Source: Emticicia aquatilis
GTDB taxonomy: Bacteria > Bacteroidota > Bacteroidia > Cytophagales > Spirosomataceae
Length of the DNA stretch: 64,000 nucleotides
Reading direction: 5' to 3'
Assembly: GCF_014644295.1 (NCBI RefSeq)
Contig: NZ_BMKK01000003.1
Location: 372,001-436,000 of the forward strand
Shown: one piece after another, positions 1 through 64,000 of the stretch
Layout: each line of letters starts with the position of its first letter
Position numbering within the stretch: the first letter of the stretch is position 1
Notes under the pieces: model-generated
Databases searched by the model: none
The model's input: only the letters and a program-made list of their open reading frames with translations
What the model was told of the DNA's origin: nothing
Made by a program: the position numbers and the translations under genes

Positions 1-468
1 AGCAGGCCCAATAGACCAACCAATATTGATGGCCAAACGAATTAGAGAAACCGAGCGAGTGAAAGTTTCGGGTGTACTAAAATCAGCAATCGAAGCAGTA
101 TTTGCGGGGCGATAGGCTTCGCCAAAAGCACTCAAAAAGAAAACTAAAGTGCAGATAACGTAATAGTTTTGGGTTTGAGAAAGCAATAAAAACATGATTC
201 CGCCCAACATCAGACTAAATAATTGTACAGGAAAATAACCAATTAGGTCGGTCAGTTTTCCACCAAGAAAAGTTCCGCAGATTGAGCCAACGCCAAATAT
301 AACCATCACAAAACCCGCATCAGTAATGCTAAAACCCAGTTTTTGAGTTAAATAAAGGGTTAAAAAGGCCACAACCATTCCGCCACTTCGGTTGATGAGC
401 ATCACCAATGCCAACAACCAAACTTGCCGAGATAAACCACCAAAAGCATTTCGATAAAGAGAAAGCAT
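1..468 (-). CDS. MFS transporter, N-terminal part (cut by window edge)
   Basis: The reverse strand reads open for exactly 156 codons from an ATG at 466-468 to the left edge, so the C-terminal part lies outside the window. The product begins MLSLYRNAFGGLSRQVW and has four to five hydrophobic segments. A GGKLTDLIGY segment between helices 2 and 3 matches the GxLxDxxG loop motif of the major facilitator superfamily. The substrate cannot be told from this half. It is transcribed away from the thiolase gene, and the 306-bp gap between them holds repeats. Confidence 0.8.
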   Translation of the reverse strand, partial: MLSLYRNAFGGLSRQVWLLALVMLINRSGGMVVAFLTLYLTQKLGFSITDAGFVMVIFGVGSICGTFLGGKLTDLIGYFPVQLFSLMLGGIMFLLLSQTQNYYVICTLVFFLSAFGEAYRPANTASIADFSTPETFTRSVSLIRLAINIGWSIGPA

Positions 469-472
469 ACAC

Positions 473-493
473 TGTGGAACGAAACGGTTCGCC
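473..493 (+). repeat. REP-like element, degenerate copy
   Basis: The foot TGTGGA is followed by a short CGAA/TTCG hairpin. It resembles the copies at 11729-11751 and 36310-36332 but with a shorter stem. Confidence 0.4.
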
Positions 494-622
494 GTAGCGA
501 CTTTGGTTCGTTCATTAATTATGAAAGGAAATATTTCGATTAAATACGCTCACTAAGTAGATGGTAGAAAATAGTCAGCAGTTCTATTTTGTGTAAAACA
601 GTACTTATGGGTATTTTCATTA

Positions 623-664
623 CCATGGACTATCGACCATTGACCGTGGACTACTTACTGTCCA
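623..664. repeat. Degenerate heptamer array (6 units)
   Basis: Reads in strict 7-nt steps as CCATGGA, CTATCGA, CCATTGA, CCGTGGA, CTACTTA, CTGTCCA. It is part of the period-7 family found throughout this window. Confidence 0.6.
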
Positions 665-774
665 ACAAAATTAGCCTTTTCCTCATTTGCATCAAACCAA
701 ACTATTGATTAGTTTTGTCAGATAAAGTATGCTTGCATACTAATTTCTATTCACCATTACATTAAATCTTACAA

Positions 775-1974
775 ATGGAAGCATATATTTATGATGCCGT
801 TCGCACGCCACGTGGCCGTGGAAAATCGGACGGTTCTCTGCACGAAATACAACCAGTTGACCTTCTCGCAACAGTTCTGAAGGCCATAAAAGACCACCAC
901 GACCTCGATACAAGTTATATCGACGATGTAATTATGGGTTGTGTTTCGCCAATCGGCGAGCAAGGGGCAGATATTGCTCGCACGGCAGTTTTGGCGGCTG
1001 GTTATGCTCAAAGTGTAGCGGGTGTACAGGTCAATCGTTTCTGTTCGTCGGGTTTGGAGGCCATCAACATGGCGGCGGCCTATGTGATGTCGGGACAAGT
1101 AGATATGTTGGTAGCTGGTGGTGTAGAGTCGATGTCGAGAGTGCCAATGGGTTCGGATGGTGGAGCTTTGATGATGAATCCGCAGATAATTTCTCAGCAT
1201 AAAATTGTTCCGCAAGGTATTTCAGCCGATTTGATTGCTACAAAATATGGTTATTCTCGTAATGACGTTGATACTTTTGCCGTAGAATCGGTACGCAGAG
1301 CCGTAGCGGCACAATCGGCAAATCGCTATAAATCAGTTGTGCCAGTAAAAGATGAAATCGGAGTAACAGTCCTTGACCGTGACGAAGGTATTCGTCCTGA
1401 TACAACTCTCGAATCTTTGGGAAAACTAAAACCAGCTTTCGAGATGATGGGCGGCATGGGTCTTGATGCTTTAGCTTTATTGAAATACAATGAGTTGGTG
1501 AATATCAACCATGTGCATCATGCAGGAAATTCTTCGCAATTGACCGATGGGGCAGGGGCTTTACTAATAGGAAATAAAGCAACTGGCGATAAACTCGGAC
1601 TAAAACCTCGTGCCAAAATCAAGGCTTTTGCGATTGTGGGTTCTGAGCCAACAATCATGCTCACTGGCCCAGTACCTGCTACCGAAAAGATTTTAAAAAA
1701 AGTAGGCATGAATATCGGTGATATTGATTTATTTGAAGTAAATGAAGCATTTGCGGCGGTTCCGATGTTGTTTATGGAGCATTTTGGAGTTGACCACTCA
1801 AAAGTAAATGTCAATGGAGGAGCAATTGCCTTGGGGCATCCGCTGGGTGCAACAGGAGCAATTTTGTCAAGTACATTAATCGACGAACTTGAACGCTCTA
1901 ATAAATCTACGGGACTTGTAACGCTTTGTATCGGTGGAGGAATGGGAATCGCTACGATTTTTGAGAGAGTTTAA
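775..1974 (+). CDS. Thiolase (acetyl-CoA C-acyltransferase family)
   Basis: A 399-residue thiolase, the usual length for the family. These enzymes cleave 3-ketoacyl-CoA with CoA in beta-oxidation, or condense two acetyl-CoA units. The nucleophilic Cys90 sits in NRFCSSGLEAIN, the catalytic His355 in GHPLGATGA and the second Cys385 in CIGGGMG, so all three catalytic positions are intact. The N-terminal VRTPRGRGKSDG segment is typical of degradative FadA/PaaJ-like enzymes. No beta-oxidation partner (FadB, acyl-CoA dehydrogenase) is adjacent, so it may be a single-gene unit. A strong terminator follows directly. Substrate chain length cannot be inferred. Confidence 0.93.
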   Translation: MEAYIYDAVRTPRGRGKSDGSLHEIQPVDLLATVLKAIKDHHDLDTSYIDDVIMGCVSPIGEQGADIARTAVLAAGYAQSVAGVQVNRFCSSGLEAINMAAAYVMSGQVDMLVAGGVESMSRVPMGSDGGALMMNPQIISQHKIVPQGISADLIATKYGYSRNDVDTFAVESVRRAVAAQSANRYKSVVPVKDEIGVTVLDRDEGIRPDTTLESLGKLKPAFEMMGGMGLDALALLKYNELVNINHVHHAGNSSQLTDGAGALLIGNKATGDKLGLKPRAKIKAFAIVGSEPTIMLTGPVPATEKILKKVGMNIGDIDLFEVNEAFAAVPMLFMEHFGVDHSKVNVNGGAIALGHPLGATGAILSSTLIDELERSNKSTGLVTLCIGGGMGIATIFERV

Positions 1975-2003
1975 AAAAGGTCAGCACCGAAGGTCTGACC
2001 CAT

Positions 2004-2047
2004 AAAACAAAATGCCTTGAGAAGTGATTTTCAAGGCATTTTGTTTT
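2004..2047. terminator. Bidirectional intrinsic terminator
   Basis: A perfect 17-bp stem (2004-2020 with 2031-2047) with a 10-nt loop and A/T-rich ends on both sides. It lies between the convergent thiolase and Uma2 genes and overlaps the stop codon of the latter. Confidence 0.9.
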
Positions 2048-2687
2048 ACGAAATCTTAATTCCTTCTTCATCAAGATATTTGCCGATATTGATGTTTATT
2101 CCGTCGAAAAGTTCGATGTCTTTATCCCAACTTCGGATGTACCAATCTTCATTTGGTTGAGCAATAATCACTTTTTGAGATGCGGTAATTACCCAAAATA
2201 CTTTTTCTGTGCCAAATTCAAAGAGTTTTTCGGTTTTCCGAGTTAAATAATCCATAAAACTGCTTTCACTCAAATCGGCATTTGTATCAACTTCGATAGC
2301 ATATTTTGGGGGTACGTTTGAATATTTTGTGGTGATTTTATCGGCGGTTAAAACGGTTTTTTCATAAACTAAAATATCACCAGCAAGCGTGTCCTTATAC
2401 CCTAATTGCAAGCCAGATTCGTTGGTGTGGATTTTATATTTCTTTCGGTCATACTGACTTAAAATAGTGTCTAAAATAAAAATTATTAATTCTGATTGTA
2501 ATGAACTGCTTCCCATAATTTCCTCGACACTTAGGTGTTTTTTTATCGCTTCCTTGTATCCTTTATAATAAATTGGTTTCCCATCTATGATTTCATAGAT
2601 GAATTCTTCAGGAATTTTGCGAGGAATTACTTCAATATCTTTTTCAAGTACCATACTACTATCGGTTTTAATAAAACTAAGATACAA
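2046..2687 (-). CDS. Uma2 family (DUF820-like) putative nuclease
   Basis: A 213-residue reading frame; translation may really begin at Met12 (2654), which gives a more typical N-terminus. Residues 101-135 carry AGDILVYE (Asp104) and KYAIEVD (Glu132), followed by lysines 151 and 154 in a helix. This is the PD-(D/E)XK arrangement of Uma2 proteins. The family is abundant in Bacteroidota and Cyanobacteria and is assigned a restriction-endonuclease-like fold; its biological role is not settled. This copy is more divergent than the other two in the window (7291-7851 and 20544-21158). It stands alone, convergent with the thiolase gene. Confidence 0.75.
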   Translation of the reverse strand: MYLSFIKTDSSMVLEKDIEVIPRKIPEEFIYEIIDGKPIYYKGYKEAIKKHLSVEEIMGSSSLQSELIIFILDTILSQYDRKKYKIHTNESGLQLGYKDTLAGDILVYEKTVLTADKITTKYSNVPPKYAIEVDTNADLSESSFMDYLTRKTEKLFEFGTEKVFWVITASQKVIIAQPNEDWYIRSWDKDIELFDGININIGKYLDEEGIKIS

Positions 2688-2779
2688 AAAATATGCAAAT
2701 AGTTGAATGAAAGTCAGAAAAATCTGTCAGTCAAAACACATAAATCAATCTAATCGGAGTTTAAGAAAAGTTTTATTCC

Positions 2780-2787
2780 TATTTTTG
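2780..2787 (+). promoter_or_regulatory. Predicted -7 box for asnS
   Basis: TATTTTTG matches the Bacteroidota -7 consensus TAnnTTTG, 28 nt before the asnS start codon. No good TTG -33 box is visible at the expected spacing. Confidence 0.6.
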
Positions 2788-2815
2788 CAGTTCAATTCAA
2801 GAATAAAAGAGAATC

Positions 2816-4243
2816 ATGCAAATCAAGGAATTACTGAAGCAATCGCCAAGCGAACAAGAAGTGACCGTGAAAGGTTGGGTACGTACCAAACGTGGGCAAG
2901 CAGCCGTAACTTTTATTGCCATTAATGATGGCTCAACGATACATAATATTCAGGCAGTTGCCGAAGGTGGAGCAATAGATGAAGAAACATTGAAATTGGT
3001 TTCGACGGGTGCGTGTGTGGCCGTGACTGGTAAATTGATAGCTTCGATGGGTTCTGGACAGGCAGTTGAGGTAAAAGCCGAGAAAATCATGGTTTACGGT
3101 ACTGCTGACGAGACATTCCCGATGCAGCCAAAGAAACACTCAATGGAATTTTTGCGTGAAAAAGCTCACTTACGTTTCCGTACGAACACTTTTGGTGCAA
3201 TTTTCCGCATTCGTCATGCTTTGGCTTATGCAGTGCATAAATATTATAACGATAACGGCTTCTTCTATCTTCATACGCCAATCATCACAGCTTCTGATGC
3301 TGAAGGTGCAGGAGAAATGTTTCATGTAACTAACTTCGACATGGAGAAACCTCCAAGAGCCGAAGATGGAAGCATTGATTACAGCCAAGATTTCTTCGGT
3401 CGTCAAACAAGTTTGACCGTTTCGGGGCAATTGGAAGGTGAATTAGGTGCATTAGCCTTATCGAAAATCTATACTTTCGGGCCTACTTTCCGTGCTGAAA
3501 ATTCAAATACTACTCGTCACTTGGCGGAGTTTTGGATGATTGAGCCAGAAGTTGCTTTCTACGAATTAGAAGATAACATGGCTTTGGCTGAAGATTTTGT
3601 GCAGTATGTAATCAAATATGCTCTCGAAAATTGTGCGGAAGATTTGGCTTTCTTAGAAAAACGTCTTTTAGAAGAAGAGAAAAATAAGCCACAAAACGAG
3701 CGTAGCGAATTGAGCTTATTGGAGAAATTGAAGTTTGTGGTTGATAATAAATTTGAGCGTTTGACATACACCGAAGCGATTGAAATTTTACTTCGCTCGA
3801 AACCTCATAAAGAGAAAAAATTCCAATATCCAGTTGAGTGGGGAATTGATTTACAATCTGAGCATGAGCGTTATTTGGTTGAAAAACACTTCAAAAAACC
3901 AGTTATTTTGACCAATTATCCGAAAGACATCAAGGCATTCTATATGAAGCAAGATGCTGATGGAAAGACGGTAAGAGCAATGGATGTACTTTTCCCAGGA
4001 ATCGGAGAAATCATCGGAGGCTCACAACGTGAAGATGATTACGAGAAATTGTTGGCTCGTACGAAAGAAGTAGGTATCGACCCAGAAAACATTTGGTGGT
4101 ATCTCGAAACTCGTAAATTTGGTTCGGCTCCGCACTCAGGTTTCGGACTTGGTTTTGAGCGTTTGGTATTGTTCGTAACGGGCATGACCAATATTCGTGA
4201 CGTGATTCCTTTCCCTCGCACGCCTAAGAGTGCAGAGTTTTGA
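2816..4243 (+). CDS. asnS: Asparaginyl-tRNA synthetase
   Basis: A 475-residue class IIb aminoacyl-tRNA synthetase that charges tRNA-Asn. An N-terminal OB-fold anticodon-binding domain covers roughly residues 1-110 ([11 protein letters not shown], then [10 protein letters not shown]). The class II core follows, with motif 2 around [21 protein letters not shown] and motif 3 at [10 protein letters not shown] near the C-terminus. The length and the absence of an archaeal/AspRS-type insertion support AsnRS. It has its own predicted promoter and a perfect intrinsic terminator, so it is probably monocistronic. Confidence 0.96.
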
Positions 4244-4265
4244 TAGACTTTAAATAGTTTTTTCT

Positions 4266-4300
4266 AAATTTGACAACTCTAAACAGAGTTGTCAAATTTT
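4266..4300 (+). terminator. Intrinsic terminator after asnS
   Basis: A 15-bp perfect stem (4266-4280 with 4285-4299) with a 4-nt AAAC loop, ending in a T run. It separates asnS from the ATPase/nuclease-like pair, which begins 15 nt later. Confidence 0.88.
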
Positions 4301-4314
4301 TATAACGAAACCTC

Positions 4315-5529
4315 ATGAAAATTTCAATAAAAAATTTCGGCCCAATCGACCACTTCGAGTTTGACTTGGAGAAGGATTTGCATGTGATTTATGGCGAAAA
4401 TAATATTGGAAAATCGTGGGCGATTAGTCTATTATATTTATCACTTAAATCATGGAAAGCATTATCGAATTTAAGTATTGAGCAGTTTAATAATATTAAA
4501 GAAAAGCAAAAATATAGATTAGAAAACACAGATAAAAAATTCTTATTACCCGAAACTACTTGGGAAGAAGATGAATTTATAAGAGATTTTAACAATTCAT
4601 TGTATAATACATTTACTCAAATGAAAAATTTTATTTCTGGATTAGAACCAGAAATAAAATTTATAACTAATCACTTTACTTTACAAATTACAAGAGATGA
4701 TGATGAGGAAGGAGACGAAGAACTCTTCTTTTATAATAAAGGCTATGTGTTTAGTGATTTAAATGTAGTGGAATATCTACCCAATGATGAATACGAGAAT
4801 ATTTATTTTTTACCAGCATCTAAGTCAGGTATTTATCAAGTATTGAGTAATATGGGCAATATCTTTGCACAACTTGCTCAATATTCTTTGAGAGATAAGA
4901 ATCTGTCTCTTCCCGCAATGAATGAGCCTGTTTCTGATTATATTTTGAATATTGCAACTATTCAAAGTAAGCGTCAAGGTAGGTTCAATCAATTAGTTGA
5001 TTTCTTAGAAGAAAAAGTAATCGAAGGAAGTGTTATTTTTGATGATTTTCAAAAGAAATTAAAATATAAAAGCAATCGGACAGGTCTAGTTTCAGAATTG
5101 CACGAAGCATCTTCTATGATTGCTGAAATTTCGCCTTTAGTTGCCTACTTAAAATATATTTTACCAAAAAAGAATTCAATTCTTTTTATCGAAGAACCCG
5201 AAGCCCATCTTCATCCAAAGGTGCAAGTTGAAATGATGAAAATTTTTGTGGAGTTGGCTAAATCGGGTGTGAAAGTAGTAATGACTACGCACAGCGATTT
5301 TATGATGAATGAGCTTACAAACTTGCTTTTAGAGAAAAAAATTGATGCTGATAAAGTGGGAAGTTATCATTTAATGATGGGCGAAAAAGGCAGCTATGAT
5401 GCAGGAGATATGAAAGCAACAATCGAGGGGATTGAAGATTATAATTTTACGGATGTGGCGGTTGAGCAGTATGAAAGACGAATGGCAATACTCGAAAAAC
5501 TGAATCAAGATGCTATTGCAGAGAATTAA
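4315..5529 (+). CDS. AAA/SMC-like ATPase (AAA_15/AAA_21, OLD-like)
   Basis: A 404-residue ATPase of the RecF/OLD type. It begins with the typical MKISIKNFGPIDHFEFDL strand and has a Walker A at residues 27-34 (GENNIGKS). The Walker B is at about 289-296 (ILFIEEPEAHLHP) and the switch histidine is in VMTTHSDF near residue 326. The insert between Walker A and B is acidic and lysine-rich, without a recognisable second domain. No Toprim nuclease domain follows as in full-length OLD. Such ATPases usually work with an effector encoded next door, and here the next gene overlaps it by 20 nt. It is a plausible sensor subunit of a two-gene defence cassette (inference). Confidence 0.85.
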   Translation: MKISIKNFGPIDHFEFDLEKDLHVIYGENNIGKSWAISLLYLSLKSWKALSNLSIEQFNNIKEKQKYRLENTDKKFLLPETTWEEDEFIRDFNNSLYNTFTQMKNFISGLEPEIKFITNHFTLQITRDDDEEGDEELFFYNKGYVFSDLNVVEYLPNDEYENIYFLPASKSGIYQVLSNMGNIFAQLAQYSLRDKNLSLPAMNEPVSDYILNIATIQSKRQGRFNQLVDFLEEKVIEGSVIFDDFQKKLKYKSNRTGLVSELHEASSMIAEISPLVAYLKYILPKKNSILFIEEPEAHLHPKVQVEMMKIFVELAKSGVKVVMTTHSDFMMNELTNLLLEKKIDADKVGSYHLMMGEKGSYDAGDMKATIEGIEDYNFTDVAVEQYERRMAILEKLNQDAIAEN

Positions 5530-6118
5530 AGAAGATATACGTTTTGCACCGTACAAAGCGAAAGAAAATAAGTTAGAGGTTGAAAGAAGTATAATTCAGA
5601 CTGTATGCTGTGAAAATGGAATTTGTGCAGAAATAGATAGCACGATTCTTGAAGAAGATTATGTGATTATAAAAGTTGATAGTTATTTTCAGAAATTCAA
5701 AAGTGATAGTACTCCCAAAGGCGTAGATTGCTTGATTTTGGTGAGAAATAAAGCTGTAAATGAACGATATTGCTTACATTTGGTTGAATTAAAAAAGGAG
5801 GATTCAAGCAATGTAAAAAGCAAAGTAGATGATGTGATTGAAAAGTTTGGTTCAACAATTAATCTTTTTTTGAGAGAGAAATCATTGGCTAAATATTTTA
5901 ATCGAATCTTTGAAGATGTTCAATTGGTGTTAGTGACAAAGGTTGCGATTGACAGTAAAAGTAATCGTAGAGACGAACTTCTTGAAGCAAAAGCATTCCG
6001 AAATTTATTGAACCATACATTTGAGATTTCGCTGAATCCAGTAAAGAGAACAAAAATTTTAGTTTCAATTCAAATGAAGCCTCATACAACAAAAAATATG
6101 GTTTCATCTTGTAAATGA
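5510..6118 (+). CDS. Putative PD-(D/E)XK nuclease-like partner of the ATPase
   Basis: A 202-residue protein I do not recognise by family. It overlaps the ATPase gene by 20 nt in another frame, which implies co-translation and joint function. Residues 70-96 read KGVDCLILV then LVELKKE, placing Asp73, Glu93 and Lys95 on successive predicted strands. This spacing resembles the D-(x)n-E-x-K core of PD-(D/E)XK nucleases. The C-terminal half is lysine-rich and helical, then strand-rich. It is not an obvious RloB, DUF4435/Toprim or HNH protein. The nuoH start lies 13 nt downstream, so transcripts may run into nuoH. Confidence 0.6.
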   Translation: MLLQRIKEDIRFAPYKAKENKLEVERSIIQTVCCENGICAEIDSTILEEDYVIIKVDSYFQKFKSDSTPKGVDCLILVRNKAVNERYCLHLVELKKEDSSNVKSKVDDVIEKFGSTINLFLREKSLAKYFNRIFEDVQLVLVTKVAIDSKSNRRDELLEAKAFRNLLNHTFEISLNPVKRTKILVSIQMKPHTTKNMVSSCK

Positions 6119-6131
6119 TATTTACCCAAAA

Positions 6132-7217
6132 ATGCTCATAACCATACTCATATTTCTTGCTGCGATTTTTGCCAATGTGGTCGTTGGGGTGTATGTCGAA
6201 CGTAAGGTTTCGGCATTTATTCAAGACCGTACTGGTCCGATGGAAGTTGGTAAGTGGGGGTTGCTACAACTCATTGCCGACCTTTTGAAGTTGATTCAGA
6301 AGGAAGACATTGTGCCTGCTGCTGCCGACCGCCGTATGTTTAAATTCGCACCATTGATGATTTTTATGGCGATTTTTGCGGGTTTTGCATTGTTTCCGTT
6401 GTCGCCAAGTTTGAGAGGTTCTGCTACACCGACTGGCGTTTTTATGCTTTTGGCGGTAGTTTCGCTTGATATTTTGGGTATGTTGATGGCTGGCTGGTCA
6501 TCAAACAATAAATATTCTTTACTGGGGGCGATGCGTTCGGTTGCTCAGATTATTTCTTACGAAGTACCGCTCGGACTTTCGGTTTTGTGCGTAGTTTTAA
6601 TTACACAAACACTTGATTTACAGGAAATTAGTTTCCAGCAAGGGTTTCTTTCACTCGAAAAAAACTATCTTTTTGGTATAAAAGCTACTGGCATTGAAGT
6701 CAATCAATACGGTGGAATCTTAACTTGGAATATTCTACGAAATCCGTTTCTACTCATAGTTTTTGTGATTTATTTCATCGCCTCATTGGCCGAAGCCAAC
6801 AGAGCTCCATTCGATTTACCCGAAGCAGAATCAGAATTGATTGGTGGTTTTCACACCGAATATTCGGGTTTCCGTTGGGCAATCGTGATGCTCTCTGAAT
6901 ACGGAATGATGCTTTTGGTGTCTATTCTGGGAACAGTTTTGTTTCTCGGAAGTTGGAATACTCCTTTTCCAAATATTGGCTCTTTTACGCTTGGAAGTTG
7001 GACAAGTGGGCAAATCGGACATTGGTCAAGCGACCTTTGGGGTGCTTTTTGGTTGATTTCAAAAGCTTATTTCTTGATTTTGATTCAAATGTGGGTGCGT
7101 TGGACACTCCCTCGCTTGCGTGTTGACCAACTCATGTATCTTTCTTGGAAAGTGCTAACGCCTTTTTGTTTGGTACTTTTATTGATTTCGGGCGTTTGGC
7201 GTTTGTTGATGATTTGA
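6132..7217 (+). CDS. nuoH: NADH-quinone oxidoreductase subunit H
   Basis: A 361-residue integral membrane subunit of respiratory complex I, at the junction of the peripheral arm and the membrane arm, where it forms part of the quinone chamber. The N-terminus VVVGVYVERKVSAFIQDRTG and the internal SLAEANRAPFDLPEAESELI are signature segments of NuoH/ND1. About eight transmembrane helices are visible. None of the other nuo genes is in the window, which is unusual because nuoH normally lies inside a nuoA-N operon. The gene begins 13 nt after the nuclease-like gene and ends before a convergent Uma2 gene. Confidence 0.95.
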   Translation: MLITILIFLAAIFANVVVGVYVERKVSAFIQDRTGPMEVGKWGLLQLIADLLKLIQKEDIVPAAADRRMFKFAPLMIFMAIFAGFALFPLSPSLRGSATPTGVFMLLAVVSLDILGMLMAGWSSNNKYSLLGAMRSVAQIISYEVPLGLSVLCVVLITQTLDLQEISFQQGFLSLEKNYLFGIKATGIEVNQYGGILTWNILRNPFLLIVFVIYFIASLAEANRAPFDLPEAESELIGGFHTEYSGFRWAIVMLSEYGMMLLVSILGTVLFLGSWNTPFPNIGSFTLGSWTSGQIGHWSSDLWGAFWLISKAYFLILIQMWVRWTLPRLRVDQLMYLSWKVLTPFCLVLLLISGVWRLLMI

Positions 7218-7290
7218 GAAAGTCAACGGTTTTCAGTACACGAGTTCAGGGTAATTTTTAGCAGTTTTTGAACTTCTTTTTGTGAGTTAT

Positions 7291-7851
7291 TTAGAAAATC
7301 CCCTCAAAAATGTCACCCATCAAAAGCGAAGCCTCAAGTGTCGTTAGTTCGATGTTTTCCTTTAAATCGGTGTAATACCTAAACTCCCATTTATCGGCAT
7401 TTTTGGCATAAACCTCTACGAAAGGCTCTTCCTGCGAAACTATCAAATAGTATTGTAGAGTAGGCAAAATAGAATATTCTCTTAGTTTGTCAACGGTATC
7501 GGTTTTTACTGAATTATCAGAGAAAACTTCCACAATCAGCACAGGTTGGGTGATAGCGTGCGAATCTTCATCATCAATCGTGGGTGCAACGGCAATATCT
7601 GGGTAGCGATAGCGATTGTTTTCGAGCATCAACCGCACATCGTGATTATACACTTTCAATGCTCTTTTCTTGAAACTATTTCTTAAAGAAACATAGATAT
7701 TTCCTGCAATTTCATTCGCTTTTTTTGATTCTCCAGGCATAGCAAAAAGTTTTCCGTTCACAAATTCGTGACGGATTTCAGAAGTCTTTTCAAGTTCAAA
7801 ATACTCCTCAACGCTATATAATCTCTCTTCTGCTAAAGTTTCTGTCAGCAT
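7291..7851 (-). CDS. Uma2 family endonuclease (DUF820)
   Basis: A 186-residue, well-conserved member of the Uma2 family. It shows the N-terminal YSVEEYFELE and HEFVNGKLFAM segments, then RYPDIAV (Asp85), LIVEVFSD (Glu108) and a Lys-containing helix (KTDTVDKLREY), and finally YLIVSQEEP. This is the PD-(D/E)XK arrangement. The family is widely multiplied in Cytophagales genomes and has no agreed cellular role. It is convergent with nuoH and lies downstream of the efflux/two-component unit, with its own gap of 50 nt. Confidence 0.88.
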   Translation of the reverse strand: MLTETLAEERLYSVEEYFELEKTSEIRHEFVNGKLFAMPGESKKANEIAGNIYVSLRNSFKKRALKVYNHDVRLMLENNRYRYPDIAVAPTIDDEDSHAITQPVLIVEVFSDNSVKTDTVDKLREYSILPTLQYYLIVSQEEPFVEVYAKNADKWEFRYYTDLKENIELTTLEASLLMGDIFEGIF

Positions 7852-7901
7852 TTATTTGAAGTTTTACTCAAATTTAAAAGATATTTTGATAAAAACAAAT
7901 A

Positions 7902-8678
7902 TCAACCCAACTCAAACCAGCCTCTAAATTGGTGGGCTTTTTCTTTACTTACCACTACTTCATCTTTGGTTACCACTACCAATTTTAATTCAATTTTTCC
8001 AGTAAAATGTGTGCGATAACTTTCAATGGCGTGTTTATTGACTATAAACTGGCGGTTTGCTCGAAAAAATCCTTCGGGGTTCAATAACTCTTCTATTTCA
8101 TCGAGCGAATTATAGTCTGTAATAAGTCGCTGATTATCAGTAGTTTGAATCCAAATAACTTCATCTCGATAAAAGCATGCAATTCGCTCGGTCGTTACAG
8201 CCACGATGTTTCGTTGGTGATGTGCCGTAAATCGAGTTTTGAATTTGGGGTTTGTGGAGCGATTTTCTAAATCGCTCAATAGATGTGAAAGTTGCTCTTT
8301 AAAATCATTCTGATTGGGTGTATGGTTTAGCTTTTTAAACTTCTCGAAAGCACTGCGTAGCTCATCTTTATCAATTGGTTTTAACAAATAATCAATGCTA
8401 TTGAGTTTGAAAGCTCGAATGGCATATTCATCATAAGCAGTTGTAAAAATAATTGGGCATTGCGGCTGAATTTCTTGAAAAATATCAAAACTTACGCCAT
8501 CAGAAAGCTGAATATCAGATAAAATAAGCTCTGGTTCAGCATTAGTTTTAAACCAATCTAAAGATTCTTTCACACTGCCAATTGTGGCCAATAAAACTGC
8601 ATTTGGTTCAAGCTGTTTGACCAAATTTTCGAGGTTTTTAGCTACGAGTGGTTCGTCTTCTATTAAAAGGATTTTCAT
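7902..8678 (-). CDS. LytTR-family response regulator
   Basis: A 258-residue response regulator. The receiver domain is at residues 1-120, with the acidic pair in LIEDEP, phosphoacceptor Asp55 in LILSDIQLSD and the conserved Lys in YLLKPIDKDEL. A LytTR DNA-binding domain covers roughly 150-255 (YNSLDEIEELL, GFFRANRQFIVN). It belongs to the LytR/AlgR class. It begins one nucleotide after the histidine kinase gene ends and is almost certainly its partner. As the last gene of a five-gene unit it probably autoregulates the efflux genes upstream. Confidence 0.92.
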   Translation of the reverse strand: MKILLIEDEPLVAKNLENLVKQLEPNAVLLATIGSVKESLDWFKTNAEPELILSDIQLSDGVSFDIFQEIQPQCPIIFTTAYDEYAIRAFKLNSIDYLLKPIDKDELRSAFEKFKKLNHTPNQNDFKEQLSHLLSDLENRSTNPKFKTRFTAHHQRNIVAVTTERIACFYRDEVIWIQTTDNQRLITDYNSLDEIEELLNPEGFFRANRQFIVNKHAIESYRTHFTGKIELKLVVVTKDEVVVSKEKAHQFRGWFELG

Positions 8679-8679
8679 A

Positions 8680-9693
8680 TTAAATCAGTGGGATTTTTAC
8701 TCTGAAAACTTCGTTTTTTTCAATCAAAACTTCTTTATCACTCAGAAAACTATAGAGCGTTTTTAGATTATTTAGTCCTTGTCCGTTTGAGGTTTCAACT
8801 TGTTTTTTTAGTTGAATTACATTTTCTACAATTAAATATTGTTCTTGGTTAAAAATGTTGATTGTCAGCGGATTAGCTTGATTAATGATGTTATGTTTAA
8901 GTGCATTTTCGATTAAAATTTGGAGTGTTACAGGGGCAATCTGTAAGTCTAAAACTTCTTCAGAAATATTAAAATTGATTTTCAGAGATTCGCCAAAACG
9001 GGTATGGAGCAAAGCCACGTAATTTTTAATAAAATTAGCTTCGGTTTCGAGGCTGACCAAGCCTTTTTCTTTATTCTGTAAAACGTATCGGAATACTTTT
9101 GATAATTGTCTCAGAAACTCACTGGCCAGAGTTGGATTTTCGTGAATCAGCGAATCGAGAGAAGTAAGGCTATTAAATAAAAAATGTGGATTTAGCTGAT
9201 TTTTCAAATTATCAAACTGTACTTGTGATTTTTCTTTTTCGAGGTTACTGGCTCTGAGTGCATTTTCACGCCATTTATTCAAAGAGTATTTGGCAAAATG
9301 AATAACATTTAGGAGTGTTACAACCAAAACCTCGGTAGCTACGCCCGCAAGTTGTGCAAGATTAGTAGCTTCTTTTTCGACGATTGAATGAAATGGCAAC
9401 ATTGTTCGCCCAATTAAAAATGCTAATCTTGAAACAATAATAATAAATACAAGATTGAGAAGAATTTGTGGTATTAATCGCTTGACAATTCCCTTGTCGT
9501 AGGGCATAAACTTATCGAAAAAGAGGCAAGTTTTGTGAAAAAAAATGTATGTTGTAGATAAAACGATGATAGAAACAAGAAATAAAACGGCGTTACTTTT
9601 GAGGTCAAAATCAAAAATATACCACCTAAAAAAGGCCGCAATCATCGCCATCGTAACAATGATATACAATACTATTTTATTTTCGTTTTTCAT
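8680..9693 (-). CDS. LytS-type sensor histidine kinase
   Basis: A 337-residue kinase with four predicted transmembrane helices in residues 5-135 and no obvious large periplasmic sensor domain. A His_kinase (PF06580-type) domain follows, with phosphoacceptor His170 in NQLNPHFLFNSL and an ATPase region around IENALKHNI (N box). Its start codon overlaps the stop of the ABC ATPase gene (TAATG). Kinases of this layout in gene units with ABC exporters commonly sense membrane or peptide stress; that role is inferred from context. Confidence 0.9.
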   Translation of the reverse strand: MKNENKIVLYIIVTMAMIAAFFRWYIFDFDLKSNAVLFLVSIIVLSTTYIFFHKTCLFFDKFMPYDKGIVKRLIPQILLNLVFIIIVSRLAFLIGRTMLPFHSIVEKEATNLAQLAGVATEVLVVTLLNVIHFAKYSLNKWRENALRASNLEKEKSQVQFDNLKNQLNPHFLFNSLTSLDSLIHENPTLASEFLRQLSKVFRYVLQNKEKGLVSLETEANFIKNYVALLHTRFGESLKINFNISEEVLDLQIAPVTLQILIENALKHNIINQANPLTINIFNQEQYLIVENVIQLKKQVETSNGQGLNNLKTLYSFLSDKEVLIEKNEVFRVKIPLI

Positions 9694-10424
9694 TAGCTAA
9701 TGATTTGCCCGTCCGACATTTCGATAATTCTATCACTTCCTTTGGCAAAGTCGGGGTCGTGCGTTACGGCAATGATGGTTTGATTATTTTCATGTGCAAT
9801 TTGCTTAAAAATCTCGAAAACCACCTCCGAATTTTTCTTGTCCAGATTCCCTGTTGGCTCATCGCCCATGATTATTGTAGGGTCGTTGATTAAAGCCCTT
9901 GCAATGGCTACACGCTGTTGTTGACCGCCTGAAAGCTTGGCCGACTGCTTGAGTGCGTGGTCTTGCATATCAACCAATTTTAACTTTTGATAGGCACGTT
10001 CTTCGATTTCTTTGTTTGAATATTTACCGAGTTTTAGAGCAGGAAGCATTACGTTTTGCAAAACGGTAAACTCAGGTAAAAGAAAGTGGAACTGAAAAAC
10101 AAAGCCCAGATGCTCGTTTCTGAACGCCGCCAGTTGGTCTTGTGTTCGGCCTGTTAGGCGTTCGCCATTCATTACCAACGAACCATCGTAGGCAGTATCC
10201 ATTGTGGAAAGAATATACAAAAGTGTAGATTTTCCACAACCAGATTTCCCGACCAAAGCCAAAAATTCACCACGATTGGCTTCAAAAGAAATGTTTTTCA
10301 AAACCTGAAACTTTTCGGGTTCGTAGAAATATTTGTTGATGTTTGTGGCGGAAAGCACAGCCCCCCCCACCTCTGATGTGGGAGCTACTTGCACTACGCT
10401 TTTTGGAGATTCATTATCAAACAT
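9693..10424 (-). CDS. ABC exporter ATP-binding protein (LolD/MacB type)
   Basis: A 243-residue ATPase with Walker A GKSGCGKS (59-66), Q-loop, signature LSGGQQQR and Walker B TIIMGDEPTGNLD. This is the signature set of the LolD/FtsE/MacB subfamily that powers FtsX-type permeases. About 22 N-terminal residues precede the usual domain start. They are partly encoded by a G/C-rich repeat-like stretch with eight consecutive C on the plus strand (10361-10368). The gene lies 49 nt after the permease gene, with a CCCCTTTAGGGG repeat in the gap, and overlaps the kinase gene. Confidence 0.92.
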   Translation of the reverse strand: MFDNESPKSVVQVAPTSEVGGAVLSATNINKYFYEPEKFQVLKNISFEANRGEFLALVGKSGCGKSTLLYILSTMDTAYDGSLVMNGERLTGRTQDQLAAFRNEHLGFVFQFHFLLPEFTVLQNVMLPALKLGKYSNKEIEERAYQKLKLVDMQDHALKQSAKLSGGQQQRVAIARALINDPTIIMGDEPTGNLDKKNSEVVFEIFKQIAHENNQTIIAVTHDPDFAKGSDRIIEMSDGQIIS

Positions 10425-10452
10425 AATTTGTTGCTATTTATTTTGTTTTTTA

Positions 10453-10473
10453 CTCCCCTTTAGGGGCGGGGGG
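10453..10473 (+). repeat. CCCCTTTAGGGG family repeat
   Basis: CTCCCCTTTAGGGGCGGGGG lies between the permease stop codon and the ATPase gene in this operon. Related copies are at 24972, 25025, 37257 and 37300. Confidence 0.6.
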
Positions 10474-11724
10474 CTACCCCCTCAATATCGCTACTGGGTC
10501 GATTTTTGATGCTTTTCGAGCTGGCATATAACCCGCCAAAATGGTGGTTGTGATACCGAAAATCATTCCAAGTCCGTAGTATTTGGGTTCAAATAAAATT
10601 GGGAATGTTTTTATATCAAGAAAATCGCCTGCATCAAATGGAACGGATGAAAGTAAATAGCTTAAGCAAAAACCAATAATAATACCCAATAATGCACCCA
10701 AAATGCCGATAATAATTGATTGGATGAGGAAAATCGAAACAATATCATTTCCTGCAAAACCTGTGGCTTTCAAGATGGCAATGTCTTTCATTTTATTGAT
10801 GACATTCATATTCATAATGTTATAAATTCCAAAGCCAGCCACTACTAAAAGTGTAATCGAAACCATGATTACCATGCCATTACGGATTTTATCACCTGCC
10901 AAAAACGCTGAGTTGGCTTCTGCCCAATCTTGGGTTTTGTATCCGTACTGATTTTTCAGCACTTTGGCGTAAGTAAGAGCCGCTTGCGAGTCTTTCATTT
11001 TTATGTGAATATCCGTCACGAAACTTTTATCTTTTTGTAGGATTTCCTGCACCATCGACATATTAGCGTAGCATTTTACACCATCAACGGTCTGAATACC
11101 AAAACCAAAAGTGCCTACGATTTTGACAAGTTTTAGACTTCCAGTGGGCGTTGTCACCGTGATTTTATCGCCGACTTTTACGTTGAGATTACGTGCCAAA
11201 GTCTTTCCCATCAGAATTCCGTTGGGAGTAGAAAGTAGCGATTCGATATTTCCTGATTTGATACGTTTTTTTAGGTCATATAATTTGTCTTCTTTCACCA
11301 CATCGACACCCGCAATCTGACCCGAAAAAGGCACTGGACCTTTATTGAAAAATACCTGTGAACTTATCTGTGGCGAAACTCCTAAAACTGCTGGTTCTTT
11401 TTCGATATTAGCAGCAATTTGTAGCCCGTTTTTGATGTTAATCAATTCATTTTTAGGTAATTGATGATACGTAACATTGAAATGAGAAGGGTTAGCTTCT
11501 TCGATGATACTTGGGTGATTACTCGTTATCTCTTTATAAATTCTTATATGCGGCGATGAGTCGAGGGCCGAATCTTCAAGAAATTTATTGACACCCTTAA
11601 TGACTGAAATCATGACGATAAACATCGCAATGCCGAAAGTAACGCCAAGCATCGCAATCAAGGTCTGACGTTTTTTTGTCAGTAGGTGAGTTTTGGCTAT
11701 TTGGAGTGATATTTTTAGATTCAT
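10474..11724 (-). CDS. FtsX/MacB-type ABC transporter permease
   Basis: A 416-residue permease: one N-terminal transmembrane helix (LIAMLGVTFGIAMFIVMISV), a large periplasmic MacB_PCD-like domain (about residues 45-270) and three C-terminal helices of the FtsX domain. It ends in ARKASKIDPVAILRG, the classical C-terminal motif of this family. With the ATPase and the adaptor lipoprotein it would form a MacAB-like or lipoprotein-releasing type exporter in the inner membrane. The gap to the upstream adaptor gene contains an inverted pair of REP-like elements. Confidence 0.92.
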   Translation of the reverse strand: MNLKISLQIAKTHLLTKKRQTLIAMLGVTFGIAMFIVMISVIKGVNKFLEDSALDSSPHIRIYKEITSNHPSIIEEANPSHFNVTYHQLPKNELINIKNGLQIAANIEKEPAVLGVSPQISSQVFFNKGPVPFSGQIAGVDVVKEDKLYDLKKRIKSGNIESLLSTPNGILMGKTLARNLNVKVGDKITVTTPTGSLKLVKIVGTFGFGIQTVDGVKCYANMSMVQEILQKDKSFVTDIHIKMKDSQAALTYAKVLKNQYGYKTQDWAEANSAFLAGDKIRNGMVIMVSITLLVVAGFGIYNIMNMNVINKMKDIAILKATGFAGNDIVSIFLIQSIIIGILGALLGIIIGFCLSYLLSSVPFDAGDFLDIKTFPILFEPKYYGLGMIFGITTTILAGYMPARKASKIDPVAILRG

Positions 11725-11728
11725 TTTT

Positions 11729-11751
11729 TGTGGTGCGAACTTCCAGTTCGC
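11729..11751 (+). repeat. REP-like element, first of an inverted pair
   Basis: A TGTGG foot followed by the hairpin GCGAAC-TTCCA-GTTCGC. It lies in the operon gap between the adaptor and permease genes. Confidence 0.6.
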
Positions 11752-11780
11752 CGAAAAGGGTATTTACACAAAATTCATAA

Positions 11781-11803
11781 ACGAAACGGAGTTTCGCTCC
11801 ACA
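11781..11803 (-). repeat. REP-like element, second of an inverted pair
   Basis: On the minus strand the TGTGGAGC foot is followed by a CGAAAC-TCC-GTTTCG hairpin. It faces the copy at 11729-11751, giving a BIME-like arrangement. Confidence 0.6.
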
Positions 11804-11805
11804 GT

Positions 11806-12906
11806 TTAATTTCCAAGCATCAAAACCGATTTTTCGGTCAGGCCAGCTTTTACCTCAACCATATCAAGGTTTTCAACGCCTTTCGTGATTTTGATTTTCT
11901 TTTTATCGCCATTTTCTTCAATCCAAACCGAATCGCTGCCTACTAAATAGTTTTTCGGAATCGTCAGCACTCTTGGATTTTCCGAAACCACAATGTTAGC
12001 TTCAATCGTCATGCCGTAGTAGGCATTGGGTTTTTCCTCCACAAATTCGGCATCAACCCTAAAAGTTTGGTCGGCTTTATTGAGTTTTGGATAAAGTTTG
12101 GTCACTTTTGCTTTGAAAATTTTGTCTTTGTAAACATCAATTTTTACCAAAACCGTTTGTCCGATTTGTACTTTTACAAAATCCGACTCGTCAATGGCCA
12201 ATTGAGCGTAAACCTCGTTGGCATCACCTACCAAAGCCACTGCTTCGCCACGACGCACGAGTTCACCTTGTTTTTTATAAATTTCGTAGAGTTTTCCTGC
12301 TTCAAAGCTCTTTATTCGATAGTTATCTTCTTCACGAGCATTGACTTTGAAATTCGATTTTGAATTTTGTAAATCTACATAGAGCTGATTTTTTGTACGT
12401 AACCAAGCCTTTCTACGTGCCGAAACATCATTTTTGGAAGTTTGGTAAGCCAGTTCAGCTCGCTCGTATTCGATGCGAGTGGTGGCGTTGCGGTCGTAAA
12501 GTTCTTTGTAACGTTTAAAATTTATTGAATCGTTGGCCAATTTTGTGCGAGCATTTCGGAGTTGAGCTTCGAGTTCATCAAGAATAGGGGAGTTATCGCT
12601 AAAATTGGCTTCTGACTGGCGTAAAATATTGCTCGACGCTTCCAAACGAGCTTCTTGGGAAGCACTTTCAAGCTGAAAAAGCAACTGGTTTTTGCCCACA
12701 GCATCGCCTTCAAAAGCGGTTTGTTTTATTAAAAAACCATCGGCGTTTGCTGTGAGTTTATACTCGTTTTTTGGATAAATATTCCCCGAGGCATAAACCG
12801 CTTCGGTAAGTGATTTATATTGGGGCGAAGTATTGGTATTTGCTGATTTTTTGCAGGAAACCAATGTGCCAACAAAGGCTAAAATGATTAGGCAACTATT
12901 TTTCAT
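11806..12906 (-). CDS. Efflux adaptor (membrane fusion) lipoprotein
   Basis: A 366-residue HlyD/MacA-type adaptor. The N-terminus MKNSCLIILAFVGTLVSCKK has a lipobox, so the mature protein is anchored at a cysteine. A lipoyl-like half follows (ANADGFLIKQTAFEGDAVGKNQLL), then a long coiled-coil hairpin (about 85-190) and the second lipoyl and beta-barrel region (GELVRRGEAVALVGD, VLVKIDVYKDKIFKAKV). It is the first gene of the unit that continues with permease, ATPase, histidine kinase and LytTR regulator. An outer-membrane TolC partner is not encoded nearby. Confidence 0.9.
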   Translation of the reverse strand: MKNSCLIILAFVGTLVSCKKSANTNTSPQYKSLTEAVYASGNIYPKNEYKLTANADGFLIKQTAFEGDAVGKNQLLFQLESASQEARLEASSNILRQSEANFSDNSPILDELEAQLRNARTKLANDSINFKRYKELYDRNATTRIEYERAELAYQTSKNDVSARRKAWLRTKNQLYVDLQNSKSNFKVNAREEDNYRIKSFEAGKLYEIYKKQGELVRRGEAVALVGDANEVYAQLAIDESDFVKVQIGQTVLVKIDVYKDKIFKAKVTKLYPKLNKADQTFRVDAEFVEEKPNAYYGMTIEANIVVSENPRVLTIPKNYLVGSDSVWIEENGDKKKIKITKGVENLDMVEVKAGLTEKSVLMLGN

Positions 12907-13139
12907 GTGATGTTTATGCTTTCTGACGTACGAAAAATGGCATTCTTAAATATTACCCAAAGGTGAATCTAAATTATAGAAGCATCAAGAAATTTTGAAC
13001 GAAGCGGAAGAAAAAAACGCCGAGACAGGAATAAATTTTGCCGTTAAGTAAATAAGTATTCAATTTTGTTGTAGTAAGTTCGTTCTAATAAAGCATCCTA
13101 TCGTACATTAGCCCTTTCAAAAATTAAATCCAAAAAAAT

Positions 13140-13610
13140 ATGAAAATTTCATCAGGTCTTAGAAAACTACTTGTATTGTTTGTATTAGCATCTTTGTCAA
13201 TGACAGTAATGAACTGCTCGAAAGCAAAAGATGATTCACCCTCAGCTCAGATTGTAGGTACATGGAAAATAACTAATATATATGTTAAAGAAGGTTCTGC
13301 TGCCGAAGAAGACCAATTTCCGTTACTTGTATTGATTTTCCCTTGTTTTAAAGATATTAGTTTTACCTTTAAAAGTAATGGAGACTTAACTGGGTCAGTT
13401 CCTGCAGCTTGTAAAAGTGAGGCCGATAATTTAGGCGTTAGTAGTGCAGCCAAATACGAGGTAAAGGACGGTAAATTAATAATAACAGATACTGACGGCA
13501 CAAAAACAGAAGAAAATGTAAGCTTTAGTGGTAGTCAAATGACTTGGACTTCGACAGATGTTGATGCGGGTGTAACTACAACAACTCGAATAGTATTTAC
13601 TAAACAATAA
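13140..13610 (+). CDS. Lipocalin-like lipoprotein
   Basis: A 156-residue secreted lipoprotein: signal peptide with hydrophobic core LLVLFVLASLSMTVM and a cysteine in MNCSKAKDD. The following QIVGTWKITNIYV is the start of the lipocalin-like domain common in Bacteroidota (GxW motif). The remainder alternates strands and ends with TRIVFTKQ. It would sit on the periplasmic face or the outer membrane; ligand unknown. A terminator shared with the convergent recX follows. Confidence 0.75.
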   Translation: MKISSGLRKLLVLFVLASLSMTVMNCSKAKDDSPSAQIVGTWKITNIYVKEGSAAEEDQFPLLVLIFPCFKDISFTFKSNGDLTGSVPAACKSEADNLGVSSAAKYEVKDGKLIITDTDGTKTEENVSFSGSQMTWTSTDVDAGVTTTTRIVFTKQ

Positions 13611-13633
13611 CAGTAATTAGCCAATATAACTCG

Positions 13634-13666
13634 TAGCCCATTACCTCGGTGATGGGCTATTTTTTT
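13634..13666 (+). terminator. Intrinsic terminator
   Basis: An 8-bp stem TAGCCCAT/ATGGGCTA (13634-13641, 13652-13659) followed by seven T. It terminates the lipocalin-like gene and overlaps the recX 3' end. Confidence 0.8.
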
Positions 13667-14124
13667 GGAACAATTTTCCCAATCATTTCCCAAACTAAAT
13701 CGGTCTCAAAACCTTTGCCGATGGCGTAGCGAGCAAGCTTTTGTTTGAGAATTAAAGGCTGTTTTTCGGTGCGAAGTTCGTGCTTTTTCTTTTCGAGAAT
13801 TTCTTGCAAGGTATTGATATAATCTTCGTCGTCGATTTCGGCCATGCCTACTTTTATGCAGTATTCTGAAAGCTTTCGAGCTTTGAGTTCATATTTTATC
13901 TTTAGCCTTCCCCATTGTTTTACTCTGAATTTACTTCCTGCAAAAATCTTAGCAAAACGTTCTTCGTTCAAGAAATTATCTTCAATCAAATACGCAATTA
14001 TTTCTTCGGCTTCATCGCCCCAAACCTCCCATTTTTGTAAACGCTCACGCACTTCTGCATGCGTTCGCTCTTGATACGCACAGAAGTTAGCAGCTTTTAC
14101 GAGTATGTCTCGGCGAGTTATCAA
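13657..14124 (-). CDS. recX: Regulatory protein RecX
   Basis: A 155-residue, helix-rich protein with the repeated three-helix units of RecX. Diagnostic segments are YQERTHAEVRERLQKW (residues ~17-32), AYLIEDNFLNEERFAKIFAGS and KIKYELKARKLSEYCI. RecX binds RecA filaments and modulates recombination and SOS. It is next to the MsbA-like gene and not recA, as is common in Bacteroidota. A heptamer array fills the gap upstream. Confidence 0.88.
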   Translation of the reverse strand: MITRRDILVKAANFCAYQERTHAEVRERLQKWEVWGDEAEEIIAYLIEDNFLNEERFAKIFAGSKFRVKQWGRLKIKYELKARKLSEYCIKVGMAEIDDEDYINTLQEILEKKKHELRTEKQPLILKQKLARYAIGKGFETDLVWEMIGKIVPKK

Positions 14125-14146
14125 TTAAGTAAAAAATTATCAATTC

Positions 14147-14181
14147 CAGACTCAGAACTCTACACTCTAAACTCAGAATTC
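14147..14181. repeat. Degenerate heptamer array (5 units)
   Basis: Reads CAGACTC, AGAACTC, TACACTC, TAAACTC, AGAATTC. It lies between recX and the MsbA-like gene and runs up to the stop codon of the latter (14181-14183). Confidence 0.65.
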
Positions 14182-15995
14182 TACAGCGTCTGCATCGAAC
14201 TTAGTTTTTTGTAGAAACCATCTTCTATTTTCAAAAGTTCGTCGTGCGTGCCACGTTCAATGATTTGTCCTTGATGAATAACCAAAATTTGGTCGGCACT
14301 CTGAATCGTACTTAGGCGGTGAGCAATCACGAGTGTCGTGCGGTTTTTCATCAAATTCGTAAGAGCTTCTTGTACCAATTTTTCGGATTCTGTATCAAGT
14401 GCCGAAGTAGCCTCATCGAGAATCAAGATTGGTGGATTTTGCAAAATGGCTCGTGCAATCGACAAACGTTGGCGTTGTCCGCCCGATAGTTTTGTTCCTC
14501 TGTCGCCAATAACTGTTTGATAGTCAGATGATTGCTGCATGATAAAGTCGTGAGCATTTGCGATTTTAGCTGCTGCCACTACTTCTTCCAAACTTACGTT
14601 TTCACCAAAAGCAATATTATTAAAAATCGTATCATTGAATAAAACGGCTTCTTGAGTAACGATTCCCATGAGTTTGCGAAGTGAGTGTTGCGAAACATCT
14701 TTCATATCAACACCATCAATCGTGATTTGTCCACCAGTAGGGTCGTAAAATCTCGGAATCAAGTCGGCAATCGTTGATTTCCCACCGCCCGATGAGCCAA
14801 CTAAAGCAATGGTTTTGCCTTTTTGTAGCGTAAAATTGATGTTTTTCAAAACCTCAACATCCCCTTCATAAGAAAAACCAACGTTGTGTGCTTCGATGCT
14901 GTGTCCAAAATCTTTGATAGGAATAGCATTCGATTTGTCTTTGATAAGTGGTTGATTATCAATTAATTCAAGGATTCTTTCGCCCGAGGCTAAACCTCTT
15001 TGTGCCGAACTAAAAGCATTAGAAATATCTTTGGCTGGACGCATCACTTGCGAAAAAATAACGATATAGCTAATAAATTCGGACGCAGTCAATTCAGATT
15101 TTCCATCAAAAATCAACGAACCGCCGTAAAGCAAAATACCGATTACGACAAAAACGCCCATGATTTCGGAAAAAGGCGAAGACATTTCTCGGCGAGCCGC
15201 CAATCCAAAAATAGCATTTCTGTAACCTTGGTTTTCTGTGCGGAATTTTTCGCTAATAAATTTTTCTGCGACAAAGCCTTTCACGACACGCATTCCGCCA
15301 AAGGCTTCGTCCATGAGAGTTATTAGGTTACTGAGGCGTTGTTGGCCTTCTCCTGCGTCACGTCGCATACGTTTCACGAGTGTAGAAATAAAAATTCCCG
15401 AAACAGGAATTACCAACAAAGCAAAAAATGTCAGATTCCAAGAAATATAGAAAAGCGAAGCAATGTAAAATATAAACAGAAAAACCTCTTTGGTAGCAGC
15501 CGAAAATGTATTGGCAATTGAGTTTTCAACTTCTTGTACATCGGTTACGATGCGAGAAATTAGATTCCCTTTACGTTCGTTGCTGAAAAAACCGAGGTGA
15601 AGATTGATTGAATTATCAAAAACCGCTTGTCGGAGATTCGACACCATATTGGATTTAAATTTTTCTAAAAGCCTAATACTCACATATTTAAAGATATTAG
15701 CCAACAAAACCGAAACCGCTATAACTCCACAGACAAACTGCAATGCTCCGAATTTGCCATATTGAGTTAAGAATAGCCCGAAATAATAATTAAATTGATT
15801 TTTTAGGTCAAAAATTGAGTCAGGTTTGGCTACAGCTTCAAAGGCGATTTTATCGAATAAAACATCCAAAAGAGGCATTAAAAGTGTAAAATTGAGTACA
15901 CCAAATAAACTTGCCAAGATAGAAGTAATGACAAATGGCACAATAAAACCACCAAGCGGCTTGGCATAAGAAAGTAATCGAAAGTAATTTTTCAA
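14181..15995 (-). CDS. MsbA-like ABC exporter (fused permease and ATPase)
   Basis: A 604-residue half-transporter with six transmembrane helices (to about residue 320), then an ATPase domain with Walker A GSSGGGKST, signature LSGGQRQR and Walker B ILILDEATSALD. Length and order match MsbA and related lipid or multidrug exporters, which act as homodimers in the inner membrane. In Bacteroidota this protein is commonly annotated as MsbA (lipid A core flippase). Neighbours do not confirm the substrate. It is separated from recX by a heptamer array. Confidence 0.92.
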   Translation of the reverse strand: MKNYFRLLSYAKPLGGFIVPFVITSILASLFGVLNFTLLMPLLDVLFDKIAFEAVAKPDSIFDLKNQFNYYFGLFLTQYGKFGALQFVCGVIAVSVLLANIFKYVSIRLLEKFKSNMVSNLRQAVFDNSINLHLGFFSNERKGNLISRIVTDVQEVENSIANTFSAATKEVFLFIFYIASLFYISWNLTFFALLVIPVSGIFISTLVKRMRRDAGEGQQRLSNLITLMDEAFGGMRVVKGFVAEKFISEKFRTENQGYRNAIFGLAARREMSSPFSEIMGVFVVIGILLYGGSLIFDGKSELTASEFISYIVIFSQVMRPAKDISNAFSSAQRGLASGERILELIDNQPLIKDKSNAIPIKDFGHSIEAHNVGFSYEGDVEVLKNINFTLQKGKTIALVGSSGGGKSTIADLIPRFYDPTGGQITIDGVDMKDVSQHSLRKLMGIVTQEAVLFNDTIFNNIAFGENVSLEEVVAAAKIANAHDFIMQQSSDYQTVIGDRGTKLSGGQRQRLSIARAILQNPPILILDEATSALDTESEKLVQEALTNLMKNRTTLVIAHRLSTIQSADQILVIHQGQIIERGTHDELLKIEDGFYKKLSSMQTL

Positions 15996-16160
15996 TTGTG
16001 TATTAAGAAAATGTTAATGCTACAAAGTTCGGAAAGATGTTAGAAATAGAACTATTAAAAGCCATATTTTTTGAAGAATCAAAAAAAGATTAAACATATA
16101 CATCCCACAAGCTGTTGATTCCGTATGTGATTATGAATTATTTAAACGTTTCTTTTATTT

Positions 16161-16592
16161 ATGAAAAATTTATTGACTCTTGCAGTCCTATTGGTAGGTT
16201 TGACTTTTGCTTCATGCAAGAAAGATGAGGTTGCATCATCGGATGTGGCTTTTATGGCAATGCTTTCGGGTTCGGAAGAAGTTCCAGCAGTAACTACTAC
16301 TGCCACTGGAATGTTTGATGGTGTGTATAACAAAGATACAAAAATCTTAACCTACACAATTACTTATTCGGGTATTACTCCAACTGCTTGGCATATCCAC
16401 AAAGCAGCTAAAGGTGCGACAGGTGGTGTTATCTTTCCTCTTGGAACTACATTTAGTTCTCCTTTCAAATCAGCAACAGTAGCTCTTACAGCAGAGCAAG
16501 AAACTGATTTGATGGCAGGAAATTATTATGTAAATATTCACTCAGCGAAATCGGCATCTGGCGAAATTCGTGGACAATTATTAAAGCAATAA
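16161..16592 (+). CDS. CHRD-domain lipoprotein
   Basis: A 143-residue lipoprotein with signal peptide and lipobox (LTFASCKK). A single CHRD domain follows: AMLSGSEEVPAV, ATGMFDGVYNKDTKILTYTI, AWHIHKAAKGATGGVIFPLG and YYVNIHSAKSASGEIRGQL. CHRD domains were named after chordin and are widespread in bacterial secreted proteins; the bacterial function is unknown. The gene is monocistronic, bounded by a strong terminator. Confidence 0.9.
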   Translation: MKNLLTLAVLLVGLTFASCKKDEVASSDVAFMAMLSGSEEVPAVTTTATGMFDGVYNKDTKILTYTITYSGITPTAWHIHKAAKGATGGVIFPLGTTFSSPFKSATVALTAEQETDLMAGNYYVNIHSAKSASGEIRGQLLKQ

Positions 16593-16608
16593 TTTTTGTT
16601 GGATTTAA

Positions 16609-16646
16609 AAAAGCTGCAAGGTTTCTAAGGATACCTTGCAGCTTTT
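16609..16646 (+). terminator. Bidirectional intrinsic terminator
   Basis: A perfect 14-bp stem (16609-16622 with 16633-16646), A-rich before and T-rich after. It serves the convergent CHRD and MATE genes. Confidence 0.88.
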
Positions 16647-16651
16647 AATTT

Positions 16652-18028
16652 TTAGACCGTTGTAGTTTTCCAACGACCTCTTTTGAATACAAAAATTGCC
16701 ACAATCGCCAAGATTGACTCGCTAATAGCAATCGACCAAAATACGCCATTCGGCCCCCAATCAAGGCTTTTGGCAAAGAAATAAGCTAAAGGAATTTCGA
16801 TTAACCAGAAGCAAACAAAATTCATAATCGTTGGTGAAAGCGTATCTCCAGCACCGTTTAACGATTGTCCAATGACCATTCCATAACCAAAGAAAATATA
16901 GCCTAAGCAAATGATTTGTAGGCATAAGACGCCAATTTCAATGACTTTTGGTTCATCGGTAAAAATTCCAACGAAGTTTTCGGCAAAAAAAGCAAACACT
17001 ATTCCGACCAAAAGTAAGAAAATCATATTGTAGAAGGCCGTTCGCCAAACCGAAGTTTCGGCACGTTCGGGTTTCCCTGCACCGAGATTCTGTCCGACTA
17101 ATGTTGCAGCAGCATTCGACATTCCCCATGAAGGTAAAATCGTGAATATAATGATACGAATGGCAATAGTATAGCCTGCCACAACCTCACTTCCGAAAGT
17201 CGAAAGAATACGAGTCAAGAAAATCCAACTGGCCGACTGAATCAAAAATTGCCCCGTTCCGCCAGCTGCTACACTCAGCATATTTTTAATAACTTCTTTA
17301 TCTGGCACAAACTGTTTAGCTAAAATCTGAACATTGCCATTTCCGCCATAAAGTGCATACAATTGATACAAAACGCCTATTGTTCGGCCAACAGTTGTGG
17401 CAATTGCTGCTCCTTCAACTCCAAAACCCATGACAGGAATCAGAATAAAATCCATGACGATATTCACGAAATTAGCAAGCAAAATCGAACGCATGGCCGT
17501 TGAGGCATCGCCCGCACCACGCAACGCACCACTGAGTGTATAAAGCAAAACGATTGACGGACTACTCGAAAAAATGATTCGAGTAAAACTTGAGCCTTTT
17601 TCAATCAGGTGTTCGCTGCCACCCATTAAACGGAGAATATCTTCGGCAAAAACAAAGCCGATAATGCCAACCGAAATACCTAAAACCAACGAAATCATAA
17701 TGACTTGAGCCACCGCCAAACCGCCACCAATTTTGTTGCCTTCACCTACTCGCCGAGCCACAATAGCCGTAGCAGCGGCACTCAAACCAATAGCTACTGA
17801 GTAAATTAGTGTTAGTACTGATTCGGTCAAACCAACAGTTGCCACGCCTTCTGTGCCTACATATCGAGCCACAAAGAAAGCATCAACAACCGCAAAAAGT
17901 GACTCGCCAATCATTTCCAAAATCATTGGTACTGAAAGCAGAAAAATCGCACGGTTGATGCTAATATCAGTATAGTTTTGGTCTTCGCCACGAATGGCTT
18001 CCATGAATAATTGTATAATTTTTCGCAT
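16652..18028 (-). CDS. MATE family efflux transporter
   Basis: A sodium- or proton-driven multidrug exporter with twelve predicted transmembrane helices in two similar halves. The chosen start (18028, MRKIIQLFMEAIRG) gives about 458 residues; the frame stays open to 18085, but those extra 19 residues are unlike the family. Conserved segments include AIFLLSVPMILEMIGESLFAVVDAFFV in helix 1 and the GxGxGxAT-like helix 7 region. Substrate unknown. No regulator is adjacent. Confidence 0.9.
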   Translation of the reverse strand: MRKIIQLFMEAIRGEDQNYTDISINRAIFLLSVPMILEMIGESLFAVVDAFFVARYVGTEGVATVGLTESVLTLIYSVAIGLSAAATAIVARRVGEGNKIGGGLAVAQVIMISLVLGISVGIIGFVFAEDILRLMGGSEHLIEKGSSFTRIIFSSSPSIVLLYTLSGALRGAGDASTAMRSILLANFVNIVMDFILIPVMGFGVEGAAIATTVGRTIGVLYQLYALYGGNGNVQILAKQFVPDKEVIKNMLSVAAGGTGQFLIQSASWIFLTRILSTFGSEVVAGYTIAIRIIIFTILPSWGMSNAAATLVGQNLGAGKPERAETSVWRTAFYNMIFLLLVGIVFAFFAENFVGIFTDEPKVIEIGVLCLQIICLGYIFFGYGMVIGQSLNGAGDTLSPTIMNFVCFWLIEIPLAYFFAKSLDWGPNGVFWSIAISESILAIVAIFVFKRGRWKTTTV

Positions 18029-18347
18029 TGTAAAAAAGAGTGTAATAATCCACCGCCAATGTTTGATAGCAACATAGTAATACATTGAAAATCAATACTT
18101 TGTGAAGTCGGATTTTGTTAAAAACAATAAGTTTTATCGTTCAGGAGAATACCGAACAACCAGTAATAGTTTTATAAAATAATTAGATTTGGCTTATGAA
18201 AATAAGCTCAAAAAGGAAATAAGAATGTAGAAATGCGTTTGCAATTAGCAAACAATATCGAGCAGAATCATCGGCTTTTATAATTTTGTGTTACAAAAGT
18301 AGATATTTGTTTTTTGAAAAAAAATATTTGTGGAATAAATTTCAAAG
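18029..18347. other. Intergenic, no clear feature
   Basis: About 320 bp of AT-rich sequence upstream of the MATE gene and downstream of the exonuclease gene. A minus-strand TACTTTTG box at 18294-18301 could be a -7 element for the MATE gene but would imply a 5' leader of about 260 nt. Nothing else stands out. Confidence 0.4.
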
Positions 18348-18938
18348 TTAGGCCCTAATCACCCCACGCCTCAATAATTCCCAAAAACATTTGGCAGTGG
18401 CTTCAATGTCAATGCTGGCATCGTGGGCGTCAATAAATCTTTGATTGAAAAGTTTGTAGTATAATTCCTCCAGTTTTGGCCATTTGTAGCCGTTTTTACC
18501 TGTAATTCGGCAAAAACTTACTACATCTTTGTTCTTCATTGTACAAAAACTGCGTTTGGTTAGTAGAGGTTTAGTGTCAAACTCTTTTCTGACAAACTCT
18601 GCCCCAACGATATTTCTATCAAAATCAAAATTATGGGCAATTAGAATGGCTGATTCGCTGATAGCATCAGCAAAAATATCTAAAACTTGTGTTAAATCTT
18701 TTCCTTCGGTTTGGGCTTGTTCGTTGGTTATTCGATGAATTAGCGTAGCATCTCGTGGAATAGTGAAGCCTTCGGGCTTGATAATGTAATTGTGTTTGGC
18801 AGCAAGTGAGCCATCTTCGTAGTATTCGAGAAAAGCCAATTGCACCAAACGAGGCCAATTATTGACTTGCGTGATTGGTACATTATAGAATTGTGGTAAT
18901 CCAGTGGTTTCGGTATCGAAAAAGAGGATTTTTCGCAT
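18348..18938 (-). CDS. 3'-5' exonuclease, DnaQ-like DEDD family
   Basis: The start chosen at 18938 (MRKILFFDTETTGLP) gives 196 residues. The frame extends to 18989, but that extension is encoded inside a palindromic repeat. ExoI motif FDTETTG supplies the first acidic pair, ExoII is ILIAHNFDFDRNIVG and ExoIII is DAHDASIDIEATAKCF, so it is a DEDDh-type exonuclease. It could be a stand-alone proofreading or RNA-maturation nuclease; it lacks fused domains. Not part of an operon. Confidence 0.88.
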   Translation of the reverse strand: MRKILFFDTETTGLPQFYNVPITQVNNWPRLVQLAFLEYYEDGSLAAKHNYIIKPEGFTIPRDATLIHRITNEQAQTEGKDLTQVLDIFADAISESAILIAHNFDFDRNIVGAEFVRKEFDTKPLLTKRSFCTMKNKDVVSFCRITGKNGYKWPKLEELYYKLFNQRFIDAHDASIDIEATAKCFWELLRRGVIRA

Positions 18939-18958
18939 TGTTATTCTCTGTTTTTTCA

Positions 18959-19034
18959 CCACGGAGGCACGGAGGACACAGAGTTTCACAGAGAATATGC
19001 TCCGTGTTAATTCGTGTTCTCCGTGCCTCCGTGG
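18959..19034. repeat. CCACGGAGGCACGGAG inverted-repeat element
   Basis: Two perfect 16-bp arms (18959-18974 and 19019-19034) enclose a 44-nt centre that contains further related pieces (ACACAGAG, CTCCGTGT). It sits just upstream of the exonuclease start and downstream of the permease gene. It is more GC-rich than its surroundings. Confidence 0.7.
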
Positions 19035-19060
19035 CGGCCGACGCTCGGTAATTTAAAAAT

Positions 19061-20506
19061 CTATTCTTTCTTACTATTAAACCAATAATAAACAGGAATA
19101 CCGATGGCTACAATTCCAAGGCCAGGGTATGTAAACTGAGGTTTTTCTTTTACTAAAATCAATACGATAATTGATGCTACGATTACATAAAGCATTGGCA
19201 AAATCGGATAACCAGGTGCTTTGATTGGACGCTCAGCATCTGGCATTTTTTTACGTAAAATAAAGATTCCGTAAATGGTGAAAGCATAGAACAGAATTAC
19301 AACGCCCATCAGATAATCAAGCAAATCGCCGTACTTTCCTGTTAGACAAAGGAAAGATGCCCACGCACACTGCCACCAAAGGGCATTTTGCGGAACACCT
19401 GCTTCGCTCAATTTGCCAAAATTCTTGAAGAACAAACCATCTTTAGCCATTGTATAATAAACCCTCGAACCTGACAAAATCAAGCCATTATTGCAACCAA
19501 ATGTCGAAATCATAATCAAAATTGCCACAATTACCGAGAAGCCTTGTCCACCAATTACTTGTGCGGCTGCCGCTGCTACTCTGTCTTCCGAAGCAAATTG
19601 GATACCTCGGCTCATTACGTCAGCACCATTTGGGTCGCCTTTTAAAGGTAAAATGCAGAGATACGCAAAGTTCATCAATAGGTACAAAGCAGTAACTAAG
19701 AATGTTCCAATCATCAAACCTCTTGGAATTGTTTTTTCGGCATTTACCACTTCATCGCCTGCAAAAGTAAGCCCATTCCAAGCATCGCTCGAAAACAATG
19801 TTCCTACTTGTGTTACGCCAATTGCCAAGATAATTCCAAAACCTGTGATTCCCGTCACAATCCATTCTCCATTAACTTTTGCAGTACTTGAAGCATCAAA
19901 AATATTTGAAAAGTTTTGGGCAATTACATCTCCGTTTGCTCCAAGTATAAAACCCAAAATAATGAGCATCGCAATAGCTCCAAGTTTGGTTGTACTGAAT
20001 ATATTTTGAATGATTTTGCCTTCTTTCACGCCACGAGTATTGGCATAAGTAAGCACAACAATACTCAAAATAGCCAGTAAACGCTGAGAAGTAAGTTTAA
20101 ATGAAGTATCACCAAGTGCAAAAATCTCGTGTTTATCGCTGATAACTTCAGGAAAAAGCACACCTGAATACTTAGCAAAAGCCACCGCAACGGCCGCAAT
20201 AGTTCCTGTCTGAATTACCGCAAAAAACGACCAACCATAAAGGAATCCAGTGAGTTTGCCGTAGGCTTTTTGTAGAAAAACGTATTGCCCGCCCGCTTGT
20301 GGAAACATGGCGGTTAGTTCACCGTAGCACAATGCACCGAGCATTGTCAGTACACCTGCCAAAAGCCAAGATGCCAAAAGCCAGCCAGTTGAGCCAACTT
20401 GACGAGCCACATCGGCACTGACAATAAAAATACCAGAGCCAATCATCGAACCAGATACGAGCATTACGGCATCGTAAAGTTTGATTTCTTTTTTAAAATT
20501 TGCCAA
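19061..20506 (-). CDS. Amino-acid permease (APC superfamily)
   Basis: A 481-residue transporter with about 12 transmembrane helices. The N-terminus KEIKLYDAVMLVSGSMIGSGIFIVSADVARQVG has the GSGIF motif of the APC substrate-binding helix 1, as in LAT/SteT-like exchangers. FPQAGGQYVFLQKAYGK is also typical. It is the last of three consecutive minus-strand genes (APC permease, Uma2, APC permease) spaced by 14 and 37 nt, probably one transcript. Confidence 0.92.
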   Translation of the reverse strand: MANFKKEIKLYDAVMLVSGSMIGSGIFIVSADVARQVGSTGWLLASWLLAGVLTMLGALCYGELTAMFPQAGGQYVFLQKAYGKLTGFLYGWSFFAVIQTGTIAAVAVAFAKYSGVLFPEVISDKHEIFALGDTSFKLTSQRLLAILSIVVLTYANTRGVKEGKIIQNIFSTTKLGAIAMLIILGFILGANGDVIAQNFSNIFDASSTAKVNGEWIVTGITGFGIILAIGVTQVGTLFSSDAWNGLTFAGDEVVNAEKTIPRGLMIGTFLVTALYLLMNFAYLCILPLKGDPNGADVMSRGIQFASEDRVAAAAAQVIGGQGFSVIVAILIMISTFGCNNGLILSGSRVYYTMAKDGLFFKNFGKLSEAGVPQNALWWQCAWASFLCLTGKYGDLLDYLMGVVILFYAFTIYGIFILRKKMPDAERPIKAPGYPILPMLYVIVASIIVLILVKEKPQFTYPGLGIVAIGIPVYYWFNSKKE

Positions 20507-20543
20507 AATAGTAAGAAGGTTAGGGTTTGTTAATGGAAATAAA

Positions 20544-21158
20544 TTACTCGAATATTTTGTTTAATTCTAACTCAAATCCTTTGATGATTTCTGATGTAAG
20601 AACATCGTTTTTTTGAATATCTCTTTGCCAACGAAGTTCATTATCTACTTGTTTATAAAGCGTTAATGACTGTTTTTCTACATTTATCAGCCAATATTCT
20701 TTTACACCTGTTATTTCATAGATGTGTTTTTTATAGGACATTTCATTGGTATCATTTGATGGAGAAAGAATTTCAACTACCAAATCAGGCGAACCTTCAA
20801 TTTTATTTTCACCGATAATATTGAGTCTTTCTTTTGTGATAAAAAGCAGGTCGGGTTGAAAAGTATCATGGGGAGTAAAAATTACATCCATTGGAGCTGC
20901 AAAGAGTTTTCCAAGCTTATGAGTAATTATAAAAATCCCTAAATAAGTGTTCAGTAAGCTGCTTATTTCTTGATGCGAAGGTTTAGGAGATGCCATAAAA
21001 TAGATTTGACCATTGAGCAATTCAAAGTTTCCGTTATCGGGTGGCGTTAATTTTACGTAATCTTCATACGTAAGCAATTTAGGTTGAGGAATTTTCTTCT
21101 CAACCTTCTTTCCTCCAAGTTTATACCTCGAATGTGTTGCTATTGCGTTCATAATCAA
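20544..21158 (-). CDS. Uma2 family endonuclease (DUF820)
   Basis: A 204-residue Uma2 protein with TYEDYVKLTPP, FELLNGQIYFMASP, FQPDLLFI (Asp103), PDLVVEILSPS (Glu129) and the KKHIYEITGVKEYWLI helix/strand. The PD-(D/E)XK set is complete. It lies between two amino-acid permease genes with short gaps (14 and 37 nt), so it appears to have been inserted into, or recruited by, a transporter operon. Function unknown. Confidence 0.85.
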   Translation of the reverse strand: MIMNAIATHSRYKLGGKKVEKKIPQPKLLTYEDYVKLTPPDNGNFELLNGQIYFMASPKPSHQEISSLLNTYLGIFIITHKLGKLFAAPMDVIFTPHDTFQPDLLFITKERLNIIGENKIEGSPDLVVEILSPSNDTNEMSYKKHIYEITGVKEYWLINVEKQSLTLYKQVDNELRWQRDIQKNDVLTSEIIKGFELELNKIFE

Positions 21159-21172
21159 TCTATTATGTTTCT

Positions 21173-22828
21173 TTACTTCTTAGCCAATTTGCTATGTTTA
21201 TAGCCATAAGCAAAATAAATCACCAAGCCAATGCTCATCCAGATGATAAACATTCGCCAGTTTGTCCAGCCGAGTTCGGTCATTAGATAGAGATTTGTTA
21301 AAATTCCGAAGATTGGTAGGAGCGAGAAATTATATTTAAAACTCATCACCGACAATGCTAACCACGTTGCCCAAAACACAAAAAGCAATGGTTTTTCTTC
21401 TAAATGCTGCATGACATCACCTTGTGAATACGTAAAGTATAATGCTCCAACCATCAAGATTCCGCACAAATATTTGGCATTGATATAAGGAATTTTGAAT
21501 TTAGCGTCTTTACTCATACCTTTTGTATCAAGGTATAACACACCCGCACAAACCAAAATAAATGCAAAGAAAGTACCCACACTCGTGAGGTCAACAAAGA
21601 AACTCATTTTGAAAAATAACGAAGGTACAGCCACCAAAATACCAGTAATAATTGTCGCAAAACCTGGCGTTTTGAATTTTGGGTGAATCTCGCCAAATTT
21701 TTTGCCCAAAAGTCCATCACGGCTCATGGTCATCCAAATACGTGGTTGCCCGATTTGATAAGCCAATAATGCACTCGTGATGGCCACAACTGCACTCACC
21801 GAGATAACTCCTGCTACGGTATCAAATCCTACATTCGTAAATACATAAGCTAATGGGTCGGCTACGTTCAACTCTGTATAATTTACCATTCCAGTAAGCA
21901 CCAAAGATATAAGCACGTAAAGAATCGTACAGATTACCAAGCATAAAATCATCGCACGAGGCAAATCTCGTTGAGGATTTTTGGCTTCTTCGGCAGTTGT
22001 CGAAATCGAGTCGAAACCAATAAACGCAAAGAAAACCGCCGCAACTCCGCTCAACACCCCTTCAACACCATTTGGTGCAAAAGGCGACCAATTCGCAGGT
22101 TTTACATAAAAAACTCCCGCTACAATTACTAAAAGTATCACCAAAAGCTTCAAACCAACTAAAAAATTACTCGCATTGCGAGATTCTTTGATTCCGATAT
22201 AACAAAGTGTTGTAATCAAGACCGTAATCATTCCCGCAGGAAGATTAAAAATAATTTTCAAGAAACCCAAACTTGGAGCATCTTGAAAAGCTTGAGCCAA
22301 ACGTTTAGTACCATCGTTAATTTCTGTTCCTCCCGCTTGCACACTTTCAAAGGCTTCTTTGGCGGTTGTGTAATCTACGGCCAGCCAAGTCGGAAAGTGT
22401 ACTCCGAAACCTTCGAGCATCGAAGTAAAATAACTCGACCACGAAATGGCTACTACCATATTCGATACGGCATATTCAAGAATCAATGCCCAGCCGATAA
22501 TCCAAGCGAGCATTTCGCCAAACGACACATAAGCGTAAGTATATGCACTCCCACTCACAGGTACCATTGAAGCAAATTGGGCGTAGCTAAGAGCCGTAAA
22601 AACACAAGCAATAGCCACAAAAACAAAAAGAAGCGAAACCGCAGGGCCTCCGTTGAAACTCGCAAGTCCGATAGTACTGAAGATACCAGCCCCGATGATG
22701 GCTGCAATGCCGAGCAAGGTTAAGTCTCTGACTCCCAATACTTTAGCGAGTGAGTGTTCGCTTCCACGCTCTTCGGTTTCTTTGATAGCTTGCGTTACAT
22801 CCTTTCTACGAAAAAGAGAATTACTCAT
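21173..22828 (-). CDS. Cationic amino-acid transporter-like APC permease
   Basis: A 551-residue permease with 12-14 transmembrane helices. It shows LTLLGIAAIIGAGIFSTIGL in helix 1, the VPVSGSAYTYAYVSFGEMLAWIIGW signature and AFIGFDSISTTAEEAKNPQRDLPRA. This set is characteristic of the CAT/YfnA-like branch of the APC superfamily. The soluble loop at about residues 130-175 is longer than usual. It probably heads the three-gene unit that continues with Uma2 and a second APC permease. Confidence 0.92.
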   Translation of the reverse strand: MSNSLFRRKDVTQAIKETEERGSEHSLAKVLGVRDLTLLGIAAIIGAGIFSTIGLASFNGGPAVSLLFVFVAIACVFTALSYAQFASMVPVSGSAYTYAYVSFGEMLAWIIGWALILEYAVSNMVVAISWSSYFTSMLEGFGVHFPTWLAVDYTTAKEAFESVQAGGTEINDGTKRLAQAFQDAPSLGFLKIIFNLPAGMITVLITTLCYIGIKESRNASNFLVGLKLLVILLVIVAGVFYVKPANWSPFAPNGVEGVLSGVAAVFFAFIGFDSISTTAEEAKNPQRDLPRAMILCLVICTILYVLISLVLTGMVNYTELNVADPLAYVFTNVGFDTVAGVISVSAVVAITSALLAYQIGQPRIWMTMSRDGLLGKKFGEIHPKFKTPGFATIITGILVAVPSLFFKMSFFVDLTSVGTFFAFILVCAGVLYLDTKGMSKDAKFKIPYINAKYLCGILMVGALYFTYSQGDVMQHLEEKPLLFVFWATWLALSVMSFKYNFSLLPIFGILTNLYLMTELGWTNWRMFIIWMSIGLVIYFAYGYKHSKLAKK

Positions 22829-22990
22829 ATATTTTTTAGTAAGTTTAGGTTTAGTTTCTGATGAATACTTTCCAAAACTATTAAAAAAACATCAACTCTG
22901 TTGTGCTAATCCCCAATTATTTATTGAATGTCATGGGTTTTTATCTGAAATTTGAATAATCCCATGATATTTCTAAAAACAATTTCGATT

Positions 22991-23008
22991 AACTTGTCTA
23001 TACAAGTT
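22991..23008. promoter_or_regulatory. Near-palindromic GntR-type operator at the deoC promoter
   Basis: AACTTGTCTATACAAGTT is an 18-bp near-perfect palindrome (one mismatched pair). It covers the predicted -33 region (TTG at 22994-22996) of the deoC promoter. The same 17-bp core (TTGTCTATACAAGTTGT) recurs at 23979-23995. The site resembles HutC-subfamily GntR operators (GTnTATACnAC-like). A UTRA-domain GntR gene follows deoC, so it is the likely repressor (inference). Confidence 0.65.
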
Positions 23009-23016
23009 GTTTGTTT

Positions 23017-23024
23017 TATTTTTG
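23017..23024 (+). promoter_or_regulatory. Predicted -7 box of deoC
   Basis: TATTTTTG matches TAnnTTTG, 20 nt downstream of the TTG at 22994-22996, which is inside the operator. The deoC ATG follows 39 nt later. Confidence 0.6.
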
Positions 23025-23063
23025 TAGAAATTCATTATTATTAAAAAAACTTCACAAAACCTC

Positions 23064-23816
23064 ATGAAATATTCTCTCCACCAGATTGCTAAAATGATTG
23101 ACCATTCATTGCTTCATCCCACAATGACCGATGCCGACCTAATAGCGGGTTGTGAACTGGCCAAACACTATGATGTAGCAACGGTTTGTATAAAACCATA
23201 TTTTGTAAAACAGGCGGCTGAGTTACTTAAAGATTCCGACGTTAAGGTTTGTACAGTCGTAGGTTTTCCGCACGGAAGCAGTACGATTCAGCAAAAGGTA
23301 GCCGAAACCCGTCAGGCTTGCAAAGACGGAGCAACCGAAATTGATATGGTTGTCAATGTTGGCAAAGTGTTATCAGAAGATTGGCGATATGTGAAGAAAG
23401 AAATCAATGCGATTTTGAAAGAAAGTCATAAACACGGAGCAATTTTGAAAGTAATCTTTGAAAATGATTTTCTTCCAAAAGATAGACTCAAAATAAAACT
23501 CTGCAAGATTTGTAGCATCGTGGGAGTAGAGTTTGTGAAAACTTCTACGGGTTACGGTTATGTAAAGCAAGCCAATGGCGACTATAATTATAAAGGAGCA
23601 ACCGAGCATGATTTGCTTTTGATGAGAAAATATTCATCAGAAAAGGTTCAGATAAAAGCAGCAGGCGGTGTACGAACCCTCGACGGTTTACTGAAAGTCA
23701 TGGATATGGGCGTAACTCGCCTCGGAGCAACTGCCACCGCCACAATCATTGAAGATGCCAAGAAACGCTTGGGTTTAGATGCCAAAGAAATTACCGTTAC
23801 AACGGCAGGTTATTGA
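23064..23816 (+). CDS. deoC: Deoxyribose-phosphate aldolase
   Basis: A 250-residue class I aldolase of the DeoC family, a (beta/alpha)8 barrel. Schiff-base Lys159 sits in VEFVKTSTGYG, the catalytic Asp94 in EIDMVVNVG and the second Lys in QIKAAGGVRTL. DeoC splits 2-deoxyribose-5-phosphate into acetaldehyde and glyceraldehyde-3-phosphate. No nucleoside phosphorylase or kinase gene is adjacent, so a related sugar-phosphate substrate remains possible. Its promoter carries a GntR-type operator, and the probable regulator gene lies downstream, followed by a Gfo/Idh/MocA oxidoreductase. Confidence 0.9.
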   Translation: MKYSLHQIAKMIDHSLLHPTMTDADLIAGCELAKHYDVATVCIKPYFVKQAAELLKDSDVKVCTVVGFPHGSSTIQQKVAETRQACKDGATEIDMVVNVGKVLSEDWRYVKKEINAILKESHKHGAILKVIFENDFLPKDRLKIKLCKICSIVGVEFVKTSTGYGYVKQANGDYNYKGATEHDLLLMRKYSSEKVQIKAAGGVRTLDGLLKVMDMGVTRLGATATATIIEDAKKRLGLDAKEITVTTAGY

Positions 23817-23978
23817 ACATTTTAGAGTACAATTTGTTAAATCAAATCTATTGTTTTTTAGATAAAAAATAATACTTTTTTGACTATTTTGTTTTTTAAA
23901 GGTGTTAATTGTAAAAAAAACATTTAAAATATTTGCCTGAATACTGATTTTTAGTTTCTTTTGTAAGTAATTATTCTG

Positions 23979-23995
23979 TTGTCTATACAAGTTGT
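23979..23995. promoter_or_regulatory. Second copy of the GntR-type operator
   Basis: TTGTCTATACAAGTTGT is identical over 17 bp to 22994-23010 upstream of deoC. Confidence 0.65.
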
Positions 23996-24091
23996 ATAAA
24001 ATATATTTCGATTTCATCTGAAATCATAAAGAGTTTGAGTACCCCGATTTATCGGGTTTATTCATCATAGGTTAAAGTATTTTCGTCTTGG

Positions 24092-24123
24092 AAAGGCATT
24101 TGGGATTCCTAAATGCCTTTTTT
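24092..24123 (+). terminator. Intrinsic terminator between deoC and gntR
   Basis: A 10-bp stem AAAGGCATTT/AAATGCCTTT (24092-24101, 24111-24120) followed by T. It ends either deoC transcripts or a short RNA started at the second operator. Confidence 0.75.
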
Positions 24124-24254
24124 CATAAATAATTTATAAAGAACCTTCTGAAAATATTCTATCAATGTTTGGTGTCTTTTATGAGTTTATTAGATTAATT
24201 TGCCTTTCAGAATTTCTATTCACACTGACATAGCCAACTTGCTGGAGACTATTT

Positions 24255-24965
24255 ATGAAAATACCACTTTATCGACAAATTCAAGCTAATTTAAAAGAGA
24301 AAATCACTTCGGGCGTTTATGAAGAAGGTGGACTTTTACCCTCTGAAAACGAACTTTGTGTAGAGTTTAATGCTACTCGCATGACCGTTAGGCAAGCCCT
24401 TAACGAACTCGTGCGTGAAGGCTACATTACTCGTCAGCATGGTAAAGGAAGTACAGTTTCGGCCAGTCGGAAGTCGTTGGGTTTACTTTCGCTGAAAGGT
24501 TGGACAGAAGTAGTGGTAGCCAGCGACAGACACGGTAAAACCTTGGTTTTGGAAGGCCCAGTATTAAAAAAACTGGAAGATGCCGCTCTTAAACCCTTAA
24601 TTGACGACGAAAAACACGAAGAATTTATATTTTTTAAGCGATTGCGTTTGGTCGAAGATTCGCCAGTGATGTTTGAACAAACCTATATTCCGAACGAAAA
24701 TTTACCAAATTTTATCGAAGAACCATTGTTAGAAGGCTCACTTTTCCGAACTTTGCTCATCCGATATCAAATTGATGTGCAGAGTATGACGCAAGAAGTG
24801 CGAGCCATTGCGGCGGATAAAGAAACAGCGAATTTGCTGAAAATTAAGCAAAAATCACCAGTTTTGCATTTATTGAGAAAATACAAAACTTCGGTTGATG
24901 ATTTTTTTCTTTATAGTTCAATTTATTGTAATACCGAAAAATTCGCCATAAGTAGTTTTAACTAA
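24255..24965 (+). CDS. GntR family regulator (HutC subfamily, UTRA domain)
   Basis: A 236-residue repressor. The winged helix-turn-helix at residues 1-70 has PLYRQIQANLKEKI, GGLLPSENELCVEFNATRMTVRQALNEL and the wing YITRQHGKGSTV. The UTRA effector domain covers about 85-230 (EEFIFFKRLRLVEDSPVMFEQTYI). HutC-type regulators usually bind phosphorylated sugars or amino-acid derivatives. Two matching near-palindromes upstream suggest that it controls deoC and possibly the region upstream of itself. The downstream oxidoreductase is probably in the same regulon. Confidence 0.9.
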   Translation: MKIPLYRQIQANLKEKITSGVYEEGGLLPSENELCVEFNATRMTVRQALNELVREGYITRQHGKGSTVSASRKSLGLLSLKGWTEVVVASDRHGKTLVLEGPVLKKLEDAALKPLIDDEKHEEFIFFKRLRLVEDSPVMFEQTYIPNENLPNFIEEPLLEGSLFRTLLIRYQIDVQSMTQEVRAIAADKETANLLKIKQKSPVLHLLRKYKTSVDDFFLYSSIYCNTEKFAISSFN

Positions 24966-24971
24966 ATACCG

Positions 24972-24993
24972 CCCCCCCGCCCCTAAAGGGGGG
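24972..24993 (-). repeat. CCCCTTTAGGGG family repeat (inverted pair, first)
   Basis: CCCCCCGCCCCTAAAGGGGG, inverted relative to the copy at 25025. The pair fills the gap between gntR and the oxidoreductase gene. Confidence 0.6.
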
Positions 24994-25024
24994 CTTTTAT
25001 TCTTATCTATTCACTAAAAAAAAT

Positions 25025-25046
25025 CCCCCTTTAGGGGTTAGGGGTG
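25025..25046 (+). repeat. CCCCTTTAGGGG family repeat (inverted pair, second)
   Basis: CCCCCTTTAGGGGTTAGGGG, 11 nt before the start codon of the oxidoreductase gene. It could form a hairpin with the copy at 24972-24993. Confidence 0.6.
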
Positions 25047-25057
25047 TTTGTTTTACC

Positions 25058-26203
25058 ATGAAAAAAATCAAAGTTGCCGTTGTTGGCACAGGTTTTATCG
25101 GGCCAGCTCATATCGAAGCCCTCCGTCGTTTACCAAATGTTGAAGTTTTAGGACTTTGTGAAGCAAATATTGATTTAGCGAAGGATAAAGCAGCTTCTTT
25201 GGGTATCGAACGTGCGTATATCTTTGAAGATTTATTGAAAGATTCAGAAATTGAGTGTGTACACGTTTGTACGCCAAATTTCTTGCACTATTCACAATCA
25301 AAAGCTCTTTTGTTGGCAGGAAAACACGTAGTGTGCGAAAAACCATTGGCTACTAAAATCGAAGAAGCAGAAGAATTAGTGAAATTGGCCGCTGAAACAG
25401 GTTTAGTAAATGCCGTTCACTTCAATTTGAGATATTATCCGTTGGTTCGTCAGATGAAAACTATGCGTGAAAAAGGCGATTTAGGCGAAATCTACTCAAT
25501 CATGGGTAGCTATTTGCAAGATTGGCTTTTCTACCAAACAGATTATAACTGGCGTTTAGAACCAGACAAGTCTGGCGATTCGAGAGCGATTGCTGATATT
25601 GGTTCGCACCTTTTAGATGTGACTGAGTATATTACAGGAATGAAAATTACGGAAGTAATGGCCGATTTCAATACTGTACATAAAACTCGTTTGAAGCCAT
25701 TAAAGGCCATCGAAACGTATTCGGGCAAAATGCTTGAGCCGTCTGATTACCAAGAAGTGCCAATTAATACCGAAGACCACGCAAGTGTACTTCTAAGATT
25801 CGATAACGGTGCTAAAGGAAGCGTAACGGTAAGCCAAGTTTCGGCTGGACGTAAAAACCGTTTGAACTTAGAGATTTCGGGTTCGGTAGCAAATTTTGAG
25901 TGGTGTTCAGAAAAACCAAACGAAATGTGGATTGGCAAACGTGATGGAGCTAACCAACAATTGATGAAAGACCCATCGTTATTTTATCGTGAAGCACAAA
26001 GTCTTGTGAGTTTCCCAGGTGGACATAATGAAGGATTCCCAGATACATCGAAGCAATTATTTAAGGAAGTTTATGCAGCAGTTGCAGCAGGAAAACAACC
26101 TGAAAATCCAACGTATCCAACATTTGCTGATGGTTTACGTGAATTATTGATTTGCGAAAGAATCATCGAAAGTCACCGCAAACAAGCTTGGGTTACTATC
26201 TGA
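25058..26203 (+). CDS. Gfo/Idh/MocA family oxidoreductase
   Basis: A 381-residue NAD(P)-dependent dehydrogenase. The Rossmann motif is at the N-terminus (KVAVVGTGFIGPAHIEAL) and the family signature is CEKPLA, with the catalytic Lys in EKP. The C-terminal substrate domain has GDSRAIADIGSHLLDVTEYITG. Such enzymes oxidise or isomerise sugars, inositols and related compounds. No signal peptide is present, so it is cytoplasmic. Its position after the GntR gene and deoC suggests a carbohydrate catabolic module, but the substrate is not identifiable. Confidence 0.93.
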   Translation: MKKIKVAVVGTGFIGPAHIEALRRLPNVEVLGLCEANIDLAKDKAASLGIERAYIFEDLLKDSEIECVHVCTPNFLHYSQSKALLLAGKHVVCEKPLATKIEEAEELVKLAAETGLVNAVHFNLRYYPLVRQMKTMREKGDLGEIYSIMGSYLQDWLFYQTDYNWRLEPDKSGDSRAIADIGSHLLDVTEYITGMKITEVMADFNTVHKTRLKPLKAIETYSGKMLEPSDYQEVPINTEDHASVLLRFDNGAKGSVTVSQVSAGRKNRLNLEISGSVANFEWCSEKPNEMWIGKRDGANQQLMKDPSLFYREAQSLVSFPGGHNEGFPDTSKQLFKEVYAAVAAGKQPENPTYPTFADGLRELLICERIIESHRKQAWVTI

Positions 26204-26226
26204 TAGTTTCGGAGATAGATTTATAT

Positions 26227-26264
26227 AAAAAGCGAGTTATTCCAAAAGAATAGTTCGCTTTTTT
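26227..26264. terminator. Intrinsic terminator between convergent genes
   Basis: A near-perfect stem AAAAGCGAGTTATTC/GAATAGTTCGCTTTT with a short loop, T-rich on the right. It lies between the oxidoreductase and PIN genes. Confidence 0.75.
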
Positions 26265-26291
26265 GATTTATCGAAGTTTGAAAAAGATGTA

Positions 26292-26765
26292 TTAAAATAC
26301 TCTTGTTCCGTCAGGTTTATATTTTATCAAGTTAATTTTAGTTCTTAAATGGTCAAAGTCTCCATCAGTAGTAATTAAAGTGGCTCCAGAAATTTTAGTA
26401 GTGGCCGCTATCCATAAATCATTTTTGCCCATTTTAACTGCATTTTGTCCTTGAGGTAAAGGCTGATTTAAGAGCTTATTTTGGCTGTAAGAATCTATTT
26501 CTGCATACGCTTCAAATAAAGCATTGTCCGACGCATTTATATCAAGAATAAAAATCTTATTTAGAAGTTCATTTAGCTTTTCTTTCCTTTTTTCGCCCCA
26601 ATTATTGTTTAATGCAAAAGCCATTAATTCTCCTTTAGTGACTGATGAAATCATAACTATATTTTGAGAATTAGTAATATTTAACTCATTTTCAATAATT
26701 GTAGATAATGGAGCTGAACGAAGATAGGCAACAAGAATATTAGTGTCAAATAGAAATCTCATCAT
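26292..26765 (-). CDS. PIN-domain ribonuclease (VapC-like toxin)
   Basis: A 157-residue PIN protein. The acidic active-site residues are visible: Asp7 in FLFDTNILVAYL, Glu46 in SVTKGELMAF, Asp116 in GKNDLWIAATT and Asp134/136 in LITTDGDFDHL. VapC-type toxins cleave tRNA or rRNA. The start overlaps the stop of the upstream gene (TAATG), so the two are co-translated. That partner, about 309 residues long, would have to act as the antitoxin but is far larger than normal VapB proteins. Confidence 0.88.
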   Translation of the reverse strand: MMRFLFDTNILVAYLRSAPLSTIIENELNITNSQNIVMISSVTKGELMAFALNNNWGEKRKEKLNELLNKIFILDINASDNALFEAYAEIDSYSQNKLLNQPLPQGQNAVKMGKNDLWIAATTKISGATLITTDGDFDHLRTKINLIKYKPDGTRVF

Positions 26766-27694
26766 TAATCAAGTTGGGTTAAGATTTCTTCAAAACTTTC
26801 TTCTCCTGGCCATTGACCAACTATTTCAGACAAATAATTAAAATGCTTTTTCTCACTTAATTGTCTTTTGATTTGTTGCTCAATATTTTCTGTTTTAGGA
26901 ATTTTATTGAAAAATAGATTTGATTCTTCCATTGGAAAAACACGTTCTACTTCAATGAATGAAAGTCGTGCATTGGGTTTGTAGTGTGCTGTTCCTGTTA
27001 ATGTAATGTCCTTCCCCCAATATTTGCTTATCTCTTCAGTTGAAATATCTTCTGACAAAATTCCGTTTACAAAGCCCTCATTCGTTTCTACTAAAATTCT
27101 TGAGGCACTATATTTAAGGGTGTCTAATTTTCCAGAAATTACTGCAAATTGTGCTTCTGGGATACTTTCTTGAATAGAATTGATTTTATCAAAGTCATTT
27201 TTTTTAAGGATTAATTCTGGTATACTACCTCGATTTGAAAATTGTATAGTTTCTGAATCGGTAAGAAAAAGACTTTTAAAATCACTTAATTTTTTTAATA
27301 GGGGTTTATCTACCCATTCATAGTCTTTATCTTGTTCCAATACTCCTCTAAAAGTATTCATTACCAGCGATACAGGAGTTAAGTTGGGTAATTCTTCTAA
27401 AATATTGGGATTAAAAATATCCCCTTGCCAACCACTAAGATATTTAGAAAAGGGCTCGCATTCTAATTCTAAAGCGGTATAGATATTTTCTTCATATAAA
27501 CCAGATAGGCGAATTTTAAGGGCATTAGAGATTTTTTTTGGTGGTTGTCCCATTAATTTACTAAAACCTACTAATCGTATCTGTAAAGCCCCTTTAGCGA
27601 TTGATTTTATATTTTCTGCAAGTTGAATTAATCGGTCAAATTCAATTGTACCGTTATCTTCTTCTGCACCTTGTAATTTGATGTCGTAATTCAT
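26765..27694 (-). CDS. Unrecognised partner of the PIN toxin (possible large antitoxin)
   Basis: About 309 residues from Met at 27694 (MNYDIKLQGAEEDNGTI); the frame continues to 27718. I do not recognise a known domain. It is acidic and soluble, with mixed strands and helices and no membrane segment. The C-terminus EIVGQWPGEESFEEILTQLD resembles short W-P-G-(D/E)-E tails seen in some antitoxins encoded beside PIN proteins (from memory, unverified). It is translationally coupled to the PIN gene. Confidence 0.6.
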   Translation of the reverse strand: MNYDIKLQGAEEDNGTIEFDRLIQLAENIKSIAKGALQIRLVGFSKLMGQPPKKISNALKIRLSGLYEENIYTALELECEPFSKYLSGWQGDIFNPNILEELPNLTPVSLVMNTFRGVLEQDKDYEWVDKPLLKKLSDFKSLFLTDSETIQFSNRGSIPELILKKNDFDKINSIQESIPEAQFAVISGKLDTLKYSASRILVETNEGFVNGILSEDISTEEISKYWGKDITLTGTAHYKPNARLSFIEVERVFPMEESNLFFNKIPKTENIEQQIKRQLSEKKHFNYLSEIVGQWPGEESFEEILTQLD

Positions 27695-27825
27695 TATTAT
27701 AATTAGAGTAATAAACAATAATATTAGATAACCACTATAATAACAAATTCTTTACCAATAATATTTCAAAATAAAGTTTATTTATTGAATTATTTGAGGC
27801 AATCTTTGTTAAAATCCCCACAAAA

Positions 27826-27856
27826 AAAGCGAACCATTCACCGAACAGTTCGCTTT
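27826..27856 (-). terminator. Intrinsic terminator of purH
   Basis: Stem AAAGCGAAC/GTTCGCTTT (27826-27834, 27848-27856). On the minus strand it is followed by a T run, 20 nt after the purH stop codon. Confidence 0.75.
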
Positions 27857-27876
27857 CCATTAACAAAAAATAGTTA

Positions 27877-29397
27877 TTAATGTAAGAAGTGTCTCACGCC
27901 AGTCATGACCATCGAAAGACCGTTTGCATTACAATAATCAATCGAATCTTTATCACGGATTGAGCCACCTGGTTGAACAACCGTTGTGATACCTGCTTGG
28001 TGAGCAATCTCTACACAATCAGCAAATGGGAAGAACGCTTCCGAAGCCATTGCTGCTCCGTTAAGGTCGAAACCAAAGGTTTTTGCTTTGTCGATTGCTT
28101 GTTTCAAAGCATCAACACGTGAAGTTTGACCAACTCCACAAGCCAACATTTGGCCATCTTTTGCTAATACTACGTTGTTAGATTTCAAGTGCTTACAAAT
28201 CTTCAAAGCAAATTCTAAAGCCTTAACTTCGCTTTCGCTTGGGGCTTTTTCGGTTGCTACCGTAAAGTCTTTCGCAGTTTCAATCGAATTGTCTTTATCT
28301 TGTTCCAAAACTCCATTTAAAAGCGTTTTGAATTGTTTTTTGCTAACTTCAACTGGCTTTCTGATTAACAAACGACGGTCTTTTTTCTTTGTTAAAATTT
28401 CCAAAGCATCGGCATCAAAACTCGGAGCGATGAGGATTTCAAAGAAAAGTTTGTGTAGTTCTTCGGCAGTTGCCAAATCTACATTAGAATTTGTGATGAT
28501 TACACCACCAAAAGCCGAAACAGGGTCGCAAGCTAAGGCGTTCACGTAGGCTTCTTTAGCCGTTGGGGCAGTAGCTACACCGCAAGCATTGTTATGCTTC
28601 ACGATTACAAATGAAGTTTCGGTAAATTCATCCATCAAACGTACGCACGATTCTACGTCCATGAGGTTATTATATGATAATTCTTTCCCATGAATTTGCT
28701 CAAACATCGCATCTAAATCACCGTAGAAAGTAGCCGCTTGGTGCGGGTTTTCGCCGTAACGAAGGACTTTTTTAGGCAATAAATCAAAACTTTGAGTTGA
28801 AGTATAAACATCATCAGCAAAGTAGTTATGAATAGCTGTATCGTAGCTCGAACTCATCTGGAATCCTTCTTTTGCGTAACGACGACGGTCAGAAAGGTCA
28901 GTTGCACAGCCTTTTTCTTTCAAAATTTCAAAAACATCGTCGTATTGGTCACGTGACGAAACTATCAATACATCATTGAAGTTTTTGGCCGCTCCACGAA
29001 TCAACGAAATACCGCCGATGTCGATTTTTTCAATAATATCTTCTTCGTCTGCTCCCGAAGCAACCGTTTCTGTAAAAGGATACAAATCAACAATCACCAA
29101 GTCGATTGACGGAATCTCAAATTGAGCGGCAGTTTGCACATCGCCTTCGTTGTCACGGCGGTAAAGAATTCCACCAAATACTTTCGGATGAAGCGTTTTT
29201 ACACGTCCACCAAAAATGGAAGGGTAGCTTGTAAGGTCTTCAACGGCCGTTACTGGAATGCCCAAATCTTCAACGAATTTTTGTGTTCCACCAGTCGAAA
29301 AAATTTGAACATCGTGTTCGTGAAGCAACTGTACGATTTTATCTAAACCGTCTTTGTAATAAACCGAAATAAGTGCCGATTTGATTTTCTTGGTCAT
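27877..29397 (-). CDS. purH: Bifunctional AICAR formyltransferase/IMP cyclohydrolase
   Basis: A 506-residue bifunctional enzyme for the last two steps of IMP synthesis. The N-terminal MGS-like cyclohydrolase domain (residues 1-195) shows ISVYYKDGLDKIVQLL, IFSTGGTQKFVEDLGI and GGRVKTLHPKVFGGIL. The AICAR transformylase domain follows with LRYGENPHQAATFYGD, VKHNNACGVA and CKHLKSNNVVLAKD, and ends ADCVEIAHQAGITTVVQPGG. It is monocistronic with a TAAATTTG -7-like box on the minus strand (29486-29493). Confidence 0.96.
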   Translation of the reverse strand: MTKKIKSALISVYYKDGLDKIVQLLHEHDVQIFSTGGTQKFVEDLGIPVTAVEDLTSYPSIFGGRVKTLHPKVFGGILYRRDNEGDVQTAAQFEIPSIDLVIVDLYPFTETVASGADEEDIIEKIDIGGISLIRGAAKNFNDVLIVSSRDQYDDVFEILKEKGCATDLSDRRRYAKEGFQMSSSYDTAIHNYFADDVYTSTQSFDLLPKKVLRYGENPHQAATFYGDLDAMFEQIHGKELSYNNLMDVESCVRLMDEFTETSFVIVKHNNACGVATAPTAKEAYVNALACDPVSAFGGVIITNSNVDLATAEELHKLFFEILIAPSFDADALEILTKKKDRRLLIRKPVEVSKKQFKTLLNGVLEQDKDNSIETAKDFTVATEKAPSESEVKALEFALKICKHLKSNNVVLAKDGQMLACGVGQTSRVDALKQAIDKAKTFGFDLNGAAMASEAFFPFADCVEIAHQAGITTVVQPGGSIRDKDSIDYCNANGLSMVMTGVRHFLH

Positions 29398-29550
29398 TTT
29401 GGAATGATTTTTGCAGTATTACTAATACAGATATGTTTGATGCCCGTGCCAAGTTTTGAGCAGCGAGTCATAAATATTGAAAGTGCAAATTTAATGCTTT
29501 TTCTTGATAACCCAGTACTTGACCTAAAAACATTAAAAAAATAGCAATAA

Positions 29551-30066
29551 ATGATTAAAAAGTGTGTGCTGTTGGCTATTTGTGTACTGTTTTCAAAAAG
29601 AGAAATTTTTGCACAATCTCAGAATAATACAAATTTGAGAAATCAATATTTGGGGGTTAGGTATAAAGATTATCGAGAGTTGCGAGAGCTTACGAAGGTA
29701 AATAGCAATATGATTAACCTTCATTACGGAATTGCCTTAATGAAGAAAGAGGATAAACATTTTCTTTTTTTATCAAGATTCGAAAACTCCGAAAACCATT
29801 CGGATGATTTTCAATTAAAGGTGATTGACATTAAAGAGATTCCGAAATTTAATGAGTTTTATCACTGTGTATCGGTAAAAGGGTGTTCGCAAAATGGTAA
29901 AAACGACCCAACGCTTTTTGCATTGGCAGTCATTGAGCCTCAAAAGTATCTTACAAAAATAGTAAAGGTTTGGAAGCTCGATAAGCCTACGGGTAAAATT
30001 TTAGATTATACGAGTTCGGGTGTGAAGTGTATTAATCACAGCCAATTGGCATTAGTAAGTGAGTAA
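29551..30066 (+). CDS. Hypothetical secreted protein
   Basis: A 171-residue protein with a cleavable signal peptide (MIKKCVLLAICVLFS...FAQS). I recognise no domain. The mature part is charged and strand-rich, with two cysteines in SVKGCSQNG and GVKCINHS that could form a disulphide. It stands alone between purH (divergent) and the cobalamin adenosyltransferase gene (convergent). Confidence 0.6.
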   Translation: MIKKCVLLAICVLFSKREIFAQSQNNTNLRNQYLGVRYKDYRELRELTKVNSNMINLHYGIALMKKEDKHFLFLSRFENSENHSDDFQLKVIDIKEIPKFNEFYHCVSVKGCSQNGKNDPTLFALAVIEPQKYLTKIVKVWKLDKPTGKILDYTSSGVKCINHSQLALVSE

Positions 30067-30180
30067 TCTTAGCAAAGTAGCGGAGGAGGCTTACTCCTCG
30101 CTACTGAGCGTTTCTATACGGGGTGCAGGTTGTCCGAAAGGCGGCTTGCATCTTTTTTTATATCGAGAAGAAAGAAAAAT

Positions 30181-30215
30181 TATCCATTCTCCATTATCAA
30201 TTCTACATTAAACAC
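30181..30215. repeat. Degenerate heptamer array (5 units)
   Basis: Reads TATCCAT, TCTCCAT, TATCAAT, TCTACAT, TAAACAC. It overlaps the stop codon of the adenosyltransferase gene (30208-30210). Confidence 0.65.
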
Positions 30216-30759
30216 GTGGTTTCCATGCTACTTCTTCGCTGCCTAATTCCTGAGTCATTTTTCGTGAAAGTACAAAAAGATAATCCGAAAGGCGATTTAA
30301 GTATTTTATAATCAACGGATTAACTTCTTCTTCGTGCGAAAGTCGAATACTCAGACGCTCTGCCCGACGGCAAACCGTGCGAGCAACGTGCGTGTAAGAA
30401 ACCGACTGATGTCCACCTGGCAAAACAAACGCTCTGAGTGGCGGGATTTCAGCATCCATCAAATCCATTTGTTTTTCGAGTAGCTCAATATCTTCATCCA
30501 AAAGGTCAGGAATTTTCTTTCTCCGAACCTGTTCTGGCTCGGATGCTAAATCAGAACCAATCGTAAATAATCGGTCTTGAATTTCCTTCAAAATTTCTTT
30601 TCTCGATTCGTTGATTGCTTGGTCACGTACCAACCCAATCCACGAATTGAGTTCATCAACCGTACCGTAAGTTTCGATTTTCAAATCTGCTTTGCTGATT
30701 CGAGTACCGCCAACCAACGAAGTTGTACCAGCATCACCTGTTTTTGTGTATATTTTCAT
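30208..30759 (-). CDS. Cob(I)alamin adenosyltransferase, PduO type
   Basis: A 183-residue ATP:corrinoid adenosyltransferase of the PduO/MMAB family, which makes adenosylcobalamin. It has the N-terminal ATP-binding loop KIYTKTGDAGTTSLVGG, the YGTVDELNSWIGL helix and the C-terminal RTVCRRAERLSIRL and YLNRLSDYLFVLSR helices. The five-helix bundle is complete. No other cobalamin genes or cobalamin riboswitch are visible nearby, so it probably serves salvage for adenosylcobalamin-dependent enzymes elsewhere. Confidence 0.94.
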   Translation of the reverse strand: MKIYTKTGDAGTTSLVGGTRISKADLKIETYGTVDELNSWIGLVRDQAINESRKEILKEIQDRLFTIGSDLASEPEQVRRKKIPDLLDEDIELLEKQMDLMDAEIPPLRAFVLPGGHQSVSYTHVARTVCRRAERLSIRLSHEEEVNPLIIKYLNRLSDYLFVLSRKMTQELGSEEVAWKPRV

Positions 30760-30775
30760 TGTTTTACTTTAGAAA

Positions 30776-30808
30776 AGCTGTGGCACACTTCAAAAGTGTG
30801 CCACAGCT
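30776..30808 (-). repeat. Perfect hairpin, REP-like with possible terminator role
   Basis: A 15-bp perfect stem AGCTGTGGCACACTT/AAGTGTGCCACAGCT with a 3-nt loop. On the minus strand it is followed by TTTTC, after the gene at 30852-33335, so it may act as a terminator. Its TGTGG foot links it to the REP-like family. Confidence 0.6.
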
Positions 30809-30829
30809 ACTTTAAAAATCTCTGTTCCC

Positions 30830-30845
30830 TGAGCGAAGTCGAAGG
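30830..30845 (+). repeat. TGAGCGAAGTCGAAGG repeat
   Basis: An exact copy of a 16-bp word also found at 51403 and 51931. Here it is flanked by CCC...GG and lies just after the stop codon of the large secreted protein gene. Confidence 0.6.
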
Positions 30846-30851
30846 GAAGGG

Positions 30852-33335
30852 TTATTTTCCTGCTAAATAATCTTTATAAGTGCTACATTCTTCAATCAAT
30901 TGGTCTTCGTAGGCGGTGCTACCGAATTTGGTTTTTAAGAGATTGAAGTAAGTAGAATATTTATCTTTTTTCAAATTAACCAAAATTTGCTTGTTTTCGG
31001 CTTCTTTTTTCTTCATTTCATCTTCTGGGAGCAAGTATATGCCATCATTGAGTTTTGAAGCAATGGTATTGTATTTAATTTGCTGACAAGCTGCCGCCAA
31101 ATAACAAGCCTTAGCGGCGAGTTCGGGTTTAGGAGCGGTTTGCATGGCCTTATCGAAATAAAAGAGCGTTTTTTCGTAAGAATAATAATCATCTTGCTCA
31201 TTGATGGCATCCATGCTACTCCAACCACGACGTAGCAAAACCCAGCTATTGCCATAATAACTCATGTTGTAGCTGCCACAACCCAAAAGCATCCAGCTTT
31301 CGTAATCGCTCGGGTTTTGCTTTACTTTCTCGGCCAAAGCGGCCATTCGAGTGGCAAACGAAAGAGGAGTTACTCTCTGTTTGGCATTAGCATCTCCTTG
31401 CCCGTTTAAACTAAACGGATTTACATCTAAATATGTTTGAAAAGGCTCAGCTTGCCAATTTTTTGGCGAGATGTGTTTCCAAGCCTCAGCTGCTTGTGCG
31501 TATTGATGCTCAGACAAAGCCCTACGACCCAAAACCATATAAAGATAGTCGTTGTCAAATCCAGCTAATTTTTGCAAACGTTTATCGAAATCATTGGTAG
31601 AATTTTTTGAGAAATAATCAATCACATAAGCAATGGTTTTTGATGAAGTCGAATCTTCGATTTTGTATTGGTCTGTATTGCTCATAAACGAAGCCGTTCC
31701 GCCGTATTCGGTTTGTTTAGCTTGCTGATACGAAGCCAGAACCTTCATAATAAAAGCTTTAGCTTGATTTTCGGGCGAAGCATCAGACGAAGAACCACCT
31801 TTTTCTGCGGCATCTTTTTTACCGAAACATCCCGAAAACCAACCGAGTGATTTTGTGCTTTTGGTTTCAGAAAGTGTCGTTTTTTCTCCCAAATTTTCGG
31901 AAAATTCATCGTTTACAGGTAAACCTTCATATTTAGCGGCTAAAATTTTGCAGGCAGCATTAAAATTATTGGCCGTTCGGAATTTATCGGAGCGAGCAAA
32001 TCTTTCGAGCAATGGCATGACAGTTGCCTCCATTTTGGGCGTTACTTCGGGTGTTTCATAGATAGCCAGCATCATCTCTTGCATTGCAATTTGGTCTTTC
32101 AAACTTTGATTTTCAGTCGGAATCGCCTTAGCTTTTTGTAATAATTCGTTGGCTTTCTTGAAGTCTTTGCCAATGAATGTCAGATACGAAGCGGCGGTGT
32201 ACCAAAAAGGTGAATTTTTCAAACCATCACTTTCTGCGGCATCCAGATTAAAGGCCAATAATTGCTCGAAATAATTTTTTGCATTGCTTTTCCACTCGAC
32301 TTTTTTCAAGGAATCTACCGCCCAAAAACCGTATTGAATAGTCTCTTGATTATTGAAAAAATAATACTCGTTTTTATTAATTTCACGAGCCATCACAAAC
32401 TCCAAAAGAGGATTTTTTGTGTCTAAACTTTTGATTTTCTCAAGAAAAGGTAATCCATCTTGTAGCGGTAAAACAGCCGTTGCGGCATACAAATTAGCCT
32501 TTTCGGTGTCGTTTTTGCAGAGTTTTACGGCATCTTCGCTAAACTTTGAAGCGTATCGTAAACTCAAATAAGCTGCCGATTGGCGAGTAGGAGCGTTGAC
32601 CAGAAGTTGAGAAAAAAGATAATAAGCATTTGTCGAATCGCCAGCGTGCATGTACGCACCTGCCATGCGAGAAGCTGCCCAATCGCTGATAAATGTTTTG
32701 GTTTTTAGGGGTTTTACCAGCTTTTCGTATAAATCAATGCTTTTCTTTGGGTTGTCAGCCATATCAGCCACTTTTACGGCTTGATAGGCTAATCTTTCTT
32801 TCAAAAAGACATCATTTGTCTGAGCAAATTGAGACTGAATTTTACTTTGCAAACCCTCATAATCAATCGCTTTCTCGACTTTGGTTGTGTCTTCTTCGGC
32901 ATAAGGGGCATCAAAAGCCGTATCAATTGCTTCAATTTCTTTGGCTAAAACTAAATACTCAATGGCTTCGGTTTTCCCTTTTCTTTGCAAAGCATTGCTG
33001 AGCGCATTTCCGCCATTTTCTCCATAAGCTGGATATAATTCGACCGAAACTTCTTTTTCCGAAACACCCGCATACTCGGCCCATGCCTTTACATTGGCTT
33101 GTTGAGCTGGGTCAGCAGTGTTCACTTCGTCTGACCAATAATTATCGCCGTAGGTAAATTGAGTAGTGAAGTTGTAAGGTCGAAATTTTGCCTCATTGGC
33201 TGCACTTTCGGGCGAGAAAAAACTCTTAAACTCATCATAGTCAAACGGCATGGGGCCGCAGGCAATCAAGAATAAAATAATGAACGATTTTGTTCGATTA
33301 CTCAAACGAAGCATAGATTTCAGCGAGTTTTTCAT
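30852..33335 (-). CDS. Large secreted lipoprotein, TPR-like, unrecognised
   Basis: About 827 residues from Met at 33335 (MKNSLKSML); the frame stays open to 33446, and Met at 33314 is an alternative. A signal sequence leads to a lipobox-like LFLIACGP. The remainder is mostly alpha-helical with many short helix pairs (YYLFSQLLVNAPTRQSAAYL, AYMHAGDSTNAY), suggesting TPR-like repeats. No enzymatic motif is visible. It overlaps the 3' end of the upstream gene (33298-34311), so the two are translationally coupled and probably act together in the cell envelope. Confidence 0.65.
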   Translation of the reverse strand: MKNSLKSMLRLSNRTKSFIILFLIACGPMPFDYDEFKSFFSPESAANEAKFRPYNFTTQFTYGDNYWSDEVNTADPAQQANVKAWAEYAGVSEKEVSVELYPAYGENGGNALSNALQRKGKTEAIEYLVLAKEIEAIDTAFDAPYAEEDTTKVEKAIDYEGLQSKIQSQFAQTNDVFLKERLAYQAVKVADMADNPKKSIDLYEKLVKPLKTKTFISDWAASRMAGAYMHAGDSTNAYYLFSQLLVNAPTRQSAAYLSLRYASKFSEDAVKLCKNDTEKANLYAATAVLPLQDGLPFLEKIKSLDTKNPLLEFVMAREINKNEYYFFNNQETIQYGFWAVDSLKKVEWKSNAKNYFEQLLAFNLDAAESDGLKNSPFWYTAASYLTFIGKDFKKANELLQKAKAIPTENQSLKDQIAMQEMMLAIYETPEVTPKMEATVMPLLERFARSDKFRTANNFNAACKILAAKYEGLPVNDEFSENLGEKTTLSETKSTKSLGWFSGCFGKKDAAEKGGSSSDASPENQAKAFIMKVLASYQQAKQTEYGGTASFMSNTDQYKIEDSTSSKTIAYVIDYFSKNSTNDFDKRLQKLAGFDNDYLYMVLGRRALSEHQYAQAAEAWKHISPKNWQAEPFQTYLDVNPFSLNGQGDANAKQRVTPLSFATRMAALAEKVKQNPSDYESWMLLGCGSYNMSYYGNSWVLLRRGWSSMDAINEQDDYYSYEKTLFYFDKAMQTAPKPELAAKACYLAAACQQIKYNTIASKLNDGIYLLPEDEMKKKEAENKQILVNLKKDKYSTYFNLLKTKFGSTAYEDQLIEECSTYKDYLAGK

Positions 33336-34311
33336 TGCCATAAAAAGTGATATTCTGTTGGTCCAAATGATACAAAGCAAAGGTAAGTTTTTGACTTGAT
33401 ATTTTTTCATGCAAGGTCTTTGAGCCTTTAATAATTTCTTCGGCATTTACTTCCTCGACCCGAATCATATCGCCTTTTCTCAACGAAATTCCAAACGCCG
33501 AAGTATCGGCCAAAACAGTAAATTTATTGTCGTTTTTTTCTAAGAATTTCTTCTTACTAAGTGCTTGATTATCAATGTTATTGATGACAGTCAAGAAAAC
33601 ATTATTGCGGTAAATAATTGCCCATCTAAAAATCGGCATGACCAAATCAAGTGGGAGCGGGTATTTATCGAGGGTAGCCAAATATTGAGAAGCCGCATCG
33701 AGGTCATAAATCGAATTCCGAATTTGTGGCTTTTTCCAGTTCGACATATTATAAAACATCAACATTCCACGCTCCACGGGCGGAATGCCCGTTTTATGAG
33801 CAAATTTTATCTGATGCAGCCTAATAGTGGCCGAAAGGTGTTTTTCGGGAAAAAGTTTTTTGAATGCTCTGAGTAAATAGAAATAACGTTCACGGGTCGA
33901 AATCGTCCAATCGCAATCAAACTGGATTTCTTCAAAATTTTTGTTTTTCAGTACAGTTCGGAGGTGTTTGTTGATAAACGAAATCGTTGTATCTAATTGC
34001 TGGTCAGTGGTTTGCTTTAAAACATTGTTCGTAATAAAAACCGTCGGAATAATGGCGAGATTGCTCGGAATTTCCTCTTCAAACCTAATCGAAGCCTTCA
34101 GAATCGCTCGCCTTTTTGTGAAATCCCAATCCATATCAAAAGCCTTGAAATAGAGTTTTTTTATTTTGCACGAATCAAGCGTTTGGCGTTCGACTTCGCT
34201 GAGTCTGAAAGTTGACTTCCAATAATAAATTCCTCTTGAAACATCTTTGGGAGTAGTTTCTTTTTGGCAGGAAAGACAAAAAACAAAAGCAAAAAATAAG
34301 AAAAAACGCAT
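33298..34311 (-). CDS. Hypothetical lipoprotein, possibly TIM-barrel-like
   Basis: A 337-residue lipoprotein (lipobox FVFCLSCQKE). Segments such as IQFDCDWTISTRERYFYLLRAF and LSATIRLHQI, followed by RGMLMFYNM, suggest alternating strands and helices like a glycoside-hydrolase-type barrel (weak inference, compare DUF3142-like proteins). Near the N-terminus the stretch RLSEVERQT is encoded by a near copy of the dispersed TGAGCGAAGTCGAAGG repeat. It overlaps the following large lipoprotein gene. Confidence 0.6.
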   Translation of the reverse strand: MRFFLFFAFVFCLSCQKETTPKDVSRGIYYWKSTFRLSEVERQTLDSCKIKKLYFKAFDMDWDFTKRRAILKASIRFEEEIPSNLAIIPTVFITNNVLKQTTDQQLDTTISFINKHLRTVLKNKNFEEIQFDCDWTISTRERYFYLLRAFKKLFPEKHLSATIRLHQIKFAHKTGIPPVERGMLMFYNMSNWKKPQIRNSIYDLDAASQYLATLDKYPLPLDLVMPIFRWAIIYRNNVFLTVINNIDNQALSKKKFLEKNDNKFTVLADTSAFGISLRKGDMIRVEEVNAEEIIKGSKTLHEKISSQKLTFALYHLDQQNITFYGNEKLAEIYASFE

Positions 34312-34486
34312 GACTTGGGTTTCGGAATGAGTTTGTAAAGATACAACAAATTAGTTTTTTCAATAAAAATCAAATTCTCTCGAATCTCTGCCCTAACTTT
34401 GCACCCGAAAACAATCGCCCAAAACAGGCGGTTTTCAGTAAAATACCTTAGTAGTTAATAACGGATAAGTGATGAAATTGTGATTT

Positions 34487-34521
34487 TAACTCATAATTCA
34501 TAACTCAGAACTCAAAACTCT
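34487..34521. repeat. Degenerate heptamer array (5 units)
   Basis: Reads TAACTCA, TAATTCA, TAACTCA, GAACTCA, AAACTCT and ends 2 nt before the ATG of the next gene. Confidence 0.7.
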
Positions 34522-34523
34522 TC

Positions 34524-35027
34524 ATGTCAATATCAAACGTATTCTTTAATTTTTGGCGTAAAGCCTCGATGCCACTTTTGGTGGTGGCTCTTATGTTATG
34601 TTATTTCACAATGCCCGATAATGCCGCCATTCACCACGATGAAAAAGGCAATCCTGATGGCTTTATTGATAAGCAAAACTTCTTTTATATTACATTCGGA
34701 GTCATCATTGCTTTCAATTTTCTCTTGAATTTACTCAAAGCTCAAGTATTAAAAATTGATTTTGCGAAAGTAAATCCACTGAGTATATGGGCCAAAAACC
34801 GTGAAAAACTTAGCTCGTTGATTGAAGGCTGGTTCAATGCTTTTGTGGCAATCACCAATACATTCTTGGCGTTTGTGCTAATCGGTTTACGCCGAATCAA
34901 CGGAACCGAAGGCCAAAAGCTTGATTTCGATTATAACTGGCTTTTGATTGCTGGCTTTGCCTTGTTGATTATCTTGATTTTCTTCTTGCCACTCAGATTG
35001 CTTTTCTCAAACCCAAGCGAAGATTAA
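34524..35027 (+). CDS. Small integral membrane protein, unrecognised
   Basis: A 167-residue protein with four predicted transmembrane helices (residues ~15-30, 54-72, 107-124, 142-160). Between the first two is a hydrophilic loop HHDEKGNPDGFIDKQN. It matches no family I know, though it looks like the DNA-gyrase-adjacent type of membrane proteins often called hypothetical in Bacteroidota. The start is fixed by the heptamer array that ends directly upstream. It may be co-transcribed with queA, 40 nt downstream. Confidence 0.7.
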   Translation: MSISNVFFNFWRKASMPLLVVALMLCYFTMPDNAAIHHDEKGNPDGFIDKQNFFYITFGVIIAFNFLLNLLKAQVLKIDFAKVNPLSIWAKNREKLSSLIEGWFNAFVAITNTFLAFVLIGLRRINGTEGQKLDFDYNWLLIAGFALLIILIFFLPLRLLFSNPSED

Positions 35028-35028
35028 T

Positions 35029-35052
35029 TGTAGGACAGGTTTCCAACTTGTC
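35029..35052 (+). repeat. REP-like element (inverted partner at 36384)
   Basis: Foot TGTAG, then the hairpin GACAGGT-TTCCA-ACTTGTC. It lies directly upstream of queA and is inverted relative to 36384-36407 downstream of queA. Confidence 0.6.
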
Positions 35053-35067
35053 AATCGTTGAAGAAAA

Positions 35068-36282
35068 ATGATTGAAATAGACTTAAAAGAATACAACTAC
35101 GAGCTTCCCGATGAGCGAATCGCACGTTTTCCCGTAGAACCTCGTGATTCGTCTAAGTTGTTGTTATATAAGGGTTTACAGATTTTGGAAGATGTTTTTT
35201 ATAACGTAAAAAATCATCTTCCTGAAAACACTTTCTTGGTTTTCAACAATACCAAAGTAATACCCGCTCGCTTGTTTTTTCAGAAAGCCAATGGCGTAGT
35301 TATCGAAGTTTTTTTGTTGAATCCCGTTGAGCCATCAAATGTAGTTTCGCAAGTAATGGAAACTACCGAAACTTGCACGTGGGCCTGCATGATTGGCAAT
35401 AAGAAGCGTTTCAAGGAAAAAATAGTAGGAACATATAATATAGAGGTAGGGGAGCATCGCCGCATACGTCCAGAAAATGTAGAATTGACAGCAGAATTAG
35501 TCGATTCTGAAAAAAATTACGTAAAATTTTCGTGGAATAATTCAGATTTAACTTTTGCCGAAATTGTTAGGTATTTCGGACAAATCCCGTTACCGCCTTA
35601 TCTCAAAAGAGAAACCGAACAAAAAGATTACGACACCTACCAAACCGTCTATTCAAAAAATGATGGAGCAGTAGCCGCACCAACCGCAGGGCTTCATTTT
35701 ACCGAACAAGTTTTTGCCGATTTAGCCCAAAAAGGTATCAAGCACGACTTCGTTACGCTGCACGTAGGAGCGGGAACTTTTCAGCCCATAAAAGTCCAAA
35801 ACGTAGTCGAACACAAGATGCACTGCGAGCAAATAGTTTTCGATAAATCGTTTATTATCAATTTGTTAGAAAATGTTTCGTTCGTGATTCCTGTCGGCAC
35901 AACCTCCATGCGTTCGCTCGAAAGTTTGTATTGGTTTGGCGTAAAATTGCTGTCGGGAAAGCAAGAGTTCTTTATCGAAAAACTTTCACCCTACAATCAA
36001 ACTGAAAGCTTCACGGCTGAAAAATCGCTGAAAGCAGTCATTGATTATATGACCGAAAATAACCTTTCACAACTCGTTGGCGAAACCGAAATTTTCATTT
36101 TTCCGAGTTATGAATTCAAAATTTGTAAAGGAATTATCACTAATTTTCATCAACCAGATTCTACATTAATCTTACTCGTAGCGGCATTGGTAGGCGAAAA
36201 TTGGAAGAAAATTTATGAATATGCCCTCGAAAATAATTTTCGTTTTCTAAGTTATGGTGATTCTTCGCTTTTGATTCCGTAA
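35068..36282 (+). CDS. queA: S-adenosylmethionine:tRNA ribosyltransferase-isomerase (QueA family)
   Basis: A 404-residue QueA-family protein, longer than the common ~350 residues. QueA transfers and isomerises the ribosyl part of SAM onto preQ1-tRNA to make epoxyqueuosine. Diagnostic segments are YELPDERIARFPVEPRDSSKLL, FNNTKVIPARLFF, GAVAAPTAGLHFTEQVF, FVTLHVGAGTFQPIKV and the C-terminal ITNFHQPDSTLILLVAALVG. The extra length and weaker match in the middle suggest the paralogous long QueA-like form found in Bacteroidota, so true queuosine function is likely but not certain. REP-like elements flank the gene. Confidence 0.85.
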   Translation: MIEIDLKEYNYELPDERIARFPVEPRDSSKLLLYKGLQILEDVFYNVKNHLPENTFLVFNNTKVIPARLFFQKANGVVIEVFLLNPVEPSNVVSQVMETTETCTWACMIGNKKRFKEKIVGTYNIEVGEHRRIRPENVELTAELVDSEKNYVKFSWNNSDLTFAEIVRYFGQIPLPPYLKRETEQKDYDTYQTVYSKNDGAVAAPTAGLHFTEQVFADLAQKGIKHDFVTLHVGAGTFQPIKVQNVVEHKMHCEQIVFDKSFIINLLENVSFVIPVGTTSMRSLESLYWFGVKLLSGKQEFFIEKLSPYNQTESFTAEKSLKAVIDYMTENNLSQLVGETEIFIFPSYEFKICKGIITNFHQPDSTLILLVAALVGENWKKIYEYALENNFRFLSYGDSSLLIP

Positions 36283-36309
36283 TTTTGCGACTCAAATTTC
36301 GTTATCAAC

Positions 36310-36332
36310 TGTGGAGCGAACTTCCAGTTCGC
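36310..36332 (+). repeat. REP-like element
   Basis: TGTGGAGC foot and the hairpin GCGAAC-TTCCA-GTTCGC; nearly identical to 11729-11751. Confidence 0.6.
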
Positions 36333-36383
36333 ATATTTATTTCTCATAAATGGTGAACATGTAGGTCACTAAAACCAAAAAGC

Positions 36384-36407
36384 GACAGGTTGAAAACCTG
36401 TCCTACA
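36384..36407 (-). repeat. REP-like element (inverted partner of 35029)
   Basis: On the minus strand: TGTAG foot, then the GACAGGTT/AACCTGTC hairpin. It lies 11 nt upstream of the beta-barrel gene. Confidence 0.6.
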
Positions 36408-36417
36408 AAACATTTCA

Positions 36418-37077
36418 ATGAAAAAAGCATTAACCACTATTTTAGTTTTTGTAAGCATTCTTAGTTTTGCACAAGTGCGTCCAGCTACGCAATACGGTTT
36501 CAAACTTGGTATCAGCGATTCTAAAACTGCCATCATTAATAACCGTACTAATATTACTCCTAAGCTAAAAAATAATATTAATGCAGGAGTGTTTTATCGT
36601 TGGAATCTGAAAAAAATTAGCATTCAACCCGAAGCATATTTTCAGGCAAAAGGAGGAAGTTTTAAAGCAACAACCAATTTTGCTGAAACAGGAAATACCA
36701 TTCTTCGTAATGACTACCAATACCTTACGGGCTCGTTGGTTTTGGGGTATGAAGTTGCCAAAAATATACATTTAGTAGTTGGCCCTGAATATGGCTATGC
36801 ACTCAATGCTGGTACAAAGCGTGGTCCTTATGCTCAGACTGATTTTAGTATAGCTGGTGGTGTGCGTATAGATATGCTTGATGCGGCTCATTTGTTTAGT
36901 CTCAACATCAGATATGTACACGGTCTGACAAATACAACTAACAAAACCTACACCCTCGAAGATAAATCGGTTATTCCGCTTAACTTCCAAAACCGTACAT
37001 TACAGGTATCGGCGAGTTTCAATTTCAGCGATTACTACCGTTGGGCAAAAAAAGACAAAACCAAAAAGAAAAAATAA
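36418..37077 (+). CDS. Outer-membrane beta-barrel protein (PorT-like fold)
   Basis: A 219-residue protein with a signal peptide (MKKALTTILVFVSILSFAQ) and alternating amphipathic strands: FKLGISDSKTAI, INAGVFYRWNLKKISIQPEAYFQ and LVLGYEVAKNIHLVVGPEYGYAL. This pattern fits the small outer-membrane beta-barrel family (OMP_b-brl_2) common in Bacteroidota. The C-terminus is very lysine-rich (KKDKTKKKK), which is odd for a barrel and would lie in the periplasm. Role unknown. Confidence 0.8.
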   Translation: MKKALTTILVFVSILSFAQVRPATQYGFKLGISDSKTAIINNRTNITPKLKNNINAGVFYRWNLKKISIQPEAYFQAKGGSFKATTNFAETGNTILRNDYQYLTGSLVLGYEVAKNIHLVVGPEYGYALNAGTKRGPYAQTDFSIAGGVRIDMLDAAHLFSLNIRYVHGLTNTTNKTYTLEDKSVIPLNFQNRTLQVSASFNFSDYYRWAKKDKTKKKK

Positions 37078-37111
37078 GGCAGGTATTTTTTTCAAATACA
37101 AATAATTGCTT

Positions 37112-37119
37112 TAATTTTG
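37112..37119 (+). promoter_or_regulatory. Predicted -7 box of the tyrS leader
   Basis: TAATTTTG is a perfect TAnnTTTG match. A leader-peptide ATG follows only 4 nt later (37124), so the transcript may be leaderless or nearly so. Confidence 0.55.
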
Positions 37120-37123
37120 CCAT

Positions 37124-37171
37124 ATGAAAAAACAAGTGTCATATAGTGTATTGTATTATTGTTTCGGATAA
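37124..37171 (+). CDS. Tyrosine-containing leader peptide of tyrS (predicted)
   Basis: A 15-codon frame encoding MKKQVSYSVLYYCFG then TAA. Three of its 15 residues are Tyr (7, 11, 12), including a tandem pair. It lies between a perfect -7 box and an intrinsic terminator, with tyrS 160 nt downstream. This is the classical layout of ribosome-mediated attenuation, in which scarce charged tRNA-Tyr stalls the ribosome at the Tyr codons. It is a prediction from sequence; no homology can be claimed. Confidence 0.55.
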   Translation: MKKQVSYSVLYYCFG

Positions 37172-37250
37172 AATCCGCATCAAGCAAGATAACTATGTAC
37201 ATTTTTGATATATAATTAATCCTCTTGGTGCAAGCTAAGAGGATTTTTTT
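37165..37250 (+). promoter_or_regulatory. Predicted tyrS attenuator (competing hairpins)
   Basis: Three pairings are visible. A pause-type hairpin CGGAT/ATCCG (37165-37169, 37173-37177) spans the leader stop codon. An antiterminator can form from GCATCAAG (37177-37184) with CTTGGTGC (37224-37231, one G-U pair). A terminator stem AATCCTCTT/AAGAGGATT (37218-37226, 37237-37245) is followed by seven T. The antiterminator uses part of the terminator's left arm, so the two exclude each other. Confidence 0.55.
37218..37250 (+). terminator. Intrinsic terminator in the tyrS leader
   Basis: A 9-bp stem with a 10-nt loop and T7 tract, located before tyrS and not after a gene, which points to attenuation. 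Confidence 0.75.
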
Positions 37251-37256
37251 ATAGTT

Positions 37257-37277
37257 CTCCTCGTCCCTAAAGAGGAG
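37257..37277 (-). repeat. CCCCTTTAGGGG family, divergent inverted copy
   Basis: CTCCTCGTCCCTAAAGAGGA is a diverged inverted copy of the element at 37300-37321. Confidence 0.5.
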
Positions 37278-37299
37278 AAAATTACGTAACTTTTTTTAG

Positions 37300-37321
37300 C
37301 TCCCCTTTAGGGGCGGGGGGG
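37300..37321 (+). repeat. CCCCTTTAGGGG family repeat
   Basis: CTCCCCTTTAGGGGCGGGGG with a seven-G run, 9 nt before the tyrS ATG. It occupies the ribosome-binding region. Confidence 0.6.
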
Positions 37322-37330
37322 TGATATACT

Positions 37331-38653
37331 ATGAATTTCATCGAAGAATTACGTTGGAGAGGAATGTTGCAAGATGCCATGCCAGGCACCGAAGAACAAC
37401 TCAATAAAGAAATGACGGCTGGGTACATCGGTTTCGACCCAACCGCAAAATCATTGCATATCGGTAATTTGGCAACCATTATGTTGCTCAAACACTTCCA
37501 ATTGGCAGGCCATAAACCTTACGCCCTCGTGGGTGGAGCAACAGGTATGGTAGGAGACCCTTCTGGAAAATCGGCTGAGCGTCAGTTTTTATCAGAAGAA
37601 GTGTTGAAGGCTAACCAAGATGGCATCAGAAACCAGCTGGTAAAGTTTTTGGACTTTGATTGTGGTGCAAATTCGGCCGAAATGGTTAATAACTACGATT
37701 GGTTCAAAGAAATCGGTTTCTTAGAGTTTTTGCGTGAAGTAGGTAAATACTTGACTGTAAACTACATGATGTCGAAAGATTCGGTAAAAAATCGTCTGAC
37801 AACGGGTATTTCATTCACCGAGTTTTCTTATCAATTATTACAAGGCTACGATTTCTACTGGTTATACAAAAACAAAAATGTTCGCCTACAAATGGGTGGC
37901 TCTGACCAGTGGGGAAATATCACAACAGGTACAGAATTGATTCGTAGAAAAGAAGCGGCAATAGTTGGCGATGTTGAAGATGAAAATGTAACACACAAAG
38001 CATTTGCTCTTACTACACCATTGATGACAAAAGCCGATGGACAGAAAATGGGTAAAACAGCAGGTGGCGAAACCATCTGGCTCGATGCAAATCTAACTTC
38101 ACCTTACCAGTTTTATCAATTTTGGTTAGGCCAAGACGATAGAGACGTACCGAAATTATTGAGAGTATTCACTCTATTCTCGAAAGAAGAAATCGAATCA
38201 ATCGAAGCCCAACACGCTGAAGCACCACATTTGCGAATTGCCCAAAAAGCATTGGCAAAAGACGTAACTTCTCGTGTACACGGCGAAGAACAATATGAAT
38301 TAGCCGTAAAAGCCTCAGAGGTTTTATTTGGAAAAGGAACCCTCGAAACCCTCCAAAGTTTAGATGAAGCCACTTTTACGAGTGTATTTGATGGTGTTCC
38401 AACGACCGAAATCTCGCAAGAGGCATGGGCTGGCTGTGCAAGTGTATTAGATTTGATTTCGGTTACGACAAATAACGAAGTTTACGCATCAAAAGGTGAA
38501 GCACGCCGTGCCATGCAAGGGAACGCCGTAAGCATCAATAAAGTAAAAATCACCGATGAAAAACTGCCAGTTGCTGAATTACAACTCTTACAAGGAAAAT
38601 ATTTATTGGTAGGTAAAGGCAAGAAAAACCATATTGTGAAAATAGTAGAATAA
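37331..38653 (+). CDS. tyrS: Tyrosyl-tRNA synthetase
   Basis: A 440-residue class I synthetase (TyrRS, bacterial TyrS type). The HIGH-like motif is in FDPTAKSLHIGNLATI, the tyrosine-binding segment is QLLQGYDFYWLY followed by QMGGSDQWGNI, and the KMSKS-like loop is ADGQKMGKT. A C-terminal S4-like RNA-binding domain covers about 370-440 (SKGEARRAMQGNAVSINKVKI, YLLVGKGKKNHIVKIVE). The upstream region carries a predicted Tyr leader peptide and attenuator. Downstream come a double heptamer array and tRNA-Trp. Confidence 0.96.
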   Translation: MNFIEELRWRGMLQDAMPGTEEQLNKEMTAGYIGFDPTAKSLHIGNLATIMLLKHFQLAGHKPYALVGGATGMVGDPSGKSAERQFLSEEVLKANQDGIRNQLVKFLDFDCGANSAEMVNNYDWFKEIGFLEFLREVGKYLTVNYMMSKDSVKNRLTTGISFTEFSYQLLQGYDFYWLYKNKNVRLQMGGSDQWGNITTGTELIRRKEAAIVGDVEDENVTHKAFALTTPLMTKADGQKMGKTAGGETIWLDANLTSPYQFYQFWLGQDDRDVPKLLRVFTLFSKEEIESIEAQHAEAPHLRIAQKALAKDVTSRVHGEEQYELAVKASEVLFGKGTLETLQSLDEATFTSVFDGVPTTEISQEAWAGCASVLDLISVTTNNEVYASKGEARRAMQGNAVSINKVKITDEKLPVAELQLLQGKYLLVGKGKKNHIVKIVE

Positions 38654-38687
38654 ATTGAGAATTAGGAATTGAGAATTAAGAATTGCA
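38653..38687 (+). repeat. Degenerate heptamer array (5 units), left arm
   Basis: Reads AATTGAG, AATTAGG, AATTGAG, AATTAAG, AATTGCA, starting in the tyrS stop codon. It is inverted relative to 38736-38770. Confidence 0.7.
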
Positions 38688-38735
38688 AGTTTTACTGTAA
38701 AGGATTAATAATCAGTAATTTGCAAAGAATAATTT

Positions 38736-38770
38736 TCAATTCTCAATTCTTAATTCTTAATTCTCGAATA
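38736..38770 (-). repeat. Degenerate heptamer array (5 units), right arm
   Basis: Reads TCAATTC, TCAATTC, TTAATTC, TTAATTC, TCGAATA. It is the inverted counterpart of 38653-38687; together they could form a stem of about 30 bp. Confidence 0.7.
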
Positions 38771-38798
38771 TTTTTTGGCATAATTTTGGTATTTCTAA

Positions 38799-38829
38799 TT
38801 TGCAAAGAAAAAAAATACACTTATCTTTG
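38799..38829 (+). promoter_or_regulatory. Promoter of tRNA-Trp/secE/nusG
   Basis: TTTG (38799-38802), a 19-nt spacer, then TATCTTTG (38822-38829). This is an exact match to the Bacteroidota housekeeping promoter. The tRNA begins 28 nt downstream. Confidence 0.85.
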
Positions 38830-38856
38830 CAGTCCCAAACAAAAAGGGAAACATAC

Positions 38857-38927
38857 ACGGGCATGGTGCAATGGTAGCATACGGGTCTCCAAAACCTTTG
38901 ATCTGAGTTCGAATCTTAGTGCCCGTG
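38857..38927 (+). tRNA. trnW: tRNA-Trp (CCA anticodon)
   Basis: A 71-nt cloverleaf. The acceptor stem ACGGGCA/TGCCCGT is perfect and the discriminator is G. The D arm is GTGC-AATGGTA-GCAT, the anticodon loop CTCCAAA has anticodon CCA, and the T arm is CTGAG-TTCGAAT-CTTAG. The 3' CCA is not encoded. It lies directly upstream of secE, the usual position in many bacteria. Confidence 0.95.
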
Positions 38928-38949
38928 CAATTTTATTAATAAAGAAATT

Positions 38950-39132
38950 ATGCAAGAATTTTTTAAGAACTCTTGGGAAGAAGTAACCAAAGAGGTAACA
39001 TGGCCCAAATGGAGTGAACTACAATCAAGTGCAACGCTTGTATTAGTAGCATCATTAATTTTTGCTTTAGTAGTAGGTGTTATCGATTTTTTAATCGAAA
39101 ACGGTCTGCGTTTATTCTACCAGTCAATCTAA
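38950..39132 (+). CDS. secE: Preprotein translocase subunit SecE
   Basis: A 60-residue protein with the SecE signature EEVTKEVTWPKWSELQSSA followed by a single transmembrane helix (TLVLVASLIFALVVGVIDFL). SecE stabilises SecY in the translocon. This short one-helix form is normal outside enterobacteria. It lies 22 nt after tRNA-Trp and 23 nt before nusG. Confidence 0.94.
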   Translation: MQEFFKNSWEEVTKEVTWPKWSELQSSATLVLVASLIFALVVGVIDFLIENGLRLFYQSI

Positions 39133-39155
39133 GTTTCCTATAAATTTCCTATACA

Positions 39156-39713
39156 ATGAGCGAAATCAATTGGTACGTTGTGCGGGCAGTTTCGGGACAG
39201 GAGAAGAAAATTAAAACCTACATCGAAAACGAAGCAATTCGACGCAAGTTGGATGAATTAATACCAACGATATTAATTCCAACCGAGAAAATCACAGAGG
39301 TTCGTAATGGCAAAAAGCGTGTTCGTGAAAAGAGCTACTTTCCAGGATATATCCTTGTAAATGCCGACCTCAATAATGGTGAAGTGCTTCACTTAATTAA
39401 GAGTATGCCAGGTGTAATTGGTTTCTTGGGTCGTAATAATGGTACATCCATGACACCAGAACCTTTACGTCAATCTGAAATCAATCGTATTTTAGGTGTG
39501 CAAGAAGAGGTCATTATCGGTGATAATATTTCTCCAACACTCACATTTGTGAAAGGCGAAAACGTAAAAGTAATCGATGGTCCATTCAGCGGTTTCGATG
39601 GTGCGGTTGAAGAGGTGAACGAAGATAAGAAGAAACTCAGCGTAAGCGTCAAAATCTTCGGACGTAGTACACCTGTGGAGTTGGGATATATGCAAGTTGA
39701 AAAATTGCAATAG
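39156..39713 (+). CDS. nusG: Transcription termination/antitermination protein NusG
   Basis: A 185-residue NusG with the N-terminal NGN domain (NWYVVRAVSGQEKKIKTYIE, YFPGYILVNADL, GVIGFLGRNNG) and the C-terminal KOW domain (KGENVKVIDGPFSGFDGAVEEV). NusG binds RNA polymerase and links it to Rho or ribosomes. In most bacteria rplK-rplA follow; here a terminator and a convergent acetyltransferase gene follow instead. Confidence 0.96.
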   Translation: MSEINWYVVRAVSGQEKKIKTYIENEAIRRKLDELIPTILIPTEKITEVRNGKKRVREKSYFPGYILVNADLNNGEVLHLIKSMPGVIGFLGRNNGTSMTPEPLRQSEINRILGVQEEVIIGDNISPTLTFVKGENVKVIDGPFSGFDGAVEEVNEDKKKLSVSVKIFGRSTPVELGYMQVEKLQ

Positions 39714-39733
39714 TCAATCAAAGAATATTGAAG

Positions 39734-39763
39734 AAAGCCTTTCTGAAAAGAAAGGCTTTTTTT
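39734..39763 (+). terminator. Intrinsic terminator after nusG
   Basis: A 10-bp stem AAAGCCTTTC/GAAAGGCTTT (39734-39743, 39750-39759) with a T tract. Confidence 0.88.
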
Positions 39764-40460
39764 ATGCCCAGAAATGATAAATGTTTTGGACTGATTTTTC
39801 AGTAAAGCCACATCTTTCATAAAACCTACAAGCTTGAATATTATCAAGTTGAGTTGGTACATCGAGCGTTATGATATTTTCAGCTTTACAATATTGCACG
39901 CAAGCATCAATCAACGACATTCCTACGCCTTTTCCCTGCAAAGTTTCATCTACGGCAATTAGCCCGATATTAGCCGACTGTTCCTTAACTCCTAAGGTTA
40001 CCATCCCTTTTATTTGCTGCTTATCTTCATAAACAAATACTTTTTTAGCAATCTGATAGCTTACTGATTTGTCAATCCATTCTCGATATAAACGTTGAAA
40101 GTTTTCAATGCCTAAACCCTTGTCTAATCTGAAACGTGAATGATTACCACTCAAATAAGCCAAGTCATATAACAAGTTGCTGTCGGGGTTATCAAACTCT
40201 TTGATTTCGACAGTAGATTTGGTTCGTAAGCCTTCTATTTGAGCAGTATAAGTGATTTTTCTATCAACTAATTTTCCATTAAATCTTGTGAGAATGTTGC
40301 TCGGAATATCAGTGTTTTTATCGCCAAAAACATAAATTAAATCATACTGTTGTTTAAAAGCCTTTTCAAGTTCTTTAACTAAGCCAATACAATCATCTGC
40401 CACATCAATTCTTCCAATTTTCTTGCCGAAAAAATTACTATCCCATGTTAGTTCTATCAT
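39762..40460 (-). CDS. GNAT family N-acetyltransferase (WecD/FdtC-like)
   Basis: A 232-residue protein. The N-terminal TWDSNFFGKKIGRIDV segment is typical of the WecD-like sugar N-acetyltransferases. The GNAT acetyl-CoA loop is VDETLQGKGVGMSLIDACVQYC, and the C-terminal ACRFYERCGFTE motif is present. It is coupled to the glycosyltransferase gene by an ATGA overlap, which suggests a role in polysaccharide or lipid-sugar modification. No nucleotide-sugar aminotransferase is nearby. Confidence 0.85.
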   Translation of the reverse strand: MIELTWDSNFFGKKIGRIDVADDCIGLVKELEKAFKQQYDLIYVFGDKNTDIPSNILTRFNGKLVDRKITYTAQIEGLRTKSTVEIKEFDNPDSNLLYDLAYLSGNHSRFRLDKGLGIENFQRLYREWIDKSVSYQIAKKVFVYEDKQQIKGMVTLGVKEQSANIGLIAVDETLQGKGVGMSLIDACVQYCKAENIITLDVPTQLDNIQACRFYERCGFTEKSVQNIYHFWA

Positions 40461-41380
40461 CAGAAATTAAGTTTTTGGTCTATAATGTGAGCAGGGCGTC
40501 CTTTTACTTGCTCAAAAGTTTTACCTAAGTAAATACCAATGATGCCGAGAATAAATATGATTAATCCTGAAAAGAAAGTAATGGAAATAATTATACTCGC
40601 AAATCCTAATTGTTTGATTTGGTCAGTGAAGTAAAGATAAAGATATCCGACTCCTAAAAGGATAGCTATGAGCGACATTATCAGACCCAAACGTACTGTG
40701 AGTCTTAGAGGTTTATCAGAAAACGAAATGATATTATTGAATGCCAGTTCGATAAGTTTAGACCACGAGTATGAAGATTTTCCTGAAGCTCGTTCGTCGT
40801 GTTTTACGGGTAAATACGCTTTTCGGAAGCCTACCCACTGGGTCATGGTAGGAAAGAATCTGATGCGGTCACCTAAGCCAACCACGGCATCAACAACTTT
40901 ACGGTGATAAATTCCGAAATTGGCTACACTGCTATCTTGCACAGTATCAGTTAGATAACTGAAAACCTTATAAAATAATTTTGAAGAAAGTTTCTTAAAA
41001 AAACCGTCTTGGCGGACTTGGCGTTGGGCAAAAACTAACTCGTAGCCTTCTTTTGCCTTAGCCAGTAGGTGAGGAATTTCGTCAGGTCGGTCTTGAAGGT
41101 CACAGTCCATTACTACTACCCACTCACCTTTTGAAGTAGCCAAACCTGCTGTGATAGCTGCATGTTGACCAAAATTGCGGCTAAGTTTTACGCCTTTTAC
41201 TGCCTTATCTCGCTCACATACTCGCAAAATTGCTTCCCAAGATTTGTCGGGGCTTCCATCTTCTACTAATATGATTTCATAAGAATCAGTTATTGGTTTG
41301 ACAGCTTGATGGATTTCTGCAACTAATTGTTCAACAATTTCTTCAGCTCTGTAAACGGGCGAAATAATAGATAAGTACAT
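40460..41380 (-). CDS. Family 2 glycosyltransferase, membrane-bound (GtrB/DPM1-like)
   Basis: A 306-residue protein with an N-terminal GT-A domain (LSIISPVYRAEEIVEQLV, LVEDGSPDKSWE, VVMDCDLQDRPDEIP as the metal-binding DxD region) and two C-terminal transmembrane helices. This layout matches polyprenyl-phosphate glycosyltransferases such as GtrB, ArnC and DPM1, which load a sugar on the lipid carrier at the inner membrane. It is translationally coupled to the acetyltransferase. Confidence 0.92.
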   Translation of the reverse strand: MYLSIISPVYRAEEIVEQLVAEIHQAVKPITDSYEIILVEDGSPDKSWEAILRVCERDKAVKGVKLSRNFGQHAAITAGLATSKGEWVVVMDCDLQDRPDEIPHLLAKAKEGYELVFAQRQVRQDGFFKKLSSKLFYKVFSYLTDTVQDSSVANFGIYHRKVVDAVVGLGDRIRFFPTMTQWVGFRKAYLPVKHDERASGKSSYSWSKLIELAFNNIISFSDKPLRLTVRLGLIMSLIAILLGVGYLYLYFTDQIKQLGFASIIISITFFSGLIIFILGIIGIYLGKTFEQVKGRPAHIIDQKLNF

Positions 41381-41467
41381 TGAAAGTTTTTTTATTGCAA
41401 TATTCGCTACTTACAATTAGAGTGCCAAATGATTTACCTATGATTTTAAAATATATTAATAAAACCG

Positions 41468-41475
41468 TAACTTTG
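41468..41475 (+). promoter_or_regulatory. Predicted -7 box of the SDR gene
   Basis: TAACTTTG, a full TAnnTTTG match, 20 nt before the start codon. No matching TTG at -33. Confidence 0.55.
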
Positions 41476-41495
41476 GTCACAAATAAAACAAAGCT

Positions 41496-42284
41496 ATGAA
41501 TCTAGACTTAACAGGAAAAACTGCCTTCGTATGCGGCAGCACACAAGGAATTGGAAAAGCCACAGCCATTGAATTGGCTCTTTTGGGTGCGAGTATCACG
41601 CTTGTCGCTCGAAATGAAGAAAAACTAAAAGCCGTCTTAGACGAATTACCCCGCAAAAAAGGTCAGAAACATCGCTATCTGTTGATTGACTTCTCCAAAA
41701 CAAACCAAATTAAATCCCGCATCGAACGTCATTTGAAGAAGTATCCCGAAGCACATATTTTGGTCAATAATACAGGGGGACCAGTTGGAGGGGCAGTACT
41801 TGAAGCCAGTACTGAATTGTTTACACAAACTTTTAATGAACACGTAGTATCGGCTCAGGTTATGACCCAAGCGATTGCTCCACTAATGATAAAGACTGGT
41901 TTTGGTCGAATTATTAATATTACTTCGGTCGGAATGAAGCAACCAATAGTTGGTTTGGGAGTGTCAAATACAATACGTGGTGCGATGGGAAATTGGGCGA
42001 AATCGATGGCTAATGAGTTGGGAAAGTTTGGTATTACGACCAATAATGTTTTGCCGGGTTATACTACAACTGCTCGTTTGCAGAAAGTAAACGAAATGCG
42101 AGCTGCTTCTACGAATAAATCTGTGGCAGAAGTAGAGCAAGAGTTAATCAAAGACATTCCGATTGGTCGATTCACTTCTCCGCAAGAAACCGCTGCCGTA
42201 GTGGCATTTTTATGTTCGCCTGCGGCTGCTTCGGTTAATGGAGTAAGCATTCCAGTTGATGGTGGAAAAACGAGTAGTTTATAA
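41496..42284 (+). CDS. SDR-family oxidoreductase with altered YxxxK motif
   Basis: A 262-residue short-chain dehydrogenase fold. The NAD(P) loop is TGKTAFVCGSTQGIGKATAI and the NNAG-like motif is ILVNNTGGP. The catalytic Ser is in INITSVG. At the YxxxK position the sequence reads SNTIR, so Tyr is replaced by Ser and Lys by Arg. This SN-x-x-R pattern occurs in a recognised divergent SDR subgroup annotated as FabG-like; its reaction is unclear. The C-terminus IPVDGGKTSSL is standard. Single-gene unit with a terminator. Confidence 0.88.
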   Translation: MNLDLTGKTAFVCGSTQGIGKATAIELALLGASITLVARNEEKLKAVLDELPRKKGQKHRYLLIDFSKTNQIKSRIERHLKKYPEAHILVNNTGGPVGGAVLEASTELFTQTFNEHVVSAQVMTQAIAPLMIKTGFGRIINITSVGMKQPIVGLGVSNTIRGAMGNWAKSMANELGKFGITTNNVLPGYTTTARLQKVNEMRAASTNKSVAEVEQELIKDIPIGRFTSPQETAAVVAFLCSPAAASVNGVSIPVDGGKTSSL

Positions 42285-42329
42285 GTAAGTCCACGGCTTT
42301 CGGACGATAGATTAAAGTATTCGTAATAA

Positions 42330-42363
42330 AAAATGCTCTTTGAAATTAATCAAAGAGCATTTT
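42330..42363. terminator. Bidirectional intrinsic terminator
   Basis: A perfect 14-bp stem AAAATGCTCTTTGA/TCAAAGAGCATTTT (42330-42343, 42350-42363) between the convergent SDR and yceI genes. Confidence 0.9.
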
Positions 42364-42384
42364 GCGTTTATCACCTTAAAAAAA

Positions 42385-42915
42385 TTAAGCTTGTTTAGCT
42401 ACCTGAATGTTGAAAGCTAATCTTACTTCGTCACTCACAACTACACCACCAGCTTCTGTAACTGCACCCCAAGTAAGACCAAAATCTTGACGATTGATTT
42501 TACCCGAAATATCGAAACCAGCTTTTGTATTTCCGTAGAAATCGCCCATGATTCCACCAAATTCCGCTTTCAAAGTTACTTGTTTTGTTGTTCCTTTGAT
42601 TGTCAAATCGCCAGTTACTGTATATGTGTCGTCATCAACTTTTTCCATTGAAGTAGAAGCAAAAGTCAATTTCGGGAAGTTTTCTACATCAAAGAAATCT
42701 CCTGATTTCAAGTGACCATCTCTTTGCTCTTGTCCAGTCGAGATGCTGTCAATGTCAGCAGAGAAACTTACTTTTGAACCTGCAAAATCTTCTTCGTTTG
42801 CTGTTTCTACACTTCCTTCATAAGTTCCGAAAGTACCAGTTACTGTCGAAATCATTAAGTGTTTTACTTTGAAGTGTACTTCTGAGTGCGTTGGGTCAAT
42901 AATCCAAGTTGCCAT
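42385..42915 (-). CDS. YceI family protein
   Basis: A 176-residue YceI-like lipocalin-fold protein (WIIDPTHSEVHFKVKHLMIS, GTFGTYEGSVE, DFFDVENFPKLTFASTS, TVTGDLTIKGTTKQVTL). Members bind polyisoprenoids in a hydrophobic barrel. Unlike the E. coli protein, no signal peptide is visible, so this form is probably cytoplasmic. The 170-bp upstream gap has a perfect 14-bp palindrome at 42968-42981 that may be an operator. Confidence 0.93.
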   Translation of the reverse strand: MATWIIDPTHSEVHFKVKHLMISTVTGTFGTYEGSVETANEEDFAGSKVSFSADIDSISTGQEQRDGHLKSGDFFDVENFPKLTFASTSMEKVDDDTYTVTGDLTIKGTTKQVTLKAEFGGIMGDFYGNTKAGFDISGKINRQDFGLTWGAVTEAGGVVVSDEVRLAFNIQVAKQA

Positions 42916-42967
42916 TGTTTTGTAATGTTTAAATTTTATGAATATTTTTAATAATGTTTTTACATTG

Positions 42968-42981
42968 TATGTATATACATA
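42968..42981. promoter_or_regulatory. Perfect palindrome upstream of yceI
   Basis: TATGTATATACATA lies 53 nt upstream of the yceI start codon. It may bind a dimeric regulator, but AT-rich palindromes can arise by chance. Confidence 0.35.
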
Positions 42982-43021
42982 TAATACAACTAAGACTAAT
43001 AAAAAGTTTCACAGAAATAAA

Positions 43022-43055
43022 AAAAGTGTTATTCTTTTTTCAGAATAACACTTTT
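43022..43055 (-). terminator. Intrinsic terminator of pyrD
   Basis: A 14-bp stem AAAAGTGTTATTCT/AGAATAACACTTTT (43022-43035, 43042-43055). A T run follows in the minus direction, beginning 30 nt after the pyrD stop. Confidence 0.88.
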
Positions 43056-43084
43056 ATGTAGCCAAGTGTTTGATTATCAGTTGA

Positions 43085-44134
43085 TTATTTCTTTGGAGTT
43101 TCTTTCAAAATTCCTTCACAAATTTCCTTAACGATACTTGGGCCTTCGTAGATAAAACCCGAATATACTTGTACGAGTGATGCTCCCGCATTGAGTTTAT
43201 CAATGGCATCTTGGGCGTTGTAGATTCCGCCCACACCAATAATAGGGAATGCGTTGTTTGATTTTTCGGATAAATATCTGATTACTTCGGTTGAGCGGTC
43301 GGTGAGGGGTTTTCCGCTTAATCCACCTGCTCCGATTTCGGTAACTGTCTCTTTATCAGATACTAAGCCTTCTCGGCTGATGGTTGTGTTGGTGGCAATT
43401 ACGCCCGCTGTGCGAGTTTCTTTAACAATTTCGATGACATCATCGAGTTGTTCGTTTGTCAAATCGGGAGCAATTTTCAAGAGAATTGGCTTTGGTTTTG
43501 ACTTTCGGCCGTTGTCTCTTTCCAAAACTTTCAAAATATATTTGAGTGGCTCTTTTTCTTGTAAATCTCTCAGCCCTGGAGTATTTGGCGAACTCACGTT
43601 TACTACAAAATAATCAACGTAGGGGTAGAGGTCATTGAAGGCTTTAAGGTAATCATAAACAGCATCATCATTTTCGGTGACTTTGTTTTTGCCAATATTT
43701 CCGCCGATAATCACTTTTGATTTGCGTTTACGCAGATTATTTGCCGCTTCTATTGAGCCTTCGTTATTGAAACCCATTCGGTTGATGAGTGCTTCGTCTG
43801 GTTTTAGTCTGAAAAGGCGAGGCTTTTCATTGCCCGCTTGAGGCTTTGGCGTAACTGTTCCGATTTCTATAAACCCAAAACCAAGATTTGAGAGTTGGTC
43901 AGTCCAAACGCCATTTTTATCGAAACCTGCTGCCAGTCCTACAGGGTTTTTGAATCGTAAACCAAAAACTTTTCTTTCGAGGCGAGCGTCTTTTTTCTCA
44001 AAAATCAATCTCAAAATACTGGGCATGAGCGGAATCGCACAAGCAGTTTTGAGGGCATTCATCACAACGTAGTGAATTTTCTCAGCATCGTAACGAGTGA
44101 GGTATGGGAATACAAAACTTTTGTAGAAACTCAT
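43085..44134 (-). CDS. pyrD: Dihydroorotate dehydrogenase (quinone), class 2
   Basis: A 349-residue flavoenzyme that oxidises dihydroorotate with quinone as acceptor. The N-terminal membrane-binding helices ([22 protein letters not shown]) and [13 protein letters not shown] mark class 2. The catalytic Ser region is [18 protein letters not shown], and the FMN-binding parts are [13 protein letters not shown] and [19 protein letters not shown]. Complete C-terminus. Monocistronic with a clear terminator. Confidence 0.96.
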
Positions 44135-44643
44135 TTAGGCTTTAAAAATTTAGGTTTTATGTAAGTGTTTTTTGTAAATTATTTGATACTCTTTTTGTGA
44201 TTTTGAATAGCACCAAAACCAAATCTTGAATTTTATATAAGACTTTTTGAGTATTAAAATTATACAGCAAAGCAGAACGAATAGATAGGTTTACAAAAGT
44301 ACGATTTATCCACAAAATTTCCTCAAAAATCGCTTATAACATTTTGGTGATGAAATGACGAATTTGAAAAGTACAATTTTTTATTAACTTGATTCAATTA
44401 GTTATACAGCTAATTTATGCTTAAATATAAGTTCATCCTCGTATTTTTAAGGTTTATACCTATATTTTATTGCTTCATCATCTTTGTTTTCGATATGTAA
44501 GCTTGATTTTTAAAATTTGTATGGTTAAAGAGGAGTTCTAAAAAAAATTATAAAAACTTTGAACCTTTTAAAAGTTTCCTGAGTTTCTTAGAGTATAAAA
44601 ACAATTTATTACAATGAAACTGGGTCATTTTTAAGAGCAAATA
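44135..44643. other. Long AT-rich intergenic region
   Basis: This 509-bp gap lies between the divergent pyrD and TetR genes. An imperfect dyad ATTAG-TTATACA-GCTAAT near 44397-44414 is the only dyad noticed and might be a regulator site. I see no gene or RNA here. Confidence 0.4.
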
Positions 44644-45255
44644 ATGGAAGTAAGAGAGCGTATATTAAAAACTGCCGAAGAACTTTTTATGAAGTTTGGG
44701 ATTCGTAGTGTGACAATGGACGAGATTGCTTCTGAACTCGGGATTTCGAAGAAGACAATTTACATGCACTTTGAGGATAAAGATGCAATCGTACATGAAG
44801 TTGCTACATTCAGAATGAGTTGTGAGCAGGATATTTCCGAACAGATTTGGAAAGAAGCCGAAAACCCGATTCATGAAGTAGTCAAAGAAATTGAGATGCT
44901 CAAAACCCACGTTGCGGCTCTAAATCCAGTAGTTATTTATGATTTGAAAAAATATTATCCGAAAACATGGGCGGTTTTTCAACAACATAAACAAACAATT
45001 TTTTTGGATATAACCCGACGTAATCTACAAGAAGGCGTGAAACAAGGTCTTTACAGACCCGAAATTAATATTGAAGTCTTATCAAGATTACGCATGGAAG
45101 AAATTGATTTTGCTTTCGACCAAAGTGTTTTTCCGAATAATGTCTTTAATCAGTTTGAGATTCATCAAACGTTTATCGACCACTTTCTTAGGGGAGTGCT
45201 AACTCCAAAAGGTTTGACCGTTTACGAACAATATATAAATACCGATAATAACTAA
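44644..45255 (+). CDS. TetR family transcriptional regulator
   Basis: A 203-residue regulator. The N-terminal helix-turn-helix (residues 5-52) reads ERILKTAEELFMKFGIRSVTMDEIA then ELGISKKTIYMHFEDKDAIV. The C-terminal ligand domain is not assigned to a family. It is followed after 64 nt by tolC, adaptor and RND pump genes in the same orientation, so it is probably the local repressor of this efflux unit and of itself. Confidence 0.92.
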   Translation: MEVRERILKTAEELFMKFGIRSVTMDEIASELGISKKTIYMHFEDKDAIVHEVATFRMSCEQDISEQIWKEAENPIHEVVKEIEMLKTHVAALNPVVIYDLKKYYPKTWAVFQQHKQTIFLDITRRNLQEGVKQGLYRPEINIEVLSRLRMEEIDFAFDQSVFPNNVFNQFEIHQTFIDHFLRGVLTPKGLTVYEQYINTDNN

Positions 45256-45319
45256 ACATCCATTTTTAAAAAGAATATCTACAAAACCAAAGTCTTAATT
45301 AAAAAACAAATACACAAAT

Positions 45320-46681
45320 ATGAAAATAAAATACCTACGGGCGGCGACACTCTGCCGAAGGGCATTTAGCTTACTTTTTCTGATTGTGGGTACGAGTGCG
45401 TATAGTCAGCAATCGTTCACACTAAAAGAAGCCGTTCAATATGCTTTAAAAAACCATATTACTGTAAAAAATGCCGAATTAGAAATCTACTCAGCTGAAA
45501 ACACCATCAAGCAGGTAAAAGCTGCTGGTATGCCGCAAATCAACGGCCAGTTTCAGTACACTGCCAACGTGATTGTTCCGACACAATTGGTTGATGCTAA
45601 GAACTTTAACCCACAAGCTGCCGAAGGCGAAGTTGTAAAGTTTAAGTTTGGTGTGCCGTGGGGCGGACAAGCAGGTATAGGTGTGAATCAGTTGATTTTT
45701 GATGCTACTTGGTTGGTTGGCTTGAAAGCTGCACCAGTGTATCGTGAATTAGCTAAACGCAGCGTAACAAGCTCGAAAGTGGCAGTTGCCGAAAACGTAA
45801 TGAAGGCTTATTATTCGGTTTTAGTTGCCGAAGAAAGAAGCAAAATTCTGGGCTTGAATATCAGTCGTTTGGATACGCTTCTTCGTGAAATCAAGATAAT
45901 GAACGAAAAAGGTTTCGTAGAAAAATTAGACGTTGACCGCCTACAAGTACAACGCAATAATTTGGTTACGGAAACAATCAAAGTACAAAACTTGATTCAG
46001 TTATCTTATGGCTTATTGAAATTCCAGATGGGAATTAAGCAACAAGAATCAATTTCGTTGAAAGATAAACTTTCAGAAACCGATGTGAATTTATTGCAAT
46101 TGCCAGAATATCAAGGAGTTGATTACGGAAACCGTATCGAATACTCAACTTTGATGACGCAACGTAAACTCACAACCCTTGACATCGAACGTATTCAGAA
46201 AGGTGCTTTGCCAAAGGTGTTTTTCAGTGGTTCGTTGGGTGCAGGTCATAGTAACCCACGTTTCAATCCTTTCGAGCGTTGGTTTGGTTCTTCGGCTTTG
46301 AGTTTGGGCGTTCAGATTCCGATTTATGATAGTGGTCTTCGCAAGATTCAGGTGCAACAACAAAATATCAATTTGACGAAAATCGACCAAAGTGCTTTGT
46401 TATTACGTGAATCGTTTGAATTACAGGCAAGCCAAGGAATTATCAGTTTGAAAAATGGTTTGGAAACACTCAAATCGCAAAAAGCAAATATGGAATTGGC
46501 TACTGAGGTGGTTCGAGTATCAAAAATCAAATATCAAGCTGGTGCAGGTACAAACATCGAGGTTGTCAATGCAGAATCATCATTGAAAGAAGCACAAACC
46601 AATTATTTTGCGGCCTTATATGATTTATTGATTGCAAAAGTAGATTTAGACAAAGCAATGGGTAAACTATTAGCCGAGTAA
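45320..46681 (+). CDS. TolC-like outer-membrane efflux protein
   Basis: A 453-residue outer-membrane channel component with signal peptide and mature start near QQSFTLKEAVQYAL, the usual repeat start of the OEP family. The second OEP repeat ends with TNIEVVNAESSLKEAQTNYFAALYDLLIAKVDL. It forms the exit duct for the adaptor and RND pump encoded next. The codons for residues 6-16 of the signal peptide (LRAATLCRRAF) are unusually GC-rich and contain a small CGGC/GCCG hairpin, suggesting a repeat has entered the coding sequence. Confidence 0.92.
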   Translation: MKIKYLRAATLCRRAFSLLFLIVGTSAYSQQSFTLKEAVQYALKNHITVKNAELEIYSAENTIKQVKAAGMPQINGQFQYTANVIVPTQLVDAKNFNPQAAEGEVVKFKFGVPWGGQAGIGVNQLIFDATWLVGLKAAPVYRELAKRSVTSSKVAVAENVMKAYYSVLVAEERSKILGLNISRLDTLLREIKIMNEKGFVEKLDVDRLQVQRNNLVTETIKVQNLIQLSYGLLKFQMGIKQQESISLKDKLSETDVNLLQLPEYQGVDYGNRIEYSTLMTQRKLTTLDIERIQKGALPKVFFSGSLGAGHSNPRFNPFERWFGSSALSLGVQIPIYDSGLRKIQVQQQNINLTKIDQSALLLRESFELQASQGIISLKNGLETLKSQKANMELATEVVRVSKIKYQAGAGTNIEVVNAESSLKEAQTNYFAALYDLLIAKVDLDKAMGKLLAE

Positions 46682-46703
46682 AAACAATCGGGCGGCGTTC
46701 CGC

Positions 46704-46738
46704 TATCAATTATTAATTATCAATTATTCATTGAATCA
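46704..46738. repeat. Degenerate heptamer array (5 units)
   Basis: Reads TATCAAT, TATTAAT, TATCAAT, TATTCAT, TGAATCA. It ends 3 nt before the adaptor gene ATG. Confidence 0.7.
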
Positions 46739-46741
46739 TTT

Positions 46742-47872
46742 ATGAAAAACACATTATATATTTTATCAGCGGTTATTATTTTAGCTTCTTGCTCTAAAGG
46801 AGGCAGAGACAAAGTTTCAGAAAAAAGAGCAGAACTTGCTAAACTTCAAGCCGAAGAAAAAACTCTTGCGGCAAGTATCAAAAAACTTCAAGCCGAACTC
46901 GATATTCTTGACCCTAAGAAAGAGGTAGAGAAAGTAATTTCGGTAACTGTTTCGCCGCTTGCAACGCAGACTTTCAAACACTTTGTAGAGATTCAAGGTC
47001 GTGTTGATGCTAAAAATAATCTTTTTGTATCGCCACAAATGGGCGGTGCCATCACGAATCTTTATGTGAAAGAAGGTGACTACGTAAAACAAGGCCAAGT
47101 AATTGCAACGATTGATAACTCAGTTTTGAAACAATCAATTCAAGAAATTGACGTACAGTTGGGTACAGCAAAGGTTTTCTTTGAAAAACAAAAATCGCTT
47201 TGGGACCAAAAAATTGGTACGGAAGTACAATACATTCAAGCAAAAGCGAATGTGGAAGCTCTTGAAAAACGTCTGGCTACGCTCCAAACACAAACCGCAA
47301 TGACTAAGGTAATTGCTCCATTGAGTGGTTTTGTTGATGAAGTACGTATGAGAGCTGGCGAAATGGCTGCTCCAGGTCTTGGAATTGTGAGAATCGTAAA
47401 TTCTGATAACTTGAAAGTGATAGCACAAGTGGCTGATACTTACGCAAGTACAATCAAACAAGGCGATGTAGTGACTATTAAATTTCCTGATTTAGGTAAA
47501 GAAACAACCGCCAGATTGACATTCGTTGGTCAAACAGTAAATCCTGCTTCAAGAACATTTTCAGTAGAAGCTTCGATTTCGAAAATTGACCCTAAGTTGA
47601 AGCCAAACATGACGGCCGTAATGAACATCAACGACCAAGCTAAAGGTAATGCGATTATCATTAACCAAAATTATATTCAGCACACTGAGTTAGGTGATAT
47701 TGTTTATGTAGCCGTAACCGAAGGTGCAAAGAAAGTAGCACGTAGCCGTAAAGTAACAACGGGTGTAACTTATAATGGAGATATCGAAATTACATCAGGT
47801 TTGCAGTCTGGCGATATGCTTATCACGCAAGGCTACCAAGATTTAGTTGATGGACAAGCGGTTAATTACTAA
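46742..47872 (+). CDS. RND efflux adaptor lipoprotein (MFP)
   Basis: A 376-residue adaptor: lipobox ILASCSKGG, a coiled coil right after it (residues 25-55), then lipoyl (FVSPQMGGAITNLYVKEGDYVKQGQVIATID), alpha-hairpin, beta-barrel (DNLKVIAQVADTYASTIKQGD) and membrane-proximal (NYIQHTELGDIVYVA) domains. It bridges the RND pump to the TolC-like protein. The lysine-rich coiled coil at the N-terminus is longer than in AcrA. It lies between the tolC and RND pump genes. Confidence 0.93.
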   Translation: MKNTLYILSAVIILASCSKGGRDKVSEKRAELAKLQAEEKTLAASIKKLQAELDILDPKKEVEKVISVTVSPLATQTFKHFVEIQGRVDAKNNLFVSPQMGGAITNLYVKEGDYVKQGQVIATIDNSVLKQSIQEIDVQLGTAKVFFEKQKSLWDQKIGTEVQYIQAKANVEALEKRLATLQTQTAMTKVIAPLSGFVDEVRMRAGEMAAPGLGIVRIVNSDNLKVIAQVADTYASTIKQGDVVTIKFPDLGKETTARLTFVGQTVNPASRTFSVEASISKIDPKLKPNMTAVMNINDQAKGNAIIINQNYIQHTELGDIVYVAVTEGAKKVARSRKVTTGVTYNGDIEITSGLQSGDMLITQGYQDLVDGQAVNY

Positions 47873-47954
47873 AAGGTTTTGAGAATTGGTTTCTTTTTAA
47901 TTTCCTCTCCGAAAGGTGAGGGGAAAATATTGGAATCTAAAAACATTACACTAA

Positions 47955-50900
47955 ATGGAAAAAGATAATTTACATGAACAAGATTTACCTCACGGAAGTG
48001 GGTCTATCTACAACCTCGTTCGCTGGTTAGGCAATAACCAAACGACGGTCTATATTTTCACGGTCATGATTTTTATGGCAGGTTTAGGAATTTATTTCAA
48101 CCTTCCAAAAGAGCAGTTTCCTGATATTAAAGTACCACAGATTTACGTTCAAACGATTTATTTCGGAACTACGCCTTCCGATATCGAAAACGTTATCAAT
48201 AAACCAATTGAGAAACAATTAAAGACGATTTCGGGCGTAAAACGAATTAAATCGAATGCTTTGCAAGACGTTTCTGTGATTTTAGTAGAGTTTAACCCAG
48301 ACGTAAAAGTTGAGGCGGCTCTTCAAAAAGTGCGTGATGCGGTTGATAAAGCCAAGCGTGATTTACCACAAAAACTTGATAGCGGTCCAACAGCTCAAGA
48401 TGTAAACTTCTCGGAGTTTCCGATTATGAATATCAACTTGGTTGGAAACTTTCCGCTTGAAAAACTCAAAGGATATGCCGAACAATTACAAGATGAGATT
48501 GAGTCTTATCCTGAAATCACAAAAGTTGATATTGTAGGTACTTTGAAGCGTGAGATTCAGATTAACCTCGATTTGTATAAAATGCAAGGTGCAGGTCTGA
48601 CTTTCTATGATATTCAGAGTGCAGTTCAAGGCGAAAACGTAAATATCTCGGGTGGAGAATTGAACGTTGATAATGTACGTCGCACAATTCGTGTAAAAGG
48701 TGAATTTAGTGGTGTTCAGCAAATTCAAGACTTGCAAATTCGTAGCTCGACGGGAGCAACGGTTCGTTTGGGTGATGTAGCTGATGTGCGAGATAGCAAT
48801 GAAGAACAACAAGATTTTGCTCGTTTAGATGGAAAATCTGCCGTTACACTTAACGTTGTGAAGCGTGCAGGAGCAAACGTAATTGCTGTTTCGGAGCGTA
48901 TCGAAAAATTACTCGAAAAATATCGTGAAGACCGTTTCCCGCAAGGTTTAGAGGTAAAAGTTACAGCCGATACTTCGGAACGTGTAAAAAGCGATATTGC
49001 TGACTTGGTAAATACCGTTGTTTTAGGTTTTATCTTCGTTGTAATTGTTTTGATGTTCTTCATGGGTGTGCGTGATGCCATCTTTGTTGGTCTTTCGGTG
49101 CCACTTTCGGCCTTGATTGCCTTCATTCCGCTTTGGTTTTCGGGCTTTACGCTCAATACTATCGTACTTTTTGCCTTCTTACTCGGACTCGGTATTGTGG
49201 TGGATGATGCCATTGTGGTTATCGAAAATGCTCACCGTTTGTTCAATAGATTCAAAAATCTTAGTATTAAAGAAGCGGTGGCTTTGGCCGCATCTGAGGT
49301 TTTCTTGCCTGTATTGTCAGGAACACTCACAACCATTGCTCCGTTCTTCCCATTGTTATTCTGGCCAGGTATCGTTGGTGAATTTATGAAGTATTTGCCA
49401 ATAACGTTGATTTACACGCTTTTGGCTTCGTTGATTGTAGCTTACGTAATCAACCCAGTTTTTGCAATTTCATTCATGAAACGCCACGAAGAAGGCGACC
49501 ACGAGGACACCAGTTTCAAGGCCATTCAACGCCCGATGATTATCATGGCGGTTATTGCGTTGCCTGCCTATTTGATTAATGTTGGTATCGGTAATCTCGT
49601 TGTTTTGTGTGCTATCTTGTATGCTTTCAACCATTTTATTCTTACGCCAAAAATCATTTTGCCTTTCCAAGATGGAGCTTTACCACGTTTCAAACAAGCG
49701 TATCGTAACCTTATTTCGTGGGTAATTACTGGTTATCGTCCTGTTTATGCAGTTTTAACGATGTTTGGAGTCTTGATTATGACTTTCGTTTTGTTGGGAA
49801 TCGTAAAGCCAAAAGTTATTTTCTTCCCGAGTGGCGAGCCTGACTATATTTATGTGTATAACGTAATGCCAGTAGGAACTGATGCTCGTGTGACAGATTC
49901 AGTGACCAAGGTTATCGAAAGCAAGGTTTTTGCAGTAATTAAGAGAAATAAGGCCGAAGGTGCTATAAACTCAGTAATCTCAAACGTTGGTAAAAACGCA
50001 GGTGACCCATTCAATCCTGACCGTTCGGCAACGCCTCAGAAATCGAAAGTGACAGTTGCGTTTGTGAAAAAAGAATTCCGTGGCGAAACTTCTTCGGCCA
50101 AACTTTTGGAAGAAATGAGAAAAGAGATTCAGGGAATTCCAGGAAGTGAAATTTCGGTACAAAGAGAAAATAACGGGCCACCAACTGGAAAGCCGATTTC
50201 GGTTGAAATTTCGGGAGATGAGTTTGATAAACTCATTGCTATCGAGAAAGAAGTTCGTAAACGTATCATTGCCGAAGGCATTCAAGGTATTGAAGAATTA
50301 AAGTCAGATTTGATTACGAATAAACCAGAAATCATTGTTGATGTCGATAAAGTAAAAGCTCAACGTGAAGGTATCAGTACCTCGCAAATTGCTTTGGCAA
50401 TTCGTACGGCCTTATTTGGTGCAGAAATCTCAAAATATAGAGATGACAAAGACGAATATCCGATTCAATTAAGATTAAAAGCTGATGACCGTAATCAGAT
50501 TGAGAAACTATTGAGTTTGAATATCACTTATCGTGATATGAATTTGGGCGGTGTTTTACGTCAAGTTCCATTAAATTCGGTAGCAAAAGTAAGTTATTCG
50601 ACTACTTTTAGCCAAATCAACCGCAAAAACCAACAACGTATCATTACGCTTGGTTCGGAGGTTTTAAATGGCTACAATGCCAACGAAATTGTGGCTGAGA
50701 TTCAAGAAAAAGTTATTGACAGAATGGAAATTCCGAGCGGCTATATCGTGAAGATGGGTGGTGAGCAAGAAGAACAAGCCGAAACTGGAATATTCTTGGC
50801 AGGTGCTTTGGGTGCAGCCGTTTTGTTGATTTACTTGATTTTAGCGACACAGTTCAACTCGGTTATTAAGCCAGTTATTATTTTTGTTACGATTCTACTT

Positions 50901-51386
50901 TCATTTATTGGGGTATTCTTAGGCTTTATGGCATTCGGAATGACCTTCTCGGTAATTATGTCGGGTGTTGGTATTATTGCATTGGCAGGTATTGTGGTGA
51001 AAAACGGTATTTTGCTCATTGAGTTCACCGACGAATTACGCAGTAGGGGATATGGCCTCAAAGAAGCGATTGTAGAAGCAGGAGGTGTGCGTCTAACGCC
51101 TGTATTGTTGACCGCATCGGCGGCTATCTTAGGTCTTGTGCCTTTAGCATTTGGTGTGAGTCTCGACTTCGTGACGATGTTCACCGAACTAAATCCACAC
51201 TTATTCTTTGGTGGTGATAGTGCCGTTTTCTGGGGAATCTTGGCATGGACAATTATTTTTGGTTTGAGTTTCTCGACCATTCTTACATTGGTTATCGTGC
51301 CGTGTCTGTACTACATCAATGAGCGTGTACGTGACAAATGGTTCCGCAAGAAAAAAACAGTAGAATTGGTTGAAGAACCAGCTTAA
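47955..51386 (+). CDS. RND multidrug efflux pump (AcrB/HAE1 family)
   Basis: A 1143-residue inner-membrane proton antiporter. It has the N-terminal helix, large porter loops after helices 1 and 7, and central helices VVLGFIFVVIVLMFFMGVRDAIFVGLSVPLSAL and GLGIVVDDAIVVIENAH with the paired Asp residues of the proton relay. It is about 100 residues longer than AcrB, mostly in the segment around residues 510-600 between TM6 and TM7, which contains extra hydrophobic helices. It completes the TetR-TolC-adaptor-pump unit. Substrate unknown. Confidence 0.95.
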   Translation: MEKDNLHEQDLPHGSGSIYNLVRWLGNNQTTVYIFTVMIFMAGLGIYFNLPKEQFPDIKVPQIYVQTIYFGTTPSDIENVINKPIEKQLKTISGVKRIKSNALQDVSVILVEFNPDVKVEAALQKVRDAVDKAKRDLPQKLDSGPTAQDVNFSEFPIMNINLVGNFPLEKLKGYAEQLQDEIESYPEITKVDIVGTLKREIQINLDLYKMQGAGLTFYDIQSAVQGENVNISGGELNVDNVRRTIRVKGEFSGVQQIQDLQIRSSTGATVRLGDVADVRDSNEEQQDFARLDGKSAVTLNVVKRAGANVIAVSERIEKLLEKYREDRFPQGLEVKVTADTSERVKSDIADLVNTVVLGFIFVVIVLMFFMGVRDAIFVGLSVPLSALIAFIPLWFSGFTLNTIVLFAFLLGLGIVVDDAIVVIENAHRLFNRFKNLSIKEAVALAASEVFLPVLSGTLTTIAPFFPLLFWPGIVGEFMKYLPITLIYTLLASLIVAYVINPVFAISFMKRHEEGDHEDTSFKAIQRPMIIMAVIALPAYLINVGIGNLVVLCAILYAFNHFILTPKIILPFQDGALPRFKQAYRNLISWVITGYRPVYAVLTMFGVLIMTFVLLGIVKPKVIFFPSGEPDYIYVYNVMPVGTDARVTDSVTKVIESKVFAVIKRNKAEGAINSVISNVGKNAGDPFNPDRSATPQKSKVTVAFVKKEFRGETSSAKLLEEMRKEIQGIPGSEISVQRENNGPPTGKPISVEISGDEFDKLIAIEKEVRKRIIAEGIQGIEELKSDLITNKPEIIVDVDKVKAQREGISTSQIALAIRTALFGAEISKYRDDKDEYPIQLRLKADDRNQIEKLLSLNITYRDMNLGGVLRQVPLNSVAKVSYSTTFSQINRKNQQRIITLGSEVLNGYNANEIVAEIQEKVIDRMEIPSGYIVKMGGEQEEQAETGIFLAGALGAAVLLIYLILATQFNSVIKPVIIFVTILLSFIGVFLGFMAFGMTFSVIMSGVGIIALAGIVVKNGILLIEFTDELRSRGYGLKEAIVEAGGVRLTPVLLTASAAILGLVPLAFGVSLDFVTMFTELNPHLFFGGDSAVFWGILAWTIIFGLSFSTILTLVIVPCLYYINERVRDKWFRKKKTVELVEEPA

Positions 51387-51402
51387 TTCTTGCCAACTCG
51401 GC

Positions 51403-51459
51403 TGAGCGAAGTCGAAGGCAGCAACAAAAATCCTCATTCTCGCAAGAGTTTGGGGATTT
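51403..51459 (+). repeat. 57-bp direct repeat, copy 1
   Basis: Starts with TGAGCGAAGTCGAAGG and ends GAGTTTGGGGATTT. It matches 51931-51987 over 57 bp with about five differences. This copy can fold into a hairpin (loop GCAA) and may terminate the RND operon. Confidence 0.75.
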
Positions 51460-51492
51460 CTTGTTATTTTGCTCTCGTAAATATTCAGAAAG

Positions 51493-51888
51493 ATGAAATT
51501 TCGCCCCTCATACCTTTTGTTCCTGCTTTGCTTTTTCTGCTTTACTTGTTCTGATAACAAGCTAAAAGTCAAGAATAATTCTTCAAAAGAAATTATAGTG
51601 TATTATTTTAGAACTGATGAGATTACAGAATATGGGGGAGGAACCAGAATACTACCAAATTTCACCAAAAGTATTCCAGCAATAAACCGAACTAAGTGGG
51701 AGGAGGTTTTTGAAGAAAGCCCAGATAAAAAAGTACGTTTTTACATATATGATGCTGATTTAATGGTTGGTAAAACCGCAACAGAGCATCTTGATTGGAT
51801 AAGAGACACTAAAAACTGTTTAAGTAAACAAAAATTAAGCGTTTCAGAGCTTGAAAGTCTTAATTGGGAAATATCTTATAGTGATTAG
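51493..51888 (+). CDS. Hypothetical small lipoprotein
   Basis: A 131-residue lipoprotein (signal peptide LLFLLCFFCFTC, then SDNKLKVKN). I recognise no domain; the mature part begins with strands such as SSKEIIVYYFRTD. It is flanked on both sides by copies of a 57-bp direct repeat, which suggests the gene and one repeat copy form a unit that was inserted or could be deleted by recombination. Confidence 0.65.
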   Translation: MKFRPSYLLFLLCFFCFTCSDNKLKVKNNSSKEIIVYYFRTDEITEYGGGTRILPNFTKSIPAINRTKWEEVFEESPDKKVRFYIYDADLMVGKTATEHLDWIRDTKNCLSKQKLSVSELESLNWEISYSD

Positions 51889-51930
51889 TGACAATCAATA
51901 ATAAATAAGTTAAAACCAAGTCGTGTTACC

Positions 51931-51987
51931 TGAGCGAAGTCGAAGGCAGCAACAAAAAAAAACATTCTCGCAAGAGTTTGGGGATTT
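51931..51987 (+). repeat. 57-bp direct repeat, copy 2
   Basis: Same orientation and length as 51403-51459. The hairpin is partly lost because the left arm is a run of nine A. Confidence 0.75.
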
Positions 51988-51991
51988 TTGT

Positions 51992-52225
51992 TTATGATTT
52001 CTTCACAATTGTTGGTTTAAAAGAAGCATCTAAATAAAACTTTTCTTCAAAAGTAACTTTAGGTTCTTTACTTTTGAGTATGGCATAGACCATCCAAATG
52101 ACCATAATATGTAGCACAAGAAACGTGGCCATGATGAATGGATAAGGCATTTCAAAAACAATAAATAAGCAGTAAACTACCAAGAAAAGGGTAGTGATGT
52201 AAATAGTAAAAGAGTCTTTTTTCAT
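51992..52225 (-). CDS. Small membrane protein, unrecognised
   Basis: A 77-residue protein with two transmembrane helices (TLFLVVYCLFIVFEM; ATFLVLHIMVIWMVYAIL) and a short charged C-terminal tail that ends in KPTIVKKS. No family recognised. Coding is supported by the membrane pattern and isolation in the gap. The end abuts the second 57-bp repeat. Confidence 0.6.
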   Translation of the reverse strand: MKKDSFTIYITTLFLVVYCLFIVFEMPYPFIMATFLVLHIMVIWMVYAILKSKEPKVTFEEKFYLDASFKPTIVKKS

Positions 52226-52332
52226 GATGATACAAGGTTAAGTCTGAAATATGTTTCTAACTATCAGACCTTACTGATTGTTTAATTCTCCATTTTGCTC
52301 TATCTTTAAAACCAAAATTCAACCATATACTA

Positions 52333-53472
52333 ATGATTTCTATTAAACGTACAATCCGCTATTCATTTCTAATTTTACTTTCTACTTATTGCTCTGCACA
52401 AACCCTCAAAGATGCCTACAAAGATGCTTTCAAGATGGGTGTTGCAGTAAATGATGCCATCGTTTCGGGGCAAGATAAAGCCTCGCAAGATATTGTTGTA
52501 AAGCAATTCAATACCATTACCATCGAAAACTCTATGAAGGCCGAACGTATTAATCCTAAGCCTGGGGTTTTTAATTATGGACCTGCCGATGCGTTTGTAG
52601 AGTTTGGTAAGAAAAACAACATGTTTATCGTTGGTCATACGCTGGTGTGGCACAACCAAACGCCTGCATGGTTTTTTCAAAATGAAGATGGAAAACCAAA
52701 AACAAAAGAAGAGGTAAAAGAGCGTTTGCGTGAACATATCCAGACCATTGCTGGAAGATACGCAGGTAAAGTCAATGCTTGGGATGTGGTGAATGAAGTA
52801 ATTGATGACGACGGGAATTACCGCCAAACTACATGGGTAAAAGGCATTGGTAGTGGCGATGAGTTAGTGAAATTGGCCTTTAAATATGCCGCCGAATATG
52901 CACCAAATACCGAACTCTATTACAATGATTTCAATGCGTGGCGACCAACCAAACGAGACGGAATAGTGAGAATGGTAAAAATGCTTCAAAAAGAAGGTAT
53001 TAAAATTGATGGTATCGGCATTCAAGGCCACTGGGGGCTAAACTATCCAAAGACAGAATACATTGAGGCTGCCATCGAAGCCTATGCTGCTTTAGGTGTA
53101 AAAGTAATGATTACTGAGTTGGATGTCGATGTATTACCATTGACAAAAGAAGGACAAGTAATCGGGCAAGGAATGAGCGAAAAACAGTTTCAGAACGAAG
53201 AATTTAAGGAGTTCCTCGACCCGTACAGCAAAGGTTTGCCAGCCGAAGTTCAAACCCAACTGGCCAATCGATACGCCCAGTTATTTGAAATTTTCTACAA
53301 AAAACGTGATAAAATAGATAGAGTAACGATGTGGGGAATCCACGACGATATGTCTTGGAAAAACGATTATCCAGTACCAAGAAGAACCAATTATCCATTA
53401 CTTTGGGATAGAAATAAACAACCAAAACCAGCGTTTGATGCAGTTTTGAATCTACCAAAGAAATTGAAATAA
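52333..53472 (+). CDS. Endo-1,4-beta-xylanase, glycoside hydrolase family 10
   Basis: A 379-residue secreted GH10 enzyme with a signal peptide (residues 1-22). The acid/base Glu155 is in AWDVVNEVIDD and the nucleophile Glu262 in VMITELDVDV. HTLVWHNQTPAWFF and GIGIQGHWGL are also family signatures. The retaining hydrolase cleaves the xylan backbone. No carbohydrate-binding module, type IX C-terminal sorting domain or SusCD pair is attached or adjacent, so it is probably periplasmic and may act on imported oligosaccharides. Confidence 0.95.
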   Translation: MISIKRTIRYSFLILLSTYCSAQTLKDAYKDAFKMGVAVNDAIVSGQDKASQDIVVKQFNTITIENSMKAERINPKPGVFNYGPADAFVEFGKKNNMFIVGHTLVWHNQTPAWFFQNEDGKPKTKEEVKERLREHIQTIAGRYAGKVNAWDVVNEVIDDDGNYRQTTWVKGIGSGDELVKLAFKYAAEYAPNTELYYNDFNAWRPTKRDGIVRMVKMLQKEGIKIDGIGIQGHWGLNYPKTEYIEAAIEAYAALGVKVMITELDVDVLPLTKEGQVIGQGMSEKQFQNEEFKEFLDPYSKGLPAEVQTQLANRYAQLFEIFYKKRDKIDRVTMWGIHDDMSWKNDYPVPRRTNYPLLWDRNKQPKPAFDAVLNLPKKLK

Positions 53473-53487
53473 TTGCAGAAACGAATA

Positions 53488-54612
53488 CTATTGAAGCCAG
53501 CCATCAGGCTTATTAGGAGTGCGTGTTGGGCTTAGCAAACACTTAACTAATGGAGGGCGACCAATTTCGCCAGAAACTGGGGGTTCTTGACTTAAAGTAT
53601 GGTCTCTGAGACCCACAGTTTTTATTTTTAATTCATTGGGTTCTTTTCTATCTATCCAATACCTTTTGCTCTTTATGCTCTTAACCATAAAAAAACCAGC
53701 AACGGGTTCACTGGTATTATTGATATTAGTTATGTTTCCGATAAGTGCAGCGGGTGGGGTATCAACCAAAGTGCCTGTATTTTGAGTTTGGTCAGCTAAT
53801 AATTTTAAGTATTTGTAGGCCTCGTTTGAGATGGACTGTTGACTAATCTCAATCAAAGCTCCATTGGTAGTATAATAAGGAATTTGGGCTACTAATCTAT
53901 TTGAAATAGTCTTACCGTTGGATGTAAAATCGTTTAAAACATTCAGTTCCGAACTTCTCAAAATATCCCAACAATCTCCCTCACAATAATAGTCAAAAAA
54001 TAACCCTTGATATTCATTTTGGGCTCTACAACCAGTATTTGGGTAATATCTGCCTCCTTCACAAGTTATACAAATATCTTGTTTTTCCCAAAGTTGCCAA
54101 GTCCATAAATAATTGTTTTTCTCTTCGGCAGGGTCTTTAGTGTCGATGTAAACAAAGTTTGCAGGAATAAATTTTTCTTCTTTCAATATTCCATCTTTGT
54201 AAAACACATCATGAATTCTTATTATTTCAGGCACTTCAACAAGCTTTTCAATACCAGATTTATAGCTACTTCCATCGTTTTTCGTGAAAAATAACTGATA
54301 GCTGGTGCCTGTTTTTAATTCAAAATTTGTCGGAAGAGCATATATGCCTTCTCCTTTTTCAATAAACTTAACGGTTTCTTTTCCATTGATTAGTAGCTCA
54401 ACCGAAGCTTTTAAAATAGGTGAATTAAAGGCCGTTCCTTTGGCATTAAACGACTCGGATATGGTGACACGTTGTTCTTTAGCAATGTCGGTGAGTGTGG
54501 CATCCACGGTCAATATTCTTAAATCGCTCACAACCCCTAATTCAAAGGGTTCAACACAGGCTGTTACCCACAGTCCGATGGTTATTATGAACCCTATAAT
54601 TTTAGTTTTCAT
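53488..54612 (-). CDS. DUF4249 family lipoprotein
   Basis: A 374-residue lipoprotein (GLWVTACVEPFEL lipobox) that matches the DUF4249 pattern: VSDLRILTVDATLTDIAKEQRVTISESF, then strand-rich repeats and a cysteine-rich middle (CITCEGG, CRAQNEY, YYCEGDCWDIL). DUF4249 proteins usually lie next to a TonB-dependent receptor with a carboxypeptidase-like plug, but no receptor is in this window. The function is unknown; a surface lipoprotein role in uptake is suspected. Convergent with the xylanase gene. Confidence 0.88.
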   Translation of the reverse strand: MKTKIIGFIITIGLWVTACVEPFELGVVSDLRILTVDATLTDIAKEQRVTISESFNAKGTAFNSPILKASVELLINGKETVKFIEKGEGIYALPTNFELKTGTSYQLFFTKNDGSSYKSGIEKLVEVPEIIRIHDVFYKDGILKEEKFIPANFVYIDTKDPAEEKNNYLWTWQLWEKQDICITCEGGRYYPNTGCRAQNEYQGLFFDYYCEGDCWDILRSSELNVLNDFTSNGKTISNRLVAQIPYYTTNGALIEISQQSISNEAYKYLKLLADQTQNTGTLVDTPPAALIGNITNINNTSEPVAGFFMVKSIKSKRYWIDRKEPNELKIKTVGLRDHTLSQEPPVSGEIGRPPLVKCLLSPTRTPNKPDGWLQ

Positions 54613-54810
54613 TTTAGAAGCTTTTGGTACTAATCAATAAACAAATTTAATATTTGATTTTGTATTTTATGTTATTTCATAAATCTTATATAAAGTTAGC
54701 GAAATACTTAGCAGAACTTTAAAGTTTTCAAAGAACTATAAAATTTTAGCAAAAATTAATTAAAATTTAATTGCTTGATTATAAGTTGTTTATGTCTATT
54801 AATTATCGTG

Positions 54811-54831
54811 TCATATCTCATAACTCATATT
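54811..54831. repeat. Short heptamer array (3 units)
   Basis: TCATATC, TCATAAC, TCATATT upstream of sucD; weaker example of the period-7 family. Confidence 0.4.
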
Positions 54832-54892
54832 TTTTTTTGTACTTTTCTCATTTCAAACTACTTTTACGTAAAATTCAAAATACACGAAAATA

Positions 54893-55768
54893 ATGAGCGT
54901 TCTTGTAAATAAAAACTCCAAAGTAATCGTACAAGGTTTTACTGGCTCGGAAGGTACATTCCATGCGAGTCAAATGATTGAATACGGCACAAATGTCGTT
55001 GGTGGTGTAACGCCAGGAAAAGGTGGACAATTGCACCTTGACCGCCCTGTTTTCAATACTGTTGAACAAGCAGTAGTTAGCACAGGTGCTGATGTCTCAA
55101 TTATTTTCGTGCCACCAGCGTTTGCAGCAGATGCAATCATGGAAGCAGCCGATGCAGGTATCAAAGTAATCGTATGTATTACTGAAGGTATCCCAACTAA
55201 AGATATGGTAACTGCCAAATCTTATATTCAAGGCAAAAATGTTACTTTGATTGGCCCTAACTGCCCAGGTATTATCACAGCTGAAGAATGTAAAGTAGGT
55301 ATCATGCCAGGTTTTATCTTCAAGAAAGGTACAATCGGTGTAGTTTCTAAATCTGGTACTTTAACTTATGAAGCCGTTGACCAATTATCAAAAGCAGGTC
55401 TTGGTCAAACAACTGCTATCGGTATCGGTGGTGACCCAATCATTGGAACAACTACAAAAGAAGCCGTTGAATTATTAATGAACGACCCAGAAACTGAAGG
55501 TATCGTAATGATTGGCGAGATTGGTGGTGGAATGGAAGCCGAAGCTGCTCGTTGGATTAAAGCAAACGGTACAAAACCAGTAGTTGGTTTTATTGCTGGT
55601 CAAACAGCTCCGAAAGGACGTCGCATGGGTCACGCAGGTGCAATCATCGGTGGTGCTGATGATACAGCTGCTGCTAAGATGAAAATCATGGAAGAATGTG
55701 GAATCTTCGTGGTAGCATCTCCAGCCGACATCGGTGCAACGATGTTGAAAGCTCTCGGAAAAGCTTAA
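54893..55768 (+). CDS. sucD: Succinyl-CoA ligase, alpha subunit
   Basis: A 291-residue alpha subunit of succinyl-CoA synthetase (citric acid cycle). The CoA-binding Rossmann domain begins [37 protein letters not shown]. The phosphorylated histidine lies in [13 protein letters not shown], and [19 protein letters not shown] is conserved. sucC is not adjacent, so the two subunits are encoded apart, as in several Bacteroidota. A strong terminator follows. Confidence 0.96.
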
Positions 55769-55869
55769 TTCAAAATTCATGATTCGTTAAGATTTAGTAA
55801 ACATTAAGCCTAAATTTGAGTAATCATACTCAATAATCTTACAAATCTTTTCAGTCTAATTATAAAAAC

Positions 55870-55902
55870 AAAAGGTCAGACTCAACAAGTCTGACCTTTT
55901 TT
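55870..55902 (+). terminator. Intrinsic terminator after sucD
   Basis: A 13-bp stem AAAAGGTCAGACT/AGTCTGACCTTTT (55870-55882, 55888-55900) followed by T. Confidence 0.88.
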
Positions 55903-55934
55903 GCTTAATTTTGCAAAAAATTTAAAGCAGGCCG

Positions 55935-57089
55935 TTGAAGAAGATTCTTTACATACTTTTGCTAATCATATCGTCAAAGTCGTTTGCCACAACCGTTGGC
56001 CCAAACGACCAATACTTCTTGGTGCATGATTACCACGATGATTGGCAAGTATATAACGACCGAATGAAAGCCTACATTCCGTATATTTCGGAACAGCACT
56101 TGGGATACCCTTCTCACACCGTTTTCTGCGATATTCAGAGTAATCGTGGGTATAGTATTTTAGTCTATGCACAAAAAGCCGATAATTTCTTATTCATCAA
56201 TGGCTCTCTTCGTCAGAAAATTCCCGTTGGCAAATGGATTGTACTGAGTGTCGATAGTTTGTATCGAGCTTATGAGCAACCAACGATTTACATTACTCTT
56301 TACGGTTCCAACGATATTGATGATAAAAAACTAATGTTGGGCTATAAACGCTCCCTTAATCAGAAACCAATTGTATTGGCTGAATCGGGTATTACGGCCA
56401 AGCCTCGTACGCCAGCACCATATAGAAATTATATCGTATTGGTGTCGATGTTCATTTTGGTGTTCTTTTCATATTTATCGAACTCATATATTAGAGCCTT
56501 TCAGCGGTATTTCAACTTTAAAGATTTATTTAACACCTTTGTTCGAGAGCAGTCGTTTCTGATAAATAAGCCACTCAATAGAATGAATGTGATGTTTATC
56601 ATTCTTTTGAGTTTAATCATTAGCTTATTTTATATGTTACTGCAAAGCAAAGGGATTCATGTTTTTGGTGGAAGAGCAATCTTGCAAGAAGGCGATACCC
56701 TCGGAGTATTGCTTTCCAACTATTTTCGAATCAGTTTGGCGGTGTTCGTAATCTTGGTCATGAAATACTTTTTTATTGGCTTAGTAGGGCAACTATTCAA
56801 TCTCGAAAAAGTAGTTGATTTGCATTATTTCAAGATTATCCAAGCGTCGAGTCTTTTCTATTCGGCTTTGGTTATTGTGTTGTTAGTACTCTTTATGGAC
56901 TACTTCCCGCATGATTTCAACTGGCAAGTGTACCTATTTACACCAATCGTTGTATTTTATTTAATTAGATTTTTCATTCTATATTTTACCATAATTCGTA
57001 GTATTCCTATACAAAGTCTCTATTTAATTTCGTACCTTTGTATCGTGGAAATATTGCCCGTTATTCTCGGCATAAGGTTTGCCATGTAA
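55935..57089 (+). CDS. DUF4271 domain membrane protein
   Basis: A 384-residue membrane protein with a TTG start codon (TTG AAG AAG ATT), a signal peptide, an extracytoplasmic domain of about 150 residues and a C-terminal DUF4271 region with five to six helices (FKIIQASSLFYSALVIVLLVLF). The TTG start is supported by the signal peptide that begins there. In Bacteroidota DUF4271 genes commonly precede hemD, as here (69 nt upstream). Function unknown. Confidence 0.85.
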   Translation: MKKILYILLLIISSKSFATTVGPNDQYFLVHDYHDDWQVYNDRMKAYIPYISEQHLGYPSHTVFCDIQSNRGYSILVYAQKADNFLFINGSLRQKIPVGKWIVLSVDSLYRAYEQPTIYITLYGSNDIDDKKLMLGYKRSLNQKPIVLAESGITAKPRTPAPYRNYIVLVSMFILVFFSYLSNSYIRAFQRYFNFKDLFNTFVREQSFLINKPLNRMNVMFIILLSLIISLFYMLLQSKGIHVFGGRAILQEGDTLGVLLSNYFRISLAVFVILVMKYFFIGLVGQLFNLEKVVDLHYFKIIQASSLFYSALVIVLLVLFMDYFPHDFNWQVYLFTPIVVFYLIRFFILYFTIIRSIPIQSLYLISYLCIVEILPVILGIRFAM

Positions 57090-57158
57090 TGATGTCTTTT
57101 TAGTGTTCATCATTTTAAAAACCAAATACAATTTTGTACTTGAAAACCCGCAATTTGG

Positions 57159-57944
57159 ATGAGTGAAGTAACAGAAAAAATAACTCAGGACCGCCTCCGT
57201 AAAGTGGAGAGTATTTTGGTAACTCAAGCGAGACCGACCGACGAAAAGTCTCCGTATTTTGAGTTGGCCAAAAAGTTTAATTTAAAAGTGGACTTCCGTT
57301 CTTTTATTGAAGTAAAAGGCTTAGACCACCGTGATTTTCGTCGCCAAAAAGTGGATATTTTGGCTCATACAGCCATTATTCTCACAAGTCGTAATGCCGT
57401 AGATAATTTCTTCCGTATTGCTAAAGAACTTAGAATCGAGATTCCGATAGATATGAAGTACTTCTGTATTTCGGAGCAAACGGCCAATTATTTACAGAAA
57501 TACATCGTTATCAGAAAACGTAAGATTTTTGTGGGGCAGAAAACCGCAGCTGACTTGGAAGCATTAATTTTAAAGCACAAAGGCGAGAAATTCTTGTTCC
57601 CATGCTCAAACATTCGTAGTAATGACATCCCGAATCTGATGAATCGTAATGATTTGCACCTTACGGAAGCAATCATGTACGAAACCGTTCCATCTGATTT
57701 ATCAGACCTTACAGAGGTTTTCTACGATATTATATGTTTTTATAGCCCATCGGGAATTACCTCATTAAATTCTAATTTCCCAGATTGGAAGCAAAATAAT
57801 ACTCGCTTGGCAGCTTTTGGCCCAACAACAGCCAAAGCCATTCGAGATGCAGGGTTTATTCTTGATATTGAAGCACCGCTCCCAAATGCACCTTCAATGA
57901 CAGGAGCTTTAGAACTCTACATAAAAAAAGCGAACAATATATAA
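57159..57944 (+). CDS. hemD: Uroporphyrinogen-III synthase
   Basis: A 261-residue HemD-family protein that cyclises hydroxymethylbilane to uroporphyrinogen III. Segments such as AIILTSRNAVDNFFRIA, KYFCISEQTANYLQKY, FLFPCSNIRSNDIP, ICFYSPSGITSL and LAAFGPTTAKAIRDAGF match the two-domain fold. HemD is poorly conserved, so the assignment rests on these motifs and on the DUF4271 neighbour. Ends at a strong terminator. Confidence 0.88.
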   Translation: MSEVTEKITQDRLRKVESILVTQARPTDEKSPYFELAKKFNLKVDFRSFIEVKGLDHRDFRRQKVDILAHTAIILTSRNAVDNFFRIAKELRIEIPIDMKYFCISEQTANYLQKYIVIRKRKIFVGQKTAADLEALILKHKGEKFLFPCSNIRSNDIPNLMNRNDLHLTEAIMYETVPSDLSDLTEVFYDIICFYSPSGITSLNSNFPDWKQNNTRLAAFGPTTAKAIRDAGFILDIEAPLPNAPSMTGALELYIKKANNI

Positions 57945-57956
57945 TAAAAATAAGTT

Positions 57957-57990
57957 AATAGGCTAAACCACAAGTTTAGCCTATTTTTTT
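57957..57990 (+). terminator. Intrinsic terminator after hemD
   Basis: A 12-bp stem AATAGGCTAAAC/GTTTAGCCTATT (57957-57968, 57974-57985) with a T tract. Confidence 0.88.
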
Positions 57991-58092
57991 TCGTTATGGT
58001 GTTAGGAATACAAATAATTAATTAAATTGCCAATAGAAATAGAATTGATACAAAAAGATTGTTGCATTTGCAGCCCCAAACCTATCATTTCT

Positions 58093-58113
58093 CGTCTATT
58101 GACCATCGACTAT
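58093..58113. repeat. Short heptamer array (3 units)
   Basis: CGTCTAT, TGACCAT, CGACTAT, 12 nt before the porP-like gene. It resembles the array at 623-664. Confidence 0.5.
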
Positions 58114-58124
58114 TTTAGCCCACT

Positions 58125-59066
58125 ATGAGAAAGATTTATTATATAGTTTTATTAATAGCGTCTTTTACTGCTCATGCTCAACAAGATGCCCAGTTTACGC
58201 ATTACATATACAATCAATTATTTGTAAACCCTGCCACAGCTGGCTCTGAAAACGTGACCCGTTTTCAGGCAATTTACCGTACACAATATCAGGGCTATCA
58301 GAGTACGTTTGATGATGGTGGAGCACCAGTTTCTCAGGTTGTTTCGGCCAATGTTCCGCTCAAAATGATTAAAGGTGGCGTGGGCATTACATTTGTTAAT
58401 GATAAAATAGGAGCAAGCACCCAACGAGATTTTAAATTATCTTATGCTTACCAAATGCCAGTCGGTAATAGCCAGTTGGGGATTGGTGTTAGCGGAGGAT
58501 ACTTTTCGAGAGGAATAGACTACAGTCGCTTGCGTGCAAGAGACGAAAATGACCCACTCTTGGCAACTGGTCGTTTGAGCCAATCGGCAATAGATTTAGG
58601 AGCAGGACTTTATCTAAATAATCCATCCTATACCGTTGGTTTATCAATGAATCATATCAATCAGCCAACATTTGGCCTTGGTACTGACAAAGCAACCAAT
58701 ACGCTCAAGCGTAGTGCCTATCTGACAGGTAGTGTTTTGATAGGAGTATCATACACGGTTGATGTAAGCCCGATGCTTATCGTGAAATCTGACCTAAATA
58801 CAATTTCTGCCGAAGCAGGAGCAATAGCAACTTATGATAGTCGTTATTGGATAGGGGCAAGCTACCGCACAGGAGATGCAGCTTCGGGTCTTGTTGGAGC
58901 AAATTTAATGGGGGGAAGTCTGAGAATAGGCTATGCAATTGATGTAATTGTAGGTGGAAAAAACGCCAAAAGTCCTACCTCACATGAGTTACTTTTGAGC
59001 TATTCGTTGGCAGCTCTTAGAGCGGGCAAAAAATCAATTGTTCGTACGCCAAGATATAGATATTGA
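58125..59066 (+). CDS. PorP/SprF family type IX secretion membrane protein
   Basis: A 313-residue outer-membrane protein with a signal peptide (ending AHAQ) and the family start QDAQFTHYIYNQLFVNPATAGSE. PorP/SprF proteins associate with the type IX secretion machine or anchor its effectors. This copy directly precedes gldKLMN, the conserved arrangement porP-gldK-gldL-gldM-gldN, which supports a core role. The C-terminal strands (HELLLSYSLAAL) fit a beta barrel. Confidence 0.95.
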   Translation: MRKIYYIVLLIASFTAHAQQDAQFTHYIYNQLFVNPATAGSENVTRFQAIYRTQYQGYQSTFDDGGAPVSQVVSANVPLKMIKGGVGITFVNDKIGASTQRDFKLSYAYQMPVGNSQLGIGVSGGYFSRGIDYSRLRARDENDPLLATGRLSQSAIDLGAGLYLNNPSYTVGLSMNHINQPTFGLGTDKATNTLKRSAYLTGSVLIGVSYTVDVSPMLIVKSDLNTISAEAGAIATYDSRYWIGASYRTGDAASGLVGANLMGGSLRIGYAIDVIVGGKNAKSPTSHELLLSYSLAALRAGKKSIVRTPRYRY

Positions 59067-59437
59067 TAAAAATTACCAAAGAAAAAATTAATAAATACTA
59101 CTGTTTATTATCTTCAAAAATGCTATTGAATAGTATTTTGGCATAATTTGTGCCGTTTAATAATAAAATTGCTATTTCTCCACTCATCTACCTAAGTTTG
59201 ACAAAACATTAATTGTTTTAGCAAATAACTATGAAGAATTTAAACAAATAGGTTTGAGCAAGACCCGTAAATAGATATTTTGGCTTAATAATTGCTTTAT
59301 CAGTTGTTAGTTATCGGAAAAACTTATTTTTTTTCATAACTTTGTGAGCTAATGCAATATTATTTTCGGAAGTCACGTTTCTATATTGTCGAAAGTATCA
59401 ATACCAAAAAAAATAGATAACCAACTTGTTTTCAGCT
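59067..59437. other. porP-gldK intergenic region
   Basis: About 370 bp of AT-rich sequence. A TAACTTTG box (59337-59344), without a matching -33, could start gldK transcription about 90 nt upstream of its ATG. No gene or repeat seen otherwise. Confidence 0.45.
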
Positions 59438-60535
59438 ATGAACAAGAAAATGTTAAAGACCTTTTTGAAAAGTCTGTTAGTGATTGCCCCAATCGTAATG
59501 ATGCAGAGTTGTGGTTCTTCAAGTAAGAGTCCATTGGGCAAGGTTTTCGGTGGAAAGAAAAGCAGCAAAGGAGGAGGCAAGGATATCGGAATGGATGGAA
59601 TCCGTGACGGTGAAATCATGGCAACCTCTCGTAAAGGCTATAAGCAAACTGCTCCTTACGGAATGGTACTTATTCCATCAGGTTCATTAATGATGGGACA
59701 AGCTGACGAAGACGTAATGTCAGCTCGTATCTCAATGAACAAAAGAGTAACAATCGTTCCGTTTTATATGGATGATACAGAAGTTACTAACCACGAGTAT
59801 CGTCAGTTTGTAAATTCAATGATGACCGACTCAGTTTCAGTTTTAGGTGAGGAGTTTATCATGTCAACACTTTATCCTGATACTTCGGTTTGGAGTAAAG
59901 ACTTTACTTATCATAATGGCGACCAAATGACAGAATATTACTATTCGTCGCCAGCATTTGATATGTATCCAGTAGTGGGTATTAGCTGGGATGCCGCAGT
60001 ATATTTCTGTAAATGGCGTACAAAACTATTGAACGACAACAGAGCTCAAAAGAATTTATTTAAATCACCTCGCTATCGCTTGCCTTCAGAAGCAGAATGG
60101 GAGTGGGCAGCACGTGGTGGCAAAGAAGGAGCAAAATACCCTTGGGGTAATCCTTACGTAGCTAATGGAAAAGGTTGTTTCTTAGCTAACTTCAAACCAT
60201 ACAGAGGAAATTATCGTGCTGATGGTTATCCTTACACTGCTCCATCAAATGCCTTCAATCCGAATGATTACGGTTTATATAACATGGCAGGAAATGTGGC
60301 AGAGTGGTGCCAAGATGCTTATGCAGAATCATACATGCCAGTTACATGGGATTTGAACCCTGTGTATAATGATGAGAACGAACCTCGTAAAATCATCAAA
60401 GGTGGTTCTTGGAAAGACGTAGCGTACTTCCTCGAAACAGGTACTCGAACTTATGAATTCCGTAACGAACGCCGCTCTTATATCGGATTCCGTTGTGTAA
60501 TGGACCGTTTAGGTAGTGTTCCAGGAAGAGAATAA
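59438..60535 (+). CDS. gldK: Gliding motility lipoprotein GldK (type IX secretion)
   Basis: About 365 residues from MNKKMLKTF; an upstream Met at 59426 is less likely. The signal peptide ends in a lipobox (VMMQSC). The body is a formylglycine-generating-enzyme-like (FGE-sulfatase) domain: VLIPSGSLMMGQ, TEVTNHEYRQFVNSM, YRLPSEAEWEWAARGG, NMAGNVAEWCQDAY and GGSWKDV. GldK forms the periplasmic ring with GldN, attached to the outer membrane. First gene of gldKLMN. Confidence 0.96.
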   Translation: MNKKMLKTFLKSLLVIAPIVMMQSCGSSSKSPLGKVFGGKKSSKGGGKDIGMDGIRDGEIMATSRKGYKQTAPYGMVLIPSGSLMMGQADEDVMSARISMNKRVTIVPFYMDDTEVTNHEYRQFVNSMMTDSVSVLGEEFIMSTLYPDTSVWSKDFTYHNGDQMTEYYYSSPAFDMYPVVGISWDAAVYFCKWRTKLLNDNRAQKNLFKSPRYRLPSEAEWEWAARGGKEGAKYPWGNPYVANGKGCFLANFKPYRGNYRADGYPYTAPSNAFNPNDYGLYNMAGNVAEWCQDAYAESYMPVTWDLNPVYNDENEPRKIIKGGSWKDVAYFLETGTRTYEFRNERRSYIGFRCVMDRLGSVPGRE

Positions 60536-60692
60536 TATCAAATTGAATTGCGAAGTTGCAAATTGACGTATTCCAATCAGTGAATACATCGCTTGTACTT
60601 CGCATTTCTTATGTTTACTCAAAAGTAGATTTTAAACACAAAAAATAAATTACCTTTTAAACTAAAGCTTAATTCTTAACTTTTTTAAACAC

Positions 60693-61505
60693 ATGGCAGC
60701 AAATAACAACGGTACAAGTTTATTTTGGGACAAAATTATTCCGTTTTTCTATGGAGCAGGAGCATCAGTTGTAATCTTAGGTGCATTGGGTAAAATCATG
60801 CACTACGATTGGGCAAACTTCATGTTACCTATTGGTTTAGGTACTGAGGCCGCTATCTTCTTAATCTATGCTTTCCAATCATTCCTTCGCCCAAGTACTG
60901 AATATCAGTGGGAAAAAGTTTATCCAGAATTAGCTGATGATTTCCAAGGTGAACTTCCAAAAAGAAGCGTTTCAACTCAAGGTGCTGGTTTAACTGCGAA
61001 AATGGATGATATGCTTGCTAACGCTAAAATTTCACCTGATATTTTTGATGGTTTGAAAACTGGTATCCAAAGCTTGACTGGCCAAGTTGCTAAGATGTCA
61101 GATTTGACAGATGCAACCGTAGCTACAAGCGAGTATGCTAAAAATGTAAAGACAGCTTCTGGCCAAGTAACAGCTATGAATGCAGCTTACGGTACTGCTG
61201 TAACTGCAATGAATAGCATGGCTGATGCTACTAAAGATGCTCAAGAATACCGTTCACAATTCAGTAAGATTACTCAAAACATGGGTGCTTTAAATGCTGT
61301 TTACGAACTTGAATTACAAGACACTAACAAGCACTTGAAAGCAATGAACGCTTTCTACGGTAACTTGACAACTGCTATGCAAGATATGTCAGATGCGTCG
61401 AAAGAAGCTCAACAATTTAAAACTGAAATGTCGAAGTTGACAAATAACCTTACTTCATTGAACAACGTTTATGGAAGTATGTTGTCAGCAATGAAAGGCA
61501 ACTAA
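60693..61505 (+). CDS. gldL: Gliding motility protein GldL (type IX secretion motor)
   Basis: A 270-residue inner-membrane motor stator with two transmembrane helices near the N-terminus (IIPFFYGAGASVVILGALGKIMHYDWANFMLPIGLGTEAAIFLIYAF). The conserved Glu in GTEAAIF is part of the proton path with GldM. The long cytoplasmic helical tail contains a tandem duplication of about 48 residues (AMNAAYGTAVTAMNSMAD and AMNAFYGNLTTAMQDMSD). It powers secretion and gliding with GldM. Confidence 0.96.
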   Translation: MAANNNGTSLFWDKIIPFFYGAGASVVILGALGKIMHYDWANFMLPIGLGTEAAIFLIYAFQSFLRPSTEYQWEKVYPELADDFQGELPKRSVSTQGAGLTAKMDDMLANAKISPDIFDGLKTGIQSLTGQVAKMSDLTDATVATSEYAKNVKTASGQVTAMNAAYGTAVTAMNSMADATKDAQEYRSQFSKITQNMGALNAVYELELQDTNKHLKAMNAFYGNLTTAMQDMSDASKEAQQFKTEMSKLTNNLTSLNNVYGSMLSAMKGN

Positions 61506-61575
61506 TTGAGTTCTGAGTGCTGAATTCTGAGTTTTATTACTCTAATTATACATTCATCATTCTACATTTTTAATT
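61506..61575. repeat. Long degenerate heptamer array (10 units)
   Basis: Reads in 7-nt steps TTGAGTT, CTGAGTG, CTGAATT, CTGAGTT, TTATTAC, TCTAATT, ATACATT, CATCATT, CTACATT, TTTAATT. It starts 1 nt after gldL and lies inside the gldL-gldM gap. Confidence 0.65.
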
Positions 61576-61615
61576 AACACTAAAATATTTACTAACTGTA
61601 TAATATATAGAATAT

Positions 61616-63199
61616 ATGGCAGGTGGAAAAGAGTCGCCACGTCAGAAGATGATAAACATGATGTATCTCGTTCTGACGGCAATGTTAGCACTGCAAGTGA
61701 GTAATGCTCTCTTGCAGAAATTTCAGCTTTTGAATAATAGTTTGGAAAGAGCAAACTCTGCTGCTAATGGCAATAACGAAAAATCGGTAAAAGCAATTGA
61801 AAAGGAAATCAGAGAGAAACCAGGTGGTGCTCAGTATGCTGATGTGCTTCAAAAGGCTGTTGAAGTAAGAAAAATTACAACCGAAATGGATAATTATATC
61901 AGTGGTTTGAAGCAAGAAATCGTCACTGCTGGCGGTGGACTTGATGCCGAAACTGGTGGTGTGAAAAATCCTTCGGAAGAAGAAAAAGTAGCCATATTGA
62001 TGGTTGGTGATGCGAAAAATGGTAAAGGATATGAATTGAAAAAGAAATTGAATGATTTCGCTGTTCAGTTACAGAAATTTGCTGCTCCAAACACTAAATT
62101 TCCTGAGTTAGCTGTTGATGCTTCGCAAGACCCAGCTTTGGCAAGAACTGATAATATTACTAAAAGTAAAGATTTCTCTGAGTTATATTTTGCTCAAACT
62201 CCAGTACCAGCGGCATTGGCTGTATTGAGCCAAAAACAATCAGAGGTTCGTCGTTTAGAAGGTGAAGTATTAGAATATCTCGCAAGCCAAGTTGGTATCA
62301 AAGAAATTAAGTTTGACGAAATTTTTGCAGTAGTTATTCCAGATTCACGTTCGGTAGTTGCGGGTCAGAAATACAAAGCTGAGGTAGCAATCGGAGCGTA
62401 CTCTAAATCAATTACACCAAGAATTAGTATTAATGGTTCGGCTTTACCTGTGAAAGACGGTAAAGGTTTATACGAAATCACAGCTTCTGGTGGTGATTTT
62501 GATAAAAATGGTCAGTTGAAACGTTCATATAAAGCAACTGTCTCCTATCCTTCACCTGATGGCTCAATGAAGTCAGTTGAAAAAGAAGAAACATATACAG
62601 TATTGAAGCCATCGGTTCAAATCGAAACAGCAACGATGCCAGCTTTATATTTCAAATGTGCTAACCGTTTAGCAACATATTCACCAGGTTTAGGTGCTTT
62701 GTATAGTCCAACGTTTAGTGGTTCTGGTGCTGAATTTATTCCAGGTGGAAGTGGTAAAGTTACTATCGTACCGAACTCTGCAAAAGTAACTATGGATGTG
62801 ATTAATGGAGGAATCGTTCTACAGCCATTTAACTTCCCTGTTCGTCGTGTTCCTAAACCAACGATTAAGTTACTTGGAATTGATGAGCGTAGAGGAGCTT
62901 CGGCTACTGGTTTAAGAACAATTAATATCGGTGCAATAGCTGATGAATCTTTCAAATCAACTAACCCAGAAGATGCTGCGTTTAGAGTGGCAGAATTTGA
63001 GGTGAACTTGGTTCGTGGTCCAAGAAGAGTAGGAAATAGCACATATAGTGGAACTGCAAATATTTCTAACCTTGCACAACAAGCACAAGCTGGTGACCGT
63101 TATGTAATTGTAGTTAAGCGTGTAGAACGTAAGAATTTCAAAGGTGAAATTGAGTCAGTTGATGTGGGTGAAGTTATCTTCAATATCCCACTGAATTAA
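61616..63199 (+). CDS. gldM: Gliding motility protein GldM (type IX secretion)
   Basis: A 527-residue protein with one N-terminal transmembrane helix (MINMMYLVLTAMLALQVSNALL) and a long periplasmic part of four domains that forms the dimeric rod linking the GldL motor to the GldKN ring. Conserved segments: SPRQKMINMMYLVLTAMLAL, VFIPDSRSVVAGQKYKAE-like strands and a proline-rich C-terminal domain (NFPVRRVPKPTIKLLG). It starts 110 nt after gldL, past a heptamer array. Confidence 0.95.
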   Translation: MAGGKESPRQKMINMMYLVLTAMLALQVSNALLQKFQLLNNSLERANSAANGNNEKSVKAIEKEIREKPGGAQYADVLQKAVEVRKITTEMDNYISGLKQEIVTAGGGLDAETGGVKNPSEEEKVAILMVGDAKNGKGYELKKKLNDFAVQLQKFAAPNTKFPELAVDASQDPALARTDNITKSKDFSELYFAQTPVPAALAVLSQKQSEVRRLEGEVLEYLASQVGIKEIKFDEIFAVVIPDSRSVVAGQKYKAEVAIGAYSKSITPRISINGSALPVKDGKGLYEITASGGDFDKNGQLKRSYKATVSYPSPDGSMKSVEKEETYTVLKPSVQIETATMPALYFKCANRLATYSPGLGALYSPTFSGSGAEFIPGGSGKVTIVPNSAKVTMDVINGGIVLQPFNFPVRRVPKPTIKLLGIDERRGASATGLRTINIGAIADESFKSTNPEDAAFRVAEFEVNLVRGPRRVGNSTYSGTANISNLAQQAQAGDRYVIVVKRVERKNFKGEIESVDVGEVIFNIPLN

Positions 63200-63220
63200 T
63201 AATAAAAAATTGTCAGAATT

Positions 63221-64000
63221 ATGAAGAAATTACAAGGCTTGGCTTTTGGTATGTCTTTGATTATCAGCCAGTTTGCAGTAGCTCAAGAAAAGTCAAATAA
63301 TTATTTGAATCCGCTATCGCTTCGCCCTATACATGAAGAAAACGTCATGTATAAAACAACTTTGTGGCGAAGAATTGACTTGAAAGAAAAGCAAAATCAA
63401 CCGCTTTTCTCGAAAGGAAGTGAAATTACAAGACACTTGATTGATGCCGTAAAAGCTGGTTTGATTGAAGCCTATGATAATGATTCTTTGACAACAAAGC
63501 TTACACTCGACCAATTCAATGAGCGTTTATTATTGAAAGGCGAAGGCGGTGGTTTATCAGAAGAAGAAAAAGCAGCTGGTTTTTCGACTGGCGGTGACGA
63601 CGGTTGGGGTGGAGATAGTGGCGGTGCTGCTAAACCCGCAGCTGGTGGTGCTGCTCCCGCAGCAGCAGCTGACCCTGGTGCTGGTGTAGAGATTTTCCCG
63701 ACACAGTTGACAACTCTCGAGTTGAAAGAAGACTGGATTTTTGATAAACAACGTTCACGTCAGTATTTTGATATTCTTACGTTGAAATTAATCATTCCAG
63801 CTGACCAAACAACTTTAGGTTTCGACCGTCCGATTTGTGTATTCAAATACAAAGAATTGGAGCGTTATTTCCGTAGCAATCCTAAATGTATTTGGTACAA
63901 TGCTGCTAATGTAGCATCGCACAAAAACTTAGCAGATGCTTTTGAATTGCGTTTGTTTCATGGAAAGATTATCAAAAAATCGAATGCTTTAGATAATTTC
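63221..64000 (+). CDS. gldN: Gliding motility protein GldN, partial
   Basis: The open frame runs 260 codons to the right edge. A signal peptide (SLIISQFAVAQ) is followed by the GldN core (YLNPLSLRPIHEENVMYKTTLWRRIDLKEKQN, and later FDILTLKLIIPADQ). GldN forms the periplasmic ring with GldK. Between about residues 107 and 156 there is a low-complexity insert rich in Gly, Ala, Asp and Pro (GGDDGWGGDSGGAAKPAAGG), absent from typical GldN. The C-terminus lies outside the window. It starts 21 nt after gldM. Confidence 0.92.
   Translation, partial: MKKLQGLAFGMSLIISQFAVAQEKSNNYLNPLSLRPIHEENVMYKTTLWRRIDLKEKQNQPLFSKGSEITRHLIDAVKAGLIEAYDNDSLTTKLTLDQFNERLLLKGEGGGLSEEEKAAGFSTGGDDGWGGDSGGAAKPAAGGAAPAAAADPGAGVEIFPTQLTTLELKEDWIFDKQRSRQYFDILTLKLIIPADQTTLGFDRPICVFKYKELERYFRSNPKCIWYNAANVASHKNLADAFELRLFHGKIIKKSNALDNF

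Follow-up and report, generated by a model that had tools for sequence, protein, structure and literature searches.

The DNA analysed here is a stretch of 64,000 nucleotides from Emticicia aquatilis, referred to below as the window. It contains a gene which we take to be tyrS, encoding tyrosyl-tRNA synthetase, on the basis of the name given in an earlier note on this DNA and of general knowledge. The gene is preceded by a compact leader element. The features of the locus are as follows, the antiterminator having a length of 8 bp.

37112–37119, forward strand: -7 box TAATTTTG of a Bacteroidota promoter, recognised from the sequence, with a gap of 4 nt between box and ATG in all four intact copies of the element
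37124–37171, forward strand: leader frame MKKQVSYSVLYYCFG, with ATG at 37124, tandem Tyr codons at 37154–37159 and the stop codon TAA at 37169–37171
37165–37169 and 37173–37177, forward strand: CGGAT and ATCCG, complementary in sequence, over the stop codon
37134–37204, forward strand: long leader hairpin enclosing CGGAT/ATCCG, from folding and from conserved pairing over four copies
37177–37184, forward strand: 5' arm of the antiterminator, GCATCAAG, pairing with 37224–37231
37224–37231, forward strand: 3' arm of the antiterminator, CTTGGTGC, within the 5' arm of the terminator, from sequence, folding and conservation
37218–37250, forward strand: intrinsic terminator, with a 12-pair stem (37218–37245) and seven T (37244–37250)
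37331–38653, forward strand: tyrS, 440 aa, the presumed target, an open reading frame with one match in the whole genome

The earlier note had described the -7 box, a 15-codon frame, the CGGAT/ATCCG hairpin, the antiterminator, the terminator and tyrS, and each was found at the coordinates that it gave. The Tyr residues at positions 7, 11 and 12 of the peptide and the run of seven T between the terminator stem and tyrS are likewise present. The longer hairpin around the CGGAT hairpin, which the note did not mention, is the conserved structure. The fold of 37124–37255 as a whole has a z score of -4.74, and none of 200 shuffled sequences folded equally well. The interval between terminator and tyrS (37250–37331) holds an inverted pair of REP-like repeats able to form one very stable hairpin just 5' of the tyrS start, and part of this pair has matches at 20 further genomic sites.

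The box motif TAnnTTTG occurs 54 times on the forward and 49 times on the reverse strand of the window, and so is not rare in itself; within 36901–37331 it occurs once on the forward strand. A sigma-70 promoter scan was also run on the region, and promoters of the -7-box type lie outside its coverage. According to the section consulted (PMC6847099), -7 boxes of F. johnsoniae have their G at -5, and on this basis the predicted +1 is 37124, which is the first base of the leader ATG. This prediction, together with the constant 4-nt gap, implies that the transcript of the leader peptide is probably leaderless. In the relevant sections of two papers, leaderless or near-leaderless transcripts are a minority in other Bacteroidota: about 3.7% of 5'UTRs are shorter than 10 nt in B. 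thetaiotaomicron (PMC7366714), and 5.5% are leaderless in F. psychrophilum (PMC9723704).

Homologues of the element were recovered both by blastn and by a covariance model. Of the 11 genomes of the genus, three, with the window's own among them, gave a blastn match to the element. A covariance model built from these three copies added a further strong copy in G006 (E 3.7e-17, this copy being outside the model) and a weak one in G007 (E 0.011). The genus therefore contains four intact copies (window, G005, G001 and G006) and one decayed copy, in G007, which was excluded from the alignments and from counts based on them. The four intact copies form two related pairs. No second copy was found in the window's own genome at E<=10.

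In G005 the element is again upstream of tyrS. In G001 and G006 it lies upstream of adjacent genes for tRNA-Trp(CCA) and tRNA-Cys(GCA), and is therefore not specific to tyrS. The two tRNA cassettes share a common neighbourhood, with a neighbouring protein 87% identical. They are extra copies: G001 and G006 each carry another tRNA-Trp adjoining tyrS, as does the window at 38857, and another tRNA-Cys, of a kind that each of the five genomes examined for it possesses. The tRNAs of the cassette are not identical in the two genomes, but both are called, with discriminator bases G (Trp) and T (Cys). Matches to the cassette are found in 3/11 genomes, namely these two and G007, where a decayed leader and tRNA cassette lie around 4513–4838 of contig C1 (L124). 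Here the leader has lost its start codon, ARAGORN calls no tRNA behind it, and blastn detects tRNA remains; a downstream gene has 71% identity with a gene close to the cassette of G006, and the gene directly upstream is different. G001 and G006 also carry arrays of further tRNA genes, for Leu, Tyr, Phe and Arg in G001 (L120, contig C5) and for Leu, Phe, Arg, Pro and Glu in G006 (L121, contig C6), in which tRNA-like remnants separate the genes, as happens in mobile elements. No further leaders were seen by eye in these arrays.

The four intact leaders align without insertions or deletions through codon 22. The frame register is preserved across them, with synonymous changes at conserved residues. 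The predicted peptides of the relatives are MKNQVSYSLYYYCFGSKPHQVR (G005), MKNQMVYNAFSCWYGLSPHQAR (G001) and MKNQMAYNTNCCWYGQSPHQAR (G006), all three ending in PHQ[AV]R before the stop codon. The window frame stops earlier, and past this stop reads NPHQAR in register, followed by a stop. The start, MK.Q, is constant and the middle codons vary. Before tyrS (window and G005), codons 11–14 are Tyr-Tyr-Cys-Phe, while before the tRNA pair (G001 and G006) they are Ser-Cys-Trp-Tyr or Cys-Cys-Trp-Tyr. Codon counts were compared with those in versions of the frame shuffled from codon 4 onward. The three Tyr in 12 codons of the window leader were matched by 2.2% of shuffles, and the two tyrS-type leaders have p values of 0.022 and 0.002 for Tyr. 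For Cys plus Trp, the two tRNA-type leaders give p values of 0.20 and 0.105, which are not significant. It would thus appear, from the sequences, that one scaffold has been re-aimed by codon changes between tyrS and the tRNA pair. The match of codons to genes is suggestive only, because it comes from two related pairs and not from four independent cases.

The same pattern can be read in another way, namely that the leader is a general sensor of translation, which responds to any slowing of the ribosome (by antibiotic, by cold, or by arrest at the conserved C-terminal end) and in which codon identity is incidental. Leaders of such a type exist (PMC4191407), and the retention of the start and the PHQ[AV]R end around differing middle codons would fit, as would the non-significant Cys/Trp enrichment. 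However, the conserved bases CCGCATCAAG are held constant by pairing in the RNA as well, Tyr is enriched at tyrS, the codon set varies with the gene, and the early stop deprives the window's own peptide of the PHQAR end. We therefore regard a general sensor as unlikely.

The pairing was assessed over the four intact copies. For the long hairpin, 91 of 100 cells are paired and five pairs show two-sided change; shuffles equalled the paired cells in 3/500 cases and the two-sided pairs in 25/500, and sliding the hairpin by 1–3 columns left 31–44% of cells paired with at most one two-sided pair. For the terminator, all 40 cells are paired, with two two-sided pairs (equalled by 19/500 and 348/500 shuffles, respectively). 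A terminator scan of the region found 3, compared to 3.2 expected in shuffles, which is no better than chance, and the case for the terminator rests on the pair changes in the relatives. One G-U pair of the terminator is kept in all four copies, as would be expected if a second partner holds this arm fixed. The antiterminator is conserved (32 of 32 cells paired); its changes are one-sided only, so that covariation provides no proof of it. Its stability was equalled by only 2/1000 shuffles of the upstream stretch in the window, and by 2, 23, 9 and 6/1000 over the four copies. Just past the terminator in the two tRNA-type copies (L108 and L109), the 3' arm of the terminator can also pair with a downstream copy of GCCGCTTA, forming an 8-bp hairpin; in the best fold of G001 this hairpin is a competitor of the terminator.

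The stability of the antiterminator is of importance for a second alternative, that the unit is an independent gene, equipped with a promoter and a terminator of its own, which encodes a small RNA or small peptide and simply happens to adjoin tyrS or the tRNA genes. The unit is indeed self-complete and found at two unrelated places, and the full-length RNA folds stably into the terminator. Against this, such a stable antiterminator is rare in shuffles, and each of the four copies is followed on its own strand by a gene 38–87 nt past the T run, with no TAnnTTTG in the interval. An independent gene is thus distinctly improbable.

The folding of the RNA was predicted for different positions of the ribosome, whose footprint was assumed to extend 12 nt beyond the A-site codon. 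With the ribosome at codon 11, 12 or 13, the nascent RNA is predicted to form the antiterminator in all four copies (P 1.00). At codon 16 or 22, the ribosome covers the antiterminator arm (at codon 16, all but its last base). The folding thus agrees with two proposals of the earlier note, that the structures are mutually exclusive and released by a stalled ribosome, and that a ribosome at the stop codon masks the antiterminator arm; the alternative structures are also present in the relatives. In the complete RNA the terminator is preferred in every state, and therefore the switch must be kinetic. Predictions for untranslated nascent RNA differ between the copies. In G001 and G006 the hairpin holds the arm (0.99 and 0.98). 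The window's own RNA favours the antiterminator (P 0.98). For G005 the result is mixed, the best fold having the arm of the terminator paired close to the 5' end. The long hairpin can retain CATCAAG when no ribosome is present. A default-off state is accordingly clean in the models of G001 and G006 only, and is not cleanly predicted for the window or G005.

On the basis of these structures, their conservation and their pair changes, we consider that 37112–37250 is probably a ribosome-mediated transcription attenuator of tyrS, sensing the charging of Tyr-tRNA. We infer the following sequence of events. Transcription would start at the A of the leader AUG or at a neighbouring base, and the peptide would be translated from an almost leaderless mRNA. 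A shortage of Tyr-tRNA(Tyr) would stall the ribosome at the tandem Tyr codons, where it would cover CGGAT and open the long hairpin. The freed GCATCAAG could then pair with CTTGGTGC as soon as this is made, so that the terminator could not close and tyrS would be transcribed. With an ample supply of charged tRNA, the ribosome would proceed to the stop codon and mask GCATCAAG, and the terminator would form.

A T-box-like element, binding tRNA directly by pairing of UGGU in the terminator arm to the tRNA end, is most implausible: UGGU would be complementary to a tRNA end of sequence ACCA, and the long hairpin does contain internal loops, but UGGU is constant in the four copies although the discriminators of the cassette tRNAs are G and U, so that the UGGN does not vary with the discriminator of its cognate tRNA, and the Rfam T-box models are unmatched, both at gathering score in the window and among the 27 matches (E<=10) in 37060–37340. 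The single Rfam match at gathering score in the window is a tRNA. Below the threshold, the leader was matched best by ncr1575, which was rejected, since it scores 31.1 bits against a cut-off of 60 and agrees best in the terminator. Bacteroid-trp (RF01692) was also rejected: it matched 0/11 genus genomes at E<=0.1 and is absent from the matches in 37060–37340 up to E 10, the control for this search giving a match in 1/14 genomes.

The distribution of the element at tyrS is limited. The gene is present in 10 of the 11 genus genomes, and was not found in G008, which is 81% complete. Two of the ten upstream regions have the leader (G000 and G005), seven have another hairpin, and one (G002) has neither. 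The other hairpin, TGCCACGC..GCGTGGCA, lacks a T run and is found in the 5' region of tyrS at L093, L094, L096, L097, L098, L099 and L100; it is possibly another regulator of tyrS. The tyrS locus of G002 (L101) has a REP-like repeat pair, similar to that of the window, directly past the upstream gene. Among 80 tyrS loci taken from genome_contigs, the best of at least 593 confirmed ones, a model search gave a best E of 0.7, with none passing, and a script that looked for a Tyr-rich frame plus a terminator found 0/80, the window and G005 being positive in the same script. One of these 80 loci (L009) is probably from the same genome as G009. The earlier note had asked for conservation upstream of tyrS in related Cytophagales, and this mostly fails. 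Its proposal of Tyr-leader attenuation is still the best reading, with alternative structures that hold in the relatives. In its favour, G005 has a homologous element at tyrS with the Tyr codons preserved; against it, 8/10 tyrS upstream regions of the genus lack the element, and the intact copies are few (four) and related.

In a tree of tyrS, the leader needs two changes that are forced by well-supported branches; with only two leader rows, shuffled labels equal this in 500/500 cases, and the tree shows that the leader is interleaved, no more. One explanation of the interleaving would be exchange of the 5' region by recombination.

Nothing credible was found outside the genus in samples of 390 genomes from the order and 395 from the phylum, using stricter filters by which weak matches are lost. 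Model R1 matched G000, G005, G006 and G344 in the order sample; the G344 match is at the start of a coding frame of 503 aa and is taken as chance. Model R2 matched G000 and G587 in the phylum sample; the latter, with no tRNA by ARAGORN and no terminator seen by eye, is also taken as chance. The exact core pattern occurs in 3 of 200 family genomes, all within the genus. Five pattern matches in viral contigs were rejected, none being scored by R1 at E<=1. In phages and plasmids, among the matches listed (20/125 and 20/43 records), only the tRNA part of the query matched.

Attenuators of aminoacyl-tRNA synthetase genes are described, in the section consulted, for pheST of gamma-proteobacteria and for trpS and leuS of Streptomyces (PMC1262725). 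The tyrS leader resembles them in having a leader frame rich in cognate codons, an antiterminator and a terminator before a synthetase gene. It differs from them in the pairing of Tyr with tyrS, in its occurrence in Bacteroidota, in the predicted leaderless start, and in having a homologous copy before tRNA genes. Within Bacteroidota, Bacteroid-trp RNA (RF01692) is similarly a predicted case of leader attenuation, as far as described in the parts consulted (PMC2864571, PMC6414381); unlike the tyrS leader, it serves trp operons, and no sequence relation was found. For F. psychrophilum, clues to leader-peptide attenuation at amino-acid operons and structured 5'UTRs at synthetase genes are reported, with alaS, pheA, hisG and others named in the relevant section, and not tyrS or tRNA genes (PMC9723704). 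A synthetase gene that swaps its sensing system between relatives is known from the exchange of the hisS attenuator; that case concerns another gene and other phyla, and the text consulted contains no mention of Bacteroidetes, Bacteroides, tRNA genes or tyrS (PMC2965389). The statement in the earlier note that such control is not known from Bacteroidota is thus too strong for leader attenuation in general, which has been predicted there (PMC2864571, PMC6414381, PMC9723704). In the literature searched, whose coverage excludes most subscription journals, we found no Tyr leader on tyrS in Bacteroidota and recognised no leader-peptide attenuation of tRNA genes.

The tyrS element is likely to be a functional attenuator, and its most surprising form is that in the relatives, before tRNA genes. 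More tentatively, we hypothesise that in this genus one scaffold may sense tRNA charging through re-aimable codons, with Tyr driving tyrS, and Cys and Trp driving the extra tRNA-Trp/tRNA-Cys pair. The latter would amount to feedback, read from a leaderless transcript, on the charging of the pair's own tRNAs. If this is true, the targets of leader attenuation in Bacteroidota, a phylum in which few RNA regulators have been tested so far, would grow by a synthetase gene and by tRNA genes, the latter being the more unusual addition. The homologous copies, with different sensing codons in front of different genes, would then constitute a natural experiment on codon specificity.
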